Below, piece by piece: positions 1-64,000 of a stretch of 64,000 nucleotides of DNA (positions within the stretch are counted from its first letter, which is position 1; the number at the start of each line of letters is the position of its first letter). The notes beneath the pieces were generated by a model. It made no database searches, was not told the DNA's origin, and saw only the letters and a program-made list of their open reading frames with translations. Source of the stretch: Lactobacillus sp. UCMA15818 (lineage in GTDB: Bacteria; Bacillota; Bacilli; Lactobacillales; Lactobacillaceae); NCBI RefSeq assembly GCF_030400225.1, contig NZ_VJYB01000001.1, positions 496,001 to 560,000 of the forward strand. Reading direction: 5' to 3'. The position numbers and the translations under genes are program-made.

Positions 1-1681
1 TACCTCGAATGGCCTGTAAAATGTGCGGTTGCAAACGATAACCACCATTCGCAACAGTTGCCATATACTGTGCTAACTGAATTGTAGTATACGAATCATA
101 GTTACCAAATGACAAGTCAAGTGCTTTACCAATATCGCTCTGACTTGAGGGTCCCTCATAGCCGGAAGCTTCACCTGGAATATCAACCCCAGTCTTCACA
201 CCTAAACCAAATTGGTTAAAATAGCCCCTAAGTTTGCTGAATATTGAGGTTGACATATTCAATGAAGCATTTTCCTGATAATTGAACCCAGCTTCACGCA
301 TTGCCAACTGCATCATATATGAGTTTGAAGAAATCTCCAAAGCATCAGAAGCCGTTAATTGTAAATTGTCATTTCCTGAAGCGTTAAACCATGAAGATTT
401 ACTTGCTGTATCTTTCAGTTTGATTGGCTGATCAGTAAAAGTATTACTTGTGGGCGTAATTGCACCAGACATTAAACCTCCCATTACGGTTGCGCCCTTA
501 ACAACAGACCCCATAACAAATGACTGATTGATTGTTCCAAGTGCGTTTTCAGAAACCTTACCGGTCTTAATATTACGGTTAACACCTGCTAAACCATAAA
601 TTGCTCCTGTATTAGGGTTCATTATTACCGCATACGCACCAGCGAGATAAGGATTACTTCCCGAAACACTCTTAACTGCACTTTTCATAATACTTTGAAC
701 ATCTTGTTGGAATTTTTCATTGATTGTTAAAACAACATTGTCACCCTTTTTGCCACCATAAGTCTTAATTTCTTTGGTAATTTTATTATTTTGAGTTTCA
801 AGTGTTGTAACCGAATTAGTGCCCTTCAATACATTTTCATATTCAGCTTCAATATAGCTTGAGCCAACACTATCATCTCTTGCGTAGCCTTCTGCTAGAA
901 GTTCACTTAACTGATCACTTGGTAATCCCTGCTTTTTACTTGTGACAGTTCCGATAACACTTTTAACAGAACTACCATTCGGATAACTTCGCGACCAACT
1001 CGTGCCAATCTTTACACCGGCCATTTGAGACAGATTTTCCCCCACCTCAGACATTTCACGATCGCTAACATCCTCATACTTCAAGTACACAGTTGAGAGT
1101 GAATATGCACCACTCATCTTCGAATAAACAATTGCTGCCTGCTTTTGTTTGCTTGTGAGATTAGCCGTGAGCTTATGCTTCTTCACATAAGCTACTTCAG
1201 CTTTGTAAGTTGCTGTTCCACTCAAACTTGAAAACTTGGTTATCTGTTTTTTTAATTTGTTGTTAACTGCCTTGAGATTTTGTTCATTTCCAAGATAGTA
1301 ATCAGATTTCATTGCCGTGGTCATTGTTGAAGTGTCGATCTTGACATATTTAACAAGTTCGTTAGCAATTTGATACATCTGTTTTGAGGTAACAGACAAC
1401 GGTTTTGTATAAGTAATCGCTCGCGAAGCGCTATTTGAAACCAGAACCTTTCCAGTTGAATCATAAATCATTCCACGCTGAACACTCCCTGTCTCAGTCT
1501 GTGTATCTGTACTACTGATTTCAGATTCAAATTTGGTTCCGTTAACAATTTGGAGATTTGCTAACTGCCAGATTAAAGCAGCAAATAGCAAAAAAACAAT
1601 TACAAAAAGAAAATTCAGTCTAAAAGGTGTCTGTGATTTCTTTATTTGTCTTTTTTTACTTGTTTTTCTAAGAAACTTCAA
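1..1681 (-). CDS. Class B penicillin-binding protein (PBP2B type), C-terminus outside window
   Basis: Membrane-anchored transpeptidase that cross-links septal or lateral peptidoglycan. The visible 560 residues run from a TTG start at 1681, preceded by GAGGG at good spacing; no ATG fits. A single membrane anchor lies at about residues 22-45 (LNFLFVIVFLLFAALIW), followed by a long dimerisation domain. The transpeptidase domain shows the SxxK box as S392-V-V-K395 and the SxN box as S451-S-N453. The KTG box would lie beyond base 1, so the gene is cut by the window edge, not broken. It is divergent from yfhO. The family is clear; the exact paralogue (pbp2B against another class B PBP) is an inference. 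Confidence 0.92.
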   Translation of the reverse strand, partial: MKFLRKTSKKRQIKKSQTPFRLNFLFVIVFLLFAALIWQLANLQIVNGTKFESEISSTDTQTETGSVQRGMIYDSTGKVLVSNSASRAITYTKPLSVTSKQMYQIANELVKYVKIDTSTMTTAMKSDYYLGNEQNLKAVNNKLKKQITKFSSLSGTATYKAEVAYVKKHKLTANLTSKQKQAAIVYSKMSGAYSLSTVYLKYEDVSDREMSEVGENLSQMAGVKIGTSWSRSYPNGSSVKSVIGTVTSKKQGLPSDQLSELLAEGYARDDSVGSSYIEAEYENVLKGTNSVTTLETQNNKITKEIKTYGGKKGDNVVLTINEKFQQDVQSIMKSAVKSVSGSNPYLAGAYAVIMNPNTGAIYGLAGVNRNIKTGKVSENALGTINQSFVMGSVVKGATVMGGLMSGAITPTSNTFTDQPIKLKDTASKSSWFNASGNDNLQLTASDALEISSNSYMMQLAMREAGFNYQENASLNMSTSIFSKLRGYFNQFGLGVKTGVDIPGEASGYEGPSSQSDIGKALDLSFGNYDSYTTIQLAQYMATVANGGYRLQPHILQAIRG

Positions 1682-1847
1682 TTTTTTTCCCTCACAATAA
1701 ATAATTAATTAGCCTTTTTCTAACATCGGCCTACCACATAATAACTCACCTAATAATGTTACCATAAATTAGTCTTGATACTTTATTAATTGTCTAAACT
1801 TTAATAAAAACTACATGCTTTTTTCAACTTTGCATTTAAGTATGTAT

Positions 1848-1853
1848 TATAAT
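1848..1853 (+). promoter_or_regulatory. -10 box of the yfhO promoter
   Basis: A perfect TATAAT lies 36 bases before the yfhO ATG, in the intergenic space between divergent genes. No good -35 is present at 17 bases (the nearest is TTCAAC at 1823-1828, 19-base spacer), so the promoter is probable, not certain. AGGAG at 1879-1883 is the ribosome site. Confidence 0.5.
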
Positions 1854-1889
1854 TGAAGATGTTACATAAATCATTATTAGGAGTCTAGC

Positions 1890-4550
1890 ATGAAAATAAG
1901 ATTAGCACATTTTGTTCGTAGTCACTATCCTTTATTACTTAGTTTCTTCTTACCTATTTTTCTAATGGGCGGTTATTTCATCTCACAAGGAATGTTTCCT
2001 TTTGGTAAAAGTAGTTTATTAACTGTCGATTTAGGACAGCAATACATTGATTTCTTCTCATATTTCAGAAGAACCCTTTTATCAAATCCAAGTGGCTTCT
2101 TCTATTCATTCTCCAAAGAAGTCGGCGGCAACATGGTTGGTGAGTGGGCATATTACCTCATGAGTCCATTTAATTTATTCTTGCTGTTATTTCCCGAAAA
2201 GTACTTAGCAGCAGGAATTATGCTGATTACACTCCTAAAGTACGGCTGTGCTGGTTTATCTTTTGGCTATTTTTTAAAGAAAATGCGGACACAGTCAGGT
2301 CTGACAATCGTTGCCTTTGCAACTTCATACGCAATGATGGGTTGGTTTGTTGCAAACCAATTAAATTTGCTGTGGCTGGATGCAACGATTTTCTTACCAC
2401 TGATTGTCTTGCAGCTTCACAGACTTTTATCAGGTAAAAGAAGCTGGCCGTACATTGTTTTATTAGCCATTATGCTAATTGACAATTATTATATGGGCTA
2501 TATGATCTGCTTATTTTTAATTCTATATTTTATTTGGTTTGTATTCTCAAGCAAACGAGATTTAAAGCAAGTTTTCTCATTGAGCCTTCGCTTTATTGCC
2601 AGCTCACTTATTGCGGTCACAACCTCAATGATCATTCTGCTGCCAACAGTTGCTTCTTTACTTTCAAGTAAAGGGCAGTATACGCAAAGCTCTGTAAGTT
2701 TTAAGTTCGAATATAATGCTCTAAAAATACTTTCCAAATTCATTGTCGGTTCATTTAACTTTCAACAAATGCCCTCGGGCTATCCCAATCTCTTTATTGG
2801 CTCTGTTTTCTTGATTGGATTCTTTTTATACTTTGTCGATTCAAGAATCAGCTTACGCGAACGAATTTTGGCATTTTTAATTAGTATTTTCCTAGTCTTA
2901 TCTTTATGCTTTGAACCTCTTGATCTCTTGTGGCATGGGTGGCAATTTCCAGTCTGGTATCCATATCGCTTTTCGTACATCATAAGCTTTTGGATGCTTC
3001 TTCTAGCAAGTCGAACTCTCAAAAATTTTATAGCCATTCGCCCTTGGAAAATCTGGCTGAGTTTCATTCTTTATGCCGGTATAATTGCATATTCCTTCGT
3101 AAACGAGAAAAAGTTCTCCTATATAACGAACGAGACCTTGATTTTTACAGCCGTTTTTGCAACCCTTTCTCTTGTAGTCCTAGCTTTTGCTGTAAATTCA
3201 AAATATAATAAAATCAAAATTTTCTTACTGTGTTTGATCAGTATTGTTGAGATATCAATGAACGCCTATATTTCGTTAGGTAATTTGAGTTATCTCACAC
3301 AAAAAGACTATGCAACTCCTACAAAGGCACTTGTAAAAGACAGCAGTTACCTGAACAGTCTCAAAAACAGTGCTTATCGTACCGGACAAACATACAGTCG
3401 TACCAAAAATGATGGCCTAGCTAATAATTTGAATACCGGTTCATATTTTAGTTCGGCGCTTGAAAAAAGCATTCCAGATTTTTATGGTATGCTTGGAAAT
3501 CCTGATGGGGATAATTATGTTACTTATTCAAACGGCACAATTATTAGTGATGCCCTCTTGAATATGAAATATTTCATTGCACCAATTGATAGCTCATTGC
3601 TAAAAAAAGGGCAGCCGCTCTCGTCCTTGACAGAGAAACCTGATTTATCTCGTTATACGTCGATTAAACAAAATAAATTAACTCAAATTTATAAAAACAG
3701 CAATGCACTAGGCTATGCTTATCTTGCCAATAATCAGTTGAAAAATCTGCAAGTACTCTATGATAATCCAATTGAATATCAAACTGAATGGTTGAATGAC
3801 ACAATCGGCAAGCAAAATACAAAATACTTTGAAGCACAAAACTTCAACGAAGTCGTATTCCAAAATATTGAACAATCAACTAAATTGACGAATACTGTTT
3901 TTAAAAAGAAAAATTTTGCGAAAACAGCCCAAATCATTTTTAAATTTACACCTAAAACAAATAATTCATACTATTTAACACTTGGTTCTGCTTTTGATTC
4001 AGACAACGTCTCATTATACTTAAATAATCAGCCGTTGAAACAATACGGAACTTTCAGGCATACTGTCGTAGTTAATATTGCAAACCATTCAAAGGGACAG
4101 GAGATTGTGTTAACTGCACGTTTTAAAAAATCTTCACTATGGTTAAATAATTTTGTTCTTTATAAAATGAACAATAATTTGGTTCAAAATAAGATTAAGC
4201 AGATTAAGAAACATTCAGTTAATCTGAAACAGATTTCATCCCGTAAACTAGTGGGATCTTATAATGCTACTGCAAACCATCTCTTAGCTACCACAATTCC
4301 CTATAGCTCTGGGTGGACAATCCGTGTAGATGGCAAAAAGGTTTCGACTTTCAAAATTCAAAATACATTTCTTGCAGCAAATGTAGCTAAAGGAAAGCAT
4401 TCAATTACTTTAACCTATACACCACCCTTATTTGTGATAGGTACCATAACTACGCTAATTAGTTTAGTCATATTGCTATTCATAATTATCTTTGACCACA
4501 AAAAAAGACGACGCAGAGGTCAGCAAAGCAAACCTCTGCACACATCTTAA
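1890..4550 (+). CDS. YfhO family polytopic membrane protein
   Basis: An 886-residue membrane protein of the YfhO family. Characterised members (B. subtilis YfhO and Listeria relatives) take part in sugar decoration of teichoic acids, probably as a glycosyltransferase acting outside the membrane; that role is inferred here from the family. It has roughly a dozen hydrophobic segments in residues 1-460, a long hydrophilic, probably extracytoplasmic domain (about 470-845), and one last membrane helix (PLFVIGTITTLISLVILLF) with a basic tail. The ATG follows AGGAG at the usual distance. It is monocistronic and convergent with ktrA, with only 9 bases between the two stops. Confidence 0.85.
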   Translation: MKIRLAHFVRSHYPLLLSFFLPIFLMGGYFISQGMFPFGKSSLLTVDLGQQYIDFFSYFRRTLLSNPSGFFYSFSKEVGGNMVGEWAYYLMSPFNLFLLLFPEKYLAAGIMLITLLKYGCAGLSFGYFLKKMRTQSGLTIVAFATSYAMMGWFVANQLNLLWLDATIFLPLIVLQLHRLLSGKRSWPYIVLLAIMLIDNYYMGYMICLFLILYFIWFVFSSKRDLKQVFSLSLRFIASSLIAVTTSMIILLPTVASLLSSKGQYTQSSVSFKFEYNALKILSKFIVGSFNFQQMPSGYPNLFIGSVFLIGFFLYFVDSRISLRERILAFLISIFLVLSLCFEPLDLLWHGWQFPVWYPYRFSYIISFWMLLLASRTLKNFIAIRPWKIWLSFILYAGIIAYSFVNEKKFSYITNETLIFTAVFATLSLVVLAFAVNSKYNKIKIFLLCLISIVEISMNAYISLGNLSYLTQKDYATPTKALVKDSSYLNSLKNSAYRTGQTYSRTKNDGLANNLNTGSYFSSALEKSIPDFYGMLGNPDGDNYVTYSNGTIISDALLNMKYFIAPIDSSLLKKGQPLSSLTEKPDLSRYTSIKQNKLTQIYKNSNALGYAYLANNQLKNLQVLYDNPIEYQTEWLNDTIGKQNTKYFEAQNFNEVVFQNIEQSTKLTNTVFKKKNFAKTAQIIFKFTPKTNNSYYLTLGSAFDSDNVSLYLNNQPLKQYGTFRHTVVVNIANHSKGQEIVLTARFKKSSLWLNNFVLYKMNNNLVQNKIKQIKKHSVNLKQISSRKLVGSYNATANHLLATTIPYSSGWTIRVDGKKVSTFKIQNTFLAANVAKGKHSITLTYTPPLFVIGTITTLISLVILLFIIIFDHKKRRRRGQQSKPLHTS

Positions 4551-4559
4551 TAACAGTTA

Positions 4560-5222
4560 TCAATCCATCAAACTATTGAAATGAGCAACATCCCTTTGAT
4601 AACCAACAACTAGTAGACTATCTCCCAGAACCAATGCATCACTTGGTGCAGGAGAGATGTCTATTTTTTTATCATGCCTAATTGCAATCACATTAAGTGC
4701 ATATTTTTTTCTGAATTCAAGTGAGGCCAATGATGCTCCCACAAATGAATTTTTTGTAATTTTGATTTCAGCAACCTTAATATCAGAGGATAAATCAAGA
4801 TAGTCCAGCATATTCCTTGAAAGGAGATTCTTTCCAATTCTTGTCCCCATATCTCGTTCAGGATGTACAACTTTATCCGCACCTAATTTTGTCAAAACAC
4901 GTGCATGATACTCATTTTGTGCCTTGGCAGTAATATATTTAACTCCTAACTCCTTGACCATCAATGTCACAAGAATACTCGCCTGAATATCTTCACCAAT
5001 TGCGATTACAACATGATCAAAGTTTCGAATACCAATTGATTTGAGTGTACTTTCATCTTGTGCATCAGCAATAACTGCTTGTGTTGCAATATCCTTAAAA
5101 TCATTGATGCGTGCCTCATCTTTATCAATCACCAAGACCTCAGCCCCCGCGTTTATTAAAGTCTGACAAACACTTGACCCAAACCTCCCTAATCCAATCA
5201 CAGCAAAAGTTTGTTTAATCAT
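4560..5222 (-). CDS. Potassium channel regulatory subunit, TrkA/KtrA family
   Basis: Cytoplasmic RCK protein that gates a K+ transporter (KtrB/TrkH type) by binding nucleotides. Residues 4-125 form the Rossmann-type RCK_N domain with the dinucleotide motif G10-L-G-R-F-G15 and the acid that closes it (VIDKDE). Residues 138-220 are the RCK_C ligand domain. The length (220) is typical of KtrA. No membrane subunit lies beside it, so its partner must be encoded elsewhere. It is convergent with yfhO. The family assignment is firm; the KtrA rather than KtrC identity is not resolved. Confidence 0.9.
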   Translation of the reverse strand: MIKQTFAVIGLGRFGSSVCQTLINAGAEVLVIDKDEARINDFKDIATQAVIADAQDESTLKSIGIRNFDHVVIAIGEDIQASILVTLMVKELGVKYITAKAQNEYHARVLTKLGADKVVHPERDMGTRIGKNLLSRNMLDYLDLSSDIKVAEIKITKNSFVGASLASLEFRKKYALNVIAIRHDKKIDISPAPSDALVLGDSLLVVGYQRDVAHFNSLMD

Positions 5223-5332
5223 TCTATGAAGTTCCTCCTGAACGAAAAAAGGCGCCGCGACACAAAATAAATTCTGTCAAAGCCCCTTCTCACTAATATT
5301 TTCACATCTTCAAAACATAAAAGGCAACTAAA

Positions 5333-5851
5333 TTAATAATTCATTAGGCTTAAAATATCATAATCCTTAATTTTATCGCGTCCATTTAAGGCATCAAGCT
5401 CAATAATAAATGCACATCCCACAACAATGCCACCTAATTGCTTGACTAAATCAATTGTTGCTCCAATTGTCCCCCCAGTAGCCAGTAAATCATCAGTAAC
5501 CAACACTCGCTGTCCTGGTCTCACAGCATCCTTATGCATATAAAGCGCTGAAGTACCATATTCAAGCTTGTATGTTGCTTCAATTGTTTCACGAGGTAAT
5601 TTTCCCTTCTTGCGTGCAGGTGCAAAACCAACACCAAGTTCATAAGCCACAGGACAACCAACAATAAAACCGCGAGCTTCTGGTCCAACAATCATCTCAA
5701 CTTTTTTGTCACGAGCAAATTGAACAATTCGTGCCGTAGCTTGCTTATAAGCTTCACCATCAGCCATCAAGGGTGAAATATCCCTAAAGATTATTCCCTT
5801 CTCAGGATAATCAGGAATATTTGCAATATACTTCGTTAGATCTAGTGCCAT
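5333..5851 (-). CDS. apt: Adenine phosphoribosyltransferase
   Basis: Converts adenine and PRPP to AMP and pyrophosphate (purine salvage). The 172-residue length is standard. The PRPP-binding motif [13 protein letters not shown] is at residues 116-128, and the flexible-loop RKKGKLPRE follows a conserved GPEARGF. The ATG lies 19 bases after the recJ stop with a ribosome site between, so it is probably cotranscribed from recJ, the same order as in Bacillus. Confidence 0.97.
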
Positions 5852-5870
5852 TTTATAAACGCTCCTTTAA

Positions 5871-8201
5871 TTAAACTGTTATGAATTGAGAAATAGTAGC
5901 CTCAAATTCTGCAGTTTTACTCGTCAATAAGACATTTTCTGCTTCAAGCAATCGTTGTCTTGCACGATAACTAGGAGCATCTTTCAAATTAATTTGCTTA
6001 CTTGAAGATGATCCAGCCATTAATCCATTGTCTATTTTAACAAATCCAACTTCAAAAAACACCTGTATGGTAAAAATCAACAAATCTTTTTTCATTTTCA
6101 GGTAATCTGCTAATTTATTCAAATCTTTTTTTAGATCCACATTTTTGTGTGAAATTACAAACCTGTAAACTTTTCCCAGTTCCTCCTTAGATGGCATTCC
6201 ATTAAGAAGTACCGGCTTATACGGATAAAGAATTGTTGTTATCTCTGCAAACTCAATTTTTTTTAGTAAAATACCGAAACTCTCCAAATTAGGAGGACAA
6301 TCAACGACAACAAGATTATCTACTTTTATTCTCCCAGATAACTCTTCCAGACCAACAATAATTCTTGCATCATGCTTAAAATAACCAGCTAGTTTTTTAT
6401 AAACTATTGCATTAAAGAAAAAGAATTCGCCATCCGTTTGCAACAAACCAGCGGTCAATCTACTGCGTCTTAAGTCATTAAGTCTAATCTTAGGTATCTC
6501 TGTGACATTCAAACAAAAATCCTTAATCATTACCTGCAGCTTAGTTTGACCCTTCCACACATTGGTAGTTAATTCGCCAACAAATTCAATGTCATCAGCA
6601 TTAGCTACCAACTGTTGTCCATGCTCACCAACAGAAAATGCAATTGCATCAATCGCTGCTCCTTTGCCTTTTATAGACATTTTAAAATGATTTTTCTCTT
6701 GTCCCATTAAGATTGCATTTTGTATTTTGTAATTTGCAAAAGAAAAAATTGGCTTAGGATTATCTACCCCAAATGGTGCTAGTTGCTTCAATTCAGCAAT
6801 AAAATCAAGACTAAGCTCATCTACCTCAAGCGTCTGCTCAATTCTCAATTGTGACTTTTTATCTAAATCTAGCTTCTGCTTTTTTGCTTCATCATCTAAT
6901 ATTGCTTGTAATTCCACAATTTTTGACTTTTCCAAAGAGAGTCCACACGCCATATGGTGCCCACCAAAACTGGTTAAAAGGTCACGATGGCTATTAATTG
7001 CATCAAAAAGTTGGAAATCCTCAATTGACCTTCCTGAACCCTTAGCAATCTTTCCATCATCCGTGATACTTAACACTAATGATGGTTTGCCTGTCTTTTC
7101 AACTAAATGACTAGCAACAATTCCCAGTACACCTTCGTGCCAATTCTTACCAGCAACAACGTTCACTAGATGTTTAGTGGTATTCTCCATCAGTTTTTGG
7201 GATGCCTGCTTTGAAATTGTTGTTACCAGTTCCTTACGTCTAGTATTCAATTCTTCAACTTGGCTTGCAATCTGCTTCGCCCTATCTTCATCAAGCGTGG
7301 TTAATAATTCCACACCAAGATTTCCATTTTGAATTCTGCCCAAAGAATTTAATCGTGGGGCAAGTGCAAAACCAATCGTTTCTTCATCGAGATCAGCAAT
7401 GCCAATTTTAGCATTATTCAATAATGCTAATAGACCTATTCGCTGAGTGTTTCTCAGTGACATGATTCCAAACTTGACAAGCGCACGATTTTCATCAAGT
7501 AGCGGCATTAAATCAGCAACGGTTCCAATTGCAACTAAATCAAGCAGTTCTTGTGGAATATCTTCCAATAACGCTGAGGCTACTTTGAAAGCAACGCCAA
7601 CACCTGCCAAATTTGGCCAAGGATACTCTTTATCAGGATGTCTCGGATGAACAACGGCAGCGGCCTCGGGTAACCTGTCAGGTAATTCATGGTGGTCGGT
7701 TATTACAACGTCCACATCGTGGCTGCGCGCATATGCAACCTCCGCGTAGCCGCTAACCCCGTTATCTACCGTAATAATCAGCTTTGTTCCCTCACTGATT
7801 AATCTCTTATATACCTCAATGTTTGGCCCATATCCATCGATAAAACGATCAGGTATGTAATAATTTACGTTGGCACCAATTTGTTCAAGCGTTTCGTACA
7901 TCACTGCCGTACTTGTTAATCCATCTGCATCATAGTCGCCATAAATCGTAATTTTTTGATCGTCCATTACAGCAGCTTGAATTCGTTCTACAGCCTTATC
8001 CATGTCATGTAAAAGATATGGATCATAAATATTATTTTCACTAGGATTTAAGAATTCAGCAGCCGCCTCAGGAGTTGAAATACCTCTTTTGACTAACAAC
8101 TGTGTCAGCAGTTTTGAAATGCCCATTTGCTTTTGCAGCTTGAGTTCCTTTTCTCCTAATGACGTAGACTCGAACTTCCATTCGTAGTGCGTGTCAAACA
8201 A
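5871..8201 (-). CDS. recJ: Single-stranded-DNA-specific exonuclease RecJ
   Basis: 5'-3' ssDNA exonuclease of recombination and mismatch repair. DHH-family motifs are present: YGDYDADG near residue 86, TDHHE near 167, and the DHHA1 motif GGHHMACG near 410; the C-terminal extension is typical of the Firmicute form (776 residues). Start choice: the first in-frame TTG (8210) sits one base after AGGAG, too close to be used. The TTG at 8201 lies 9 bases from AGGAG and gives the N-terminus MFDTHYEW. Upstream of apt, downstream of lapA. Confidence 0.96.
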   Translation of the reverse strand: MFDTHYEWKFESTSLGEKELKLQKQMGISKLLTQLLVKRGISTPEAAAEFLNPSENNIYDPYLLHDMDKAVERIQAAVMDDQKITIYGDYDADGLTSTAVMYETLEQIGANVNYYIPDRFIDGYGPNIEVYKRLISEGTKLIITVDNGVSGYAEVAYARSHDVDVVITDHHELPDRLPEAAAVVHPRHPDKEYPWPNLAGVGVAFKVASALLEDIPQELLDLVAIGTVADLMPLLDENRALVKFGIMSLRNTQRIGLLALLNNAKIGIADLDEETIGFALAPRLNSLGRIQNGNLGVELLTTLDEDRAKQIASQVEELNTRRKELVTTISKQASQKLMENTTKHLVNVVAGKNWHEGVLGIVASHLVEKTGKPSLVLSITDDGKIAKGSGRSIEDFQLFDAINSHRDLLTSFGGHHMACGLSLEKSKIVELQAILDDEAKKQKLDLDKKSQLRIEQTLEVDELSLDFIAELKQLAPFGVDNPKPIFSFANYKIQNAILMGQEKNHFKMSIKGKGAAIDAIAFSVGEHGQQLVANADDIEFVGELTTNVWKGQTKLQVMIKDFCLNVTEIPKIRLNDLRRSRLTAGLLQTDGEFFFFNAIVYKKLAGYFKHDARIIVGLEELSGRIKVDNLVVVDCPPNLESFGILLKKIEFAEITTILYPYKPVLLNGMPSKEELGKVYRFVISHKNVDLKKDLNKLADYLKMKKDLLIFTIQVFFEVGFVKIDNGLMAGSSSSKQINLKDAPSYRARQRLLEAENVLLTSKTAEFEATISQFITV

Positions 8202-8223
8202 AAAAATCAACTCCTACTCAACT

Positions 8224-8571
8224 TTACTTTAAATTCAAACTATTTGTTCGATTATCATTAATCTTGCGCTGATACTCAGCTCTTACTTCAGTTACTTTCT
8301 TCTGATAGTCTGCTTCAAACTGTTTTTTGATTTGCTCCTCGTGATCACTTTTTTTCTTTAATTCTCGTTTTAGACCAACAATCGTCATTGTTGATAATAA
8401 GACAGCAATCAAGGCACCTAGTAACAAAGAGACTACCAAGATTAATACTAGCGGTAAACTAAACTTGCCAAAGAGAAAATTCAGTTCAACCTTTTGCGTA
8501 TTCAATAGTGCAAAAACAACGACAACAAGTGCTATCAAAAGTGCTAGAATCATCCGCCACTGATTTTTCAT
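8224..8571 (-). CDS. LapA-domain (DUF1049) small membrane protein, YrvD-like
   Basis: A 115-residue protein with two membrane helices (about 7-28 and 38-62) separated by a short loop, then a charged, coiled-coil-prone cytoplasmic tail rich in Lys and Glu. This is the layout of the LapA/DUF1049 family, and Bacillus carries yrvD at the same position beside recJ. The function in Gram-positives is unknown; lipopolysaccharide assembly does not apply here. Probably the first gene of the lapA-recJ-apt transcript. Confidence 0.8.
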   Translation of the reverse strand: MKNQWRMILALLIALVVVVFALLNTQKVELNFLFGKFSLPLVLILVVSLLLGALIAVLLSTMTIVGLKRELKKKSDHEEQIKKQFEADYQKKVTEVRAEYQRKINDNRTNSLNLK

Positions 8572-8609
8572 AATTAACTCCCCTTTTCAATGCCTATTCC
8601 TTTTAACGT

Positions 8610-9419
8610 CTATTTTTTATTGAACAAATCTCCTGCCAAATAATCACCAACTCGTGGAAACAAGTCATAGAAGCGATGAGCAATTTCAAACACAAAAGGT
8701 ATTGTGAGCTCTCTTTTACTCGTTCCTATTGTGTTAACTACTTTTTGTGCAATTTCCTCTGGCTTCTGGATCAAAAAGCCAATCTTACTCAAATAATTGC
8801 CTGTCTGATCTGCAATTTCAAAAAAATTAGTATCAATTGGTCCTGGATTAACGGTTAGCACAGAAATACCCAATGGCCTCAGCTCAAGCCTTAATGCATT
8901 CGAATATCCTAGTACAGCAAACTTGGTTGCTGAATATACAGCAGATTTGGGAGTTGCAATTTTACCGGCCGCAGATGCAACATTAATGATGGCTCCCCTG
9001 TTGCGCTGTGCCATCTTAAGCGCAGTAAACTTCGATAGATACATCAAGCCCAGCACATTGACTCTAAACATTTTTTCTGCCGTCTTCATTTCGAAATTCA
9101 AGACATCCTCCATTAGTCCGAATCCAGCATCATTAACGAGTACATCAATCGGACCAAGTTCATCTTCAACCTCTCCAACTAAGTTCTCAATCTGCTCCGG
9201 GTCTTCAACATCCAACTGCTTCGCAACTGATATTCTTCCTGACAACTTCTGACATTCTTTAGCAACCTCTTCAAGTCTATCCAATCTTCTGGCACAAACA
9301 ACCACAATTGCACCTTTTCTCGCTAATTCATACGCAATCTGCTCACCTAATCCAGAAGATGCCCCAGTTACAACAACAATTCGATTATGCAAATCCCTCA
9401 GCTGTTTATAATTCTTCAT
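8610..9419 (-). CDS. Short-chain dehydrogenase/reductase (YqjQ-like)
   Basis: Classical SDR of 269 residues. It shows the NAD(P) motif T18-G-A-S-S-G-L-G25, N97-D-A-G, catalytic S149 and Y162-S-A-T-K166. The substrate cannot be told from sequence. The longest frame adds 39 residues inside rnz; the true start is the ATG at 9419, which has AGGAGG seven bases upstream. It overlaps the rnz stop by 14 bases, so translation is probably coupled. Bacillus keeps the same rnz-yqjQ pair. Confidence 0.92.
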
Positions 9420-10368
9420 TCTTTCCCTCCTGTTTACGAGAAAATGGAACCACATAAGTATCAAAATCATTTGCCAATGTCGTATTTTTAAAAATCTTAT
9501 GTGCATCTTTTTCAAGCTGCACTGCTTTTGCACCAATATATCTTGCAGAAATATGTGTGAGAAATAGTCGTTTTACTCCGGCTTGTTTAGCAATTTTTGC
9601 AGCTTGCATATTAGTTGAATGATGATAATTATACGCCAGTTGTGCCTCATCCTTGCCAAAGGTACTCTCATGAATAAGTACATCTGCATTCTTTGCTAAT
9701 TCTAAAATCGATGATGTCTGTCTTGTATCACCAAGAATAGTCACAATTCTGCCTTTCTTTTTTTCCCCAAGATAGTCATTTCCATCAACAATTCTGCCAT
9801 CAGCCAATGATACCCTCTCACCTGCCTTCAGTCTGCCATATATTGGACCAGCTGGTATATGCTCCGCTCTAAGTTGTTCAACTTGAAGTTCTCCGGCATA
9901 GTCGCTTTCAACTACACGATACCCAAAACATTCGATTCGATGATCTAACCTATCAACATAAACTTGAAAGCGTGCTTCGTCTACCAATAACCCCGTTTGT
10001 TCAATTTCAATGTATTTTATTTTGTAAGTTAATTTAGATTGTGAAACACGCAAACTCATTTGCACAAAATCCTTTACTCCTTTTGGTCCATAAATCACCA
10101 AAGTTCCCATCTGTTGAGCACCTTGGAAAGAGCGGCTACTTAAAAAGCCAGGAAGCCCAAAAAGATGATCTCCATGAAGATGTGTAATAAAAATCCTAGT
10201 CACCTTTCGTGGCCTTATCGATGTTTTCAATATTTGATGCTGTGTTCCTTCTCCAACATCAAATAACCAAACTTCATTTATTTCCTCTAAAAGCTTTAGG
10301 GCTATACTAGTTACATTACGTGACTTCGCAGGCGATCCCGCACCAGTTCCTAAAAATTCAATTTCCAT
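9406..10368 (-). CDS. rnz: Ribonuclease Z
   Basis: Metallo-beta-lactamase-fold endonuclease that trims the 3' end of CCA-less tRNA precursors. The Zn motif H63-L-H-G-D67-H68 is intact; the exosite arm and a later THISARY segment also match the family. Length is 320. The first frame start (TTG at 10380) has no ribosome site; the ATG at 10368 gives [13 protein letters not shown], the family N-terminus, with a modest GGA upstream. Divergent from the orphan gene at 10526. Confidence 0.96.
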
Positions 10369-10525
10369 ATATAATTCCAATCTATTAAACCAGCAAAGAT
10401 GGTTTAAAATATAATAATGTCTTACACTATTTTAACATCAAAATAAAAGCTGTCACTATTTTTAATTACAAAATATAATTAAAGTGGGATTTAAAAAAAA
10501 TTTATTCTAAGAAGAGAGGAACAAC

Positions 10526-10828
10526 ATGTATCTAAAAGACTTTACAACACTTATATTTGGACTCAATCCTTATTATCAATTATATTTTCAGGTAGATAAT
10601 ACCTTGATTCCGATTACAAAATTTTCGGTCAATGATCAATCTGCGGTTTTACACACAAATTCTAATTCAAATACTGCATTAAACTTAAAAACATTTTTTA
10701 CTCTGTCAAACCAGTCTGTTCTATCGGACAAAGAAATTCTGATTAACTACGACTTTAATACTTTTAAAGTCTTTGGATATCGAATAGCAGAAAATAAATT
10801 ATTAATAAATGGTAAGCTGCGTCTATAG
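10526..10828 (+). CDS. Hypothetical 100-residue protein
   Basis: I do not recognise this protein. It starts at an ATG with GAGAGGAA just upstream at normal spacing and reads 100 residues: aromatic-rich at the N-terminus, then Ser/Asn/Thr-rich (NSNSNTALNLKTFF) and a beta-strand-like end (KVFGYRIAENKLLING). There is no membrane helix or signal peptide. It stands alone between divergent rnz and convergent oatA, with a hairpin after its stop. The ribosome site makes it likely to be real; the function is unknown. Confidence 0.6.
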   Translation: MYLKDFTTLIFGLNPYYQLYFQVDNTLIPITKFSVNDQSAVLHTNSNSNTALNLKTFFTLSNQSVLSDKEILINYDFNTFKVFGYRIAENKLLINGKLRL

Positions 10829-10835
10829 AATAAAA

Positions 10836-10876
10836 ACGAGGTTGTCCGCAAAATATTTCTTTGTGGCATCCCTCGT
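10836..10876 (+). terminator. Imperfect hairpin after the orphan gene
   Basis: ACGAGG (10836-10841) pairs with CCTCGT (10871-10876), and the arms continue as an imperfect stem (TCCGCAAA against TTTGTGG). It begins 8 bases after the stop of the 100-residue gene. No good U-run follows, so this is a weak terminator call. Confidence 0.4.
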
Positions 10877-11001
10877 GTCAATTACATTACGGCGTATTCC
10901 AGAAGAAACACTTCACCTGATTAATCAGAAAATATGCACTTCGTATACTCATAATTACGTATCAAAAGTCAAAAAATTGTTAAATTCTCTTATTTTCTTT
11001 T

Positions 11002-12888
11002 TTACTTATCTTCTAATATTTCTTTTGCAATAAAATTGCCGTAATAATTCAGTCCATATTCGTTTGGATGAACGTTATCATCATAGAACCAATTAGTATG
11101 ATTATTACTATAATCATACCAATCAATTATCCGCAAATTAGAATACGTTTTAGTTGCAGCATTCAACGAGTCGTTAACTTGCTTTTGCCATCTTCTCGTT
11201 GGAACATGTGTATTTATCCAATACACTCTGCGATTTCCAATTGCTCCCATAATTTGATGCAGTTCTCCATCATTAAACGGTCCATTCGTCCCCAGACTCA
11301 ACAAGACTGTATTGCTTAGCTGACCTTTTTGTGCAAGGTCATTCAAGATTCCAATTGCATCCCTTGGCTGTCTTCCGACCTTTGCATCAATATACATCTG
11401 CTGGAAGATTGATTTTAGTTTTAATGACCCATCAGCCAGTACAGAATCTCCAATTGCTGTGATTTTCATATTTGCCGCTTGTTGCTGTTGTGATTGTGTT
11501 AACTGGATTGACTTCGAACTTGATTGTGCTGAACTACTCGTACCTTTTTGTGAAGAAGCGGAACTCGAACTTGTGCCTTGTTTTCCTTTATCTTGCAGCT
11601 TTTTATTATCTTCTGTAACTTCTTTTTGGTTCTTTTTTATCACATTTTCTAATTGTTGATCTCCTTGATTACTTTGTGTTTTAGGCTGAAAAACTGCACC
11701 CGTCATGGTCAGTGCGACCATGAAAACTGCACCCGCTATCCATAATCTTTGCCAACCATAACGAGACTTTTTTTTGAAAAATTCCCCAATTACTTCTTTT
11801 GTCCTAGAATAATCAAAGTGCTGTAGTGGCAATTCAATATAACGATAGGATAAATGACTAATCATCACAATCAAAAGAATCTCAATAACAACATGTATCC
11901 ATGGATGTGCAGCAATATTTACATGGGACTCATAAAAAATCATTACCGGATATTGATAGAGATATATCCCATAACTTCTCTTACCCAGCCAAGTAAATAC
12001 GCGATTAGTTAGCAACTTGTTCAGATCGGCTCCAGGATGTGCAACGGTTGCAATTAGGAACACTGAAATCAAGGAAAAGAAGAACATCCCTCCATGGTAT
12101 GTTAAGTCACTTTCCCCAGACATTGAGAAGAACATCAAAATAATCAAAATTAGACTAACTATTCCAATACAATCTAAAATTATTCGTGATTTTTTCTGAA
12201 GATTATTTTTCAATCCTTTACTTGGCCAGATAACTGCTAAACTAGTTCCTAACAAGATAGAAAACATCCTTGTATCAGTTCCAAAATATATTCTTGAAGA
12301 ATCTTGGCCGTCTTTATACAATAATGCCATCGTTAATGCTGAAAAAAAAGCAACTATAAAAATAGTATCAAAAATCGGTTGTTTTTTTCGTAGAACTACC
12401 CACAAAACTGTTAGTATAATTGGCCAGAAAAGATAAAATTGACCTTCAATCGACAATGACCAGAGATGCGTAAACGGCGACTGTACTCCAAAACGATCAA
12501 AATACGATTGCCCCTGTCTAACTTGCACCCAATTATAGACATAAAACAGGTTACCAACGATCACATTTCGGATGCCATTCAGTAAACTTCTTTGAAATAG
12601 CGTTATATATGCACTCGTAGCAACAATCATTGTAACCAATCCTGGATAAAGTCGCTTCATTCTCTTCTTATAAAAGGAAAAAAGATTGACCTTTCCATTT
12701 TTTTGGATCTCTTCATTCAAAATATCCGTAATCAGATATCCAGATAATACAAAAAAAATTGGAACTCCCAAAAAGCCACCCTGGATATCATATGGCACAA
12801 GATGATATAAAATTACCCCAATAACTGCAATTGTTCTGATACCATCAAAGCCTGTAATATAACGTCTCTTCTTATTACTCGTATTCAT
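11002..12888 (-). CDS. oatA: Peptidoglycan O-acetyltransferase, OatA type
   Basis: A two-domain envelope protein of 628 residues. Residues 1-400 form the acyltransferase-3 membrane domain (about ten helices) with the conserved His in GVILYH. A Ser/Gln-rich linker (about 430-465) leads to an extracellular SGNH esterase-like domain: GDS near residue 477, LGTNG, and the catalytic DxxH as DNVH near 603. Such proteins O-acetylate MurNAc and give lysozyme resistance; that role is inferred from the family. Monocistronic downstream of obgE, same strand, 37 bases apart. Confidence 0.88.
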   Translation of the reverse strand: MNTSNKKRRYITGFDGIRTIAVIGVILYHLVPYDIQGGFLGVPIFFVLSGYLITDILNEEIQKNGKVNLFSFYKKRMKRLYPGLVTMIVATSAYITLFQRSLLNGIRNVIVGNLFYVYNWVQVRQGQSYFDRFGVQSPFTHLWSLSIEGQFYLFWPIILTVLWVVLRKKQPIFDTIFIVAFFSALTMALLYKDGQDSSRIYFGTDTRMFSILLGTSLAVIWPSKGLKNNLQKKSRIILDCIGIVSLILIILMFFSMSGESDLTYHGGMFFFSLISVFLIATVAHPGADLNKLLTNRVFTWLGKRSYGIYLYQYPVMIFYESHVNIAAHPWIHVVIEILLIVMISHLSYRYIELPLQHFDYSRTKEVIGEFFKKKSRYGWQRLWIAGAVFMVALTMTGAVFQPKTQSNQGDQQLENVIKKNQKEVTEDNKKLQDKGKQGTSSSSASSQKGTSSSAQSSSKSIQLTQSQQQQAANMKITAIGDSVLADGSLKLKSIFQQMYIDAKVGRQPRDAIGILNDLAQKGQLSNTVLLSLGTNGPFNDGELHQIMGAIGNRRVYWINTHVPTRRWQKQVNDSLNAATKTYSNLRIIDWYDYSNNHTNWFYDDNVHPNEYGLNYYGNFIAKEILEDK

Positions 12889-12925
12889 TTTTTTCCAACC
12901 CCAAAATACAAAAAACTTCTACAAT

Positions 12926-14242
12926 TTATTCAACAAATTCAAATGTAAACTTATCAATTCTAACTAGATCGCCTTGTTTAGCACCCTTCGTTCTTAGAGC
13001 GTCATCAACACCCATCCCTCGTAGCTGACGAGCAAACCGCATAATGCTTTCATCATGTTCAAAATCCGTCATTTTAAATAACTTATCCAATGCATCACCA
13101 CTTAATACCCAAGTTGCATCTGGATCTCTTGTGATTTCGAATGGATATTGTTCTGATTCTTCAAACTTATAAACAATTCCATTTTCAAGCTGTTCCTGTC
13201 GTTTTCTATCTGCCAGTGTTGGAAATATAGGAGTCTCCTCAAGTAAATCAGCAGCTTTCGCTATCAATTCCTTAACACCTGTATGCGTCACCGCAGAAAT
13301 TTCAACAACCTCTGGTACAGTTTTGAGCATTGTATCATTCTTAATTTTAACAATAAAATCAGCTAAATTTTCCTTAGCATCCGGTAAATCCATCTTACTT
13401 GCTACTACAATTTGCGGACGCTCAAGCAGCGTTTCATCATACGAAACCAATTCCTGATTAATTTTAACAAAATCATCATATGGGTCCCGTCCATCCATGC
13501 CACTTAAATCAACTAAGTGCAGAATTACCCTTGTACGTTCAATGTGTCTCAAAAATTGAATTCCGAGTCCAACCCCTTGGGAAGCTCCTTCTATTAGTCC
13601 CGGCAGGTCAGCCATCACAAAGTCGCGCCCATCATCCAATCTTACCATTCCTAGGTTAGGAACAAGTGTTGTAAAATGGTAAGCCGCAATTTTTGGCTTT
13701 GCACTTGTAACAGTAGCCAAAAGCGTCGACTTGCCGACTGAAGGGAAACCAACTAACCCAATATCTGCCAAAACTTTTAATTCTAACCGCAAAACACGTT
13801 CAATTCCTGGTTCACCATTTTCTGCAATCTCTGGTGCTGGATTCTTTGGACTCGCAAAATGAATATTCCCTCGGCCTCCACGACCGCCCTTTGCAACCAC
13901 TAACTCGTCACCATCATGCAGCAAATCACCTAAAATTTCACCTGTCTCATCATCCATGACCGTAGTTCCTTCAGGTACAGAAACATAGAAGTCGCTTGCT
14001 CCGCGACCATACATTCCTTTATTCATACCCTTTTCGCCAGCCTTGGCTTTAAAATGACGATGATAACGAAAATCCATTAAGGTCCTTAGCCCTTCATCAA
14101 CCTTTAAGATTACACTTCCACCCTTGCCACCGTCTCCACCAGCTGGGCCACCATTAGGAACAAACTTTTCGTGACGAAATGCAACTATGCCATCTCCGCC
14201 ATTTCCGGCCTTTACATTGATTTTTACTTGATCGACAAACAT
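12926..14242 (-). CDS. obgE: Obg GTPase involved in ribosome assembly
   Basis: Essential large-subunit assembly and stress GTPase, 438 residues. The Gly-rich Obg domain fills residues 1-158 (many GGxGG repeats). The G domain has GFPSVGKST near residue 164, DLPG, SKMD and SAV; the C-terminal OCT domain follows ([17 protein letters not shown]). The start has a proper ribosome site. A structured segment precedes it (see 14291-14398). It is not beside rplU-rpmA here, unlike in many Firmicutes. Confidence 0.97.
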
Positions 14243-14290
14243 TATTCATTCACCCTTCTTTCCATATTGATTATTTACATTTGCACTAAT

Positions 14291-14398
14291 ATGTGAGCTA
14301 ATAAAGAAAAAATGAACTTGTTCATCGTTACCCTAAAAACTACCACCGCCAACTATAACAGTTTTTAGAATCAAGGTCAAAAATACGACTGCTCACAT
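14291..14398 (-). other. Nested palindrome in the obgE upstream region
   Basis: Perfect 8-bp ends ATGTGAGC (14291-14298) and GCTCACAT (14391-14398) enclose a 9-bp stem CTAAAAACT/AGTTTTTAG (14333-14341 with 14360-14368) and, on the obgE sense strand, a small ATGAA/TTCAT hairpin followed by a U-rich run. This could be a regulatory leader of obgE ending in a weak terminator, or a palindromic insertion element. Nothing recognised. Confidence 0.4.
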
Positions 14399-14493
14399 TC
14401 TTACGTATTTACACTACAAGGTCTAACAATTTTCTTTCATCAAAATAAATCATCTGATTTACGTATCTAAATAATAATCAAGAGGTGTTCAAA

Positions 14494-15405
14494 ATGCAGC
14501 AAAGATATAAAAATCTAAAAACAGCTCAAAAAGGTGTCTTAATTAGTCTTTGCGCTTATATTCTACTCTCCCTATTAAAGGTCATCATCGGCCAATTAAG
14601 TCACTCTCAAACACTAATTGCAGATGGATTCAATAATGTGACCGATATTTTTTCATCCTGTGCTATCATGGTTGGACTGCGTTTAGCTACCCGCCCACCA
14701 GATGAACACCACCAATATGGGCATTGGAAAGCCGAAACAATTGCAACCTTCTTGACTTCACTAATTATGCTGCTGGTAGGTCTGAGTGTCCTTTATACTT
14801 CAATCAAAAATATCTTATCAGGTGATCACGAATCACCTGATATTTATGCCTTATTTGTTGGTGTTTTCAGTGGATTGATAATGTATAGTGTCTACCTCCA
14901 TAATGCACACCAAGCAAAAAAAATAAACTCACAATCATTGCTCGCAATTGCAAAAGATTGCAGAAGCGATGCTTGGACTAGTTTTGGAACATCAATTACA
15001 ATCTTCGCAGCTAATTTTAATATGGCTTGGCTTGATGGTGTTGTTGCCTTTTTGATTGGTCTTTTAATTCTCAAAACGGCTTATGATATTTTCTCAGCAA
15101 GTGCTTTCTCATTATCTGACGGTTTTGATGACGACCTGCTCGAAAAATACACAATTGAGGTTGAAAAGATTCCCGGTGTCGAACTTGTCCATAATATTCA
15201 AGGCCGTTCATATGGTGCGAATGTTTTTGTAGACATTATTATCTGGGTAGATCCGCAAATGACAGTGCGAAAAAGCCATCATATTACAGAAAAAATTGAG
15301 AGTCTCCTCCAACGAGAATATGGCGTTTTCGATACTGATGTTCATGTTGAACCTTGGGACGTTGACTATGAACCCCAACAACCAAATGAACTAAACAGTC
15401 ATTAG
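14494..15405 (+). CDS. Cation diffusion facilitator family transporter
   Basis: Proton-coupled divalent metal exporter (Zn2+, Mn2+, Fe2+ or similar; the metal is not resolved). It has 303 residues with six membrane helices. The two transport-site motifs are visible: D-x3-D in helix 2 (DGFNNVTD) and in helix 5 (DCRSD). A C-terminal cytoplasmic domain follows with His-rich stretches (RKSHHIT, DVHVEPW). The first frame start overlaps the ribosome site AGAGG; the ATG at 14494 is 8 bases downstream. Its stop codon abuts the uvrC stop with no gap. Confidence 0.93.
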   Translation: MQQRYKNLKTAQKGVLISLCAYILLSLLKVIIGQLSHSQTLIADGFNNVTDIFSSCAIMVGLRLATRPPDEHHQYGHWKAETIATFLTSLIMLLVGLSVLYTSIKNILSGDHESPDIYALFVGVFSGLIMYSVYLHNAHQAKKINSQSLLAIAKDCRSDAWTSFGTSITIFAANFNMAWLDGVVAFLIGLLILKTAYDIFSASAFSLSDGFDDDLLEKYTIEVEKIPGVELVHNIQGRSYGANVFVDIIIWVDPQMTVRKSHHITEKIESLLQREYGVFDTDVHVEPWDVDYEPQQPNELNSH

Positions 15406-17175
15406 TTACTTAAGACTTAATTTAATTGTTTGGGCAACCTTCTTAGAAATACCTAAGGCTTGAATATCTTCCAGAGAAGCATCTGCAATCTTTTTCATAG
15501 ATCCAAATTTTCTTAATAATTTAATGCGTGATTTTGGACCAATTCCGGGAATTAAATCTAATCGTGAAGACAAAGAATTTTTAGAATGTGTTTGGCGATG
15601 AAATGTTATCGCAAATCTGTGAACTTCATCTTGAATACGTTGAAGCAAGTAAAACCCTTCACTTTTTGGGTCTAATGCTACTTTTTGATACTGCATATTC
15701 ATTAAATCTGCAGTTTTATGATGGTTATCTTTGACCATTCCTGCCACCGGTATATTTAATCCAAGTTCATTTTGCAATATGTCTTGTGCAGCTTCAATTT
15801 GAATTTCCGCTCCATCCATTAAGATTAAATCAGGCAATTCACTGTGCTCTTTCAACAATCTAATATATCTTCTTCTGATTACCTCTCTCGTACTTGCACT
15901 TTCGTCTGCATGAGTGACCGTGCGTAACTTATACTTGCGATATTGACTTTTTTGCGGTCGACCATCCAAGAATGAAACCATCGCCGAAACAATATCGGTT
16001 CCCTGAATATGTGAATGATCAAATGACTCAATTCGATGTCCCAATGGCAGATTTAGAGCCTTCATTAGTTCATCCATTGCACCTGTTGTTTTACGATCAT
16101 CCAGTTCCAGCAAACGGAATTTTTCTTCAAGAACCAGTCTTGCATTTTCTTGTCCAAGCTCCATCAAATTTTTCTTTGTTCCCCTAATTGGTGTTTTAAC
16201 GGGGACTTGTAATATCTCACCTAATACATCGTGGCTTACTCCTTTAGGAACAAGAATTTCTTTAGGGAGAATTCTATTTTTTTGATTATAAAATTGTAAA
16301 ATAAATGACTCAAGCTCGGCCTCTGGTGTATCTATACAGGGGAAAAGTCGTTTCTCACGTTTAATTAAGCGCGCCTGGCGAATAAAGAAAACTTGCATTG
16401 ATATCCAGCCTTTGTCCATGTAAAAGTTGAACAAGTCTCTTGGCGTATTATCATTTGAGATTATTTTCTGCTTTTCTACAGTTACTTCAATATAGTGCAT
16501 CTGATCACGAAGCTCAGCTGCCCTTTCAAATTCAAGCTTCTGTGCAGCAGCATTCATCTTGCTCTCCAACGTTTTTTTGATAGCACCTACATTACCATTC
16601 AAAAAAGTTTTTATTTTTTTGATTTGCTTATCATACTCTTCCGCTTTTACTTCTTTAAAACAAGCCCCTAGGCATTGTCCCATGTGATAATACAAACACG
16701 GTCGTTTCTGATAACCATTACATCGCCTCAGTGGATAAACGCGCTGCAAGAGGTGCATCGTCTCACTCGCGGCATAAACATTCGGGTAGGGTCCAAAATA
16801 ATAGGCGCCATCTTTTTTGACCTGACTTACAATTTTCAATGTTGGGTCTTTTTCATTTGTAATCTTGATATACGGATAACCTGTTCCTCTTTTTAATTTT
16901 ATATTGTAATAAGGTTTATGTTTTTGAATCAGTGTGATTTCTAACAGGAAGGCCTCTTTATCTGTTGAAGTAATAATCGTTTCAAAATCTCTTATTTCTG
17001 CAACTAATTTTGCGGTCTTACCTTCATGCATACTTTTAAAATACGAACGTACTCTATTTTTCAAATTTTTGGCTTTACCAACATAAATGATCTTACTATT
17101 AATATCTTTCATCAAGTAACAACCTGGTAAGTCTGGTAACAATTTTAATTTATTTTCAATGTACTGTGTTGCCAC
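15406..17175 (-). CDS. uvrC: Excinuclease ABC subunit C
   Basis: Dual-incision endonuclease of nucleotide excision repair. The N-terminal GIY-YIG domain (PGCYLMKD...YVGKAKNLKNRVRSYF) is followed by a Cys-rich segment, the UVR motif, the UvrC_C RNase H-like domain (SFDHSHIQGTDIVSAMV, LILMDGA) and a terminal helix-hairpin-helix pair. Length is 589. The GTG at 17175 gives MATQYIENKLKLLP, the family start; the frame-opening ATG overlaps GGAGG. Convergent and abutting with the cation efflux gene. Confidence 0.96.
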   Translation of the reverse strand: MATQYIENKLKLLPDLPGCYLMKDINSKIIYVGKAKNLKNRVRSYFKSMHEGKTAKLVAEIRDFETIITSTDKEAFLLEITLIQKHKPYYNIKLKRGTGYPYIKITNEKDPTLKIVSQVKKDGAYYFGPYPNVYAASETMHLLQRVYPLRRCNGYQKRPCLYYHMGQCLGACFKEVKAEEYDKQIKKIKTFLNGNVGAIKKTLESKMNAAAQKLEFERAAELRDQMHYIEVTVEKQKIISNDNTPRDLFNFYMDKGWISMQVFFIRQARLIKREKRLFPCIDTPEAELESFILQFYNQKNRILPKEILVPKGVSHDVLGEILQVPVKTPIRGTKKNLMELGQENARLVLEEKFRLLELDDRKTTGAMDELMKALNLPLGHRIESFDHSHIQGTDIVSAMVSFLDGRPQKSQYRKYKLRTVTHADESASTREVIRRRYIRLLKEHSELPDLILMDGAEIQIEAAQDILQNELGLNIPVAGMVKDNHHKTADLMNMQYQKVALDPKSEGFYLLQRIQDEVHRFAITFHRQTHSKNSLSSRLDLIPGIGPKSRIKLLRKFGSMKKIADASLEDIQALGISKKVAQTIKLSLK

Positions 17176-17298
17176 CTTAATATACACCTCCATCTACCGA
17201 AAGAATTCTTATAATATTATATTACAGCAACAATCAAGTTTATAGGAAAAGACTTCCACTTCTAATATTCTTCTTACTTGTGAGTACGTCATAAAACA

Positions 17299-17348
17299 GT
17301 GCGTCTTTCTTAAAATTTGAGCAAGAAAACTGACTTAAGAAAGCACAC
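17299..17348. other. Long-stem hairpin in the uvrC-glnQ gap
   Basis: The 325-base gap between glnQ and uvrC holds two structures. This one pairs GTGCGTCTTTCTTAA (17299-17313) with TTAAGAAAGCACAC (17335-17348) around a 21-base loop. It lies beyond the glnQ terminator and before the uvrC start. No gene is supported here: the 69-codon frame at 17240-17449 has no ribosome site. Confidence 0.4.
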
Positions 17349-17384
17349 CAAAATATAGTTTCCGTTTCAACCGTAACAAAAAAA

Positions 17385-17419
17385 GAGCTGTTTTCAAAAC
17401 TTGCGCCTTGACTCAGCTC
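17385..17419 (-). terminator. Terminator of the glnPH-glnQ operon
   Basis: On the minus strand GAGCTG pairs with CAGCTC (17414-17419 with 17385-17390), with partial inner pairing, followed immediately by seven U residues (A-run at 17378-17384). It lies 81 bases past the glnQ stop. Confidence 0.75.
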
Positions 17420-17500
17420 CATATACAAATGTTTAAATAGTCTTAACAATTATTAAACTGGATTATTAAAAATAACTAACTCTTACTTTCAACTATACAA

Positions 17501-18235
17501 TTATAGTATTTTTGACAAAAACTCTTTAGCACGACTTGTCTTTGGATTCGCGAAAAATTCACTTGGTGTACCTTTTTCTTGAATATACCCTTCATCCATG
17601 AACCATATCTGATCAGCAACTTTCTTTGCAAATCCCATCTCATGGGTTACAACAATCATTGTCATTCCTGATTCGGCAAGATCTTGCATTACTTTTAAAA
17701 CTTCACCGACCATCTCAGGATCTAACGCAGATGTTGGTTCATCAAAGAGCATAACTTCTGGATTCATTGCAAGTGCCCGTGCAATCGCAACACGTTGCTG
17801 TTGTCCACCTGAAAGGCTCAAGGGAAACTGTTCAGCTTTATCTGCCAAACCGACTTGCTCCAATAACTGGCCAGCTTTTTGTATTGCTTCTTTTTCCATA
17901 GTTTTTTTAACTTTCAACGGTGCAAGCTTAACGTTGTCTATTACATTCATATTTGGGAAAAGATTAAAGCTTTGAAAAACCATTCCCATACGTTCTCTGA
18001 GTTTATTTAATTCAATCTCAGAAATGTTTGTTAAATCTTGTCCTTCAAAAATTATCTGCCCTGCAGATGGCTGCTCCAATACATTCAAACATCTTAAAAA
18101 GGTACTCTTTCCTGAACCTGAAGGTCCAATTACACAGATAACTTGACCTTTTTTCACAACCTCAGTAATATTTTTTAAAACCTGATTATCACCAAATGAT
18201 TTTTCGAGGTTTTTTATTTCAATCATATTAGGCAT
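17501..18235 (-). CDS. glnQ: Polar amino acid ABC transporter ATP-binding protein (GlnQ type)
   Basis: ATPase subunit of an amino acid importer, 244 residues. Walker [10 protein letters not shown] is at residues 37-45, with the signature [10 protein letters not shown], Walker [13 protein letters not shown] and the switch His in VVTHE. It overlaps the end of the SBP-permease gene by 8 bases with its own GGGAGA site, so the two proteins are made together. The substrate is inferred as glutamine, glutamate or another polar amino acid; not resolved. Confidence 0.95.
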
Positions 18236-19688
18236 GTTTCATTCTCCCTTCAAAATATCCTAAGACCTTTGAAAGCCCAAATGTCATTACAAAATAAATG
18301 ACCATTGTAATAAAGATAGGAATTACACCCTTATACGTTGCTGATTGTACCAGCTGCATCTGGTACATCAAATCACCAACACCAATAATAGAGACAATTG
18401 AACTCTCTTTAATTAATGTAATAAATTCATTTCCTAAAGCTGGCCAAATGTTCTTTAAAGCTTGTGGAATCACAACATATCTATATGTTAGTGATTGTGA
18501 TAAGCCAAGACTTCTTGCGGCTTCCGTTTGTCCTGTTGGTATCGACTCAATCCCTGAGCGAATGACTTCAGCAACATAAGCCGCTGAATTTAATGAAACA
18601 GCAATTATACCCGCAAGCAGCGCTGGCAATGACTGAATAACTGCGCCCACTCCAAAATAAACAAACATTACCTGAACCATCAACGGTGTTCCTCTGACAA
18701 ATTCAATATATGCGACTGCAACTGCCTTGCCCAGCTTGTTCTTAGATAAACGCAAGAGTGCTAATATTACGCCTAATATGAATCCGAAGAAAACTGAAAC
18801 AACAGTTATTATCAATGTATACTCAATTCCCTTTGCAAAATAGGTCCAATAATTCCACATTGAATTCTTCTTTGAATTATTAGTCATATACTTTCCTGCT
18901 AAAGGAATGTATTGCTTATTTATCAGATTTTTCTTCTGAATTTCAGCGATTGTTTTATCAGCTGCCTTAACTAGGCTCGTCGCACCTTTGGGAAATGCCA
19001 TCGCTGAACCTGTCTGACTAGAATTGACATTAAATTCGGGATTGATAACTTTTAATGAACTATTATTTTGTGCGAATGCCTTTGCAGTTGCCTCTTCCAT
19101 TGCAACTGCATTAACCTTTCCTGATTCAAGAGCTATTACCAAATCATTCAACTTAGCCAAACCTTTTACCTGATTATTCTTCATCTGCTTCTTAACAAGG
19201 TCATACTGCAGTGAACCTGTCTGAGCGCCAATCGTCTTATTCTTAAAACTATGAATATTTTTATAAAGTGCTGCATCTTTTTTATTAATCAACATATACT
19301 GCTGCCCTCTATAATAAACATTTGAGAAATCAACACTTTTTTGTCGTTCAGGCGTCGGATTCATTCCCGAAATAACAGCATCAACTTTGTGGGTCTCGAG
19401 TGCAACCAGCAGTGAATCGAAATTCATATTTTTGATTTCTAATTTCACACCCAAATCTTTTGCGAATTTTTTCGCAATCTCAATGTCCAAACCCACGTAA
19501 CTTGTTTTTCCACTTTGTTTTACTGTAAATTCATAAGGTGGATAATCCGCACTTGTCCCAACCACAAGTGTACCCTTATCCTTGACTTTCTGTAAATAAC
19601 CATCATTTGAGGCACTCACTTTACCCAAGGGTACCAGCAACATCATAATTAAAATTACCAAAGCAATCCAAATCTTTTTACTTTTCAT
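18228..19688 (-). CDS. Fused substrate-binding protein and permease of a polar amino acid ABC transporter
   Basis: One polypeptide of 486 residues that supplies both binding and membrane domains. Residues 1-26 are a signal sequence, about 35-275 an SBP domain ([36 protein letters not shown]), and about 290-480 a HisM/GlnP permease with the EAA loop ([10 protein letters not shown]). This GlnPH-like fusion is common in Lactobacillales. It works with the downstream ATPase. The promoter is at 19727-19755. Confidence 0.93.
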
Positions 19689-19726
19689 TAAATTTCTCCC
19701 TTATCTTTTCTAACCCAACGATGTTA

Positions 19727-19755
19727 AGTATACAGTAAAAAGAATTATTATTCAA
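19727..19755 (-). promoter_or_regulatory. Promoter of the glnPH-glnQ operon
   Basis: On the minus strand: -35 TTGAAT (19750-19755), a 17-base spacer, -10 TATACT (19727-19732), about 39 bases before the ATG at 19688. A good sigma-A match. Confidence 0.65.
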
Positions 19756-19829
19756 TAAAATTGTCAAATAAACATTTTATATGCACCGATAAAGTGTATA
19801 AAGCATTAAATATACATATTATATTCTAA

Positions 19830-19858
19830 TTGAACTTTTTCCTGCAAACTGATACTCT
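19830..19858 (+). promoter_or_regulatory. Promoter candidate for the 45-residue protein gene
   Basis: -35 TTGAAC (19830-19835), a 17-base spacer, and a weaker -10 TACTCT (19853-19858), 35 bases before the ATG at 19894. Confidence 0.45.
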
Positions 19859-19893
19859 ATTAGTAATAATAATTATGTGAAGGAGACTAAATT

Positions 19894-20031
19894 ATGGGAC
19901 TTACGGTGAACAGCCAGACAAAATTGGATGAACTCTTCGGCAAATTCGCGGTTGATCCAAAGCAACCGCGAACAACGCAAAAGCCAAAAGATGAGAAGAA
20001 AAAAACTGACGAAAAAGATAAAAAGAATTAA
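19894..20031 (+). CDS. Small basic 45-residue conserved-looking protein
   Basis: A short gene with AAGGAG 9 bases before its ATG and a promoter candidate upstream. The product begins MGLTVNSQTKLDELFGKFAV and ends in a Lys/Asp/Glu-rich tail, with no membrane segment. From memory it resembles the small SPJ_0845-type family of streptococci and lactobacilli, but I cannot verify this. It stands alone between the divergent amino acid transporter and the convergent S66 peptidase, with a strong hairpin downstream. The function is unknown. Confidence 0.65.
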   Translation: MGLTVNSQTKLDELFGKFAVDPKQPRTTQKPKDEKKKTDEKDKKN

Positions 20032-20124
20032 TAACGAAGAAACATTTTTTAATTTATAGAACCATTTTATCTTTGTGCGAACTTGATAAATAGGCTTGGT
20101 GCAAAACAAAGTTTAATCATAAAA

Positions 20125-20173
20125 ATACCGTCCTCCGAAAGTTATTTCTAACCTAACTTTTGGAGGACGGTAT
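20125..20173. terminator. Strong bidirectional terminator hairpin
   Basis: A 20-bp stem (20125-20144 with 20154-20173) has one mismatch and a 9-base loop. It is flanked by A-rich sequence on the left and T-rich on the right, so it can end both the 45-residue gene (plus) and the S66 peptidase gene (minus). Confidence 0.85.
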
Positions 20174-20220
20174 TCATTTCACAACAATAAGTCTCTTTTG
20201 CTAGCTATCTCTTTATATCT

Positions 20221-21294
20221 TTATTCTTCGAATAAAGATTCAACAATTGTAAATGTTTTCTTATTAAAATCAATCTTTGCCATACATCCATAAGGTATTA
20301 AAGTTCTAGGATATGCGTGCCCAAAATTAACGTTCATTAGTACAGGTAAGTTATGTTTTTCTGCCACCATCTGCAATTTTTCTTGATACTCTTCGTAGTA
20401 CACATTATTTTGTGGTTTACCTGAAATTATAGCTTTAATCACACCAAATATTCCGCTTTGTTCCAAATTATTAAGCATTACTTCATATTCGCTCGGAGTA
20501 GGTCTCTCCTCACTAGTTTCAATAAAGAGAATTTTATCTTTCCATTGTTTTATTTCAGGAAATATTCCATATTTAAAACAAACTTCACTCTCATCAGGAT
20601 ACCTTGAGCTTGTCAAAATGTCATTTAGACTGTCTATACATCCACCAAGCAACTGCCCAGTTACTATGCCTTTACCATTTAAAGTCTCATATCCCAGACT
20701 TTCTGCATGACTAACCCGTGCAGTTCCAATAGCTTCAGGTGAAAAGTCAGTTCGCTCTTCATACCATATATCACTTGAAATAATTTTCAGACCAGTAGTA
20801 TTCTTAAAATAGTTACTGATAGTATTCGCTGTGTATGGCAACAAATCATTATCCAGTTCTGCTAGATCATTTAAGAAGTTAGGTCCATAAAAGGTTTGCA
20901 ATCCTAGCTTATAAAACATCAGATGATTAATTGTTGTATCAGAAAAACCAGAAAATAATTTTGGATGATCATGAACTGCCACAATAAATTCTTGATCATC
21001 AAGTAAATAGGGTAACAATCTATATGTATCGTCCCCACCTATCACACAGAATATTCCTTGAATATCATCACGCAAAAAAGCTTCCTTTAAATCCGCAGCA
21101 CGTTCCTCTGGATGATTTTGTAAGTATGACATTCCTCGTAGTGCATTAGTCATGTAGACCGGCTCCACACCATAGTCACGAAGCCTTTTTTCTCCTAAGC
21201 TTCTTTGATGTTTTGCAAAATCTTCACCTAAAACACCACTAGATAGACTCACAATTGCAACCTTATCTCCAATTTTTAATGTCGATGGTTTCAT
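20221..21294 (-). CDS. S66 family peptidase (LD-carboxypeptidase / MccF-like)
   Basis: Serine peptidase of 357 residues. The S66 triad is visible as the nucleophile in GFSDTT, a Glu in the ETSEERPT segment, and the His in NVNFGHAYP. Length and motif spelling fit the MccF-like branch (about 345 residues) better than the shorter LdcA muropeptide carboxypeptidases. The role could be murein recycling or detoxification of peptidyl-nucleotide antibiotics; sequence alone does not decide. The ATG follows GGAGG. Monocistronic. Confidence 0.88.
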   Translation of the reverse strand: MKPSTLKIGDKVAIVSLSSGVLGEDFAKHQRSLGEKRLRDYGVEPVYMTNALRGMSYLQNHPEERAADLKEAFLRDDIQGIFCVIGGDDTYRLLPYLLDDQEFIVAVHDHPKLFSGFSDTTINHLMFYKLGLQTFYGPNFLNDLAELDNDLLPYTANTISNYFKNTTGLKIISSDIWYEERTDFSPEAIGTARVSHAESLGYETLNGKGIVTGQLLGGCIDSLNDILTSSRYPDESEVCFKYGIFPEIKQWKDKILFIETSEERPTPSEYEVMLNNLEQSGIFGVIKAIISGKPQNNVYYEEYQEKLQMVAEKHNLPVLMNVNFGHAYPRTLIPYGCMAKIDFNKKTFTIVESLFEE

Positions 21295-21342
21295 TAAGAT
21301 CCTCCTTTTTTAGATTTATTCTTCAGTTAGGTGAACCAATTC

Positions 21343-21642
21343 CTAGTTATCTTGTGCAAATCCATGTGGATACCGTTTATTAAGTGTCTCAATATTGTCC
21401 TTAGCGATTTCATCAAAAGGAATATCTGCCCAGGCAGCAATTTGTGACAAATACCATAGAACATCCCCCATCTCATGCATCATTTCCTCACGATTGAGTT
21501 CTTTCCCTTTAAATGTGTAATTCTTGATGAGATCTACTACCTGACCGCTCTCTCCAGCAAGTCCAAGTGCGCAATTTGTGAGTACCTGCTCATTGCCATA
21601 CAGTGTTCTCGTAGCCGCTTCTTGATATTCATTAAATTCCAT
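21343..21642 (-). CDS. MazG-like nucleotide pyrophosphohydrolase
   Basis: A small all-alpha NTP-pyrophosphatase-type protein of 99 residues. The family motifs read GLAGESGQVVDLIK and EMGDVLWYL. The usual metal-binding pattern is GExGE, but here the second Glu is Gln (E-S-G-Q), so activity is uncertain. Downstream of ysxC on the same strand, 16 bases apart, so probably cotranscribed. Confidence 0.85.
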   Translation of the reverse strand: MEFNEYQEAATRTLYGNEQVLTNCALGLAGESGQVVDLIKNYTFKGKELNREEMMHEMGDVLWYLSQIAAWADIPFDEIAKDNIETLNKRYPHGFAQDN

Positions 21643-21658
21643 CTAATTCCAATCTCCC

Positions 21659-22246
21659 TTAACCATTTATTTTTTCTTCTATCCAATTCCAAACAATCTC
21701 ATCACCAATTTTTTCAGTAGCAGAAAAGAGTATTAACTTGTCTTCCTCATTCAATCTTATCTTCTTTTTGATATCTTTTTCAACTTTATTCCATTTACTT
21801 CTTGGTACTTTGTCAATCTTTGTAGCCACCAATAAAACTGGCAGGTTATAATATTGCAGAAATTCGACCATTTGCACGTCTAATTCCGTTGGCTCATGAC
21901 GCCCATCAATCAGAGAAATGACTCCTCTCAATGGTTCACGTTGCACCAAGTACGTTTCAATCATTCTGCCCCATTTTTCACGCTCAGTTTTAGAAACCTT
22001 TGCATACCCATACCCAGGAACATCAACTAGATAAAGCAATGATTCTACATCATAGAAATTCAATGTCTGTGTTTTACCAGGCTGACTTGATGTCCGTGCA
22101 TAGCTCTTTCTATTAATTAAGCGATTAATTAAAGAAGATTTACCAACATTAGATCTGCCCACCAATGCAACTTCAGGGTATCCTTCCTCGGGATACTGTT
22201 CTGGCTTAACAGCACTTATTTTGAGATTTACATTATGAACTTTCAT
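21659..22246 (-). CDS. ysxC: Ribosome biogenesis GTP-binding protein YsxC/EngB
   Basis: Essential GTPase of late 50S assembly, 195 residues. G1 is G30-RSNVGKSS, followed by DVPGYGYAK (G3), TKID (G4) and FSATE (G5). In many Firmicutes it follows clpX; here the neighbours are rpmF upstream and the mazG-like gene downstream. Confidence 0.96.
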
Positions 22247-22333
22247 CTACTTACGATCCTTCCTATACTGTTAAATTCTACCATATCTTGTCTTCCTGAC
22301 TCTAACAATAAAACATATTTTTGCAAAAAAAAA

Positions 22334-22359
22334 CATCCCCGCTCATTTAGCTTGGGATG
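22334..22359 (-). terminator. Terminator of yceD-rpmF
   Basis: On the minus strand CATCCC (22359-22354) pairs with GGGATG (22339-22334), followed by a run of eight or more U residues. It lies 50 bases past the rpmF stop. Confidence 0.8.
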
Positions 22360-22408
22360 CATCATTCATCAAAAAAGAAATAAGGGCCATGGTCCCTCAC
22401 CTCAATTA

Positions 22409-22585
22409 TTAATCAACTTTTACAACTTCCTTATCACCGTAAAACCCACAACTTGGGCATACATGATGAGATTTCCTTAATTCACCACAGTTAGGGCATG
22501 CACTCATACCTGGAACTTGCAACTTGTAGTGTGTACGACGTAATCTCTTACGAGTCTTTGATGTTTTACGTGCTGGTACTGCCAT
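22409..22585 (-). CDS. rpmF: Ribosomal protein bL32
   Basis: A 58-residue large-subunit protein, [20 protein letters not shown] at the start. It is the Zn-ribbon (C+) form with four cysteines at C30-x2-C33 and C43-x2-C46. The ATG has a GGAGGTGG-type site. It follows yceD on the same strand, the conserved yceD-rpmF pair. Confidence 0.97.
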
Positions 22586-22683
22586 CTTAACGCCACCTCC
22601 TTCGAATTAATAAAATTAATCAACAAAAAGAATTGTACTTTTAATTCAACAATTTTGCAACTACTAAAATTCCGTTTTTTCTA

Positions 22684-23214
22684 TCAAAAAAAGTCCTTTA
22701 GTTTTGCTAATCTTGGATCAACAGTATTCTTATCTTTTCGTATTTGATCATTGCGACTATCGTCAGAAACTTCCCAATCTTTACCTTGAGGTAAGCTCGC
22801 ACTAGCTTCTTCATCAGTTGTCAGAACTCTTGTTGGAATTTGTAATAATATATTATCCTCGACCGCTTGATCAAGATTGAAAATATCATTTTCCAAAATA
22901 ATCACGACATCATTAGCATCAAATCTAGATAAATCATGTGTCCTGTAGCTCACATAATATTCACTCACTTCAAAATCAAGCGGAACTTCAACCAACTTGA
23001 GAGACCTAGTAGAAGGCAGTGTCACCTTGACGCTTACCTTGAACGAACCAAGGAGACCTAAACTATCTACTACGAAAAAGCCGCTTACATGTGCCGGAGA
23101 AATAGCAGTGATCTCGCTATTTCGTTTACCAATCGAATCAGTTAAGTTAACGACCTCATCAAACTGAAAAGGTGTTGAACCGATCTGTCCTAGCTCATTC
23201 AAAGACCACTTCAT
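22684..23214 (-). CDS. yceD: YceD family protein (DUF177)
   Basis: A 176-residue protein of the DUF177/YceD family, nearly always encoded directly before rpmF and linked to 23S rRNA or ribosome assembly in bacteria and plastids. There are no catalytic motifs. The middle has alternating beta strands (VPLDFEVSEYYV) and the C-terminus an acidic/basic tail (DPRLAKLKDFF). It is driven by the consensus promoter at 23245-23273. Confidence 0.9.
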   Translation of the reverse strand: MKWSLNELGQIGSTPFQFDEVVNLTDSIGKRNSEITAISPAHVSGFFVVDSLGLLGSFKVSVKVTLPSTRSLKLVEVPLDFEVSEYYVSYRTHDLSRFDANDVVIILENDIFNLDQAVEDNILLQIPTRVLTTDEEASASLPQGKDWEVSDDSRNDQIRKDKNTVDPRLAKLKDFF

Positions 23215-23244
23215 TCAATACTTCCTCCTAATGCAACAAACTTG

Positions 23245-23273
23245 ATTATACCTGTCAAAAAATACATTGTCAA
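23245..23273 (-). promoter_or_regulatory. Perfect-consensus sigma-A promoter of yceD-rpmF
   Basis: On the minus strand: -35 TTGACA (23268-23273), a spacer of exactly 17 bases, -10 TATAAT (23245-23250), 31 bases before the yceD ATG. All twelve consensus bases match; I found no better promoter in the window. Confidence 0.9.
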
Positions 23274-23296
23274 TGTTTTTTCCTTGACAGCATTAA

Positions 23297-24439
23297 CTAT
23301 CGTTGAAATGGACTTTGACCAAAATCCTGGCGCTGACCACTAATCTGACTATATACTAATCCTGCTCGATAGTCCAAACTCAGCAAATTCGCGGCTATCT
23401 CTTGCGAGACCCTAGAAACAACTGGAAATGTCATCTTCTTCTTTATCATATTTAAATGCTTCTGACCCAGGCTATCAAATCCTAATATTCTAATGTAAGG
23501 ATTCTGTTCGACTTGCTCAACTTCTTCTTTCTTTGCTTGTAGTAAAATCATCGTCGCCAGCCTTGTTAGGTGCGTATACGTAAAGCGCTTTGACTTAACT
23601 TCACTTACCCAATCCGCAAAAGTCACCGTTGGTCCCATTCTCTCTAGCTTATCCTTAAGTCGAAATTCAAGTCCTTCCGTTATTCCATATATTTCGCTTA
23701 AATCTTCTATCTTGCTTGTCAAAACTTGATATTTAAGGAGTGGCCAAAAATCTACCCAGCTTAGCTTTTTTGATTGCCGAAGATCTGCACCCGTCAAGTC
23801 AGGTACAAAGTCAATAACTAATTCTTTATTAGTCAATACTGCACTTCTGATTGCTGAAGCGCTGGCGATCTGTGAAGCAACCGGCAGCTGTCGATCATGA
23901 TGCTCTGCTGACTTTCTTTGAATTGGTATCAATTCTAAAAAAGAACCTAATTTTAGATTTGCTTTTGCATATGCTAACCCTAAAAGATTATTTGGCTCAG
24001 AGACATCTACTCCGGTTTTTTGCGTAATAGCTCTCTGATACGCCTTTGCATAAGACTCATTATAAATCGAAAAATCTCCGTGCACCCGCTTGGTCAATTG
24101 TGCCATTTCGGCAAAGTCATAGTCTGCATTTTCAACACCAAAAACTAATTTTTGTACACCTAATTCTTTAAGAATTCTGAGTGCTCCAAATGCAAAAAAA
24201 TCTGCTGGCTGAACACAGAAAGCTACAGGTAATTCAACAACCAGATTAATACCACTTAGGATTGCTTCTTTTGCCCTTGTCCACTTATCAAGAATGGCAG
24301 GCTCCCCGCGCTCCAAAAAATTGCCGCTCATTACAACAACTATGACAGCATTCGGAAATCTTTTTTTCACTTCATTAATTTGATATAGATGTCCATTGTG
24401 TAATGGATTATACTCGGTAACTATCCCCACAATATCCAT
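23297..24439 (-). CDS. tmcAL: tRNA(Met) cytidine acetate ligase TmcAL
   Basis: HIGH-type nucleotidyltransferase (formerly YlbM) that forms N4-acetylcytidine at the wobble position of elongator tRNA(Met), using acetate and ATP. The nucleotidyl-binding motif NPLHNGH is near the N-terminus, followed by VVMSGNFLERGEPAI and a long helical C-terminus; 380 residues. The ATG at 24439 has GGGAGG seven bases upstream; the earlier in-frame ATG is one base from it. Last gene of the yqeG-to-yqeM-like cluster. Confidence 0.94.
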   Translation of the reverse strand: MDIVGIVTEYNPLHNGHLYQINEVKKRFPNAVIVVVMSGNFLERGEPAILDKWTRAKEAILSGINLVVELPVAFCVQPADFFAFGALRILKELGVQKLVFGVENADYDFAEMAQLTKRVHGDFSIYNESYAKAYQRAITQKTGVDVSEPNNLLGLAYAKANLKLGSFLELIPIQRKSAEHHDRQLPVASQIASASAIRSAVLTNKELVIDFVPDLTGADLRQSKKLSWVDFWPLLKYQVLTSKIEDLSEIYGITEGLEFRLKDKLERMGPTVTFADWVSEVKSKRFTYTHLTRLATMILLQAKKEEVEQVEQNPYIRILGFDSLGQKHLNMIKKKMTFPVVSRVSQEIAANLLSLDYRAGLVYSQISGQRQDFGQSPFQR

Positions 24440-24451
24440 ACACATACCTCC

Positions 24452-25189
24452 CTATGACTTATGACAAACAAAGAAAAAACGAGTTGTTTTATCATCAATT
24501 TCCCGATTTCCGTAATCCGCAGTCGCTTCAATTCTCTTAAATCCAGCTTTAGCAAGGAGCTCTAAGTATACATCTAACTCGTAAGTTCGTTCATAATGAG
24601 TTTCTTCATACCGCTGATAACTCAACTTTTTTTTATCTGCAACAAAAAAAGTCAAATCATGGATAACACTATGTGGGACTTCACCCGCAAAACTTTCCCA
24701 CAAAAAAGCTTGCTCCTGCGTCGTATAATTATACATGTACCCCGGATAAATAACATCCGTCTGATATGGAGAAAGTACATCAAAGATAAATATTCCATCT
24801 TTATTTAAGTGACCCGCAACTTCTCGAAAGGTCTGTAATAGTTCTTCATTATCAGCAAGATAACATAGTGAATCTAGTCCACAAGTTACAACATCAAAAT
24901 TCTCTAACTCATTCAAATCAGTCATATTCACCTGCAAAAGTTCCAATTCAACCCGAGCTTTCCGAGCGCGAGCTTCCGCAAGTGCCAGCATTTCTTCTGA
25001 TAAATCTGCTCCGGTCACCTGATAACCGCTCTTGGCAAGCAGTACTGCCAATCTACCAGCACCACATGCCAAATCCAGTAATTTTTTTTTTTGCTTACTT
25101 GTAACTGTATCAACCAATTTCAACCAGTTATCGTAGATTTGCGGATCCATCAACTCGTCATAGACTTGCGCAAATGCCGAGTAAATCAT
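24452..25189 (-). CDS. SAM-dependent methyltransferase (YqeM-like)
   Basis: A class I methyltransferase of 245 residues with motif I LDLACGAGRLA near residue 40, then GADLSEEML and NMTDL. The target is unknown. The ATG at 25189 shares a base with the rsfS stop (TAATG), suggesting coupling; an upstream TTG inside rsfS is less likely. Bacillus has yqeM at the same position. Confidence 0.92.
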   Translation of the reverse strand: MIYSAFAQVYDELMDPQIYDNWLKLVDTVTSKQKKKLLDLACGAGRLAVLLAKSGYQVTGADLSEEMLALAEARARKARVELELLQVNMTDLNELENFDVVTCGLDSLCYLADNEELLQTFREVAGHLNKDGIFIFDVLSPYQTDVIYPGYMYNYTTQEQAFLWESFAGEVPHSVIHDLTFFVADKKKLSYQRYEETHYERTYELDVYLELLAKAGFKRIEATADYGNREIDDKTTRFFFVCHKS

Positions 25190-25545
25190 TATTCTGTAAT
25201 CCAATCATTAACTTCAACCATTGGCGCATCGGCCCAAAGCTTTTCAAGATTATAAAAGCCCCTTGTCTCTGATTTGAATACATGAACAACTACATCTCTT
25301 AAATCAATCAAAATCCAGTTACCACTGCTTTTTCCTTCAACTTGTTTGATGTCAATCCCATTTTTCTCAACTTCTTCTTCGATACCGTCAACAATTGCCT
25401 TAACTTGGCGCTCAGAATCTGCTTGCATTATCACAAAGTAATCGGCTAAATAGCTTATTTTACTGACATCCAGTGCAACAATATCTTCGGCACGCTTGCT
25501 GTCAGCTGCTTCAACAACAACTTTTAATATTTCTTTACTATCCAT
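25189..25545 (-). CDS. rsfS: Ribosomal silencing factor RsfS
   Basis: Binds bL14/uL14 and blocks 30S-50S joining under starvation. It has 118 residues of the Iojap fold with DYFVIMQADSERQVKAIVDG and WILIDLRDVVVHVF. In the operon yqeG-yqeH-yhbY-nadD-yqeK-rsfS-yqeM. Confidence 0.96.
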   Translation of the reverse strand: MDSKEILKVVVEAADSKRAEDIVALDVSKISYLADYFVIMQADSERQVKAIVDGIEEEVEKNGIDIKQVEGKSSGNWILIDLRDVVVHVFKSETRGFYNLEKLWADAPMVEVNDWITE

Positions 25546-25556
25546 TAAATTCTCCT

Positions 25557-26150
25557 TTATTTAACTACCCATTTATTATAAGTCAAAATTGCATCAGGGT
25601 ACACCTCGCCGTTAGTCGAAATCAGATATTCCAATGTATGCTTAGTCTCAAATGCAACAGCATCATTCAAATTATTATAAGCTAACGTTCGTGCAAGACT
25701 GACATCTGGGAATATCCTGCCATCCTCAACATAATCGGCAACGTAAATAATTTTATCAAGGGTAGTCATGTCCTCAGCGCCGATAGTATGTTTCCTTACT
25801 GCATTCAAAATTTCTTCATCTACAATATGCAATTCATCTTTTATAATTTCAGCACCAACAACTCCGTGCCAAATAAAATTATTCCAATTCAACAGGTCCG
25901 TGTCAAGTTTCTTCTTCATTATAACTTGCTTAAACTCTGCAGCACTGCGTTCCTTGGCATAGTCATGTACCAAAGCTGCAATACTTGCCTTTTCAATCTC
26001 AAATTTATTCAGCTCAGCAAGCTTAATTGCCGCTTGCTCAACACCTAGTATGTGCTGATAACGCTTATCACTGACACTCTTTCTAACTTGCACTAATAGT
26101 TCATCCCTTGTGCCTGGAAAATATTTATGGCTATCTTCTTGCTTATTCAA
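25557..26150 (-). CDS. yqeK: HD-domain Ap4A hydrolase YqeK
   Basis: HD-family phosphohydrolase of 197 residues; relatives cleave diadenosine tetraphosphate symmetrically to ADP. The metal ligands are H33 (RYQHILGV), H62-D63 (VHDYAKE), the later WHGVVGA and RKHT, and VADYVEDGR. It overlaps the end of nadD by 8 bases, so it is translationally coupled. Confidence 0.94.
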   Translation of the reverse strand: MNKQEDSHKYFPGTRDELLVQVRKSVSDKRYQHILGVEQAAIKLAELNKFEIEKASIAALVHDYAKERSAAEFKQVIMKKKLDTDLLNWNNFIWHGVVGAEIIKDELHIVDEEILNAVRKHTIGAEDMTTLDKIIYVADYVEDGRIFPDVSLARTLAYNNLNDAVAFETKHTLEYLISTNGEVYPDAILTYNKWVVK

Positions 26151-26784
26151 GATAAAGACCTTCTTCCTTAATATAATGCACTACATCTTCAGGGACCAAA
26201 TATTTGATTGAACAATTATGCTGAATATTCCAGCGAATCTGTGTTGAACTGATTTCAATCAATGGTATGTCGACCCACATTACCGGATAATCGCTCTTTC
26301 TTGGGAAATTAGCTCTCGCAACTCCTACAAAGTGAACCAATTTTACCAATTCAGCAATACGGTGCCATTTCGGAAGGTAGGCCACCATATCTCCACCAAT
26401 AATAAAATAGTACTCATAATCAGGATGTTTCTTCTTTAATTCAACTATAGTATCAAAAGTATAGCTTACTCCGCCACGCTCCAATTCAGCAGTTTCTAAA
26501 CTAAAAAGTGGGTTCCCTGCAATACTTAATTCGACCATCTTTCTTCTTTCAGCAGCCGCTATGGCATCCTTATGATCAACATGTGGTGGTAAAGCATCCG
26601 GCATGAATAACATCTCATCCAAATCAAGTTGACTCGTAACTTGCTCAGCAATTATTAGATGACCTGTATGTGGTGGATTGAAGGTCCCTCCTAATATACC
26701 TACTCGTTTCTTCTTCTGACTCTCATTTGACTCGACTGCAGGATTAGCCTGAATAACTGATTTCACGAGTGTATTCACATTCAT
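26143..26784 (-). CDS. nadD: Nicotinate-nucleotide adenylyltransferase
   Basis: Makes deamido-NAD from nicotinate mononucleotide and ATP. GGTFNPPH39-T-G-H42 carries the nucleotidyltransferase motif, and ISSTQIR is the second signature. The N-terminus carries a 26-residue extension before the fold, with the ATG placed 9 bases from GGGAG. 213 residues. Confidence 0.95.
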   Translation of the reverse strand: MNVNTLVKSVIQANPAVESNESQKKKRVGILGGTFNPPHTGHLIIAEQVTSQLDLDEMLFMPDALPPHVDHKDAIAAAERRKMVELSIAGNPLFSLETAELERGGVSYTFDTIVELKKKHPDYEYYFIIGGDMVAYLPKWHRIAELVKLVHFVGVARANFPRKSDYPVMWVDIPLIEISSTQIRWNIQHNCSIKYLVPEDVVHYIKEEGLYLE

Positions 26785-26802
26785 CTATTGACACTCCCTA
26801 TA

Positions 26803-27117
26803 CTAAAGACCTTGTAATTCAACCGAAATTTCACGCTTTTCTATCTTGGATGATTGGCGATACAAAACAAGTACATGCCCGATGACTTGAACAACAACAA
26901 TGTCAGTATTCTCTGTTAAGTAATCAGATACATCACTTGCTTCAAAATCAGAGCCTTGCAACACATTGACCTTTACTAACTCACGCTTATCCAAAGCATA
27001 TCTAATTTGTTCAACCCACTTATCAGAGATTCCCTCTTTACCAACTTGAAAAATGGGTTTCATGTTATGTGCCTTGGCTTTTAAAAATTTCTTCTGTTTT
27101 CCATTCAATAAATTCAT
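26803..27117 (-). CDS. yhbY: CRM-domain RNA-binding protein YhbY
   Basis: A 104-residue ribosome-associated protein with the CRM fold and its GKEGIS (GxxG-type) loop in QVGKEGISDKWVEQI. It binds pre-50S particles in characterised relatives. The ATG has an AAGGAG site. Between yqeH and nadD in the operon. Confidence 0.94.
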   Translation of the reverse strand: MNLLNGKQKKFLKAKAHNMKPIFQVGKEGISDKWVEQIRYALDKRELVKVNVLQGSDFEASDVSDYLTENTDIVVVQVIGHVLVLYRQSSKIEKREISVELQGL

Positions 27118-27127
27118 TTATTTCTCC

Positions 27128-28246
27128 TTAAATCATCGCACGTCTAATAGTTACAGTTACGCCCTTTGGTGCCCATCCAGCAACTACAGCCTTTGCCGGA
27201 ATAGTAATCCACCCTAGACCAGAGAAGACCAAGTCACTCTTTTGGACGGTCTTAAATTCAAATCTCACCAACTCTGGCAATTTTGTCAATGTTTCTTCAG
27301 ACGGCGGTTGCAGTAATTCCCCAACATGTTTCTCATAAAACATATCTGCATTTTCTAATTTTGTTCGGTGCAGCATCAAATTATTATCTGTATAAACAAT
27401 AATTCCATCCTTTTCACCAGCAATATAATCAAAACGCGCTAAACCACCAAGAAAAAGTGTTTGGCCCGCATTTAATTGGTATACTCTAGGCTTTATCTCT
27501 TTTTGCGGCGAGGCAATATTAAGCTCTTTACCACTAAGAAAATGTGCCATTTGATCTTGATGAATAATTCCTGGAGTATCAATCAAAAGATGTTCGTCAT
27601 CTAATGGAATCTCTATTTTATCAAGGGTTGTTCCTGGAAAGCGCGAGGTAGTAATCAACTCGCTTATTCCCGTTTGCTGCTTGATAATCTGATTAATCAA
27701 AGTTGACTTGCCAACATTGGTTACCCCTACAACATACACGTCACGTCCCTCACGATACTTTTCAATTAAAGACAGTAGTGTTGCTATTCCGTGATTCTTT
27801 CCTGCACTCACTAGCGCAACATCCACTGGTCTCAGCCCAACTAAATTAGCACTTTGCCTAATCCAGTCTTTCAATTTTGTACGCTTGAGTGATTTAGGTA
27901 ATAAATCCTCTTTATTTCCAATCATCAAAATTGGATTTTTGCCTACATAACGCTGAATACCCGGAATAATTGATCCACTAAAATCAAAAATATCAATCAC
28001 ATTTACAATCAATGCATCAGTGTCTCCAATTTGCGTCAGAATTTTCAAGAAGTCATCGTCCGTCAAACTAACATCTGATACTTCATTATAATGGCGCAAT
28101 CTAAAACATCTCTTACAATATAATTCCTTAGTTTCGACTTGTTTCTTCAAAGCGGAAGCAGGTACATAGCCCAGCTCGTCAGGATTATCACTTTGAATTA
28201 ATGAGCCACATCCAATACAATATAGTGCCTCAGTTTCATCAGTCAT
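27128..28246 (-). CDS. yqeH: Circularly permuted ribosome biogenesis GTPase YqeH
   Basis: A 372-residue GTPase needed for 30S assembly. An N-terminal treble-clef Zn finger (CIGCG...CKRC) is followed by G motifs in permuted order: NKED (G4), SAGK (G5), GVTNVGKST (G1), DTPG (G3). It overlaps the end of yqeG by 8 bases, with a GGGGG ribosome site. Confidence 0.96.
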   Translation of the reverse strand: MTDETEALYCIGCGSLIQSDNPDELGYVPASALKKQVETKELYCKRCFRLRHYNEVSDVSLTDDDFLKILTQIGDTDALIVNVIDIFDFSGSIIPGIQRYVGKNPILMIGNKEDLLPKSLKRTKLKDWIRQSANLVGLRPVDVALVSAGKNHGIATLLSLIEKYREGRDVYVVGVTNVGKSTLINQIIKQQTGISELITTSRFPGTTLDKIEIPLDDEHLLIDTPGIIHQDQMAHFLSGKELNIASPQKEIKPRVYQLNAGQTLFLGGLARFDYIAGEKDGIIVYTDNNLMLHRTKLENADMFYEKHVGELLQPPSEETLTKLPELVRFEFKTVQKSDLVFSGLGWITIPAKAVVAGWAPKGVTVTIRRAMI

Positions 28247-28772
28247 TCAATGAATGCCCCCAAACTTTTTTTATAATATTTTCCTTTTGTAATCTTCTTT
28301 TTATTATTTTTTCTATAAAACGATTCAGTTTCGTGTTCCACGCGTCTGTCTCAACAATTGGTTTGACCCAGATACTCTTTATTTTGGCTGCATTTGCTGC
28401 TGCAATATCTGTTAACAATTGGTCACCAACTAAGACTATCTGTCTATCTTCTAAAGCAAATTTTTTCTTAGCTTCATTAATTCCCTTAGTCAAGGGTTTC
28501 ATTGCACGTGCAATGAAAGGCAGCCCTAATGGCTCAACGGCTTTTTCAACACGCTTTTGATTGTTATTTGAAACAACAATCACTGGAATCTTTTCAATCC
28601 TCATGACCTCAAGCCACTCTCTCAACTCCGGAGTGCCATCTGGATTATTCCATGCAATTAGTGTATTGTCTAGGTCAGTTAAAATTACTTTGATGCCCAT
28701 CTCTCTAATTTCAGCTGGCGTTATCTCATATATTGAGTTAATCATCCAAGTTGGTTTGAAACGAGTCAGCAT
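28239..28772 (-). CDS. yqeG: HAD-family phosphatase YqeG
   Basis: HAD-IIIA phosphatase of 177 residues with motif I D33-L-D35-N-T, motif II VVSNN and motif III VGDQLLTDI. The substrate is unknown. The ATG at 28772 sits 8 bases from AGGAG; the GTG opening the frame overlaps that site. First gene of the operon, with a -10 TATAAT at 28808-28813 and a TTGCTT -35 at 28832-28837 (18-base spacer). Confidence 0.93.
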   Translation of the reverse strand: MLTRFKPTWMINSIYEITPAEIREMGIKVILTDLDNTLIAWNNPDGTPELREWLEVMRIEKIPVIVVSNNNQKRVEKAVEPLGLPFIARAMKPLTKGINEAKKKFALEDRQIVLVGDQLLTDIAAANAAKIKSIWVKPIVETDAWNTKLNRFIEKIIKRRLQKENIIKKVWGHSLND

Positions 28773-28882
28773 TTGGTTCACTCCTATATTAATCCTTTTG
28801 TCTGTTAATTATATTCTATTGTCCCTACTTAAAGCAAAAAAATTACGTTTATTAATAAATTTCCCAATATAAATAAAATAAA

Positions 28883-28918
28883 GGGGCTGGGTCAAAAGTT
28901 AGATTTTGACCTGGTCCC
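28883..28918. terminator. Shared-family terminator hairpin between rplT and yqeG
   Basis: The arms GGGGCTGGGTCAAAA and TTTTGACCTGGTCCC pair around a 6-base loop with one bulge. The same hairpin sequence recurs at 47377, 57293 and 60013. Here it lies beyond the palindromic element that follows rplT, so it probably ends the infC-rpmI-rplT transcript. Confidence 0.75.
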
Positions 28919-28938
28919 TTCATGAATAACATATAAAC

Positions 28939-29041
28939 ATGCACCATAAGCCAAAATTTACCGTCTACTTCGAGTTACTCATAGCAAAATGCTATGTTCA
29001 TAATTACGAGTTAGTACTTTAATTTTCGACCTATGCCATAC
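28939..29041 (-). repeat. Palindromic element, copy A
   Basis: About 103 bp with imperfect inverted ends (ATGCACCATAAGCC at 28939-28952, GACCTATGCCATAC at 29028-29041). In reverse complement it aligns along its length with the elements at 47244 and 59879, including the core AGTACTAACTCG and AATTATGAACATAGCA. It directly follows the rplT stop. Confidence 0.75.
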
Positions 29042-29076
29042 TCGCTTGCACATCTGCAAACATATTTTACTAATGC

Positions 29077-29436
29077 TTATTTTGCTAATGCTTGTTTTGC
29101 TTCTTCAACAAGTGCTGTAAATGCTGTATTATCAGTAATTGCAAGGTCAGCTAACATTTTACGGTTAACTTCAATTTCAGCAAGTTTCAACCCATGCATT
29201 AATTTGCTATAGCTAATCCCATTCATACGAGCTGCTGCATTGATACGAGCAATCCATAATTTACGGAAATTAGTCTTCGTCTTACGACGATCACGGAAGG
29301 CATATATATATGACTTCATAACCTGTTGCTTAGCTACCTTAAACTGGATATGCTTTGAACCGCGGTACCCTTTTGCTAATTTAATCATTCTTTTACGACG
29401 TTGACGCGTAACTGTTCCACCTTTAACACGTGGCAT
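29077..29436 (-). CDS. rplT: Ribosomal protein bL20
   Basis: A 119-residue 23S rRNA-binding protein ([28 protein letters not shown] is family-typical). It is also the repressor of its own operon in Firmicutes through the leader described at 30312. Last gene of infC-rpmI-rplT. Confidence 0.98.
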
Positions 29437-29458
29437 GATAATTCCTCCCTTATATATT

Positions 29459-29486
29459 CGAGGTGCTTATCTTTAGCACACCTTCG
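29459..29486 (-). other. Hairpin between rpmI and rplT
   Basis: CGAGGTGCT (29459-29467) pairs with AGCACACCTTCG (29475-29486) with a one-base bulge. A second small hairpin (GGTCTT/AAGACC, about 29491-29507) follows toward rpmI. It is not U-tailed, so not a terminator. It could be a processing site or an L20-binding mimic. Confidence 0.35.
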
Positions 29487-29529
29487 AAACGGTCTTTTCT
29501 TCAAGACCTCATCATCAATTTTATTTTAA

Positions 29530-29730
29530 TTAATTCATTTGTGAAAGCATCTGCTTGATACGTTTCATATCTGAGCTAGATACCATTGAGGCTTTGCGTA
29601 ATTGACGACGTTGTTTCTTTGTCTTTCCATGGAAACGGTGACTTGTAAAAGCGTTTGAGCGCTTCAATCCGCCATCTCCTGTACGCTTAAAACGTTTTGC
29701 TGATGCACGATGTGTTTTTTGTTTTGGCAT
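29530..29730 (-). CDS. rpmI: Ribosomal protein bL35
   Basis: A 66-residue, very basic large-subunit protein ([20 protein letters not shown]). It lies between infC and rplT, 27 bases after infC. Confidence 0.97.
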
Positions 29731-29757
29731 AATACTTTCTTCCTCCTATATTAAAAC

Positions 29758-30276
29758 CTATTTTTCGGCTTTAGGTGCCAGCATCATAAACATGCTGCGT
29801 CCGTCCATTTTTGCTCTCGATTCAACAGTTGCAACTTCTTCAACCGCTTTTGCAAATCGATTCAAAACATCATAACCGATTTCTTTATGAGTAATTGCGC
29901 GTCCCTTGAAACGGATTGATACTTTTACCTTATCTCCTTTACCAAGGAATTTAAGCGCATTATTCAATTTTGTATTAAAGTCATTTGTATCAATCGTTGG
30001 ACTCAAACGAACTTCTTTAACATTGATAATTTTCTGATTCTTCCTTGCCTCACGTTGTTTCTTTTGCAGCTCAAACCGATATTTACCATAATCCATGATT
30101 CTGGCAACAGGTGGTTTCGCCTTTGGAGCAACTAAAACGAGATCGAGACTAGATTGTTCAGCTAGCGTTAGTGCCTCTTGTTTGGTTTTAACCCCAAGTT
30201 GGGAACCATCACTGGCAATTAAGCGCAATTCACTTGCACGTATGCCTTCATTTACCATCTTATCTACTGCTATGAT
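29758..30276 (-). CDS. infC: Translation initiation factor IF-3, non-canonical start codon
   Basis: Binds the 30S subunit, blocks premature 50S joining and proofreads start codons. N-domain ([13 protein letters not shown]), linker and C-domain ([15 protein letters not shown]) are complete. The first ATG (30258) is 24 bases from the strong site GGAGG at 30283-30287, too far. In frame, ATC at 30276 (6-base spacing) and ATA at 30273 (9-base) are correctly placed and restore the expected N-terminus, [10 protein letters not shown] after the initiator Met. Rare AUN starts on infC allow IF-3 autoregulation in other bacteria. ATC against ATA is not resolved. Confidence 0.9.
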
Positions 30277-30311
30277 GCTTCACCTCCGTTTAATATCAGA
30301 GAAAAACGCAG

Positions 30312-30446
30312 AAAAAACCGGATAGCTTATACAAAGCTACCCGGACTAATCTTCACTTCATCAATTCGAAATAAATATCATCTGCCCGTGAACAATCAGT
30401 TCGCTAGGCGAGAAGCGGGTTGCTTCTGCTTTTTCTCAACTCTCTT
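30312..30446 (-). ncRNA. L20-type leader of infC-rpmI-rplT
   Basis: The transcript leader starts just after the promoter at 30447-30475. It carries a conserved-looking CAACCCGCTTCTCGCC segment (around 30404-30422) and ends in an intrinsic terminator: stem CCGGGTAGCTT/AAGCTATCCGG (30344-30334 with 30328-30318), then U-rich. It matches the Firmicute leader in which excess L20 causes early termination; the assignment is from recalled sequence, order and structure. Confidence 0.8.
30318..30344 (-). terminator. Attenuator terminator in the infC leader
   Basis: An 11-bp stem with one A-C mismatch and a 5-base loop, followed by six U residues, lying 42 bases before the infC start. It sits upstream of the gene, as an attenuator does. 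Confidence 0.8.
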
Positions 30447-30475
30447 ACTATACATTACTAGCAAATCAAAGTCAA
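30447..30475 (-). promoter_or_regulatory. Promoter of infC-rpmI-rplT
   Basis: On the minus strand: -35 TTGACT (30470-30475), a 17-base spacer, -10 TATAGT (30447-30452). It begins 4 bases past the last base of thrS, so the operon has its own promoter separate from thrS. Confidence 0.8.
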
Positions 30476-30478
30476 GAA

Positions 30479-32416
30479 TTATTTTGTACGACTATAGCTC
30501 GCAATATCTGCTAGAATTTCATTAATAAATTCATCCTTTGTTACATTAACCGTCTTTTTTTCACCATAACGACGGACTGCAACTTGTTTGGCTGCAACTT
30601 CTTGGTCACCAACAACCAGGATATAAGGAATCTTTGTCACTTGAGCTTGACGAACCTTATAACCCATTTTTTCATTTCGATCGTCAATCGAGACACGCAC
30701 ATTGGCAGCCGTCAAACGCGCACGCAATTCCTCACAGTATGACAAATGTAAATCATTCTTAACAGGAATAATTGTAACTTGTTTTGGAGACAACCATGTT
30801 GGGAATGCCCCTTTATACATTTCTGTCAAGTAAGCTGTAAAGCGTTCCATTGTCGAAACAATTCCACGATGAATCATAACTGGGCGATGTTCTTCGCCAT
30901 CTGCACCAATATAATGCAAATCAAACTTCTCAGGTAATAAGAAATCTAATTGAATGGTAGACAAAGTCTCTTCGCCGCCTAAAGCAGTCTTCGTTTGAAC
31001 ATCAAGCTTAGGACCATAAAAGGCAGCTTCACCTTCTGCTTCAAAGTATTCCAATCCCAAATCATCCATAGCAGACTTAAGCATTTTTTGTGATTTTTCC
31101 CACATTTCATCATCATCAAAGTACTTATGTGTGTTTTTAGGATCGCGATAACTTAAGCGGAAACGATAGTCGCTAATATCAAAATCTGCATAAACGGAAA
31201 CCATTAACTGCAAAGTATTTTTAAATTCGGCCTCAATCTGGTCAGGCGTAACAAATGTGTGCCCATCATTCAATGTCATTTCACGAACACGTGATAATCC
31301 TGTAAGTGCACCAGACTTCTCATAACGATGCATCATCCCTAACTCAGCAATTCTGAGTGGAAGATCTCGATACGAACGAATATGATGATTATAGATTTGG
31401 ATATGCGATGGACAGTTCATTGGTCGTAATTCCAATAATTCACCATCCCCCATATCCATTGGGGGAAACATATCTTCACGATAATGGTCCCAATGTCCTG
31501 ACTGTTTATACAAGTCTAAGTTAGCAAGAATCGGAGTATATACATGTTCATAGCCACGAGATACTTCTTTATCAATAATGTAGCGTTCAATTGTTCGACG
31601 AATTGTGGCACCATTAGGCATCCAGTATGGCAATCCCGCTCCAGCCTTAGGATCAACAAAGAACAAATCCAAATCATTTCCAATCACGCGATGATCACGT
31701 TCACGTGCTTCTTGTCTTCTCTGCAGTTCTTCATCCAATTCTTTTTGTTTATAAAAAGCCGTTCCATAAATGCGTTGAAGCATTGGATTGCTTGAGGCAC
31801 CCTTCCAGTACGCACCAGCAACCGAAAGCAATTTAAAAATTTTAATTGAACTAACTTTTTCCAAATATGCACCTGCAGAAACATCTACAAAGCTACCTAA
31901 TTTGTGTAAAATAACTTTGCCAGAAACAACAGCTTCTTTGACAAGCTCCATTCGATAGGCGTCACCGTCCACTAAAGCTAATGCTTCTTTTTCAGTAACT
32001 GCCAAGCGTTCAACCTTTGCACCTGATTTCACAATTTCTTGCATTTTCTGTGTAATTTTATCAAACTCAGTCTCAGCAATTTGACCAGCTGCATTATCCG
32101 TGTCAAGGAAGAAACCATGCTCGCTGATGCTACATTCTCCAAACTTCATCTCTGCATATAAATCTACCATTGAGGCACCCAATAACAATGAAACAGTCTG
32201 CCATAAGACCTTCAATCCATCTTCAGAGTCTTTTGTGACAATTTCAATTTCTCCATCAGTATCTAATGGCGCATTGTAGTCAATCAAATTGCCATTATAA
32301 CGTCCAGCAACTGCTTTTTTTGCAAGACTCGTACTAATTGATTGAGCAACCGTTGCAACCGTTGCTCCATCTTCAAATTCTTTAACAGCTCCATCAGGAA
32401 ACTTAACTTTAACCAT
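30479..32416 (-). CDS. thrS: Threonyl-tRNA synthetase with a degenerate editing site
   Basis: Charges tRNA(Thr). It has 645 residues: TGS domain (1-62), editing domain (about 63-225), class II catalytic core and anticodon-binding domain. The synthetic Zn ligands are intact (Cys in RPMNCPSH, His in LGMMHRYE, His in MIHRGIV). The editing domain is full length, but its catalytic HxxxH reads Q73-T-V-S-L77 and its Cys-x3-His reads S180-A-G-A-Y184, so serine clearance should be lost. The frame is intact throughout. Controlled by the T-box at 32456-32680. A second thrS copy elsewhere cannot be excluded. Confidence 0.97.
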
Positions 32417-32455
32417 AATTCCATCTCTCCTTTAAAATAATAAACAAAATAAAAA

Positions 32456-32680
32456 TCCCTGGTATACTTAAAAAAAGTACACCAGGGACGCAATTAGCGT
32501 GGTTCCACCCAAATTTAGATATTAAAAATCTCTCACATCGTTTTTAACAGGTTCGACCCGTTCCAACCAATATTGGAATAAATTCATCATGGAGGTGGTA
32601 AGTCATCACACTAGGCAGCTTGCAGTTAATGCCACTTATCCCTGATCTAGATAACCTTTTGTCCTCTGAGATATTACTTA
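32456..32680 (-). ncRNA. T-box riboswitch upstream of thrS (threonine)
   Basis: The conserved T-box sequence GGGTGGAACCACGCT lies at about 32497-32511 on the minus strand, followed by the terminator TCCCTGGTGTAC/GTATACCAGGGA (32488-32456) and a U-rich tail. In Stem I the specifier reads ACC (32597-32599), a Thr codon, followed by A and a CCTC that closes with an upstream GAGG. Uncharged tRNA(Thr) should stabilise the antiterminator and raise thrS expression. Confidence 0.93.
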
Positions 32681-32686
32681 ACAATT

Positions 32687-32715
32687 ATTAAACCACTATT
32701 ACAGAAATCATTCAA
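32687..32715 (-). promoter_or_regulatory. Promoter of the T-box-thrS transcript
   Basis: On the minus strand: -35 TTGAAT (32710-32715), a 17-base spacer, -10 TTTAAT (32687-32692), placed between the dnaI stop and the T-box. Confidence 0.6.
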
Positions 32716-32730
32716 GCATTAAATTATAAT

Positions 32731-33648
32731 TTATGAATGGCGTCTATTTCTGCCAATCATTGTATACTCTTTACTCAAAAAAATAATTCGTTCCATTATT
32801 CTGCGTGCTTTTAACGGTTCGGCCTCTCCACGATTATTGACTGTTAAATATTGTTCCAATAAATCTTGCAGCGAAAGATTGGAGCTAAAGAAAGTTGGGA
32901 GTTCCTCTTGCATACGATATTGCAAAATAATCCCTAGAACATCATCTCTTAACCAGCTTGATAATTGATCAGCTCCAATATCGTCTAACATTAAGAGCGG
33001 AGCCTTCTTTATACTATCGATTTTTTCAATAACATTATTTGAACCAATTGCGCCTTTAATCTCAACTGCAAAAGATGGAAAATGAAGCATTGTTGAACGA
33101 AACCCCTCTTCTGCAAGCCCATTGGCAATCGCCCCCAAAAGATAAGTTTTCCCAACCCCAAAGCTTCCTTGCAGATACATTCCTTGAATAAACTTTTGTG
33201 GATTAGCGGTATACGCATCAATAAAATCCGCCGCCGCTTGTGCAATTTCTTCGCGTCCAGTTATGTCAAAATCTGCCAGCTGAGCATTTTTGATTGCTTT
33301 AGGCATGTTTAATGCCCTGACTCGCGCTCTGATTTCGGCCTGCTTTTGACTTTTTATTAATTCAGCACTTGGAACATATGCAACATCTATCAGATGATTA
33401 CTCAAAACCAATTCTGGTTGATATCCAGGTGCGGGCGTGACTTCTCCATTTTCAATCTGTCTTTTTATACTTACAAACTCATAGACTTTACTGGCACTGC
33501 GCGCTAATTCGGCCTGAGACAATTGATTTTCAGTCACAAAAGCTTTAACCTCGTCGTCGGCAAAGGCATCATCAATTAACTCTTTGTAGTTTTTCACCCA
33601 GTTTCTATTGCGAAGTTGCTGTGCCATTTCCTCGCCAATGTCCTTCAT
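32731..33648 (-). CDS. dnaI: Primosomal protein DnaI (helicase loader)
   Basis: AAA+ ATPase that loads the replicative helicase. 305 residues with an N-terminal helicase-binding domain, Walker A GSFGVGKTY and Walker B LLMLDDIGAD. It follows dnaB by 17 bases, as in Bacillus. Confidence 0.95.
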   Translation of the reverse strand: MKDIGEEMAQQLRNRNWVKNYKELIDDAFADDEVKAFVTENQLSQAELARSASKVYEFVSIKRQIENGEVTPAPGYQPELVLSNHLIDVAYVPSAELIKSQKQAEIRARVRALNMPKAIKNAQLADFDITGREEIAQAAADFIDAYTANPQKFIQGMYLQGSFGVGKTYLLGAIANGLAEEGFRSTMLHFPSFAVEIKGAIGSNNVIEKIDSIKKAPLLMLDDIGADQLSSWLRDDVLGIILQYRMQEELPTFFSSNLSLQDLLEQYLTVNNRGEAEPLKARRIMERIIFLSKEYTMIGRNRRHS

Positions 33649-33665
33649 CTTACCACCACCTTTTG

Positions 33666-35036
33666 CTAGTCGATTTTCTTCTTAAACCTACTCAGCCTTT
33701 TTTTCAATTGCGCCTGCTCTTCTTGACTCAAGGTTGACTTACCTTCTGAAACAAGTTCATTTTTCGCCCAGTCTGGCAGCTTTTCTTTTTGTACAACTCT
33801 TTTGTTTCCTGAATATCTTTGCGTTTGTGCATACTTGGAACTTTCTTTTTTAGGTGCATTGAAAGTTCGCACCTGAAGCATCGCCTCTTCTGGTGTACTG
33901 ATCTTTTTTTGACTCCAATCAGCAATAACCGCCTCAAAAAAGGCCCGATTTAGGGTAGCCATCCCCCGATCAACTATCATGTAATGAATTAAAATATTTA
34001 TTATTTCAGCTTGAAAAAAATTTTTTTGGACAACCCATTCGATAATGTTTCTCTCCGAACCGGTTACAAACGAGCCCTTCTCACGCTTCAATTCTTGCAA
34101 GAACTCTGCAGGAGCGTACGCCCTACTTGCAGCCAAAAGCTCTTGATCTTCACTTTTCAGTATCTTCTGCTTTTTATTTACTGCTTTCTTAGCTGTAATA
34201 TCCGGATTAATATCTAACATAGCCTTTGAGTCTTGCTTTGCAAATTTCTCATGGACCAACTTCCAAAATAAAGTAAAGTCCACTTGACTTGTTGCAACAT
34301 TTGCAGCTTCCTCAAGTAAACTCAACAACGCTAACTCATCAAACCCATACACCGCATTTGCAGCGGTTAGACGCTGATAATTATCAAAAACTTGTCTGCT
34401 GTCAATGAATGAATGCCCAATAAGCTGTTTTAGGAATTCTTCGTCTAAGTTAGAATTTTGTATTGCATTAGCCTTGGACAGCAATGGGTGCTCAGTCGCC
34501 ACCAAGTTCTTGCCTTCACTCAAGGTCTCTGGCTGTACTGTATAGACTTCTAGAAAGTGTTTAGTAGTTTCAACTGCCTCTTTCGTTTCAATTGGTGCGA
34601 AGAAAAAGTAAGCTCGAAGCTCCTTAAAAATTCTTTCTCCGACCGTTTCCAGCAACAAACTCCGCAGTAAATCATCCGCAAAAAAATTTGCAGGCTCTTG
34701 CGGTTCCTGAAGCTCATAAATCACCAATCTACCAAGTTCATCATTTTGCTCAAATGTTCTAAGTAATCCGATTGCTTCCAGCTTACATCTGGCTTCATAG
34801 AAAGTCTGCAAACCAATATCAAGTAAATCAAATAATTCACTGTGCATTTTTCGATTTGAGAGTTGTAAATCAGACTGCACCATTGTTCGCAAAAGGGCAT
34901 ACAGGCTGAAGCTCGCTGTTCCAACCAATGGTTGATAAAGTTTTAAAACTACTTCCAGTTGACTTTCATACAGCTTATGCCCTGTACATACTACGAATCC
35001 ATCTTTAGGTGTGAAGTTTCTCTCCTCAGCAACCAT
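33666..35036 (-). CDS. dnaB: Replication initiation and membrane attachment protein DnaB
   Basis: Firmicute DnaB-type helicase co-loader (not the helicase itself), 456 residues, with winged-helix-like N-domain and DnaD-like C-domains (EIINILIHYMIVDRG, YSGNKR region) and a basic C-terminus. The ATG at 35036 sits 7 bases after AAGGTG; the GTG opening the frame overlaps that site. Between nrdR and dnaI. Confidence 0.93.
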   Translation of the reverse strand: MVAEERNFTPKDGFVVCTGHKLYESQLEVVLKLYQPLVGTASFSLYALLRTMVQSDLQLSNRKMHSELFDLLDIGLQTFYEARCKLEAIGLLRTFEQNDELGRLVIYELQEPQEPANFFADDLLRSLLLETVGERIFKELRAYFFFAPIETKEAVETTKHFLEVYTVQPETLSEGKNLVATEHPLLSKANAIQNSNLDEEFLKQLIGHSFIDSRQVFDNYQRLTAANAVYGFDELALLSLLEEAANVATSQVDFTLFWKLVHEKFAKQDSKAMLDINPDITAKKAVNKKQKILKSEDQELLAASRAYAPAEFLQELKREKGSFVTGSERNIIEWVVQKNFFQAEIINILIHYMIVDRGMATLNRAFFEAVIADWSQKKISTPEEAMLQVRTFNAPKKESSKYAQTQRYSGNKRVVQKEKLPDWAKNELVSEGKSTLSQEEQAQLKKRLSRFKKKID

Positions 35037-35050
35037 CTGCACTCACCTTC

Positions 35051-35545
35051 TTACTCACTCTTTTCATCGTCATTACTTGAAAGATTTTTCTTATCCCGTG
35101 CCATCATTTCTTGTAGTTCCTTTAAGAATACACGCATATCCTTAAATTGCCTATAGACACTTGCAAAACGAATGTAAGATATTTCATCGACATCTGCCAA
35201 CATTCCCATCACATATTCTCCAATCAACTGACTAGAAACTTCACTTTCACCAAGCGAACGCACCTTATTTTCAACTTCATCAACAATTTTCGTAATCTGA
35301 TCCATTCCAACTGGTCTTTTTTCAGCAGCTCTAATAATTCCGCGCAAAATCTTCTCGCGATTAAATTCATCGCGTGTCCCATCCTTTTTGATTACTAACA
35401 GCGGAGTAACTTCAATTCTTTCAAACGTTGTGAATCTAAAGCCACAAGCCTCACACTCACGGCGTCTTCTAATTACATGACCATCATCTGCAGGACGACT
35501 ATCAACCACTCGTGAACCATTATGATGGCACTTGGGACATCTCAT
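35051..35545 (-). CDS. nrdR: Transcriptional repressor NrdR
   Basis: ATP/dATP-sensing repressor of ribonucleotide reductase genes. 164 residues: Zn ribbon C-x2-C...C-x2-C (CPKC, CEAC), then an ATP-cone ([16 protein letters not shown]). The ATG at 35545 is placed by GAGGTGA. Its NrdR-box targets lie outside this window. Confidence 0.96.
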
Positions 35546-35588
35546 ATCTTTCACCTCATTATTTTATACCTTTAATATACAGTGTTAA

Positions 35589-36188
35589 TTACACTAATTC
35601 CATTGTCTCTAGCCATTTTAGCACTTGCTTAAGTGTTTCTTCAACTTGTTTAGAGTTATCAATTAAAACATCAGCTAGTATGCAGCGTTCTTCATTTGAC
35701 ATTTGACTCAAAATCCGTTGCTGTGCTTGTTGCTCGGTATAACCGTCTCTTGCCACCAAGCGCTCTACTTGTAGTTTTTCTGGAACCCAAACACACATGA
35801 CACTATCACAATATTTTTGATAATTGCCTTCAAAAAGTAATGGAATATCTAATACCAGTAACCTACAATCCGCTACTCTTGCTGCAACAATCAAATCTTC
35901 AATTCGCTTATGAATTAATGGACCTGTTATATCGGTCAATTGTTTTAACTTATTTTTGTCATTGAATACAAGTGAGCCCAACTTCTTACGATTCAACTCA
36001 CCCGTACTCGTTAAGTAATCTTCACCGAAAATATTCACAATCTGGCTTAATCCAACGCTCCCTTTTTGAACAACTTCGCGTGCAACCCGGTCACCATCGA
36101 TAATCTTTGCACCTTTTTTTCTTAAAAAGAGACTGACTGTTGATTTACCGGCTGCAATTCCTCCAGTAAGCCCAAGAATATATGTCAC
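35589..36188 (-). CDS. coaE: Dephospho-CoA kinase
   Basis: The last step of CoA synthesis. 199 residues with P-loop GLTGGIAAGKST and the lid/CoA regions. It starts with GTG directly after the mutM TGA (no gap), with AAGGTGA as ribosome site, so it is coupled to mutM. Confidence 0.95.
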   Translation of the reverse strand: MTYILGLTGGIAAGKSTVSLFLRKKGAKIIDGDRVAREVVQKGSVGLSQIVNIFGEDYLTSTGELNRKKLGSLVFNDKNKLKQLTDITGPLIHKRIEDLIVAARVADCRLLVLDIPLLFEGNYQKYCDSVMCVWVPEKLQVERLVARDGYTEQQAQQRILSQMSNEERCILADVLIDNSKQVEETLKQVLKWLETMELV

Positions 36189-37016
36189 TCATTTCACCTT
36201 CTGACAATTTGGACAATAATGGGTTCCTCTTTGAGCAACAACTATTTTTTCAATTGAGTTTCCACACCTGCGACAAGGTTCACCCGTCCTGCCATATGCA
36301 TTCAGGTCAAATTGAAATGTCCCTGAATTTTCAAACGCATTTGTATAACTCCTAATTGTTGTCCCGCCAGCTTTCACAGCCTTTGCTAACTCAGCAATAA
36401 TTGCATCATGCAAAATAATAATTTCATTTTTCTCCAGGTGCTTAGCAATTGTCTGTGGGTTTATTTTACTCATCCACAGAACTTCATCGACATAAATATT
36501 TCCTAAACCTACAACCAAACTCTGATCAAGTAATGCAGGCTTGATCATCTTATTTTTCTTTTTCAATTTGTTTGTAAAATCTTCTATGCTAAAATCAGTT
36601 TTTGTCGGTTCTGGGCCTAATTTCTTTAGACTTTTTAAGTCATTGATATTATCTGTCTTGACTAATTCCATTCTGCCAAATTTACGCACATCATTATATC
36701 TAAGCTGTTTCCCATCCGTAAATTCAAAAATAATATGCGTGTGTTTCTCAATTTCATCACCAGTTTGACGAACAAAATACTTTCCTTCCATTCGTAAGTG
36801 AGAGACCAGCGAAATCCCATCATCAAAGTTAAAAATCAAATACTTTCCCCGGCGTCCAATCTCTTTAATCGTCAATCCCTCAAGTGTTTCAATAAAAATA
36901 TTGGTATCTCCATTTATAATCTTGGGGTAAAGGACTGTCACTTTGCGAATCTTTTTGTTCAATACTAATTGGCGTAGCCCTTGACGTACAGTTTCCACTT
37001 CAGGCAATTCAGGCAT
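36189..37016 (-). CDS. mutM: Formamidopyrimidine-DNA glycosylase
   Basis: Removes 8-oxoguanine and FaPy lesions, then cleaves the AP site. 275 residues with the catalytic PELPEVE N-terminus (Pro as nucleophile), the Lys in HLRMEGKY, the H2TH region and a C-terminal Zn finger C-x2-C...C-x2-C (CRRC, CPNC). 22 bases after polA. Confidence 0.97.
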   Translation of the reverse strand: MPELPEVETVRQGLRQLVLNKKIRKVTVLYPKIINGDTNIFIETLEGLTIKEIGRRGKYLIFNFDDGISLVSHLRMEGKYFVRQTGDEIEKHTHIIFEFTDGKQLRYNDVRKFGRMELVKTDNINDLKSLKKLGPEPTKTDFSIEDFTNKLKKKNKMIKPALLDQSLVVGLGNIYVDEVLWMSKINPQTIAKHLEKNEIIILHDAIIAELAKAVKAGGTTIRSYTNAFENSGTFQFDLNAYGRTGEPCRRCGNSIEKIVVAQRGTHYCPNCQKVK

Positions 37017-37038
37017 TTTTTATCTCCTTCTCAAAACT

Positions 37039-39720
37039 TTATTTTGCATCGAACCATGTTTTTCCATGTGCACTTTCAACTTTTAGTGGTACTTCCAAGG
37101 AAACCGCCTGATCCATTACTTTTGGTACCAATTTTTCCAGTCTTGTAATTTCTTTACTCGGTACTTCAAAAATTAATTCGTCATGCACTTGTAAAAGCAT
37201 CTTTGCCTCAAGTTGTTCTCTGCTAAGCATTTTTTGCATATTTATCATAGCGACTTTGATGATATCTGCCGCACTCCCCTGAATTGGCGTATTCATAGCC
37301 GTTCTTTCCGCAAATGAACGTAAATTAAAGTTTTTGCTCTTAATCTCTGGTAAGTATCTACGGCGCTTGAATAACGTCTCAACATACCCTTGTTCATGAG
37401 CTTTTGCCACAATCTCGTCCATGTATTGTTTTACTCCGGGGAATATCTCAAAATAGCGTGCTATAAAATCCTTTGCTTGTTTACGTGTAATTCCAATATT
37501 TTGTGCCAATCCATAATCACTTATCCCGTATACAATTCCAAAGTTAACTGCTTTCGCTTGTCTGCGCATGTTACTTGTAACTTCAGAAGCTGAATCTAAT
37601 CCGAATATCTGCATTGCAGTATTTGCATGAATATCTGCGCCTTTATTAAAAGCGGCCTGCATGTTTTTATCATGAGAAATATGTGCTAGCACACGCAATT
37701 CAATTTGCGAATAATCTGATGAAAAGATTTCCCATTCAGTCTTTTCAGGGACAAACGCCTTTCTGATTTGGCGCCCTTCTTCTAATCTCACAGGGATATT
37801 TTGTAGATTAGGATCAACAGATGATAATCTTCCGGTTGCTGTAAGTGTCTGGGTATATCTCGTATGGACTTTACCATCAGTTTCTGATACAACTTTTAAC
37901 AGGCCTTCAACATAAGTTGACTGGATTTTTGCAACTTGACGATACTTCAAAATATTATCAATAATTGGTGCCATTCCTCTTAGTTCTTCCAGCACTCCGA
38001 CTGCAGTTGAATATCCAGTTTTAGTTTTCTTAATCACAGGCAGCTTCAGTTTCTCAAATAAGATAACACCTAATTGTTTAGGAGAATTAATGTTAAAATC
38101 TTCGCCAGCTTCCGTGTGGATTGACTGCTCCAATTCTGCCAATCTTTCCTTTAGTTTACTGCTCATCTCTTCAAGCTTATCTTTATCTAATCTGATTCCA
38201 GCAACTTCCATTTCTCCCAAAACTAAAGAAAGTGGGCGCTCGATTTCAAAATAAAGTTTTTCTTGCTTATTTTTATACAACTTCTCCATTAGATTCTCTT
38301 TTAGCTGCTCAATTGCTTGAACTTTACCTGCCAAATGTTCAAAAAATACAGTATCTTCTTTTGGAATTTGATACTTTGCACCTTTGCCGTATACTTCCTC
38401 ATCGCTTGCAACAGCGAAATAATCGTGCTGCTGTGCCAATTTACCAAAATCATTATTATTATCGCTTGAGTCCAATAAATATGATACAAGCAGCATATCA
38501 AAGTCAACAGTGGCAAGAGTGATGCCTAATCTTTTAAGTCCAACAAAAGTCCGCTTACCATCAAATAAATCAATTTTAACAGCTTCTTTTTCAAGTAATT
38601 CTTTGAGCTCTCTTTTCTTCAAAAGTTCCACATCACGGCTAACATATATCTTTGCTCCATTTTTAAGAGCAAAACCAGCAAATGGTGCCTGATGATAATT
38701 CTCACCACTCATCTCTAAATAAAACGACACAGCAGCTTTTTTTTCAAATACTAACTGCTTGATATTTTGTGTGCTCAATTTCTGATACTCTAATTCTGGA
38801 ATCTTATTCTGTTTTGTTTGCGAATTACTAGTGTTACCAGGTAAACTCATTTTTGCAAGGAAACTCTTGAAATCCATTTCTTCATAAAATAATCTTAACT
38901 CATCTTCTATCGGCCCTGACCACTTCGCTTCATCAACCGTAACTTCAATGGGTGCATTTCTTAAGATTTTTGCTAAATCTTTGCACAAAAAAGCCAGTTC
39001 ACGATCCTCAACCAAGTGTTCTTTCATTTTAGAGGCCTTGATATTATCTAGATTCTCATAGATTCCTTCAATTGTTTCAAATTGCTGCAACAATTTAACC
39101 GCCGTTTTCTCACCAACTTTTGTTACTCCGGGATAGTTATCCGAGTTATCACCAACTAATCCCTTCATATCAATAATTTGTGCGGACTTAATTCCATACT
39201 TTTCAAATACATGTGCTGGAGTATATTCTTCAACTTCACTAACACCTTTTTGTGTAACTGCTACCGTTGTCTTGTCAGTTGTAAGCTGAGTCAAATCTCG
39301 ATCCCCAGTTACAATTGTGACCATAAAGTCTTGTGCCTCGGCCTCATTCGCCAAAGTTCCAATAATATCATCTGCTTCAAAATTTGCCAACTCATAACTT
39401 TTAATACCATAAGCAATCAATAATTTTTTAATATACGGAAACTGTTCAGAAAGTTCACTTGGTGTTTTAGAACGTCCTCCCTTGTATTCAGTAAATTTTT
39501 CAGTCCTGAATGTTTTTTTCCCCGCATCAAAAGCAACTAAAACATGACTCGGTTGAACCTTTTCAATAATCTTGTCCAACATTGTCTTGAAGCCATAAAT
39601 AGCAGTAGTATGTAGCCCGTTATGATTCACAAATCTTTCAAGCGATTGATGGAGTGCAAAAAAAGCACGAAATGCCACACTATTACCATCGATGAGCAAT
39701 AATTTCTTTTGTTTATTCAT
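37039..39720 (-). CDS. polA: DNA polymerase I
   Basis: Repair and Okazaki-fragment polymerase, 893 residues. The N-terminal 5' nuclease has LLIDGNSVAFRAFFA and GDRDLTQL. The middle 3'-5' exonuclease domain lacks the first catalytic Asp (SFYLEM in place of DxE), as in other Bacillus-type Pol I, so there is no proofreading. The polymerase domain has SSDYSQIELRVLAH and QVHDELIFEV. First gene of the polA-mutM-coaE-nrdR-dnaB-dnaI run. Confidence 0.97.
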   Translation of the reverse strand: MNKQKKLLLIDGNSVAFRAFFALHQSLERFVNHNGLHTTAIYGFKTMLDKIIEKVQPSHVLVAFDAGKKTFRTEKFTEYKGGRSKTPSELSEQFPYIKKLLIAYGIKSYELANFEADDIIGTLANEAEAQDFMVTIVTGDRDLTQLTTDKTTVAVTQKGVSEVEEYTPAHVFEKYGIKSAQIIDMKGLVGDNSDNYPGVTKVGEKTAVKLLQQFETIEGIYENLDNIKASKMKEHLVEDRELAFLCKDLAKILRNAPIEVTVDEAKWSGPIEDELRLFYEEMDFKSFLAKMSLPGNTSNSQTKQNKIPELEYQKLSTQNIKQLVFEKKAAVSFYLEMSGENYHQAPFAGFALKNGAKIYVSRDVELLKKRELKELLEKEAVKIDLFDGKRTFVGLKRLGITLATVDFDMLLVSYLLDSSDNNNDFGKLAQQHDYFAVASDEEVYGKGAKYQIPKEDTVFFEHLAGKVQAIEQLKENLMEKLYKNKQEKLYFEIERPLSLVLGEMEVAGIRLDKDKLEEMSSKLKERLAELEQSIHTEAGEDFNINSPKQLGVILFEKLKLPVIKKTKTGYSTAVGVLEELRGMAPIIDNILKYRQVAKIQSTYVEGLLKVVSETDGKVHTRYTQTLTATGRLSSVDPNLQNIPVRLEEGRQIRKAFVPEKTEWEIFSSDYSQIELRVLAHISHDKNMQAAFNKGADIHANTAMQIFGLDSASEVTSNMRRQAKAVNFGIVYGISDYGLAQNIGITRKQAKDFIARYFEIFPGVKQYMDEIVAKAHEQGYVETLFKRRRYLPEIKSKNFNLRSFAERTAMNTPIQGSAADIIKVAMINMQKMLSREQLEAKMLLQVHDELIFEVPSKEITRLEKLVPKVMDQAVSLEVPLKVESAHGKTWFDAK

Positions 39721-39809
39721 TCAATTAGCTCCTTTGAGATATTATCCTCTCTTATTTTAACAAACTATCGTGACCATTAATAGAAATCAACGACTGCATT
39801 CTACAAAAA

Positions 39810-39842
39810 AACCTCGCTAGGATTCTTCTCCTAACGAAGTTC
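39810..39842 (-). terminator. Terminator after the BI-1 gene
   Basis: On the minus strand AACTTCGTTAGGA pairs with TCCTAGCGAGGTT around a short loop, followed by seven U residues. It lies 17 bases past the BI-1 stop and separates it from polA. Confidence 0.8.
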
Positions 39843-39858
39843 TTAAAAAACTATTAAC

Positions 39859-40554
39859 TTATTTATTATTAAATCCTGTGAAAATATTCAAAAGGCTGAT
39901 AAAGAGGTTAACAAAATCTAGGTAGAGCTGTAATGCACCCATTAATGCCAAACCAGTTCCAGAAACTTGACCCCTTGTCTGCAGATATAATGTTCTGAAT
40001 TTCTGAGCATCCCACGCTGTTAAGGCTGTAAAGATAATTACACCAGCAAATGAAAAGACAAATGTAATCATTGTACTTTGTAAAAACATATTAACAACCG
40101 AAACAATAACTAAGGCAATTAAAGCCGCCAAAGCATGCGTCCCAATTCTCGACAAATCTTTCTTGGTAGTTGTTCCCATCACAGCCATTGAAACAAATAC
40201 CGCTGCGGCTCCCACGAAAGCCATTGTAACATCGCTTGCCGCATACAGTGAAACTATTATGCCAAAAAATACTCCCTGGATTGTCGCAAAGGCAACAAGT
40301 CCTAAGCCAGAAACAACGGGTGATCTATCAGCTTTAAAAGACATTCCCACGGCGATTAGCAATTGTAATCCAAACAAGATAAACATCATGAAGGGATGAC
40401 CAGACATATAAGTAGCAACTTCATTGTAAAAAACGTTTGAAACTAGATATGCTACCACTGCAGAAATTGCAACGGCACCTGCCATAAAACCATACATTTT
40501 TGTTAGAAACCCATTAACCCCAGTATTACTTACTAATTTTCTTTCATTCTCCAT
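39859..40554 (-). CDS. Bax inhibitor-1 family membrane protein (YetJ-like)
   Basis: A 231-residue protein with seven membrane helices. The two Asp of the pH-sensing dyad known in BsYetJ are visible (DAQKFRTLY and LYLDFVNLF). Homologues leak Ca2+ in a pH-dependent way; the role in lactobacilli is unknown. The ATG shares its A with the preceding MaoC-like gene's stop (TAATG), so the two are coupled. Confidence 0.93.
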   Translation of the reverse strand: MENERKLVSNTGVNGFLTKMYGFMAGAVAISAVVAYLVSNVFYNEVATYMSGHPFMMFILFGLQLLIAVGMSFKADRSPVVSGLGLVAFATIQGVFFGIIVSLYAASDVTMAFVGAAAVFVSMAVMGTTTKKDLSRIGTHALAALIALVIVSVVNMFLQSTMITFVFSFAGVIIFTALTAWDAQKFRTLYLQTRGQVSGTGLALMGALQLYLDFVNLFISLLNIFTGFNNK

Positions 40555-41039
40555 TAAACACTCACCTCTGCACTTTCATTCTCATCGTTACTCATTAATG
40601 CTGCCTTAATTGGCGGTCTAACCATCACGACTGCATCGACAATCCGACAATTTTCATCATTAACGCCTGTTACGGATAATGTGACTACTTCCTTCATGTC
40701 ATCTACCTTTATGACCTCAAAAGTAAAGGTCACATCTTCTTCATGATACACCGGCAAAATAAAATTGACTGACAAATTGACTACCTGACTCCCAGGACCC
40801 GGAAGCAGCTTTGATACTGACCTCGTAATAATTCCCGTCAACAAAACGGGGGGAACTATTGCTGCTTTATATCCCATATTTTTCGCATACTCATCTTGAA
40901 TATACAGCGGATTATTGTCATTAGTCATCCCTAAATACAACAAAATATCGCGATCCGCAACACTTTCATTAACTGTCAACGAATCTCCTTCGTTTAAATC
41001 ATCAATCGTTTTCCCTTGCCTATGAGTATCTTCTGACAT
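40554..41039 (-). CDS. MaoC-like hot-dog protein, probably catalytically degenerate
   Basis: A 161-residue single hot-dog domain of the MaoC/R-hydratase type. The hydratase motif, usually D-x-N-P-L-H, reads TNDNNPLYIQDEYA: the Asp remains but the catalytic His is Tyr. The rest of the fold is present (GYKAAIVPPVLLTGI, VNLSVNFILPVYHEEDVTFTFEV). The start at 41039 is 11 bases from GGAGG; the upstream ATG lies inside that site. Its partner is BI-1, by overlap. A thioester-binding, non-catalytic role is one inference. Confidence 0.82.
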   Translation of the reverse strand: MSEDTHRQGKTIDDLNEGDSLTVNESVADRDILLYLGMTNDNNPLYIQDEYAKNMGYKAAIVPPVLLTGIITRSVSKLLPGPGSQVVNLSVNFILPVYHEEDVTFTFEVIKVDDMKEVVTLSVTGVNDENCRIVDAVVMVRPPIKAALMSNDENESAEVSV

Positions 41040-41125
41040 TAATATCGACACCTCCATGTAGTCTTAAATGTATTCTAGCATATACTTTGATTTGCCTCAA
41101 TCCATCTGACATGAAAATAAAAAAA

Positions 41126-41235
41126 TAGAAAGTATGACATAAGTTCGTATTCAAGTTTTAGTTTATGGAACCACTTATCTGAGTTCACTGAACAGAGCTA
41201 AAACAAAATTTAATTATTGCTTCAGCTACTTTCTA
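41126..41235. repeat. 110-bp nested palindrome after murC
   Basis: Perfect 9-bp ends TAGAAAGTA (41126-41134) and TACTTTCTA (41227-41235) enclose a second inverted pair GTTTTAG/CTAAAAC and an inner GTTCA/TGAAC. It begins 16 bases past the murC stop, so it may act as its terminator. The ends differ from the GTGT...ATAAGTC family. Confidence 0.55.
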
Positions 41236-41250
41236 CAATTGCTCAAGTCT

Positions 41251-42582
41251 TTAATTATTCTTAAGACTTAAGCTACTCAATAGTTTTTCGTAAGCGTACT
41301 CATACTTTTGAATATCGCCAGCACCCATAAATACTACAACGGCATCATGAAAATCAAGCAACGGAGACATATTATCAACTTTCAATACTTCTCCACCTTT
41401 TGTAATTCTATCACCTAAATCGTTACTTGAAACATTTCCTCCGTGTTCGCGAATGGAACTGAAGATATCTGTTAAGTATACTTTATCTGCAAGATTCAAG
41501 CTAGTTGCAAAATCATCCATCAAAGCAATCGTTCGACTAAATGTGTGCGGCTGGAAAACTGCAATAATTTTCTTACTTGGATATTTCTGACGTGCAGCAT
41601 CAATTGTTGCTTTAATCTCAGAAGGATGATGTGCATAATCATCAATAATCGTCATATCTGCAACATATTTCTCAGTAAAGCGTCTCTTGACACCTTGATA
41701 AGTCAATAATTCACGCTTGACTTCAGCTTGAGAAACTTTTTCAAAATATGAGACTGCAATCACAGCTAAACTGTTTAGTACATTATGCTCACCGAAAATT
41801 GGAATCTCATAAGTTCCCAGATACTCATCGTAATGATATACATCAAAAGTTGAACCAGTTGTTGCTCGCTTAATATTGGTTGCCCTGAACTCATTGTCTG
41901 TAGAAGTTCCATAATAATGAACTGGAACATCTGCATCTAAATTTCTTAAGTATTTATCTTCTCCCCAAGCAAAAATTCCCTTTTTCGTCTGCTTCGCTAA
42001 AGTTTCAAAAGCATCAAAGACATCCTCAATTCCTGTGAAATAATCAGGATGATCAAAATCCACATTGGTCATAACCACATAATCTGGATGGTATGCAACA
42101 AAATGACGGCGATATTCATCAGCTTCAAAAACAAAGAAACGTGCGTCAGGTACACCTTTACCAGAACCGTCTCCTATCAAATAACTTGTCGGTGAAACTC
42201 CGCCCAAAACATGAGCCAATAATCCTGTAGTACTCGTCTTTCCATGTGCCCCTGCAATTCCAATACTTGTCGTATTTTCTACGATTTTCTCTAGAAAATC
42301 GGGATATGTAATAATTTCAAGACCAATTTCTTTGGCTTTTTTTATTTCAGGATGATCATCACCAAATGCATTGCCTTGAATAATCGTCAAACCTGCTTGA
42401 ATATTCTTTTCATCAAAGGGTAATATTTTTATTCCCGCTAACTCTAATCCTCGTTGTGTAAAAGTATATTTCTCAATATCAGAACCAATAACTTTTAATC
42501 CTTTATCATGTAAAAGCAAGGCCAATGAACTCATTCCAGTTCCCTTGATCCCTACAAAATAATAGGTGGTTTTTGTATCCAT
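41251..42582 (-). CDS. murC: UDP-N-acetylmuramate--L-alanine ligase
   Basis: Adds L-Ala to UDP-MurNAc, the first peptide step of peptidoglycan synthesis. 443 residues, with a GxxGxGM N-terminal UDP site ([11 protein letters not shown]), ATP loop [10 protein letters not shown], and EADEYRRHF plus YAHHP signatures. Next to sftA, the same order as in Bacillus. Confidence 0.97.
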
Positions 42583-42657
42583 AATTATTGTCCTCTCTTT
42601 TCTTTAATTAAATAAAATTACCGTCTTAGTTTACCACAAAATTGATGGGATTTCTTT

Positions 42658-44853
42658 TCAATAATCAACATTTTCTCTAACCTTATCTAATCTCGCTTGG
42701 GTTAGGTAGACTTCCCTTGGCTTGGATCCTTTCGCCGGAGAGATGTATCTGCGTTCTTCCAATGTATCAATAATATTAGCAGCCCTATTATAACCAATTG
42801 CAAATATTCGCTGCAACTTTGATGTCGAAATACTGTCCTCGTTCACAAGACAATCTAGAACCTCAGGCAAAAGCTCATCTTCTTGTTTATTTTGAATAAT
42901 TTGTTTTTTTAATCCATCTGGATCAAAAGCATATTGTGGATGCCCCTGAGTACGTACAAAATCCGTAATTTGTTCCACTTCATTTTGTACAAATGTTCCC
43001 TGTAATCTCATCGGCTGGCTTGCTCCATTGCCAAGGTATAACATATCACCTCTTCCAAGAAGACGCTCTGCACCAGCTGTATCAATGATCGTCCTTGAAT
43101 CAATTTGACTAGAAACCATGAAGGCAACCCTTGTAGGAATATTATTCTTAATTGTTCCTGTTATCACATCAACACTTGGTCGTTGCGTTGCGATCAACAG
43201 ATGAATTCCCGCTGCTCGAGCCTTTTGTGTGATTCTAGCAATACAGTCTTGCACCTCTGATGAGGCAACCATCATTAAATCGGCCAATTCATCGATAATG
43301 ATCACAATGTAAGCCATCTGCAGCCCGTAGTCCTTATGCTCCATTACTTTCTCATTGAATCCTTCAATATTTTTAACACCCGCAGCAGCTAGTTTCTGAT
43401 ATCTTTCCTCCATCTCTTTAACGACCCATTTTAATGTCGCTGATGCAGCAGCTGGATCAGAAACAACTGGCGCTAAAAGGTGTGGAATATCATGGTAAGG
43501 TGCCATTTCAACAGCTTTAGGATCAATTAACAATAGCTTTACTTGTTGAGGTGTAGCCTTATACAACAAAGAAATCAATATACTGTTTATAAAAACAGAT
43601 TTTCCAGAACCAGTTGCCCCAGCCACTAATCCGTGAGGCATTTTCCTTAAATCAGTCACAATTGGTTCTCCAAAAAGGTTAACTCCCAATGCTACAGTCA
43701 ACGGTGAGGCCTTGCTTGCAAAGACAGTTGAATTTAAAACTTCTGATAACATCACTGGTCTTGCCTTTAGATTCGGAATTTCAATTCCCACACTGCTTCG
43801 CCCAGGAATAGGTGCCTCAATCCGGATATCTTTAGCTGCCAATGCTAACTTCAAGTCATCAATTAGATTAGTGATTTTATTGACCTTAACACCTCTTCCA
43901 AGTGTTAGCTCAAATTGTGTCACTGCAGGTCCAATCGTCCAATCGCTAACTGTTGCAGCGACATGAAAAGCCTCCAAGGTTTCATTGAGAGTATCAATTC
44001 GTTCCAATACCCATTCATCTTGAACATCCTCGTTTACTTGAACCGGTTTTGGAAGTAAATTAATGTCTGGAAGTTTATATCCATTAACAGCCACTATACT
44101 TTGTGGCTCTTTTTTGAGATTTACTACCGGATCTTTCAAAGTATTTACCACAGAATCTCCCAAAATATCTTTTTTTGCATCTGTACCCGATTCATCACTT
44201 GGTTCAAGTTTTTCTGCCATCTTATTGATATCAGGTTTATCATTGTAGCTTTGCAATTTTTGCTTATCATTTACATCGCTTTGACTATCTTGTTCTAATT
44301 TTATTTCAGCAGCTACAGTTTTTTTCAACTCATTTTCTTCATGGACTGAAATAGTTCCATCTAAATTAGGTTGAGCATTATTCTCACGAATCTCCTCACC
44401 TTTTACGTGAACTGACTTATCTACCTGCTGTCTATTACCTATACCATTCTTAATGTCATCGTTTGTCTCGACAACAACTGTTTGCCTACCATCATCTGCA
44501 ACCTGTTCGCTAAATGCAGTAGTTTTGCTTGTTTCACTTTTTTGTCTCGATACATTAGAGACATTTTCTGTTATTATTTTTATTTTACTCTTCTCAATAT
44601 CTGTAATTTCGGCAAATAGCAAATAATCAGTTGCTTGTTTTCGTAAGCATTCAAATAATTTTTGATATTTTTGTTTTCTTTTTTGGGCAGAATATTCCCA
44701 ACCAGCAAAAGAAGGTGGAACATATGAGGGATGAAACGTCTGGCCCTTTTTTATATTTGGTTTATCTGCAGGTTTCGGCAGTTTATCATTCATATTTTGC
44801 TTGATTTTTTTATTTTGTTTTCTATAAAAAGCTGGTCCATCATAATGTTGCAT
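42658..44853 (-). CDS. sftA: Soluble FtsK/SpoIIIE-type DNA translocase (SftA-like)
   Basis: Septum-associated DNA pump of 731 residues. No membrane helices are present; residues 1-270 are a hydrophilic, Lys/Asp/Asn-rich region, matching SftA, not SpoIIIE. The motor has Walker A GATGSGKSV, LLIDPKAVEM, Walker B IVIIIDELADLM and ATQRPSVDVITG. The C-terminal gamma winged helix reads SKLQRIFAIGYNRAANI. It lies between ytpR and murC, as sftA does in Bacillus. Confidence 0.92.
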   Translation of the reverse strand: MQHYDGPAFYRKQNKKIKQNMNDKLPKPADKPNIKKGQTFHPSYVPPSFAGWEYSAQKRKQKYQKLFECLRKQATDYLLFAEITDIEKSKIKIITENVSNVSRQKSETSKTTAFSEQVADDGRQTVVVETNDDIKNGIGNRQQVDKSVHVKGEEIRENNAQPNLDGTISVHEENELKKTVAAEIKLEQDSQSDVNDKQKLQSYNDKPDINKMAEKLEPSDESGTDAKKDILGDSVVNTLKDPVVNLKKEPQSIVAVNGYKLPDINLLPKPVQVNEDVQDEWVLERIDTLNETLEAFHVAATVSDWTIGPAVTQFELTLGRGVKVNKITNLIDDLKLALAAKDIRIEAPIPGRSSVGIEIPNLKARPVMLSEVLNSTVFASKASPLTVALGVNLFGEPIVTDLRKMPHGLVAGATGSGKSVFINSILISLLYKATPQQVKLLLIDPKAVEMAPYHDIPHLLAPVVSDPAAASATLKWVVKEMEERYQKLAAAGVKNIEGFNEKVMEHKDYGLQMAYIVIIIDELADLMMVASSEVQDCIARITQKARAAGIHLLIATQRPSVDVITGTIKNNIPTRVAFMVSSQIDSRTIIDTAGAERLLGRGDMLYLGNGASQPMRLQGTFVQNEVEQITDFVRTQGHPQYAFDPDGLKKQIIQNKQEDELLPEVLDCLVNEDSISTSKLQRIFAIGYNRAANIIDTLEERRYISPAKGSKPREVYLTQARLDKVRENVDY

Positions 44854-44895
44854 TAGTATTCTTCCTTACCTTTTACAATACTTTATTCTAAAAAA

Positions 44896-44934
44896 ATAGC
44901 TGTCTTCAGTTCACACGAGCTAAAGGACAGCTAT
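44896..44934 (-). terminator. Terminator after ytpR
   Basis: ATAGCTGTC (44896-44904) pairs with GACAGCTAT (44926-44934), with a U-run on the minus strand (A-run 44890-44896). It separates ytpR from sftA. Confidence 0.8.
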
Positions 44935-45010
44935 CACTATATTAATTCTTCAAAGTGCCAATCTGCCCATGAGAGCATATTACCATACATTTATTTCAAT
45001 CAGCAAAAAA

Positions 45011-45622
45011 TTAACTAATCAAGAATGGTTGGCCTTGATGGAAGTTGTCTAGTGAAAGGACTAAAATTCCGCGTTTTTGCGGTGCATTCGGCAAATGCAA
45101 TTCACGAGCTGAACAAACCATTCCGTTACTCTCAATCCCGCGAAGTTTTCCGGGCCAAATGATTTCACCATTTGGCATCATTGCACCAACCTTAGCAACA
45201 ACCACTAACTGTCCTTGCATAATATTTGGTGCCCCGCAAACAATTTGCAATATTTCATTGCCAAGATTGATTTTTGTAATATGCAAGTGATCTGAATCTG
45301 GGTGTTCGATCATTTCTTCAACCAATCCAACTACGAATTTTGGTATTTCATCAATTTCAAGAATAGTTTCAAATCCAGCCTCACGGAGTTTAGCATTCAA
45401 TATTTTGACTTGTTCGTCATCAAGCTTGATTTGACCAGTCGCAGTTAGTCCAAGTTCCTCCCCTACTCCAAAAAAATTATAACCTAATACAGTTCCATCA
45501 CTTGAATCACTTATTTCTACAATTGTATCTTTTTTCTTTGTTACCTGACTTGGTCCATCCTCGTGTAGCATTACTACAAGAATATCCCCTAGCTGTGCCT
45601 TGTTATAACTAGCGATTAGCAT
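45011..45622 (-). CDS. ytpR: YtpR family tRNA-binding-domain protein
   Basis: A 203-residue protein: an N-terminal DUF4479 region and a C-terminal OB-fold tRNA-binding domain (EHPDSDHLHITKINLG, IVCGAPN, LRGIESNGMVCSARELHL), the same fold as the N-terminus of PheT. The cell role is unknown. Cluster sftA-ytpR-ytpP. Confidence 0.93.
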   Translation of the reverse strand: MLIASYNKAQLGDILVVMLHEDGPSQVTKKKDTIVEISDSSDGTVLGYNFFGVGEELGLTATGQIKLDDEQVKILNAKLREAGFETILEIDEIPKFVVGLVEEMIEHPDSDHLHITKINLGNEILQIVCGAPNIMQGQLVVVAKVGAMMPNGEIIWPGKLRGIESNGMVCSARELHLPNAPQKRGILVLSLDNFHQGQPFLIS

Positions 45623-45644
45623 CCCTTTTCTCCTTTACACAAAA

Positions 45645-45666
45645 AAAGAACTGCATAAGTTCACAG
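45645..45666 (-). terminator. Short terminator between ytpP and ytpR
   Basis: On the minus strand GAACT-TATGC-AGTTC is followed by seven U residues. The stem is short but correctly U-tailed, 20 bases past the ytpP stop. Confidence 0.5.
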
Positions 45667-45684
45667 TCCCATTATCATTTAAAA

Positions 45685-46005
45685 TTATGCGACCTCATTT
45701 AAAAATGTTTCAATTTCTTCTTTTGTTTTACGATCCTTATTAACAAATCGTGCGCTTTCTTCACCATTCTTGTAAACGACAAAGCTTGGAATCCCCATGA
45801 TCATCAATTCTTGGCAAAGGTCAATATTTTCATCGCGATCAATATGAATAAATTTGTAATTTGGATATTCTGATTCGATTGCGGGAAGAGCCGGCTTGAT
45901 AAAATTACAGTCTGAACACCAGTCGGCAGAAAAAAATAGGACATATGAACCCTTTTCGAGTTTTTTCTTTAATGTTTCCAAATTCATTTTTCCAAATTGT
46001 TCCAT
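45685..46005 (-). CDS. ytpP: Thioredoxin-like protein YtpP
   Basis: A 106-residue thioredoxin fold with the redox motif W-C-S-D-C and cis-Pro segment MGIPSFVVYKNG. The CSDC spelling (not CGPC) suggests a specialised thiol reductase. No signal peptide: cytoplasmic. Divergent from the PepSY-like gene. Confidence 0.9.
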   Translation of the reverse strand: MEQFGKMNLETLKKKLEKGSYVLFFSADWCSDCNFIKPALPAIESEYPNYKFIHIDRDENIDLCQELMIMGIPSFVVYKNGEESARFVNKDRKTKEEIETFLNEVA

Positions 46006-46130
46006 TTTCCATTCCTCCTCAACTTATCTTAATATTCTTTAGATAACATCATTATAGACTATTTATTCGCAAAAAAAAGTGATTTGTTTTAATTTTATTA
46101 AGCAATTAAGTTTAAACATTCTAAATTGGT

Positions 46131-46138
46131 GCTATAAT
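46131..46138 (+). promoter_or_regulatory. Extended -10 promoter of the PepSY-like gene
   Basis: TG-C-TATAAT (extended -10, ending at 46138) lies 35 bases before the ATG at 46174; the -35 is poor, as is common with extended -10 sites. Confidence 0.55.
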
Positions 46139-46173
46139 TACATATCATAAGAAATTTGGTAAGGAGTCTAGCT

Positions 46174-46506
46174 ATGACAAATACTTTTAATAAGTTTCTC
46201 CCACTGACGCTTGGTGTGCTAACTGGTTTTATTGGCGGCATCCAGGCTAGCAACGTTCTTAAGAAGCAGGAACGACTCACTCCCCAACAGATTTTAAACA
46301 ACATCAAAAACTCGTTTCAAAACGAAACTCCTGTTCAAGATTCTTGGATATCTGTTAGACCTGAAAGAATTCGGAAATTTGCCTTAAGTACAGATATCTA
46401 TCAAGGAGGAATTTCACGACTCGAAGATAATCAAATCGTTCGTTATGAATTCCAAGCTGATGCTAAAACTGGAAGTGTGCTTAACCTGAATAGAATTGAT
46501 TTGTAA
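46174..46506 (+). CDS. Small membrane-anchored PepSY-like protein
   Basis: A 110-residue protein with one N-terminal membrane helix (FLPLTLGVLTGFIGGIQ) and a C-terminal domain ending YEFQADAKTGSVLNLNRI, like the PepSY/YPEB fold. It is probably extracellular and anchored. The ATG follows AAGGAG. The function is unknown; PepSY domains often inhibit or modulate peptidases. Convergent with trmB. Confidence 0.72.
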   Translation: MTNTFNKFLPLTLGVLTGFIGGIQASNVLKKQERLTPQQILNNIKNSFQNETPVQDSWISVRPERIRKFALSTDIYQGGISRLEDNQIVRYEFQADAKTGSVLNLNRIDL

Positions 46507-46546
46507 ACTGTGTCTTTTGCAACTCAGGACAGCCAGAGGATTTTTG

Positions 46547-47194
46547 TTAACTTTTAAAGCTTGCGGAAATCTTGTAAATTGGTTGTCCTTTTTTACTGAA
46601 TTTGTCTTCATATTCAGTCATTACATTCTCAATCATTGCTTCATCGTCTTTGTGCAAGTCTAAAAAGACTTGATTAAATCTCATTCCATAATTATTCAGA
46701 CTGGTTAATGAATATTCAAACAATCCGCGGTTATCAGTCTTAAACTCCAAACTGCCTTTGCCATTCAACACATACTGATACTGCTTTAAGAACAATTTGT
46801 AAGTCAATCTTCTTTTCTCTTGTCTGGTTTTAGGCCACGGATCAGAAAAATTCAAGTAGATTCCATCTACTTCATTTTCCTCAAAATATTCACTTAAACC
46901 ACTGCCATTAGCACAAATCAATTGCAGATTTTGTAACTTTGCTTCTATTTGTTTACGCAGAACAATCGCAGCAATCGTCGTCTGAATCTCAATTCCAATA
47001 TAATTATTTTCAGGATGTCTGCTTGCCAACTCCATTATGAAGCCACCCTTACCCATCCCTATCTCAACGAATAATGGTGCTTTTTTTTCAAATCTTGTTT
47101 CCCACTTACCGCGATATTCAGCTGGTTTAGTTACAATCAACTCAAGGTTGCTATCAATCAGCGGCTTTGCCCATGGCTTGTTTCTTAAACGCAT
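46547..47194 (-). CDS. trmB: tRNA (guanine-N7-)-methyltransferase
   Basis: Makes m7G46 in tRNA. 215 residues with SAM motif [17 protein letters not shown] and the [10 protein letters not shown] signature. In the ytmP-trmB arrangement; the gap between them carries two palindromic elements. Confidence 0.96.
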
Positions 47195-47243
47195 TTTTTC
47201 ATTCCTTTCAACTTGGCCAGAATCATCCGCTCAAACAAAGGGG

Positions 47244-47353
47244 GTGTGCTATAAGTCGGGAAAATTTGAGTACTAACTCGAAATTATGAACATAGCAGGC
47301 ACTTTGCTGTGAGTAATTCGAAGTTAGACGGAGAATTTTGACTTATGAAACAC
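47244..47353 (+). repeat. Palindromic element, copy B1 (110 bp)
   Basis: Ends GTGTGCTATAAGTC (47244-47257) and GACTTATGAAACAC (47340-47353) pair, and the arms inside continue to pair imperfectly (AAAATTT, TAACTCGAA, CATAGCA against their complements). It is nearly collinear with the copy at 59879 and, inverted, with those at 28939 and 52337. It lies between ytmP and trmB. Confidence 0.85.
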
Positions 47354-47376
47354 GTTTATACGAAATAAATAGAGAA

Positions 47377-47406
47377 ACTGGGTCAAAAGTTAAATTTTGA
47401 TCCAGT
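47377..47406. terminator. Shared-family terminator hairpin between ytmP and trmB
   Basis: ACTGGGTCAAAA pairs with TTTTGATCCAGT (12 bp, one G-U type wobble) around a 6-base loop. It is flanked on both sides by inverted palindromic elements, and is symmetrical enough to act in both directions. Confidence 0.75.
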
Positions 47407-47429
47407 CCCATTATTGATTCCATCTAAAT

Positions 47430-47500
47430 GTGTAACATAAGTCAAAATCTACCATTTAAGTTCATCATTAATACTTAAATTCTATCGACTTACGAGACAC
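47430..47500 (-). repeat. Palindromic element, copy B2 (71 bp, core deleted)
   Basis: Ends GTGTAACATAAGTC (47430-47443) and GACTTACGAGACAC (47487-47500) match the family, but the centre is shortened to about 43 bases. It faces copy B1 across the terminator hairpin. Together with B1 and the hairpin it fills the 349-base gap between trmB and ytmP; I see no gene there. Confidence 0.7.
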
Positions 47501-47543
47501 ATTTTTGCTCAACATGTTCACCATCTAATTATGCTTTTTCGAT

Positions 47544-48338
47544 TTAAATAAAATCTTGATTTTCAAAAAAGGCTGCTAACTTCAATATGTCTCGGTTCAT
47601 TTCAAAAAAACGACCACGCTGATGCTCATCCTTTACAGAAAGAAGCAAATTAACCATGTAGTACCAACTAATTCTTTGTTTCAACCCTGCCGTGATTGAA
47701 ATTTCATACTTCTCGGCTAACCATTGTTTCCACTCCGCGCGTGGGACATATTGACACATTAACATGCTAATATCCAGTGCACTGTCTGCTAATCTTGCCG
47801 ATTCCCAATCAACCAAATATAATCTGTCTCTATCCGACAATAACCAATTCTTATGATTCAAATCGCCATGTGAAACCTTAAATTCTCTATGATCTAGCTT
47901 TGGCTGATGTGTCCGCAATTGGTTTGCAACTCTTTTAAGCAAGGGATGAGCTCTTAATTCTAAACTCAATCCTCGAAAATAGTTACTGAGTATTTCTTCA
48001 GGAAAAACATACCTTCCACCTACCTGACACAACATCTTTCTAAGAATTTTAGACCGATGAACTCTGCTCAACAGTCTTGCAACATTTTCCTGTCCCATTT
48101 CCTCTTTAGAAAGACATCTGCCATTTAGCCATTCTTGTGCGGTAAGCGTATCACCCGTTGAAATGTGCTTCGTCCATACCAATCTTGGTGTGATTTCTTC
48201 CAACGATAATGCAGCAAGAAAAGGTGAAGTATTTCTCTTTATAAATAACTTTTCCTGCTCTTTAACACCCATATAGGCAGTTCCAGTATTACCCCCAAGC
48301 GGATGAATCTGCCAACCATCATCCAATCTGAAATCCAT
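47544..48338 (-). CDS. Aminoglycoside phosphotransferase-fold kinase YtmP
   Basis: A 264-residue kinase-like protein of the choline/aminoglycoside phosphotransferase family. The Brenner motif HGDLNHKNWLL and the metal motif VDWESARLAD are intact. The substrate is unknown. It has a GAGGAG site, and the position beside trmB matches Bacillus ytmP. Confidence 0.9.
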   Translation of the reverse strand: MDFRLDDGWQIHPLGGNTGTAYMGVKEQEKLFIKRNTSPFLAALSLEEITPRLVWTKHISTGDTLTAQEWLNGRCLSKEEMGQENVARLLSRVHRSKILRKMLCQVGGRYVFPEEILSNYFRGLSLELRAHPLLKRVANQLRTHQPKLDHREFKVSHGDLNHKNWLLSDRDRLYLVDWESARLADSALDISMLMCQYVPRAEWKQWLAEKYEISITAGLKQRISWYYMVNLLLSVKDEHQRGRFFEMNRDILKLAAFFENQDFI

Positions 48339-48402
48339 ATTGGCAAGTCTCCTCTACAAGTCCATAATCCTTAAACAAGGATACAAATTCATACCACAAG
48401 TG

Positions 48403-49608
48403 TCAAGTATTTTTTTTGATATAGCTCCTCAAAAAACTACCTGTTATCAAATATATTTCACCTAAAGAAACAGCCGAAATCAGCAAATACTTTACCTCAA
48501 AAAGAGGTGTTGCTACTGCAATAATATTCAATATTAACCATGCAAGCAGCAAGACTTTGCCCAATAACTTCTTGAAAGCAGATTTTTTTTGATTTTCATC
48601 AATTGGATAAATATGGGTGAAAACATTATCTTCGAAAATGAAATATAGGCCAAATAATTGCACTCCTATCAGATAGAGACAGATACAAATTATAAACAAA
48701 CTAAATAGATAATTCGGCGAGAAAAAAACAATGATACTTGCTAGAAATAATAGGCGTAAGAAGAGTCCACTAAAACCACTCTGCCTAATGAAGCTCCTAC
48801 TATACAGGAAAAGATAAACATTTTTAGATGTACCGTGCAACAGAAAGTCAAAGATTTTATGTCGCTTAGTTTGTCCAACTATTTGTGGAACATCCGTAAA
48901 CATATTTATAAAGCGATATAAGGTCATCACTCGTTCTTTTTCAGACTTAATTGTCTCATTCCATTTGAAAATGTACTGCTGTGCTGACTTGTCAAAGGAA
49001 TGCTTAATTATTACTACCAAACCCAGTGACAAAATCAAACTGAGTACAAGATTTAGATACAGTCCAATTGCTAAGATAGCTATCAAGGTTAACTGAAAAT
49101 AGCATTGCTGTGAGAATTTCTTTAAAGCAGTGTTATAGACCCTTGCTGCCAAAAAAAGTAAATAACTTACCTTCAACAAACATTGTACGACTAGCAAAAT
49201 ACCCCACATCGTAAGATTCCACTGTAAACCACGTATAATAAATGGAGCTAATATTATCAAGAATATTACCTGTATCACACAAGATACGAGCGTCGAATGT
49301 TTTAAAACCAGCTTAAAATAATCTTTCATTTGATAATCTTTGGGTAAAAGAAAGACCTTGTCTGCCTCCTCCAGCAAACTTACTAGTTTACCAATATGTA
49401 TTATCAAGAAAAGAATTATGATGAGCGTGGGCTGCTCCCACCAAAAAGGCCTTTCGGGTAAACCTTTTACAAAATTCGAGTATGAAAGTCCCACCCCTCC
49501 AGCAAAAAATAGTAATGCTAAGACAAAGTGATCATTAAAAACATATTTTGCATAACGCAATAGCATGCCTTGATATTTTTTTAATCTTCTATTCCATATT
49601 TCATTCAT
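48403..49608 (-). CDS. ecsB: ABC transporter membrane subunit EcsB
   Basis: Membrane partner of EcsA, 401 residues with about eight to ten hydrophobic segments. The Ecs transporter influences protein secretion and proteolysis in Bacillus; its cargo is not settled. Overlap with ecsA ensures coupled translation. The start is uncertain: three in-frame ATGs occur (49620, 49614, 49608); the last gives MNEIWNRRLKKY and has GGA seven bases before it. Confidence 0.88.
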   Translation of the reverse strand: MNEIWNRRLKKYQGMLLRYAKYVFNDHFVLALLFFAGGVGLSYSNFVKGLPERPFWWEQPTLIIILFLIIHIGKLVSLLEEADKVFLLPKDYQMKDYFKLVLKHSTLVSCVIQVIFLIILAPFIIRGLQWNLTMWGILLVVQCLLKVSYLLFLAARVYNTALKKFSQQCYFQLTLIAILAIGLYLNLVLSLILSLGLVVIIKHSFDKSAQQYIFKWNETIKSEKERVMTLYRFINMFTDVPQIVGQTKRHKIFDFLLHGTSKNVYLFLYSRSFIRQSGFSGLFLRLLFLASIIVFFSPNYLFSLFIICICLYLIGVQLFGLYFIFEDNVFTHIYPIDENQKKSAFKKLLGKVLLLAWLILNIIAVATPLFEVKYLLISAVSLGEIYLITGSFLRSYIKKNT

Positions 49609-50341
49609 TGGCATTTCCATCCTGCGTCATTCCAAGATAAATATCCGTCAATGATGCCTTATTGTCGTTGAAGATTCCTCTTAGTTCTGCAAGATTACCT
49701 TGAGCTCTAATCTTACCTTGGTGAAGCAAGACAAAATAATCGCAATATTCTTGTGCCGTGCTGAGTACATGTGTAGACATTAAAATAGCCGCACCCCTTT
49801 TTTTCTCAGCATCGACCAAGTTCAATAAATCTCGGGTTGCCAACGGATCTAGTCCTAAAAACGGTTCATCAATTACATAAACTTGTGCTTCTGTCATAAA
49901 AGCACACACAATCATAACCTTTTGCCGCATTCCTTTTGAAAAATTTGCTGGAAACCAATCCAATTTATTATCTAGACGAAAAACTTTTAGAAGTTCGGTT
50001 GCCCTTTTCCAAGTATGCGTTGGCTCTAAATTGTAAGCCATAATAGTCAATTCTAAATGTTCCTTTAAAGTCAGCTCCTGATATAAAACCGGCATTTCTG
50101 GCATATAGGCCAGCTTTCCTTTATATACTTTGGAATCATCTTTTAACTCAACGTTATCAATTGTGATGCTGCCCTTTTGTGGCTCAAGCAATCCAATAAT
50201 ATGATTAATTGTCGTTGACTTACCAGCACCATTCAACCCTATTAATCCGACTAATTGACCCGAATTAACTGCAAATGAAATATCTTTTAACACTGGTATC
50301 CGCGAATATCCGCCCACGAGTCTATTTATTTTTAAAGTCAT
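49601..50341 (-). CDS. ecsA: ABC transporter ATP-binding protein EcsA
   Basis: A 246-residue ATPase: Walker A GLNGAGKST, signature-like FSKGMRQKV, Walker B VYVIDEPFLGLD, and switch His STH. Pairs with EcsB. Divergent from hit, with an extended -10 (TGTTATAAT) upstream on the minus strand. Confidence 0.95.
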   Translation of the reverse strand: MTLKINRLVGGYSRIPVLKDISFAVNSGQLVGLIGLNGAGKSTTINHIIGLLEPQKGSITIDNVELKDDSKVYKGKLAYMPEMPVLYQELTLKEHLELTIMAYNLEPTHTWKRATELLKVFRLDNKLDWFPANFSKGMRQKVMIVCAFMTEAQVYVIDEPFLGLDPLATRDLLNLVDAEKKRGAAILMSTHVLSTAQEYCDYFVLLHQGKIRAQGNLAELRGIFNDNKASLTDIYLGMTQDGNANE

Positions 50342-50478
50342 AGATTTGTAATTCCTTTCACTTCAATTATTGAAAATTATAACATAAACATCGAACAGCA
50401 AATCATGTTAAAGTTTCCTTCATCGGTGTGTGTTATTATATACTAAAATAAATATAAGTTGAAAGAAGGTTCTTTTAA

Positions 50479-50907
50479 ATGAACGATTGCATTTTTTGTA
50501 AGATTATTGCTGGTACAATTCCAAGTATTTCTGTATATGAAGACGATGATATTAAAGTATTTTTAGATATTTCGCAAACTACACCAGGTCACACTCTATT
50601 AATACCAAAAAAACATGTTACTAATATTTTCGAGTATGATGAATCTCTAGCTCAAAAAGTTTTAACAAAAATACCCATGATTGCACGTGCCATTAAAAAA
50701 AGCAATCCAAAAATCTCAGGCCTTAATATTGTGAACAATAATGGAGCAATTGCATATCAATCAGTTTTCCACTCACACTTTCATTTCATCCCGAGATTTG
50801 CTGCTACCGATTCATTTGCAATGACTTTTAAAGATAATTCTGGAGAATATTCTTCAGCCAAACTGCAGGAAATTGCCAATCTTATTCATAAGAACATGGA
50901 GGATTAA
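50479..50907 (+). CDS. hit: HIT family nucleotide hydrolase
   Basis: A 142-residue histidine-triad protein (CIFCKIIAGTIPS start, HSHFHF active-site motif). It hydrolyses purine nucleoside phosphoramidates or adenylylated compounds in characterised relatives; the in-vivo substrate is unknown. Divergent from ecsA, as in Bacillus. Two bases separate it from the next gene. Confidence 0.95.
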   Translation: MNDCIFCKIIAGTIPSISVYEDDDIKVFLDISQTTPGHTLLIPKKHVTNIFEYDESLAQKVLTKIPMIARAIKKSNPKISGLNIVNNNGAIAYQSVFHSHFHFIPRFAATDSFAMTFKDNSGEYSSAKLQEIANLIHKNMED

Positions 50908-50910
50908 CCC

Positions 50911-51213
50911 ATGAGCGGAAAAAGAGTTCTAATATCTTTAGGAGCACTTGGAATTATCTCAGCAATCGCATACTTATCTCGGAAAAAAACTACTCTTTCT
51001 GGTAATGAAAAAGCAAAAGAATTATCTGAATCAGCCAATAACGTAAAAAAAGCATATATTAAACTGATGGAAAATGTTGAAAAGCTTACTAATGAGCTAC
51101 CTAGCTCACAGCAAACAATCGATGAAATATCTACTCTCGTTTCTGAATATCAATTCAAAATTCAGAATAATCTTGATAACATTTCGCAAATTCAAGCAAA
51201 AAATATGAAATAG
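50911..51213 (+). CDS. Small membrane-anchored coiled-coil protein (YtxH/YhaH-like)
   Basis: A 100-residue protein with one N-terminal helix (VLISLGALGIISAIAYL), then a long charged alpha region suited to coiled coil. It sits between hit and prsA, where Bacillus has yhaH; the general layout matches but sequence identity cannot be judged by eye. The start has GGAGG directly inside the end of hit. Function unknown. Confidence 0.75.
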   Translation: MSGKRVLISLGALGIISAIAYLSRKKTTLSGNEKAKELSESANNVKKAYIKLMENVEKLTNELPSSQQTIDEISTLVSEYQFKIQNNLDNISQIQAKNMK

Positions 51214-51273
51214 TAGCTACTTATAAAACAAATTGAATAAATGATGAATTTTTTTGTAAATTTTATCTTTTCT

Positions 51274-51302
51274 TTCAACATCATTAACTATTGTGTTATA
51301 GT
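51274..51302 (+). promoter_or_regulatory. Promoter of prsA
   Basis: -35 TTCAAC (51274-51279), a 17-base spacer, -10 TATAGT (51297-51302). The -10 lies within an imperfect inverted repeat (AACTAT...ATAGTT, 51287-51304) that could be an operator. Confidence 0.6.
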
Positions 51303-51362
51303 TAGTAACGTTGATTTGTATCTTAATACAAGCAAAATAAACGAATGGATGTGTATTTTATA

Positions 51363-52253
51363 ATGAAAAAATGGTTTCTTGCACTAGCAGGTATTCTTAT
51401 GACTGTCAGCTTGGTTGCTTGTTCTAAGACAGTTGCAACCACTTCCGGCGGTAAAATTACTGAAAGTGCATATTATGACAGTATGAAAAAAACATCATCA
51501 GGTAAACAAATTTTACAACAGATGATTCTTGACAAGGTTCTTGAAAAACAATATGGTAGCAAGGTTTCAACCAAACAAGTCAATGCGCAATACAATACGT
51601 ATGCAAATCAATACGGCTCTTCATTTTCTTCAGTGCTTTCACAAAATAGCTTGACCAAAGCTACTTTCAAAAAGCAACTGCGTTCAAATTTATTGCTTCG
51701 TGAAGCAGTAAAAGATAATACAACTATTACTCAAAAACAATTAAAGACCCAGTGGAAGAGTTATGAAACAGAAACGACAGTCGCTCATATCTTAGTAGCT
51801 AAGAAAGCCACTGCTGAAGAAGTTATCCAGAAATTACAGGCAGGTGGAAACTTTACGAAACTTGCTAAGCAATATTCAACCGATACTGCTACCAAAAATA
51901 AGGGTGGAAAATTATCTGCGTTTAATAACACTGATACTTCCCTAGCTTCTGCCTTTAAAAAAGCTGCTTTCGCTCTGAAACAAGGTGAATACACAACAAC
52001 ACCGGTTAAGACAAGCTATGGTTATCATGTTATCAAGTCAATTAAGAAACCTGCTAAGGGTAAGATGAGTTCACATATTAGTGAACTTAAGACACAAATT
52101 ATTGATAGCGATATGAATGATTCGACACTTCTCCAAAAAGTTATTGGTAAAGTTCTTAAAAAAGGAAATGTTTCAATTAAGGATAGCGATTTAAAGGATA
52201 TTCTTTCAAGTTACTTATCAAGTAGTTCAAGCTCATCAAGTTCAAGCAACTAG
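51363..52253 (+). CDS. prsA: Foldase lipoprotein PrsA
   Basis: Extracytoplasmic peptidyl-prolyl isomerase that helps secreted proteins fold. 296 residues with signal peptide and lipobox LVAC at about residues 16-19, a chaperone region, then a parvulin domain ([12 protein letters not shown] ... GYHVIKSIK). It ends in a Ser homopolymer-like tail. The ATG at 51363 gives the proper signal peptide ([10 protein letters not shown]), though its ribosome site is weak; the ATG at 51345 has none. Confidence 0.94.
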
Positions 52254-52276
52254 ACAACAAAATAGTTTAATACAAA

Positions 52277-52320
52277 TAGAGGACTTAAATCAAAATTTAC
52301 ATTTTGGCTTAAGTCCTCTA
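52277..52320. terminator. Strong bidirectional terminator between prsA and a hydrolase gene
   Basis: A 19-bp stem (TAGAGGACTTAAATCAAAA against TTTTGGCTTAAGTCCTCTA, two wobble positions) with a 6-base loop. It follows the prsA stop by 23 bases and faces the convergent hydrolase gene. A variant of the shared hairpin family. Confidence 0.85.
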
Positions 52321-52336
52321 TTTATTACTAATAAAA

Positions 52337-52434
52337 GTGTTTCATAAGTCTAACTTCGAATTACTCATAACAAATTACTAATTACTCGCTATGTCTATAA
52401 TTTCGGGCTAATACTCAAATTCTTCCGCCTCATT
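52337..52434 (-). repeat. Palindromic element, copy C
   Basis: The left end GTGTTTCATAAGTC (52337-52350) is the clean family end, and the internal CTAACTTCGAATTACTCATA and AATTTCGGGCTAATACTCAAATT follow the copy at 28939. The other end is eroded where it meets the hydrolase stop. Confidence 0.7.
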
Positions 52435-53391
52435 TTAAAATCCAATAATATCCACAATTTGTTCAAATGCTCTTTTAGACTCTGGTAATGGGAAGATTGG
52501 AAATACATGGAACATGCCTTCGTATGTGATTAACTTTACACTTTGCTGTGCCTTTTCTGTAAAAAGCTCCATATCCGGATACAAAATATCATTTGTACCA
52601 CCAAAAATGGTTATTGGCGGTAAATCTGCTAAATCACCGTAAATAGGACTAACAAGTGGACTTTTTAAGCTTTCGCTCCCAGCATAATATTTTCCTTCAA
52701 ATCGTAATTCTTCTAACTTTAAAATCGGATCTTTCTTTGCAATCTTTGCAATTTTTGCATTTTCCAAGGAAATATCCAACCATGGTGAAAGCAGGATAAC
52801 CTGGCTTGGAAGATCAATCTGTGCATTCCTTAATTGTTCTACCAATGACACAGCTAGGCCGCCCCCCGCAGAATCACCAAGCAATATAACATTTTCTGCT
52901 GCAACACCACTAATAGCAAGTAATTCTTGGTAACTTTTCATAACCATAGACAAAGCAGCATTAACATCGTATGCGGGTGCTTTGGGATATATTGGCATAA
53001 CAACACTCGCTCCTACCCGATCAGCCAACTTGGCTATAAAATGATATTGTAGAGCGAATGGTTGATACCAGTATGCTCCGCCATGCAAATAAAAAATAAT
53101 TTTCTTTTCCGGTTTTACAATACTATCTCTCTTCAAAACTTGCATTCCAATATCAAGCCATTTAAAATCAAGCTGATCATGAACTTTTCTGGGAATACTA
53201 TATACCTCAGAATTAATATGATTAAACTTCTCAAAGTCCAAAGCTCTTCTGGGATCTGGTCCCCGCAAAAAACTTCTTAGTCCCTGTTCGACCACTAAGC
53301 TTTGCATACTACGCTTTTGTTTTACACTCTGATACTTCAAATATGCAGCCGATGCCGCTAAAGTTGTAAGTAACACTTTCTTCATAGCCAC
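52435..53391 (-). CDS. Alpha/beta hydrolase, HSL-type esterase
   Basis: A 318-residue carboxylesterase-like protein with an N-terminal hydrophobic segment (VLLTTLAASAAYL). The oxyanion motif HGGAYW, nucleophile GDSAGG, an Asp in FGGTNDILYPD and a His in GMFHVFP form the triad. The GTG at 53391 sits 8 bases from AGGAG; the ATG two codons later is less well placed. The substrate is unknown. Divergent from usp. Confidence 0.9.
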   Translation of the reverse strand: MAMKKVLLTTLAASAAYLKYQSVKQKRSMQSLVVEQGLRSFLRGPDPRRALDFEKFNHINSEVYSIPRKVHDQLDFKWLDIGMQVLKRDSIVKPEKKIIFYLHGGAYWYQPFALQYHFIAKLADRVGASVVMPIYPKAPAYDVNAALSMVMKSYQELLAISGVAAENVILLGDSAGGGLAVSLVEQLRNAQIDLPSQVILLSPWLDISLENAKIAKIAKKDPILKLEELRFEGKYYAGSESLKSPLVSPIYGDLADLPPITIFGGTNDILYPDMELFTEKAQQSVKLITYEGMFHVFPIFPLPESKRAFEQIVDIIGF

Positions 53392-53589
53392 AGTCTCATC
53401 TCCTAAAAAATTCATTATTGTACATGCTTAGGCTAGCACAAACTTTATTATTTAGTCTACTTTTTAAATTTAATTCTGATTCAACCCCGTTATATCAAAC
53501 TTTCTATTTAACTATTTGTAACCATATCTTTTAAGATAGAGATATGCTCTTACAAATATGATATGCTTATCTTCAGATTGAATGTTCAA

Positions 53590-53595
53590 TATAAT
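53590..53595 (+). promoter_or_regulatory. -10 box of the usp promoter
   Basis: TATAAT 22 bases before the usp ATG, with a weak TTATCT around 17 bases upstream. The 225-base gap to the divergent hydrolase also holds two GATATGCT copies about 20 bases apart (around 53541 and 53560). Confidence 0.45.
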
Positions 53596-53616
53596 AGTAA
53601 GAGGAAGTGTACTTTT

Positions 53617-54066
53617 ATGTCTAACAATTATCAACGAATTTTATGTCCTATTTCATGGAGTAATAACTCAATAAATGCACTCAATGGAACTGTCAGCTAT
53701 GCACGAGTCCATAATATTCAACTTGATATTCTCTATGTCATTGACGATACATTGCTTGCTTTTGGTAATTTTCAACCTGAAATGTCACCGCAGCAAAGAA
53801 AAGATTTAGCAGAAATTTATGAAAAAAAAATGGCGAATCTCATCCAAAAATTTTTGGATGAAGGTTCGTCCATGTACCAAATTCACTCGCATATTCGCTT
53901 TGGGGATCCACGAAAAATAATTTGTGACAGTTTTCTTGAAGAATACCGCAATGATCTAATCGTTCTTGGACAGCCGCAGTTCAATCATCTTCATAGAGTC
54001 CTGACTGGCTCTGTCTATACCTATGTGAGTAAATATGCAAGCTGCGATATTTTAACAATTCATTAA
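53617..54066 (+). CDS. Universal stress protein family
   Basis: A 149-residue UspA fold (RILCPISWSNNSINAL, DLIVLGQPQFNHLHRVLTGSVYTYVSKYASCDIL). The ATP-binding pattern G-x2-G-x9-GS is incomplete: the second Gly is replaced in GQPQ, so nucleotide binding is doubtful. The ATG at 53617 follows GAGGAAG. Monocistronic, convergent with the small YbjQ-like gene. Confidence 0.9.
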   Translation: MSNNYQRILCPISWSNNSINALNGTVSYARVHNIQLDILYVIDDTLLAFGNFQPEMSPQQRKDLAEIYEKKMANLIQKFLDEGSSMYQIHSHIRFGDPRKIICDSFLEEYRNDLIVLGQPQFNHLHRVLTGSVYTYVSKYASCDILTIH

Positions 54067-54082
54067 TACCGACTTGCTCAAA

Positions 54083-54364
54083 TCATTTTTTTGGAAAACT
54101 AATTGCTGTTCCATAGCCGTGTAAAACCATATATTTGGGACCGATACCTACACTGACTATTTCTGGGTTAAAATGTACAGCAATGATCCCATCACCATCT
54201 CTAGCGACCGTATGTTCAATCAATTTTGTCTTAACTTTTTCATATAAATCGTCAAAATTATCAACATCATCAATCTCATCTGGTGTTAAGGTTCTTTTTA
54301 CTGTCGCATTAACAATCCCTACAACCATATATGCACGATTTATTTCTCCCGTTGTCAAAAACAT
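54083..54364 (-). CDS. Small protein, YbjQ/UPF0145-like
   Basis: A 93-residue protein. The pattern near the end (GDGIIAVHFNPE and MVLHGYGTAISF) resembles the YbjQ family (GADAIIGVRF, ATGTAV) and the N-terminus is also compatible, but the match is by eye. The family has no firm function. It has an AAGGAGG ribosome site. Confidence 0.6.
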   Translation of the reverse strand: MFLTTGEINRAYMVVGIVNATVKRTLTPDEIDDVDNFDDLYEKVKTKLIEHTVARDGDGIIAVHFNPEIVSVGIGPKYMVLHGYGTAISFPKK

Positions 54365-54446
54365 TAATATCCTCCTTTTGAAACTACAATTTGACTTAAT
54401 TAATCATAGCCACTATAGGATAAAAATCATAGGACATACATAATTA

Positions 54447-54692
54447 TTAAAGAAAAATTCGATAATTACGTTTGGTTATGTTTATTATCTCTTTTTTTGT
54501 ATTTTTCGAACTCATTTTAAGCAAATTCTTTAACATTCTTTCAAACTTTGAATCATTTTCCAACTTAGAAATGACTTCCTTATCCACTCTAATTACTAAA
54601 TTCTCTCTCTTGCTAGGTACAGAAAAGGTCTTCGTTGTATTATCTTCATCTAAAACATTCGCTTCAATTTCATGCATAAATTCTTTTTGCAT
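54447..54692 (-). CDS. Hypothetical 81-residue protein
   Basis: I do not recognise it. The frame has GGGGGA 7 bases before its ATG and encodes a charged protein, acidic in the first third and basic after (KNTKKEIINITKRNYRIFL), with a Val/Ile-rich strand (ENLVIRVDKEVISKL). There is no signal or membrane helix. The end reads like a small DNA- or RNA-binding protein, but this is only inference. Confidence 0.5.
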   Translation of the reverse strand: MQKEFMHEIEANVLDEDNTTKTFSVPSKRENLVIRVDKEVISKLENDSKFERMLKNLLKMSSKNTKKEIINITKRNYRIFL

Positions 54693-54851
54693 ACCAAATC
54701 CCCCTTTGTATAACTTAAGTCTACCCCTTATTTATTGGTAATTCAAAGGTCAACCAAATATTAAAACCCTCACTACTGGTTGCATCCTTTACTTTTTATC
54801 AAAAAATTCAAGATTCTACACTTACCAGTAAAAGCTAATTCAAAAAAACTT

Positions 54852-56252
54852 TTATTTTATTAATTCATAAATTGCTTCGGCGTATATTGCAGCTGCTTTT
54901 AATATATCCTCAATCAGCATATACTCATTTGCCTGATGCATTGTGTCTGGCGTTCCTGGGAACATTGCACCAAATGCAACTCCTCGTTTCATTAAGCGCC
55001 CGTAAGTACCACCGCCAACAACCATTCCGTAACCCTTATTACCTGTCTGACGTTCATAAACACCCAACAAAGTCTTAACTAATGGATCCTCAATTGAGAC
55101 ATAATGTGGTTCTTGTAATTTACCAGTCGTGTTAACCTGTGCGTTCACCTTTGTCGCGACTTTAGCCAGTGCTTCTTCAATTTGACTTGCACCAATTCCT
55201 TTTGGAAAACGAAAGTTTAACGTCACACGTCCACCTTGCGCAGCTGCAAAATTAAAAATTCCAGCATTCATTGTTAAATCACCCATGGTTTTATCAGAAA
55301 AATGTAGTCCAAAATTATCCACTCGTGAATCTTCATGTAGATAGTCAGCCGCAAAATCAATAAATTGTTCAGCACCTGATCCTAATTCGATCTGTTTTAA
55401 AAATAGTGCTAGATATGTTCCCGCATTTTCACCATTTTTTGGTTCTTGGGCATGTGCTGCCCTACCAATAACTGATATTTCAATTCTTTCATTTTGTTCT
55501 AACGCTTCAACTTCAATTGGCTTATCGTCCGCAAATTCAGTAAGTAATTCTTTAATTTCTTTTAGTTCAATTCCACTGATGTGTGCAATCGCATCACGTG
55601 GCACCATATTTTCACGTAACCCTGCAGAAAAATCCAAAAGTTTTGCCCCTGCACCATTTCCACCTTGAAAATCAACATTAAAGCTAACATTTCCTTTCTC
55701 ACCATTAATCAAAGGAAAGAAAGCATCCGGCGAAAATCCGAAATCTGGAAGCGGCATTTTCTCAAAGTAATGCGTCATACATCTCCAGCCGCTTTCTTCG
55801 TCCGTCCCAATAATCATGCGAACTTTTTTACTTGTTGGTAATCCTAATTCCTTGATAAGCTTCAAACCATAATACGCGGCCATCCCTGGTCCCTTATCAT
55901 CTGAAGAACCTCGTGCAAATAATTTTCCATCCTTAATTATGGGCTCAAAGGGGTCAGTATCCCACCCTTTTCCAGCTGGCATCACATCAACATGAGCAAG
56001 AATTCCCATAGTCTCAATACCGGTACCATATTCAAGGTGTCCTGCAATTCCGTCCACATTAAGTACTGCAAAACCATCACGTTTTCCAATTTCTAAAAAC
56101 TTGTCTAGCGCTGCGCGTGGCCCAGGACCAAAGGGGGCATTTTTTGACCCCAGTTTCTCATTTCTCACACTCTCAATTTTTAGCATTTCGGTTAAGTCTG
56201 CTAATAATGCATCTTTTCTTTGACTGATTTCTTTTTGCCATTCAATCTGCAT
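54852..56252 (-). CDS. pepV: Dipeptidase PepV
   Basis: Zn-dependent M20 dipeptidase of lactic acid bacteria, 466 residues. Metal ligands occur in LAHVDVMP, SSDDKGP, TDEESGW and the late HQANEY. It releases amino acids from dipeptides in the cytoplasm. The start has GGAGGAG. Divergent from nnrD. Confidence 0.96.
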   Translation of the reverse strand: MQIEWQKEISQRKDALLADLTEMLKIESVRNEKLGSKNAPFGPGPRAALDKFLEIGKRDGFAVLNVDGIAGHLEYGTGIETMGILAHVDVMPAGKGWDTDPFEPIIKDGKLFARGSSDDKGPGMAAYYGLKLIKELGLPTSKKVRMIIGTDEESGWRCMTHYFEKMPLPDFGFSPDAFFPLINGEKGNVSFNVDFQGGNGAGAKLLDFSAGLRENMVPRDAIAHISGIELKEIKELLTEFADDKPIEVEALEQNERIEISVIGRAAHAQEPKNGENAGTYLALFLKQIELGSGAEQFIDFAADYLHEDSRVDNFGLHFSDKTMGDLTMNAGIFNFAAAQGGRVTLNFRFPKGIGASQIEEALAKVATKVNAQVNTTGKLQEPHYVSIEDPLVKTLLGVYERQTGNKGYGMVVGGGTYGRLMKRGVAFGAMFPGTPDTMHQANEYMLIEDILKAAAIYAEAIYELIK

Positions 56253-56385
56253 GCTTCTCCTCCTTAATACGTGTCATACAATAATATTATCACATGATAT
56301 CCAGATATTATTACTAAATACTGCAAACAAAAAAAAGATTTGCTGTATAATAAGAACGAACTTTCTTTTCAAGGAGGATTGGGTT

Positions 56386-57231
56386 ATGCATGTACTTAGT
56401 AAAAATATTTTAAATCAGATTATTACTACTAGACCAGTTAAAAGCCATAAAGGTAATTATGGTCGTGTGTTAACGGTTGGCGGCAACAGCCAATTTGGTG
56501 GTGCAATAATCATGGCAACTTCAGCAATTATTCACAGCGGTGCTGGGCTGGCAACTTGTGCTACTTCGCTTGATAACTTAACAGCACTTCACACTATTGT
56601 TCCAGAAGCAATGTTCATTCCCTTCGATTCTGAATACAAACTAATTGATGCATTGACAAATTCAGATGTGATTCTTGTTGGACCTGGTCTTGGAACCAAT
56701 GAAAATTCACTGAAAATTTTACAAACTGTCTTGCAACATATGACACTTCAACAAAAGTTAATTATTGATGGGTCTGCAATTACAATGATTGCCGATCATC
56801 ATGAATTTCTGCCCCTTCTTAAAGAATTGCATCCGATTCTTACACCACATCAAATGGAGTGGCAACGTTTAAGTGGAATTAAGATTTCTGAGCAGGATGA
56901 TATCAAAAATACGCTGTATCAGCAGCAATTACAGGCTACCGTTGTTCTAAAAAAATATCATACAACAATCTATCATAGAGATGGGTCTATTTCACAACTG
57001 GCAATTGGTGGACCGTATATGGCAACTGGTGGTATGGGTGATACACTTGCAGGTATAATTGCAGGTTTTCTTGCACAATTCAAATTTAAAAATTATGAAT
57101 ATGTTGTTGATGCCGCGCTTTATGCTCACAGCGCAATTGCTGATGAAATTAGTACAACAAAATATGTTGTTTTGCCCACCGATATTATTGCAGAAATTCA
57201 ATCATTTATGAAACGTTGGGCTGTCTCGTAA
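56386..57231 (+). CDS. nnrD: ADP-dependent NAD(P)H-hydrate dehydratase
   Basis: Repairs hydrated NAD(P)H. 281 residues of the YjeF C-terminal (carbohydrate-kinase) domain with GGNSQFGGA and the ATP/Mg motif GGMGDTLAGIIAG. No epimerase domain is fused. The ATG at 56386 follows AAGGAGG; the first 45 codons of the open frame are non-coding leader. Convergent with rsuA. Confidence 0.94.
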   Translation: MHVLSKNILNQIITTRPVKSHKGNYGRVLTVGGNSQFGGAIIMATSAIIHSGAGLATCATSLDNLTALHTIVPEAMFIPFDSEYKLIDALTNSDVILVGPGLGTNENSLKILQTVLQHMTLQQKLIIDGSAITMIADHHEFLPLLKELHPILTPHQMEWQRLSGIKISEQDDIKNTLYQQQLQATVVLKKYHTTIYHRDGSISQLAIGGPYMATGGMGDTLAGIIAGFLAQFKFKNYEYVVDAALYAHSAIADEISTTKYVVLPTDIIAEIQSFMKRWAVS

Positions 57232-57292
57232 TAAATAAAAGCGGTAAAGGACTGCATGACTAATTTGTTTTGGACTATACAAGAAAGAAAAT

Positions 57293-57329
57293 GGGGACTG
57301 AATCAAAATTTAACTTTTGACCCAGCCCC
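57293..57329. terminator. Shared-family bidirectional terminator between nnrD and rsuA
   Basis: GGGGACTGAATCAAAA and TTTTGACCCAGCCCC pair around a 6-base loop. It serves two convergent genes. Unlike the other copies it has no palindromic element beside it. Confidence 0.8.
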
Positions 57330-57347
57330 CACTTTATTTTAGCAAAA

Positions 57348-58070
57348 TTAATTAATATTCCTAATTAAGCAACTCAATTCATCAGGTGTCAATTCACGAT
57401 ATTCCCCAAGTTTAAGCCCTTCATCAAGTTTTAAGCCACCCATTTGAACCCTTTTTAATTCTTGGACCCTCATTGAAACCGCTCCAAACATCCGCTTAAT
57501 TTGATGATACTTACCTTCAACAATACTTATTTCTATTTTCGTTTCATTTTTCTGCCTATTAATAGCTAAAATTTTTAATAGCGCAGGTTTTGTCGTTTCA
57601 CCATTTTTTAATGTAATTCCACTGGCAAAGGTTTGAACAATTTCCTCTGTAACCTCACCAGCAATCAAAGCGCGATAAACTTTAGTGACATGCTTTCTAG
57701 GTGCTAACAATTTGTGCCCCAACATACCATCATTTGTCAAAAACAATAACCCAGTTGTATCTTTATCTAACCTTCCTACTGGAAACAAACCTTTTTGATT
57801 TACCTTTGCAATCAAATCTATAACTGTTTTCTCAAGAACATCACTAGTCGCCGAAACTACATTCTTAGGTTTATTCATCATATAATATCTATATTCTTGA
57901 TATATTACTGTTATCCCGTTTAATTGGACAACATCAAAATTCAAATCAACTTGATGTTTTGTTTGCTTAACAATCTTTTGGTTTACACTAACTAAACCAT
58001 CTTTGATAGGTATTTTTGCCTGCGAACGTGTCAATCCTTTCGAGTCAGCAATAAATTTATCAAGTCTCAT
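57348..58070 (-). CDS. rsuA: 16S rRNA pseudouridine synthase RsuA
   Basis: Makes a pseudouridine in 16S rRNA. 240 residues: N-terminal S4 domain (MRLDKFIADSKGLTRSQAK), then the RsuA/RluB catalytic domain with Asp in GRLDKDTTGLL. It follows ytgP by 11 bases, the same pair as Bacillus ytgP-ytzG. Confidence 0.94.
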   Translation of the reverse strand: MRLDKFIADSKGLTRSQAKIPIKDGLVSVNQKIVKQTKHQVDLNFDVVQLNGITVIYQEYRYYMMNKPKNVVSATSDVLEKTVIDLIAKVNQKGLFPVGRLDKDTTGLLFLTNDGMLGHKLLAPRKHVTKVYRALIAGEVTEEIVQTFASGITLKNGETTKPALLKILAINRQKNETKIEISIVEGKYHQIKRMFGAVSMRVQELKRVQMGGLKLDEGLKLGEYRELTPDELSCLIRNIN

Positions 58071-58081
58071 CTTTTACTTCC

Positions 58082-59758
58082 TCACTTTATTCTCAACTTT
58101 GATCTTAGTACAGCAGCCCGATTTCCTACTATCTTATCAGCTACCCTTGTTTTCAATGATAAATATACGTAGGTCAATCCACCAGCTAAGACAGCAACAA
58201 TTAACACTACAAAGGCAGTTATTCGGTATTGTAGATTCAAGAAAAGATCACTTAGCTGAATTACACCTAATGCCACAACAAACACTATTAATGAGAAAAG
58301 CAGTAATTGATTAAATCTTCCAATAACTTTACCTAGATTAACTTGCAGATTGTAATAAAAATATCTAAGCATCAGACAACTTGAAACTGTCATCCCTATT
58401 CCCGTTGCCATCAGCGGTCCAAACGGATGAAAAAGTAATATCAGTGGAACTTGCAATACTAGCTTAATTACTAATCCAATTAAGAAGAATTTAATTGCCT
58501 GCATATTCTGGTAAACACCTTGTAGTAACGAGGCTAAGACCATAAACAAACCAATTGGTAGTGCAACATATGCAGAGAAACTTAAGACATATACCCCAGT
58601 AAAATTATATTGATAAAAAATGATATACAAGGGTTTGGCAACTGCGGCCATTCCTAAAGAACAAGGCAACATCACAAAAAAGAATAGTTCAATTGCATCA
58701 GCTAATTGAGTCGCAGTTTGTTCTCTCTTGTGTTTTGAATATGCTTGTGCAAGCAGTGGAATTGCTGTAGCAGACATTGCAGAAGCCAATGAGATAATAA
58801 TCATTATTAACTTGTTCGAATTACCTGCAAAAATTGTATAGAGATCATTAATCACGGTTACTCTGTAGTCAGTAAAGCGCAACATCACTTGTTTAAAAGT
58901 AAATTGATCAATTAGATTATAAACAGTGGTTGAAACACTGATAACAACAAAAGGAATCGCCTCCAACAATAAAGTCTTAATGACCTGTGTATCAGAAATA
59001 TTCAATTTATTTGCACTCTGTCTAGCTAATGTTGCAAACTCATCTTTCTTCTTAAAATAAAACCATGCTAGAAACAGTAAACCAGCAATTGCACCTATAA
59101 AAGCAGCAAATGTTGATTGAACAACTCCGGAAACATATTTTCCATGAATAACTTTCATAATTATAAAGGTGGTCCCCAGCATATATATAATTCGTGCAAT
59201 TTGTTCTACTAACTGCGACATTGCAGACGGAAACATATCCTGATATCCTTGAAAAAATCCTCTAGTTAAACTCATTGTTGGAATAATTGTCAGTGCAATT
59301 GCAAGTGAACGATACACTGGAATAACATTCTTATCGTTTTGTGACAAAAATGGGGCAACAAACCACATTGCAATAGCAGAGATAATACCCAGCCCCAACA
59401 TTATCAGTAATAATTTCTTGTACAACCGCTGGCCTAAAGCATATTCATTTTGCCCGTTATAATTAGATATTTGCTTGGAGACAGCAGATGGAATACCTGC
59501 AATTGAGATCATTAAAAAAACACTATACACAGTATATCCTTGAGTATATAAGTTATTGGCCGCCAAATTATCTTTCCCAAACCATGCATACCATGGAATG
59601 ATATAAAGCGCTCCTAATATTCTAGAGAAAATACTTCCCATTGTCATCCAGGCAGAGCCACGTAACATTTTTGCCTTTGCAGTTTCATTTTTTTTCTTTA
59701 GAATTTTCTCACTCTCGGTCTTAGAATACCCCGATTCATCAAGTGACCTATTTGCCAT
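58082..59758 (-). CDS. Lipid flippase YtgP (MurJ-like MOP exporter)
   Basis: A 558-residue MVF/MATE-type transporter with about 14 membrane helices, the Firmicute YtgP branch that can flip lipid II in Bacillus. The N-terminus has a Lys/Glu-rich cytoplasmic tail, then GSAWMTMGSIFSRILGALYIIPW. Downstream of the element at 59879; rsuA follows it. Confidence 0.92.
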   Translation of the reverse strand: MANRSLDESGYSKTESEKILKKKNETAKAKMLRGSAWMTMGSIFSRILGALYIIPWYAWFGKDNLAANNLYTQGYTVYSVFLMISIAGIPSAVSKQISNYNGQNEYALGQRLYKKLLLIMLGLGIISAIAMWFVAPFLSQNDKNVIPVYRSLAIALTIIPTMSLTRGFFQGYQDMFPSAMSQLVEQIARIIYMLGTTFIIMKVIHGKYVSGVVQSTFAAFIGAIAGLLFLAWFYFKKKDEFATLARQSANKLNISDTQVIKTLLLEAIPFVVISVSTTVYNLIDQFTFKQVMLRFTDYRVTVINDLYTIFAGNSNKLIMIIISLASAMSATAIPLLAQAYSKHKREQTATQLADAIELFFFVMLPCSLGMAAVAKPLYIIFYQYNFTGVYVLSFSAYVALPIGLFMVLASLLQGVYQNMQAIKFFLIGLVIKLVLQVPLILLFHPFGPLMATGIGMTVSSCLMLRYFYYNLQVNLGKVIGRFNQLLLFSLIVFVVALGVIQLSDLFLNLQYRITAFVVLIVAVLAGGLTYVYLSLKTRVADKIVGNRAAVLRSKLRIK

Positions 59759-59878
59759 GTATTTTCCTACCTTTTCCTAAATCACTCTGTTATTTTATAC
59801 TGATTTTGATAGAGTTGCAATGTTGGTTATAATAATTTAGTAAATATCAACTAACTCAAATATTCCAATAAAAAAGGA

Positions 59879-59989
59879 GTGTACTAGAAAGTCGAGAAAA
59901 TTTAAGTATTAACTCTAAATTACAAACATAATTAGTATTTTGCTATGAGGAATTAGAAGTTAGCCGCAGAGTTTTGACTTATGAAACAC
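59879..59989 (+). repeat. Palindromic element, copy E (111 bp)
   Basis: Ends GTGTACTAGAAAGTC (59879-59893) and GACTTATGAAACAC (59976-59989). The internal TTTAAGTATTAACTC, CAAACATA and TTTGCTATGAGGAATTAGAA match copy B1 closely. It lies after the leuS terminator and before ytgP. Confidence 0.85.
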
Positions 59990-60012
59990 GTTTATCTGGA
60001 ATAAATAAAAAA

Positions 60013-60040
60013 CTGAGTCAAAATTTAACTTTTGACCCAG
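60013..60040 (-). terminator. Shared-family terminator after leuS
   Basis: CTGAGTCAAAA (60013-60023) and TTTTGACCCAG (60030-60040) pair with one mismatch around a 6-base loop, 17 bases past the leuS stop. Confidence 0.75.
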
Positions 60041-60056
60041 CCCCTAATCCTAGTAT

Positions 60057-62471
60057 TTACTTCACAACAATATTTACTAATTTACCAGGAACCACGATTA
60101 CTCGCATTATATCTTTTCCGGCAATTTCTTGTTTTATTTTTTCATCGTCCAATGCTATTTTTTTCAAATCTTCCTTTGAAATCTGTTTTGACACTTTCAA
60201 ATGCTGCCGAACCTTACCGTTTACTTGTAAGACAACTTCAACCGTATCCTCAACTAGTTTATCCTCATCAAACGTTGGCCATTTCTCATATGTGATTGAA
60301 CCAACATGTCCAAACTTTGTCCACAATTCTTCTGCAATATGTGGTGTGATTGGTGAAATCATTTTGACAAAGCCTTCAACATAATTTAATGGAAGTGCCT
60401 CAGCTTTATATGCTTCGTTCACAAAAACCATTAATTGTGAAATTGCAGTATTAAAATGAAGAGCTGCATAATCTTCTGTAACTTTTTTTACAGTCTGGTT
60501 ATAAATAAAATCAAGATTACCATCATTTAATGTTGTAACACGGTCTCTTAAATGACTATTTTCATCAACAATCAATCGCCAAATTCTATTAATAAACTTG
60601 TTTGCACCGTTCAACCCTTCTGTACTCCAAGCAATAGATGCATCTAATGGACCCATGAACATTTCATAAAGTCTTAAGGTATCTGCTCCATACTCAGTAA
60701 CAATATCATCAGGGTTTACAACATTCCCTTTTGACTTCGACATTTTCTCATGGTTATCACCTAATATCATTCCTTGGTTAATTAACTTATGGAACGGTTC
60801 CTTTGTCGGGACTACACCAATATCATACAAGAATTTATGCCAAAAGCGTGCATAGAGTAAGTGTAGTACAGCATGTTCGGCACCACCCACATATAGATCA
60901 ACCGGCAGCCATTTTTTTAATTTAACAGGATCTGCAATTCTCCCTTGATTATGTGGATCAATATAGCGCAAGAAATACCATGAACTTCCTGCCCATTGAG
61001 GCATAGTATTTGTTTCGCGCTTCCCCTTTCGTCCATTCTTATCAACCACATTTATCCATTCATCCAAATTGGCTAAGGGGCTTTCCCCTGTCCCTGATGG
61101 CTTAATATCAGTAGCCTTAGGTAAGCGTAAAGGTAGCTTATCCTCAGGAACAAGCGTTGTTTCCCCGTCTTCCCAATGAATAACAGGAATTGGTTCTCCC
61201 CAGTAACGTTGCCGTGAGAATAACCAATCACGTAAGCGATAATTTACCTTTTTATCTCCAACTTTTTCTTCACGCAACCATTCAATAATTTTAGCAATAG
61301 CTTGTTTCTTATCTAGTCCATTTAAAAAGCCTGAATTTATATGGATTCCATCGCCTGTATATACTTCTTTTGAAACATCTCCACCTTCAATTACAGGTAT
61401 AATCGGCAATTGGAATTTAGAAGCAAATTCATAATCACGATCATCATGCGCTGGAACAACCATGACCGCACCTGTTCCGTACGAAGCCAAAACATAATCA
61501 GCAATCCAAACCTGGATTTTTTCCCCATTTACCGGGTTAATTACGTAAGCACCCGTAAAGACTCCTGTTTTATCCTTTGCCAAATCAGTTCTCTCTAAAT
61601 CAGATTTATGAGCAATTTCTTCGATATAGGCATCAACAGCATCTTTTTGTTCTGGTGTCGTTATTTCTTCGACTATTTCTAATTCTGGAGCCAGCACCAT
61701 CGCAGAAGCACCAAAAATGGTATCTGGTCTAGTTGAGAAAACTTCGATCTTCTTGTCAGTAAATCCTGCAAATTTAAACTTGATACTTGCTCCAATTGAT
61801 CGTCCAATCCAATTACGTTGTTGCTCCTTAATATTTTCTGGCCAGTCAAGATCGTTTAAATCTTCAATCAACCGGTCAGCATACGCTGTGATTCTTAAGA
61901 CCCACTGTCTCATGGGTTTACGAATTACTGGGAATCCTCCACGTTCAGTCTTCCCATCAATTACTTCTTCATTAGCGACTACTGTTCCCAGATCGGGACT
62001 CCAATTAACAGCCACTTCATCTTCATAAGCTAGTCCTTTTTCATACAGCTTTTCAAAAATCCATTGTGTCCATTTGTAATATGAAGGATCTGTAGTATTA
62101 ATTTCGCGTTCCCAATCGTAAGATAGACCCAATGATTTGATTTGCCTTCTGAAATTATTAATATTTTCTTTTGTGAATTCCTTTGGTGAATGTCCTGTAT
62201 TTAATGCATATTGTTCTGCTGGCAGCCCAAAAGCATCCCATCCCATTGGATGAAGAACATTAAATCCTTGCATTCTTTTCATTCTGGCAATGATATCTGT
62301 TGCTGTATACCCTTCAGGATGTCCTACATGCAGTCCCTGTCCAGAAGGATAAGGAAACATATCTAATGCATAATAATTAGGCTTAGATTCATCTTCTGTT
62401 GTCTTAAAGGTCTTATGTTCTTCCCAATAGTGTTGCCATTTTTTTTCAATTTCTTTATGATTATATGTCAA
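60057..62471 (-). CDS. leuS: Leucyl-tRNA synthetase
   Basis: Charges tRNA(Leu). 804 residues, class I: HIGH as HVGH in [13 protein letters not shown], zinc domain, and a CP1 editing domain with intact [10 protein letters not shown] and VPAHDDRD motifs, so proofreading is expected. The TTG at 62471 gives [13 protein letters not shown], the family start; the ATG at 62483 overlaps its own ribosome site. Preceded by a T-box. Confidence 0.96.
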
Positions 62472-62510
62472 TTTGAAAACCATCCTTCTTCATTTTTTTA
62501 AAACAAAAAG

Positions 62511-62740
62511 CCCCATACAAACTCAAACAGAGTTCTGTATAGGACGAATGCAATCGCGGTACCACCTATTTTCCGACAACTAAAAATGCCGACACTTAAT
62601 TTCATAACGGAAAATACCGTCCTTGCCTACAAAAAAATAAATTCTATTCAACAAGAAACTCAAAGGCGAGTTCATTATTTATCAAGTATACGTTAACACC
62701 ACCCACGCACTCTCTTAAACAAGAAAAATAACTACTAATC
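62511..62740 (-). ncRNA. T-box riboswitch upstream of leuS (leucine)
   Basis: The T-box sequence AATAGGTGGTACCGCGATTGC lies at about 62550-62570 on the minus strand, followed by a terminator (arms 62511-62524 with 62530-62543) and U-rich tail. The candidate specifier is CTC (62668-62670), a Leu codon. A -10 TATAAT lies at 62753-62758. This fills the 337-base gap between leuS and metK together with the promoter. Confidence 0.9.
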
Positions 62741-62807
62741 CTTTTCAACACAATTATATTTAGTCAAATATAACAAAAAAAAAAATAAAAAGCAAGACAG
62801 ATCTATG

Positions 62808-63998
62808 TCAAATATTTAATTTAGTTTTTAATTCGTCTACTTTATCTGTTTTTTCCCAAGGCAAATCAATATCTGTACGACCAAAGTGACCGTATGCTGC
62901 CGTCTGTTCATAAATTGGACGTTTTAAATTCAGCATTTCAATAATACCTGCAGGCCGTAAGTCAAAAATTTCTCTAATTGCTTTGACAAGAACCTTATCT
63001 TCTACTTTTGAAGTTCCATAAGTATTCACAGATACCGAAACTGGTTGAGCAACACCAATAGCATATGCCAGTTGAACTTCAACTTGTGAAGCAATCTTAG
63101 CTGCTACAATATTTTTTGCAATATATCGTGCCGCATAACTAGCAGAACGGTCAACTTTGGTAGCATCTTTACCTGAAAACGCACCACCACCATGATGAGC
63201 ATATCCACCGTAAGTATCCACAATAATCTTACGGCCGGTCAGACCAGCATCACCTTGGGGGCCACCAATAACAAAGCGGCCAGTAGGATTAACAAAATAT
63301 TTTGTTTCATCATCAAGTAATTCAGCTGGAATAACTGCCTTTATTACTTTCTCAATTATATCTGCTCGAATTGTTTTTAAGTTTACATCTTCAGAATGTT
63401 GTGTTGAAACGACGACTGTGTCAACTCGCACGGGTGTATTTTTTTCATCATACTCCACTGTCACTTGTGCCTTCGCATCTGGCCCCAAGTAATCTAAAGT
63501 TCCGTTTTTACGAATTTCTGCAATTTTGCGCATTAATCGGTGACTTAATGCAATAGGAATCGGCATTAGCTCTGGCGTTTCATCAATAGCATACCCAAAC
63601 ATCATACCTTGGTCACCCGCACCAATCTGATCTAGCGGATCAACATCACCATTTCGTGTTTCTAATGATGAATCAACACCTTGTGCGATATCAGGTGATT
63701 GTTCGTCTATCGCAGTCATAACCGCACAATTGTCACCATCAAAGCCATATTTCCCACCGGTATATCCAATTTTCTTAATAGTTCCACGGACAACCTTCTG
63801 AATATCAATATAAGCATCTGTTGAGACCTCTCCTACAACAACTACTAATCCTGTCGTGACTGTTGTTTCACAAGCAACACGTGAATTTGGATCTTTTTCT
63901 AACAAAGCATCTAAGATCGCATCACTTATCTGATCGGCTATCTTATCAGGATGCCCTTCTGAAACTGATTCTGATGTAAATAAATGTCTTTCTGACAC
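62808..63998 (-). CDS. metK: S-adenosylmethionine synthetase
   Basis: Makes SAM from Met and ATP. 396 residues with ATP loop [13 protein letters not shown] and the GGGAFSGKD signature. The GTG at 63998 gives [15 protein letters not shown]; the upstream leader, where lactic acid bacteria often carry a SAM riboswitch, lies outside the window. Confidence 0.97.
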
Positions 63999-64000
63999 AA

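Follow-up and report, generated by a model that had tools for sequence, protein, structure and literature searches.

Does a bacterium whose only detectable threonyl-tRNA synthetase (ThrRS) carries replacements throughout its catalytic editing motifs still hydrolyse Ser-tRNA(Thr), and is such an enzyme an oddity of one strain? The question is raised by thrS (30479..32416, minus strand; 645 aa, in frame) in the window, as we call the whole 64,000-nucleotide stretch of DNA analysed. It is the sole ThrRS gene found in a genome that lies near Liquorilactobacillus mali, the ThrRS being 95% identical to the copy on NZ_JQAR01000001.1.

A full-length ThrRS with a replaced editing site

The thrS product is a bacterial-type ThrRS: it scores 664 bits against TIGR00418 (NCBIfam equivalog for thrS, cut-off 384) and has a class II core and an anticodon domain. 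All its domains are encoded on the minus strand. They comprise a TGS (N1) domain (residues 2-61, 32234..32413; Pfam PF02824, 48.4 bits), an N2 editing-fold domain that is full length by alignments and predicted fold (residues ~62-225, 31742..32233) but has its editing site replaced, a class II catalytic core (residues 326-533, 30818..31441; PF00587) and an anticodon-binding domain (residues 546-635, 30512..30781; PF03129). The gene lies downstream of dnaI and upstream of the L20 leader and infC. A probable thrS T-box leader is found at 32481..32679 on the same strand (RF00230, full-length match, E 1.5e-9, 47.6 bits versus a gathering threshold of 93). In principle, Ser-tRNA(Thr) could make this T-box sensor less responsive.

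We aligned the protein with S. aureus ThrRS, E. coli ThrRS and the product of E. coli K-12 thrS. The former HxxxH motif now reads Q73-T-V-S-L77 (32186..32200, minus strand) and the former CxxxH motif S180-A-G-A-Y184 (31865..31879, minus strand); the codons of Q73 (32198-32200) and Y184 (31865-31867) fall exactly at the two ends of the span given in the preliminary description of this DNA. An editing-competent ThrRS has H73, H77, C182 and H186 (E. coli numbering); the window's enzyme has Q73, L77, S180 and Y184 at these positions. In the wider site, G95, a substrate-binding residue according to PMC7302879, is replaced by cysteine (codon 32132..32134, minus strand), Y104 by L104 and K156 by R155. 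The zinc ligands C334, H385 and H511 are all retained (C335, H386 and H516 in the window's numbering). The ORF and the alignments thus bear out the earlier claim of an in-frame, full-length editing domain with both motifs replaced and zinc ligands kept. That claim had extended to "every" editing residue, which holds for the four named positions but not for the wider site, where D180 is retained as D178. Pfam tRNA_SAD scores only 20.6 bits against this ThrRS (cut-off 24; 25.4 bits in the genome search), and 60.2 and 61.3 bits against ThrRS from Periweissella and from another family, respectively.

PMC4041444 reports that E. coli ThrRS C182A and C182S lower the editing kcat more than 500-fold, H73A 7000-fold and H186A 70-fold; PMC7302879 has the seryl group captured by G95 together with H73. 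The window's enzyme is the counterpart of C182S plus H73Q, H77L and H186Y, and would therefore combine several independently disabling changes. Judging from these residues and the E. coli mutants, the sole ThrRS found in this Liquorilactobacillus has very probably lost cis post-transfer editing of Ser-tRNA(Thr), which remains the best reading, as the preliminary description had proposed. Sequencing error and chance were rejected as causes: 14/14 genomes read from the genus lack H77, C182 and H186.

Under this reading, threonine would still be bound via the unchanged zinc site and charged onto tRNA(Thr). Serine would occasionally be charged onto tRNA(Thr) as well, and the resulting Ser-tRNA(Thr) would no longer be hydrolysed by this enzyme because the residues activating the A76 2'-OH and holding the seryl group are gone. 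N2 would stay as a folded scaffold, probably for contact with the tRNA acceptor arm or for enzyme stability. The absence of activity is here inferred from the residues. Against it, PMC4787780 holds that misacylating ThrRS, as a housekeeping enzyme, is selected against.

The loss is shared by most sampled Lactobacillaceae genera

We scored the four E. coli positions in 149 Lactobacillaceae genomes, which represent 40 genera (140 of 141 sampled, plus nine further genomes from the genus of the window; G076, 65% complete and without a ThrRS match, was left out). The editing site is lost in 120/149 genomes and 32/40 genera. Since G054 contributes two copies, these genomes yield 121 lost copies. None of the 121 has H77, C182 or H186, and 11 retain H73. 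Within the genus of the window, H73 is absent in 12 of the 14 genomes and retained in G009 and G010. Of 80 named loci chosen for their closeness to the window, only that from Periweissella fabalis is intact; the site is lost in the other 79. The preliminary description had treated the replacements as a peculiarity of one enzyme and had proposed an alignment to related lactobacilli; that alignment turns them into a trait of most sampled genera, and the scale of the cis-editing loss far exceeds what had been supposed.

An intact site within the family was found in Periweissella alone (5 genomes, 1/40 genera). The remaining 24 genomes, from seven genera, have what we call a half-type site, with both HxxxH histidines, K156, D182 and L186 in 24/24 (loci L150, L157, L226, L236, L246, L247, L253, L255, L257, L260-L263, L265, L266, L268-L272 and L277-L280). 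Outside the family, the four-residue set is present in 56/56 genomes read (out of 103 sampled from eight other Lactobacillales families). A rough Bacilli-wide screen (PF07973 at E≤1e-7, counts by eye) gave one match in 3/3 Lactobacillaceae; of 296 other genomes, 3 had one match and 293 at least two. This only hints that ThrRS editing loss is rare elsewhere in Bacilli, because the second match may be another tRNA_SAD protein. Three genomes outside Lactobacillaceae (G296, G341 and G349) have a single strong tRNA_SAD match and may represent editing losses or assembly gaps.

Some residues of the editing site persist in part of the 121 lost copies (D180 in 68, K156 in 40, Y104 in 28, H73 in 11), which would count against a full loss of editing. 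The replacing letters vary by genus, being mainly F/L/Q/V at position 77, G/S/A/E at 182 and V/L/Q/I at 186. Such variation resembles decay and not one new fixed active site. Genome sizes in the lost clade span ~1.2-3.5 Mb over its 32 genera, and the family as a whole is not, to our knowledge, confined to hosts.

Copy number and architecture vary in a few places. One contig, G054:C1, carries two similar ThrRS genes (L233 and L234), neither with an editing site. A genome from another Lactobacillales family (G247) has three ThrRS-like genes (L312, L313 and L314), two of them divergent, with 34-37% identity to the window's; L313 and L314 fell under the similarity filter and were excluded from every count. 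In two Lactobacillaceae genera (codes g3 and g6) the TGS domain is absent from ThrRS and the editing site is lost too: only 17 aligned residues precede N2 in 11/11 copies (L233-L235 and L243-L245 in g3; L250, L258, L259, L264 and L267 in g6), and Pfam TGS gave no match in the two g3/g6 ThrRS tested. In these genera the N-terminal module has thus been eroded further.

A probably ancient loss

A tree of 94 ThrRS rows, built from catalytic and anticodon columns only (L143 and L302 flagged for long branches), places Lactobacillaceae in one clade (100/98), and three state changes suffice to explain the site states. The lost rows fall on one side of a single branch, which has weak support (47/15). 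Monophyly of the half-type rows was not rejected (p-AU 0.479). These patterns therefore fit one complete loss among lactobacilli plus a separate C182D/H186L change; the data are compatible with this history but do not prove it. An ancient loss, common to most sampled Lactobacillaceae genera, is the best reading. Periweissella joins the seven half-type genera inside the family (100/96). We rejected horizontal replacement as the source of its intact gene; vertical retention is simpler because the gene sits with half-type genera within the family.

N2 is retained under relaxed constraint

We compared mean pairwise differences within groups, with at most 1500 pairs drawn at random from each. For N2 the difference is 0.537 in the lost clade, about double the 0.262 of intact relatives, and it is 0.253 in the half-type. 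The catalytic domain differs little between lost and intact groups (0.147 versus 0.157), as does the anticodon domain (0.425 versus 0.377). TGS divergence is also raised in the lost clade (0.51 versus 0.338), and the change therefore reaches beyond the editing domain.

By a simple counting method over overlapping pairs, which makes the values indicative only, median N2 dN/dS is 0.127 for lost copies (377 pairs), 0.073 for the half-type (9 pairs) and 0.087 for intact copies (43 pairs). Catalytic-domain medians are 0.022, 0.010 and 0.045, respectively, and the N2-to-catalytic ratio is ~5.8 in lost versus 1.9 in intact pairs. Hence, N2 in the lost clade is under purifying selection with relaxed constraint. 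Its length is 160-169 residues in 121/121 lost copies, and the predicted N1-N2 model of the window's enzyme (mean pLDDT 95.3) matches structures 1nyq, 1qf6 and 1tje. Together, length, dN/dS and predicted fold suggest that the scaffold is kept; N2 looks like a retained scaffold whose hydrolytic pocket drifts freely.

Purifying selection on N2 could also reflect leftover or new activity. N2 might have acquired a further function, or a different substrate, by which its fold is preserved; the confident fold prediction, the dN/dS of ~0.13 and the narrow length range would agree with this. We nevertheless judge it improbable, as the site letters differ among genera, no common new motif was seen, and a structural need is the simpler cause.

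The half-type invites a different proposal. Its N2 is as conserved as that of intact relatives, which would support a working His-His-Asp site. Lactobacillaceae might then represent a two-way natural experiment on the oxidation-sensitive Cys182, with the half-type as an oxidation-proof editing site. We regard this as speculative and rather unlikely: according to PMC4041444, C182A/S and H186A each cut E. coli editing strongly, and the cysteine is kept in every one of the 56 genomes read from the order's other families.

How serine-for-threonine errors may be handled

Loss of cis editing by N2 leaves three explanations for how the cell copes with Ser-for-Thr errors: fidelity of the synthetic site, a trans-editing protein, or tolerance. 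All three address these errors only and are compatible with the loss itself.

Firstly, the synthetic site might keep fidelity by stronger kinetic rejection of serine or by tRNA-dependent pre-transfer editing, which would make N2 editing dispensable. PMC4787780 catalogues such mechanisms for other synthetases whose editing domains have degenerated, and four catalytic-domain positions (window 244, 247, 347 and 493) differ systematically between lost and intact copies. However, 244, 247 and 347 are mostly changed in the half-type too, and the window keeps the ancestral Leu at 493. Residues M332, C334, R363, H385, Y462, T482, Q484, H511 and R520 are invariant over the 206 ThrRS sequences compared, so that 0/9 checked synthetic-site residues differ between groups; C334, H385, H511, R363, Y462, T482 and Q484 are kept in 121/121 lost copies. 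The invariance gives no sign of tighter serine rejection at these residues, although it is not proof. A scan for columns that are conserved among intact copies but altered in lost ones returned no zinc ligand and no checked synthetic-site residue. We consider fidelity of the synthetic site possible but doubtful.

Secondly, Ser-tRNA(Thr) may be cleared by another protein. The preliminary description had raised a second ThrRS and called for a search of the genome for one or for a free-standing editing domain. Searching the source genome with ThrRS at E≤10 returned, apart from the gene itself, only three weak partial matches (25-33% identity), which lie in two other open frames, and a PF07973 search for AlaX or a free ThrRS editing domain found alaS and thrS only. 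The AlaX negative holds for this genome; some relatives may encode AlaX beyond the matches listed in the family-wide PF07973 search of 161 genomes. PF02580 (DTD, the route to archaeal DTD-like ThrRS-ed) has one match in the genome, a 150-codon frame. PF04073 matches in four places. One lies in a frame of 583 codons that we take to be ProRS, and the others are in three small proteins. These three free-standing INS-family deacylases beside the ProRS insert are candidates for a trans-editor. Among them is L317, which looks ProXp-x-like (nearest structures 1wdv and 2cx5) and whose specificity is not evident. The other two have likenesses that point elsewhere, since L316 is YbaK-like (TIGR00011 131.6 bits, under the cut-off of 153; best structures YbaK) and L318 is ProXp-ala-like (nearest 1vki and ProXp-ala).

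E. coli YeaK (ProXp-ST1), used to look for an orthologue, gave no strong match and scored at most 27.9 bits (phmmer) against the open frames of 23 INS loci; L316-type frames among these loci scored at least 71.7 bits against L316. Against trans-editing, one free-standing INS protein each was found in six further lost genomes, every one from a different genus (G016, G017, G021, G022, G023 and G024), and all six proteins are of the L316 type (87.8-100.9 bits). In G015 and G018 a protein of the L316 type is accompanied by one of the L317 or L318 type. The YeaK, PF07973 and INS searches apply to the families named and are blind to others, or to a Ser deacylase unlike YeaK. On this evidence, trans-editing seems a rather weak prospect.

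Finally, the cell may simply put up with Thr-to-Ser mistranslation or even benefit from it, a proposal made for Mycoplasma. The searches of the source genome gave no compensator of known kind, and reviews describe editing-defective ThrRS with mistranslation in Mycoplasma. Tolerance is a reasonable suggestion, if still short of probable, given that other editing parts look retained. AlaRS of the same genome retains HTATH and CGGNH, LeuRS retains TRPDT, VPAHD and its editing domain, PheRS has a B3_4 domain at 235 bits, and the presumed ValRS retains TTRPET and TPAHD, which we take to be ValRS editing motifs. The cell would therefore still invest in the fidelity of other synthetases, the removal of Ser-tRNA(Ala) included.

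The earlier suggestion that the loss is specific to ThrRS is sustained by LeuRS, AlaRS and the presumed ValRS, but not by IleRS (L350 in the source genome, G000:C1:398947-401742). The latter has Ser for N250 (E. coli numbering), a position presumably important to IleRS editing, and retains T241-T243, H333 and D342. Of the 61 Lactobacillaceae IleRS found we read 50; position 250 is Ser in 35 of these and Asn in 15 (counted by eye). ThrRS is therefore not the sole altered editing site.

Significance and comparison with known systems

Because the same loss occurs in most sampled Lactobacillaceae genera, many food and gut bacteria are probably without this fidelity check, or have a substitute of an unfamiliar kind. 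The family consists of well-studied food and gut bacteria in which an intact genus and an alternative-site group provide built-in controls. The tolerable level of Ser-for-Thr error thus becomes directly testable in tractable strains, which also bears on proteins produced in lactobacilli. Among the matches listed in a search of titles and abstracts of the open-licence literature we found no report on ThrRS editing in lactobacilli; an earlier mention is possible.

Compared with ThrRS of E. coli (1qf6/1tje) and S. aureus (1nyq), the window's enzyme has the same architecture, predicted fold and zinc site, but H73, H77, G95, C182 and H186 are all replaced. A mitochondrial large ribosomal subunit protein (8k2a chain Lm, presumably mL39, and others) shows the N1-N2 fold outside an editing synthetase; as a ribosomal protein, it is merely a precedent for fold retention. 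In cyanobacteria, T2 ThrRS is impaired in editing and likewise has a degenerate N2 (PMC4787780). However, T2 keeps HxxxH and CRGPH and is backed by T1, whereas here the motifs are gone and a second ThrRS was not found.

The closest parallel is with Mycoplasma. The reviews PMC7373986 and PMC9976931 locate ThrRS editing loss there, in agreement with the preliminary description, and PMC10057733 describes a wider occurrence of editing loss among host-restricted bacteria, in contrast to free-living ones. As described in these sources, the Mycoplasma enzymes have likewise lost their editing residues, and the window's ThrRS resembles the Mycoplasma type in being the sole ThrRS found, with editing residues gone and the synthetic site kept. 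Overall, Mycoplasma as portrayed there are host-restricted with reduced genomes, whereas in Lactobacillaceae the residues are lost from a full-length domain, across 32 genera with genomes of ~1.2-3.5 Mb.
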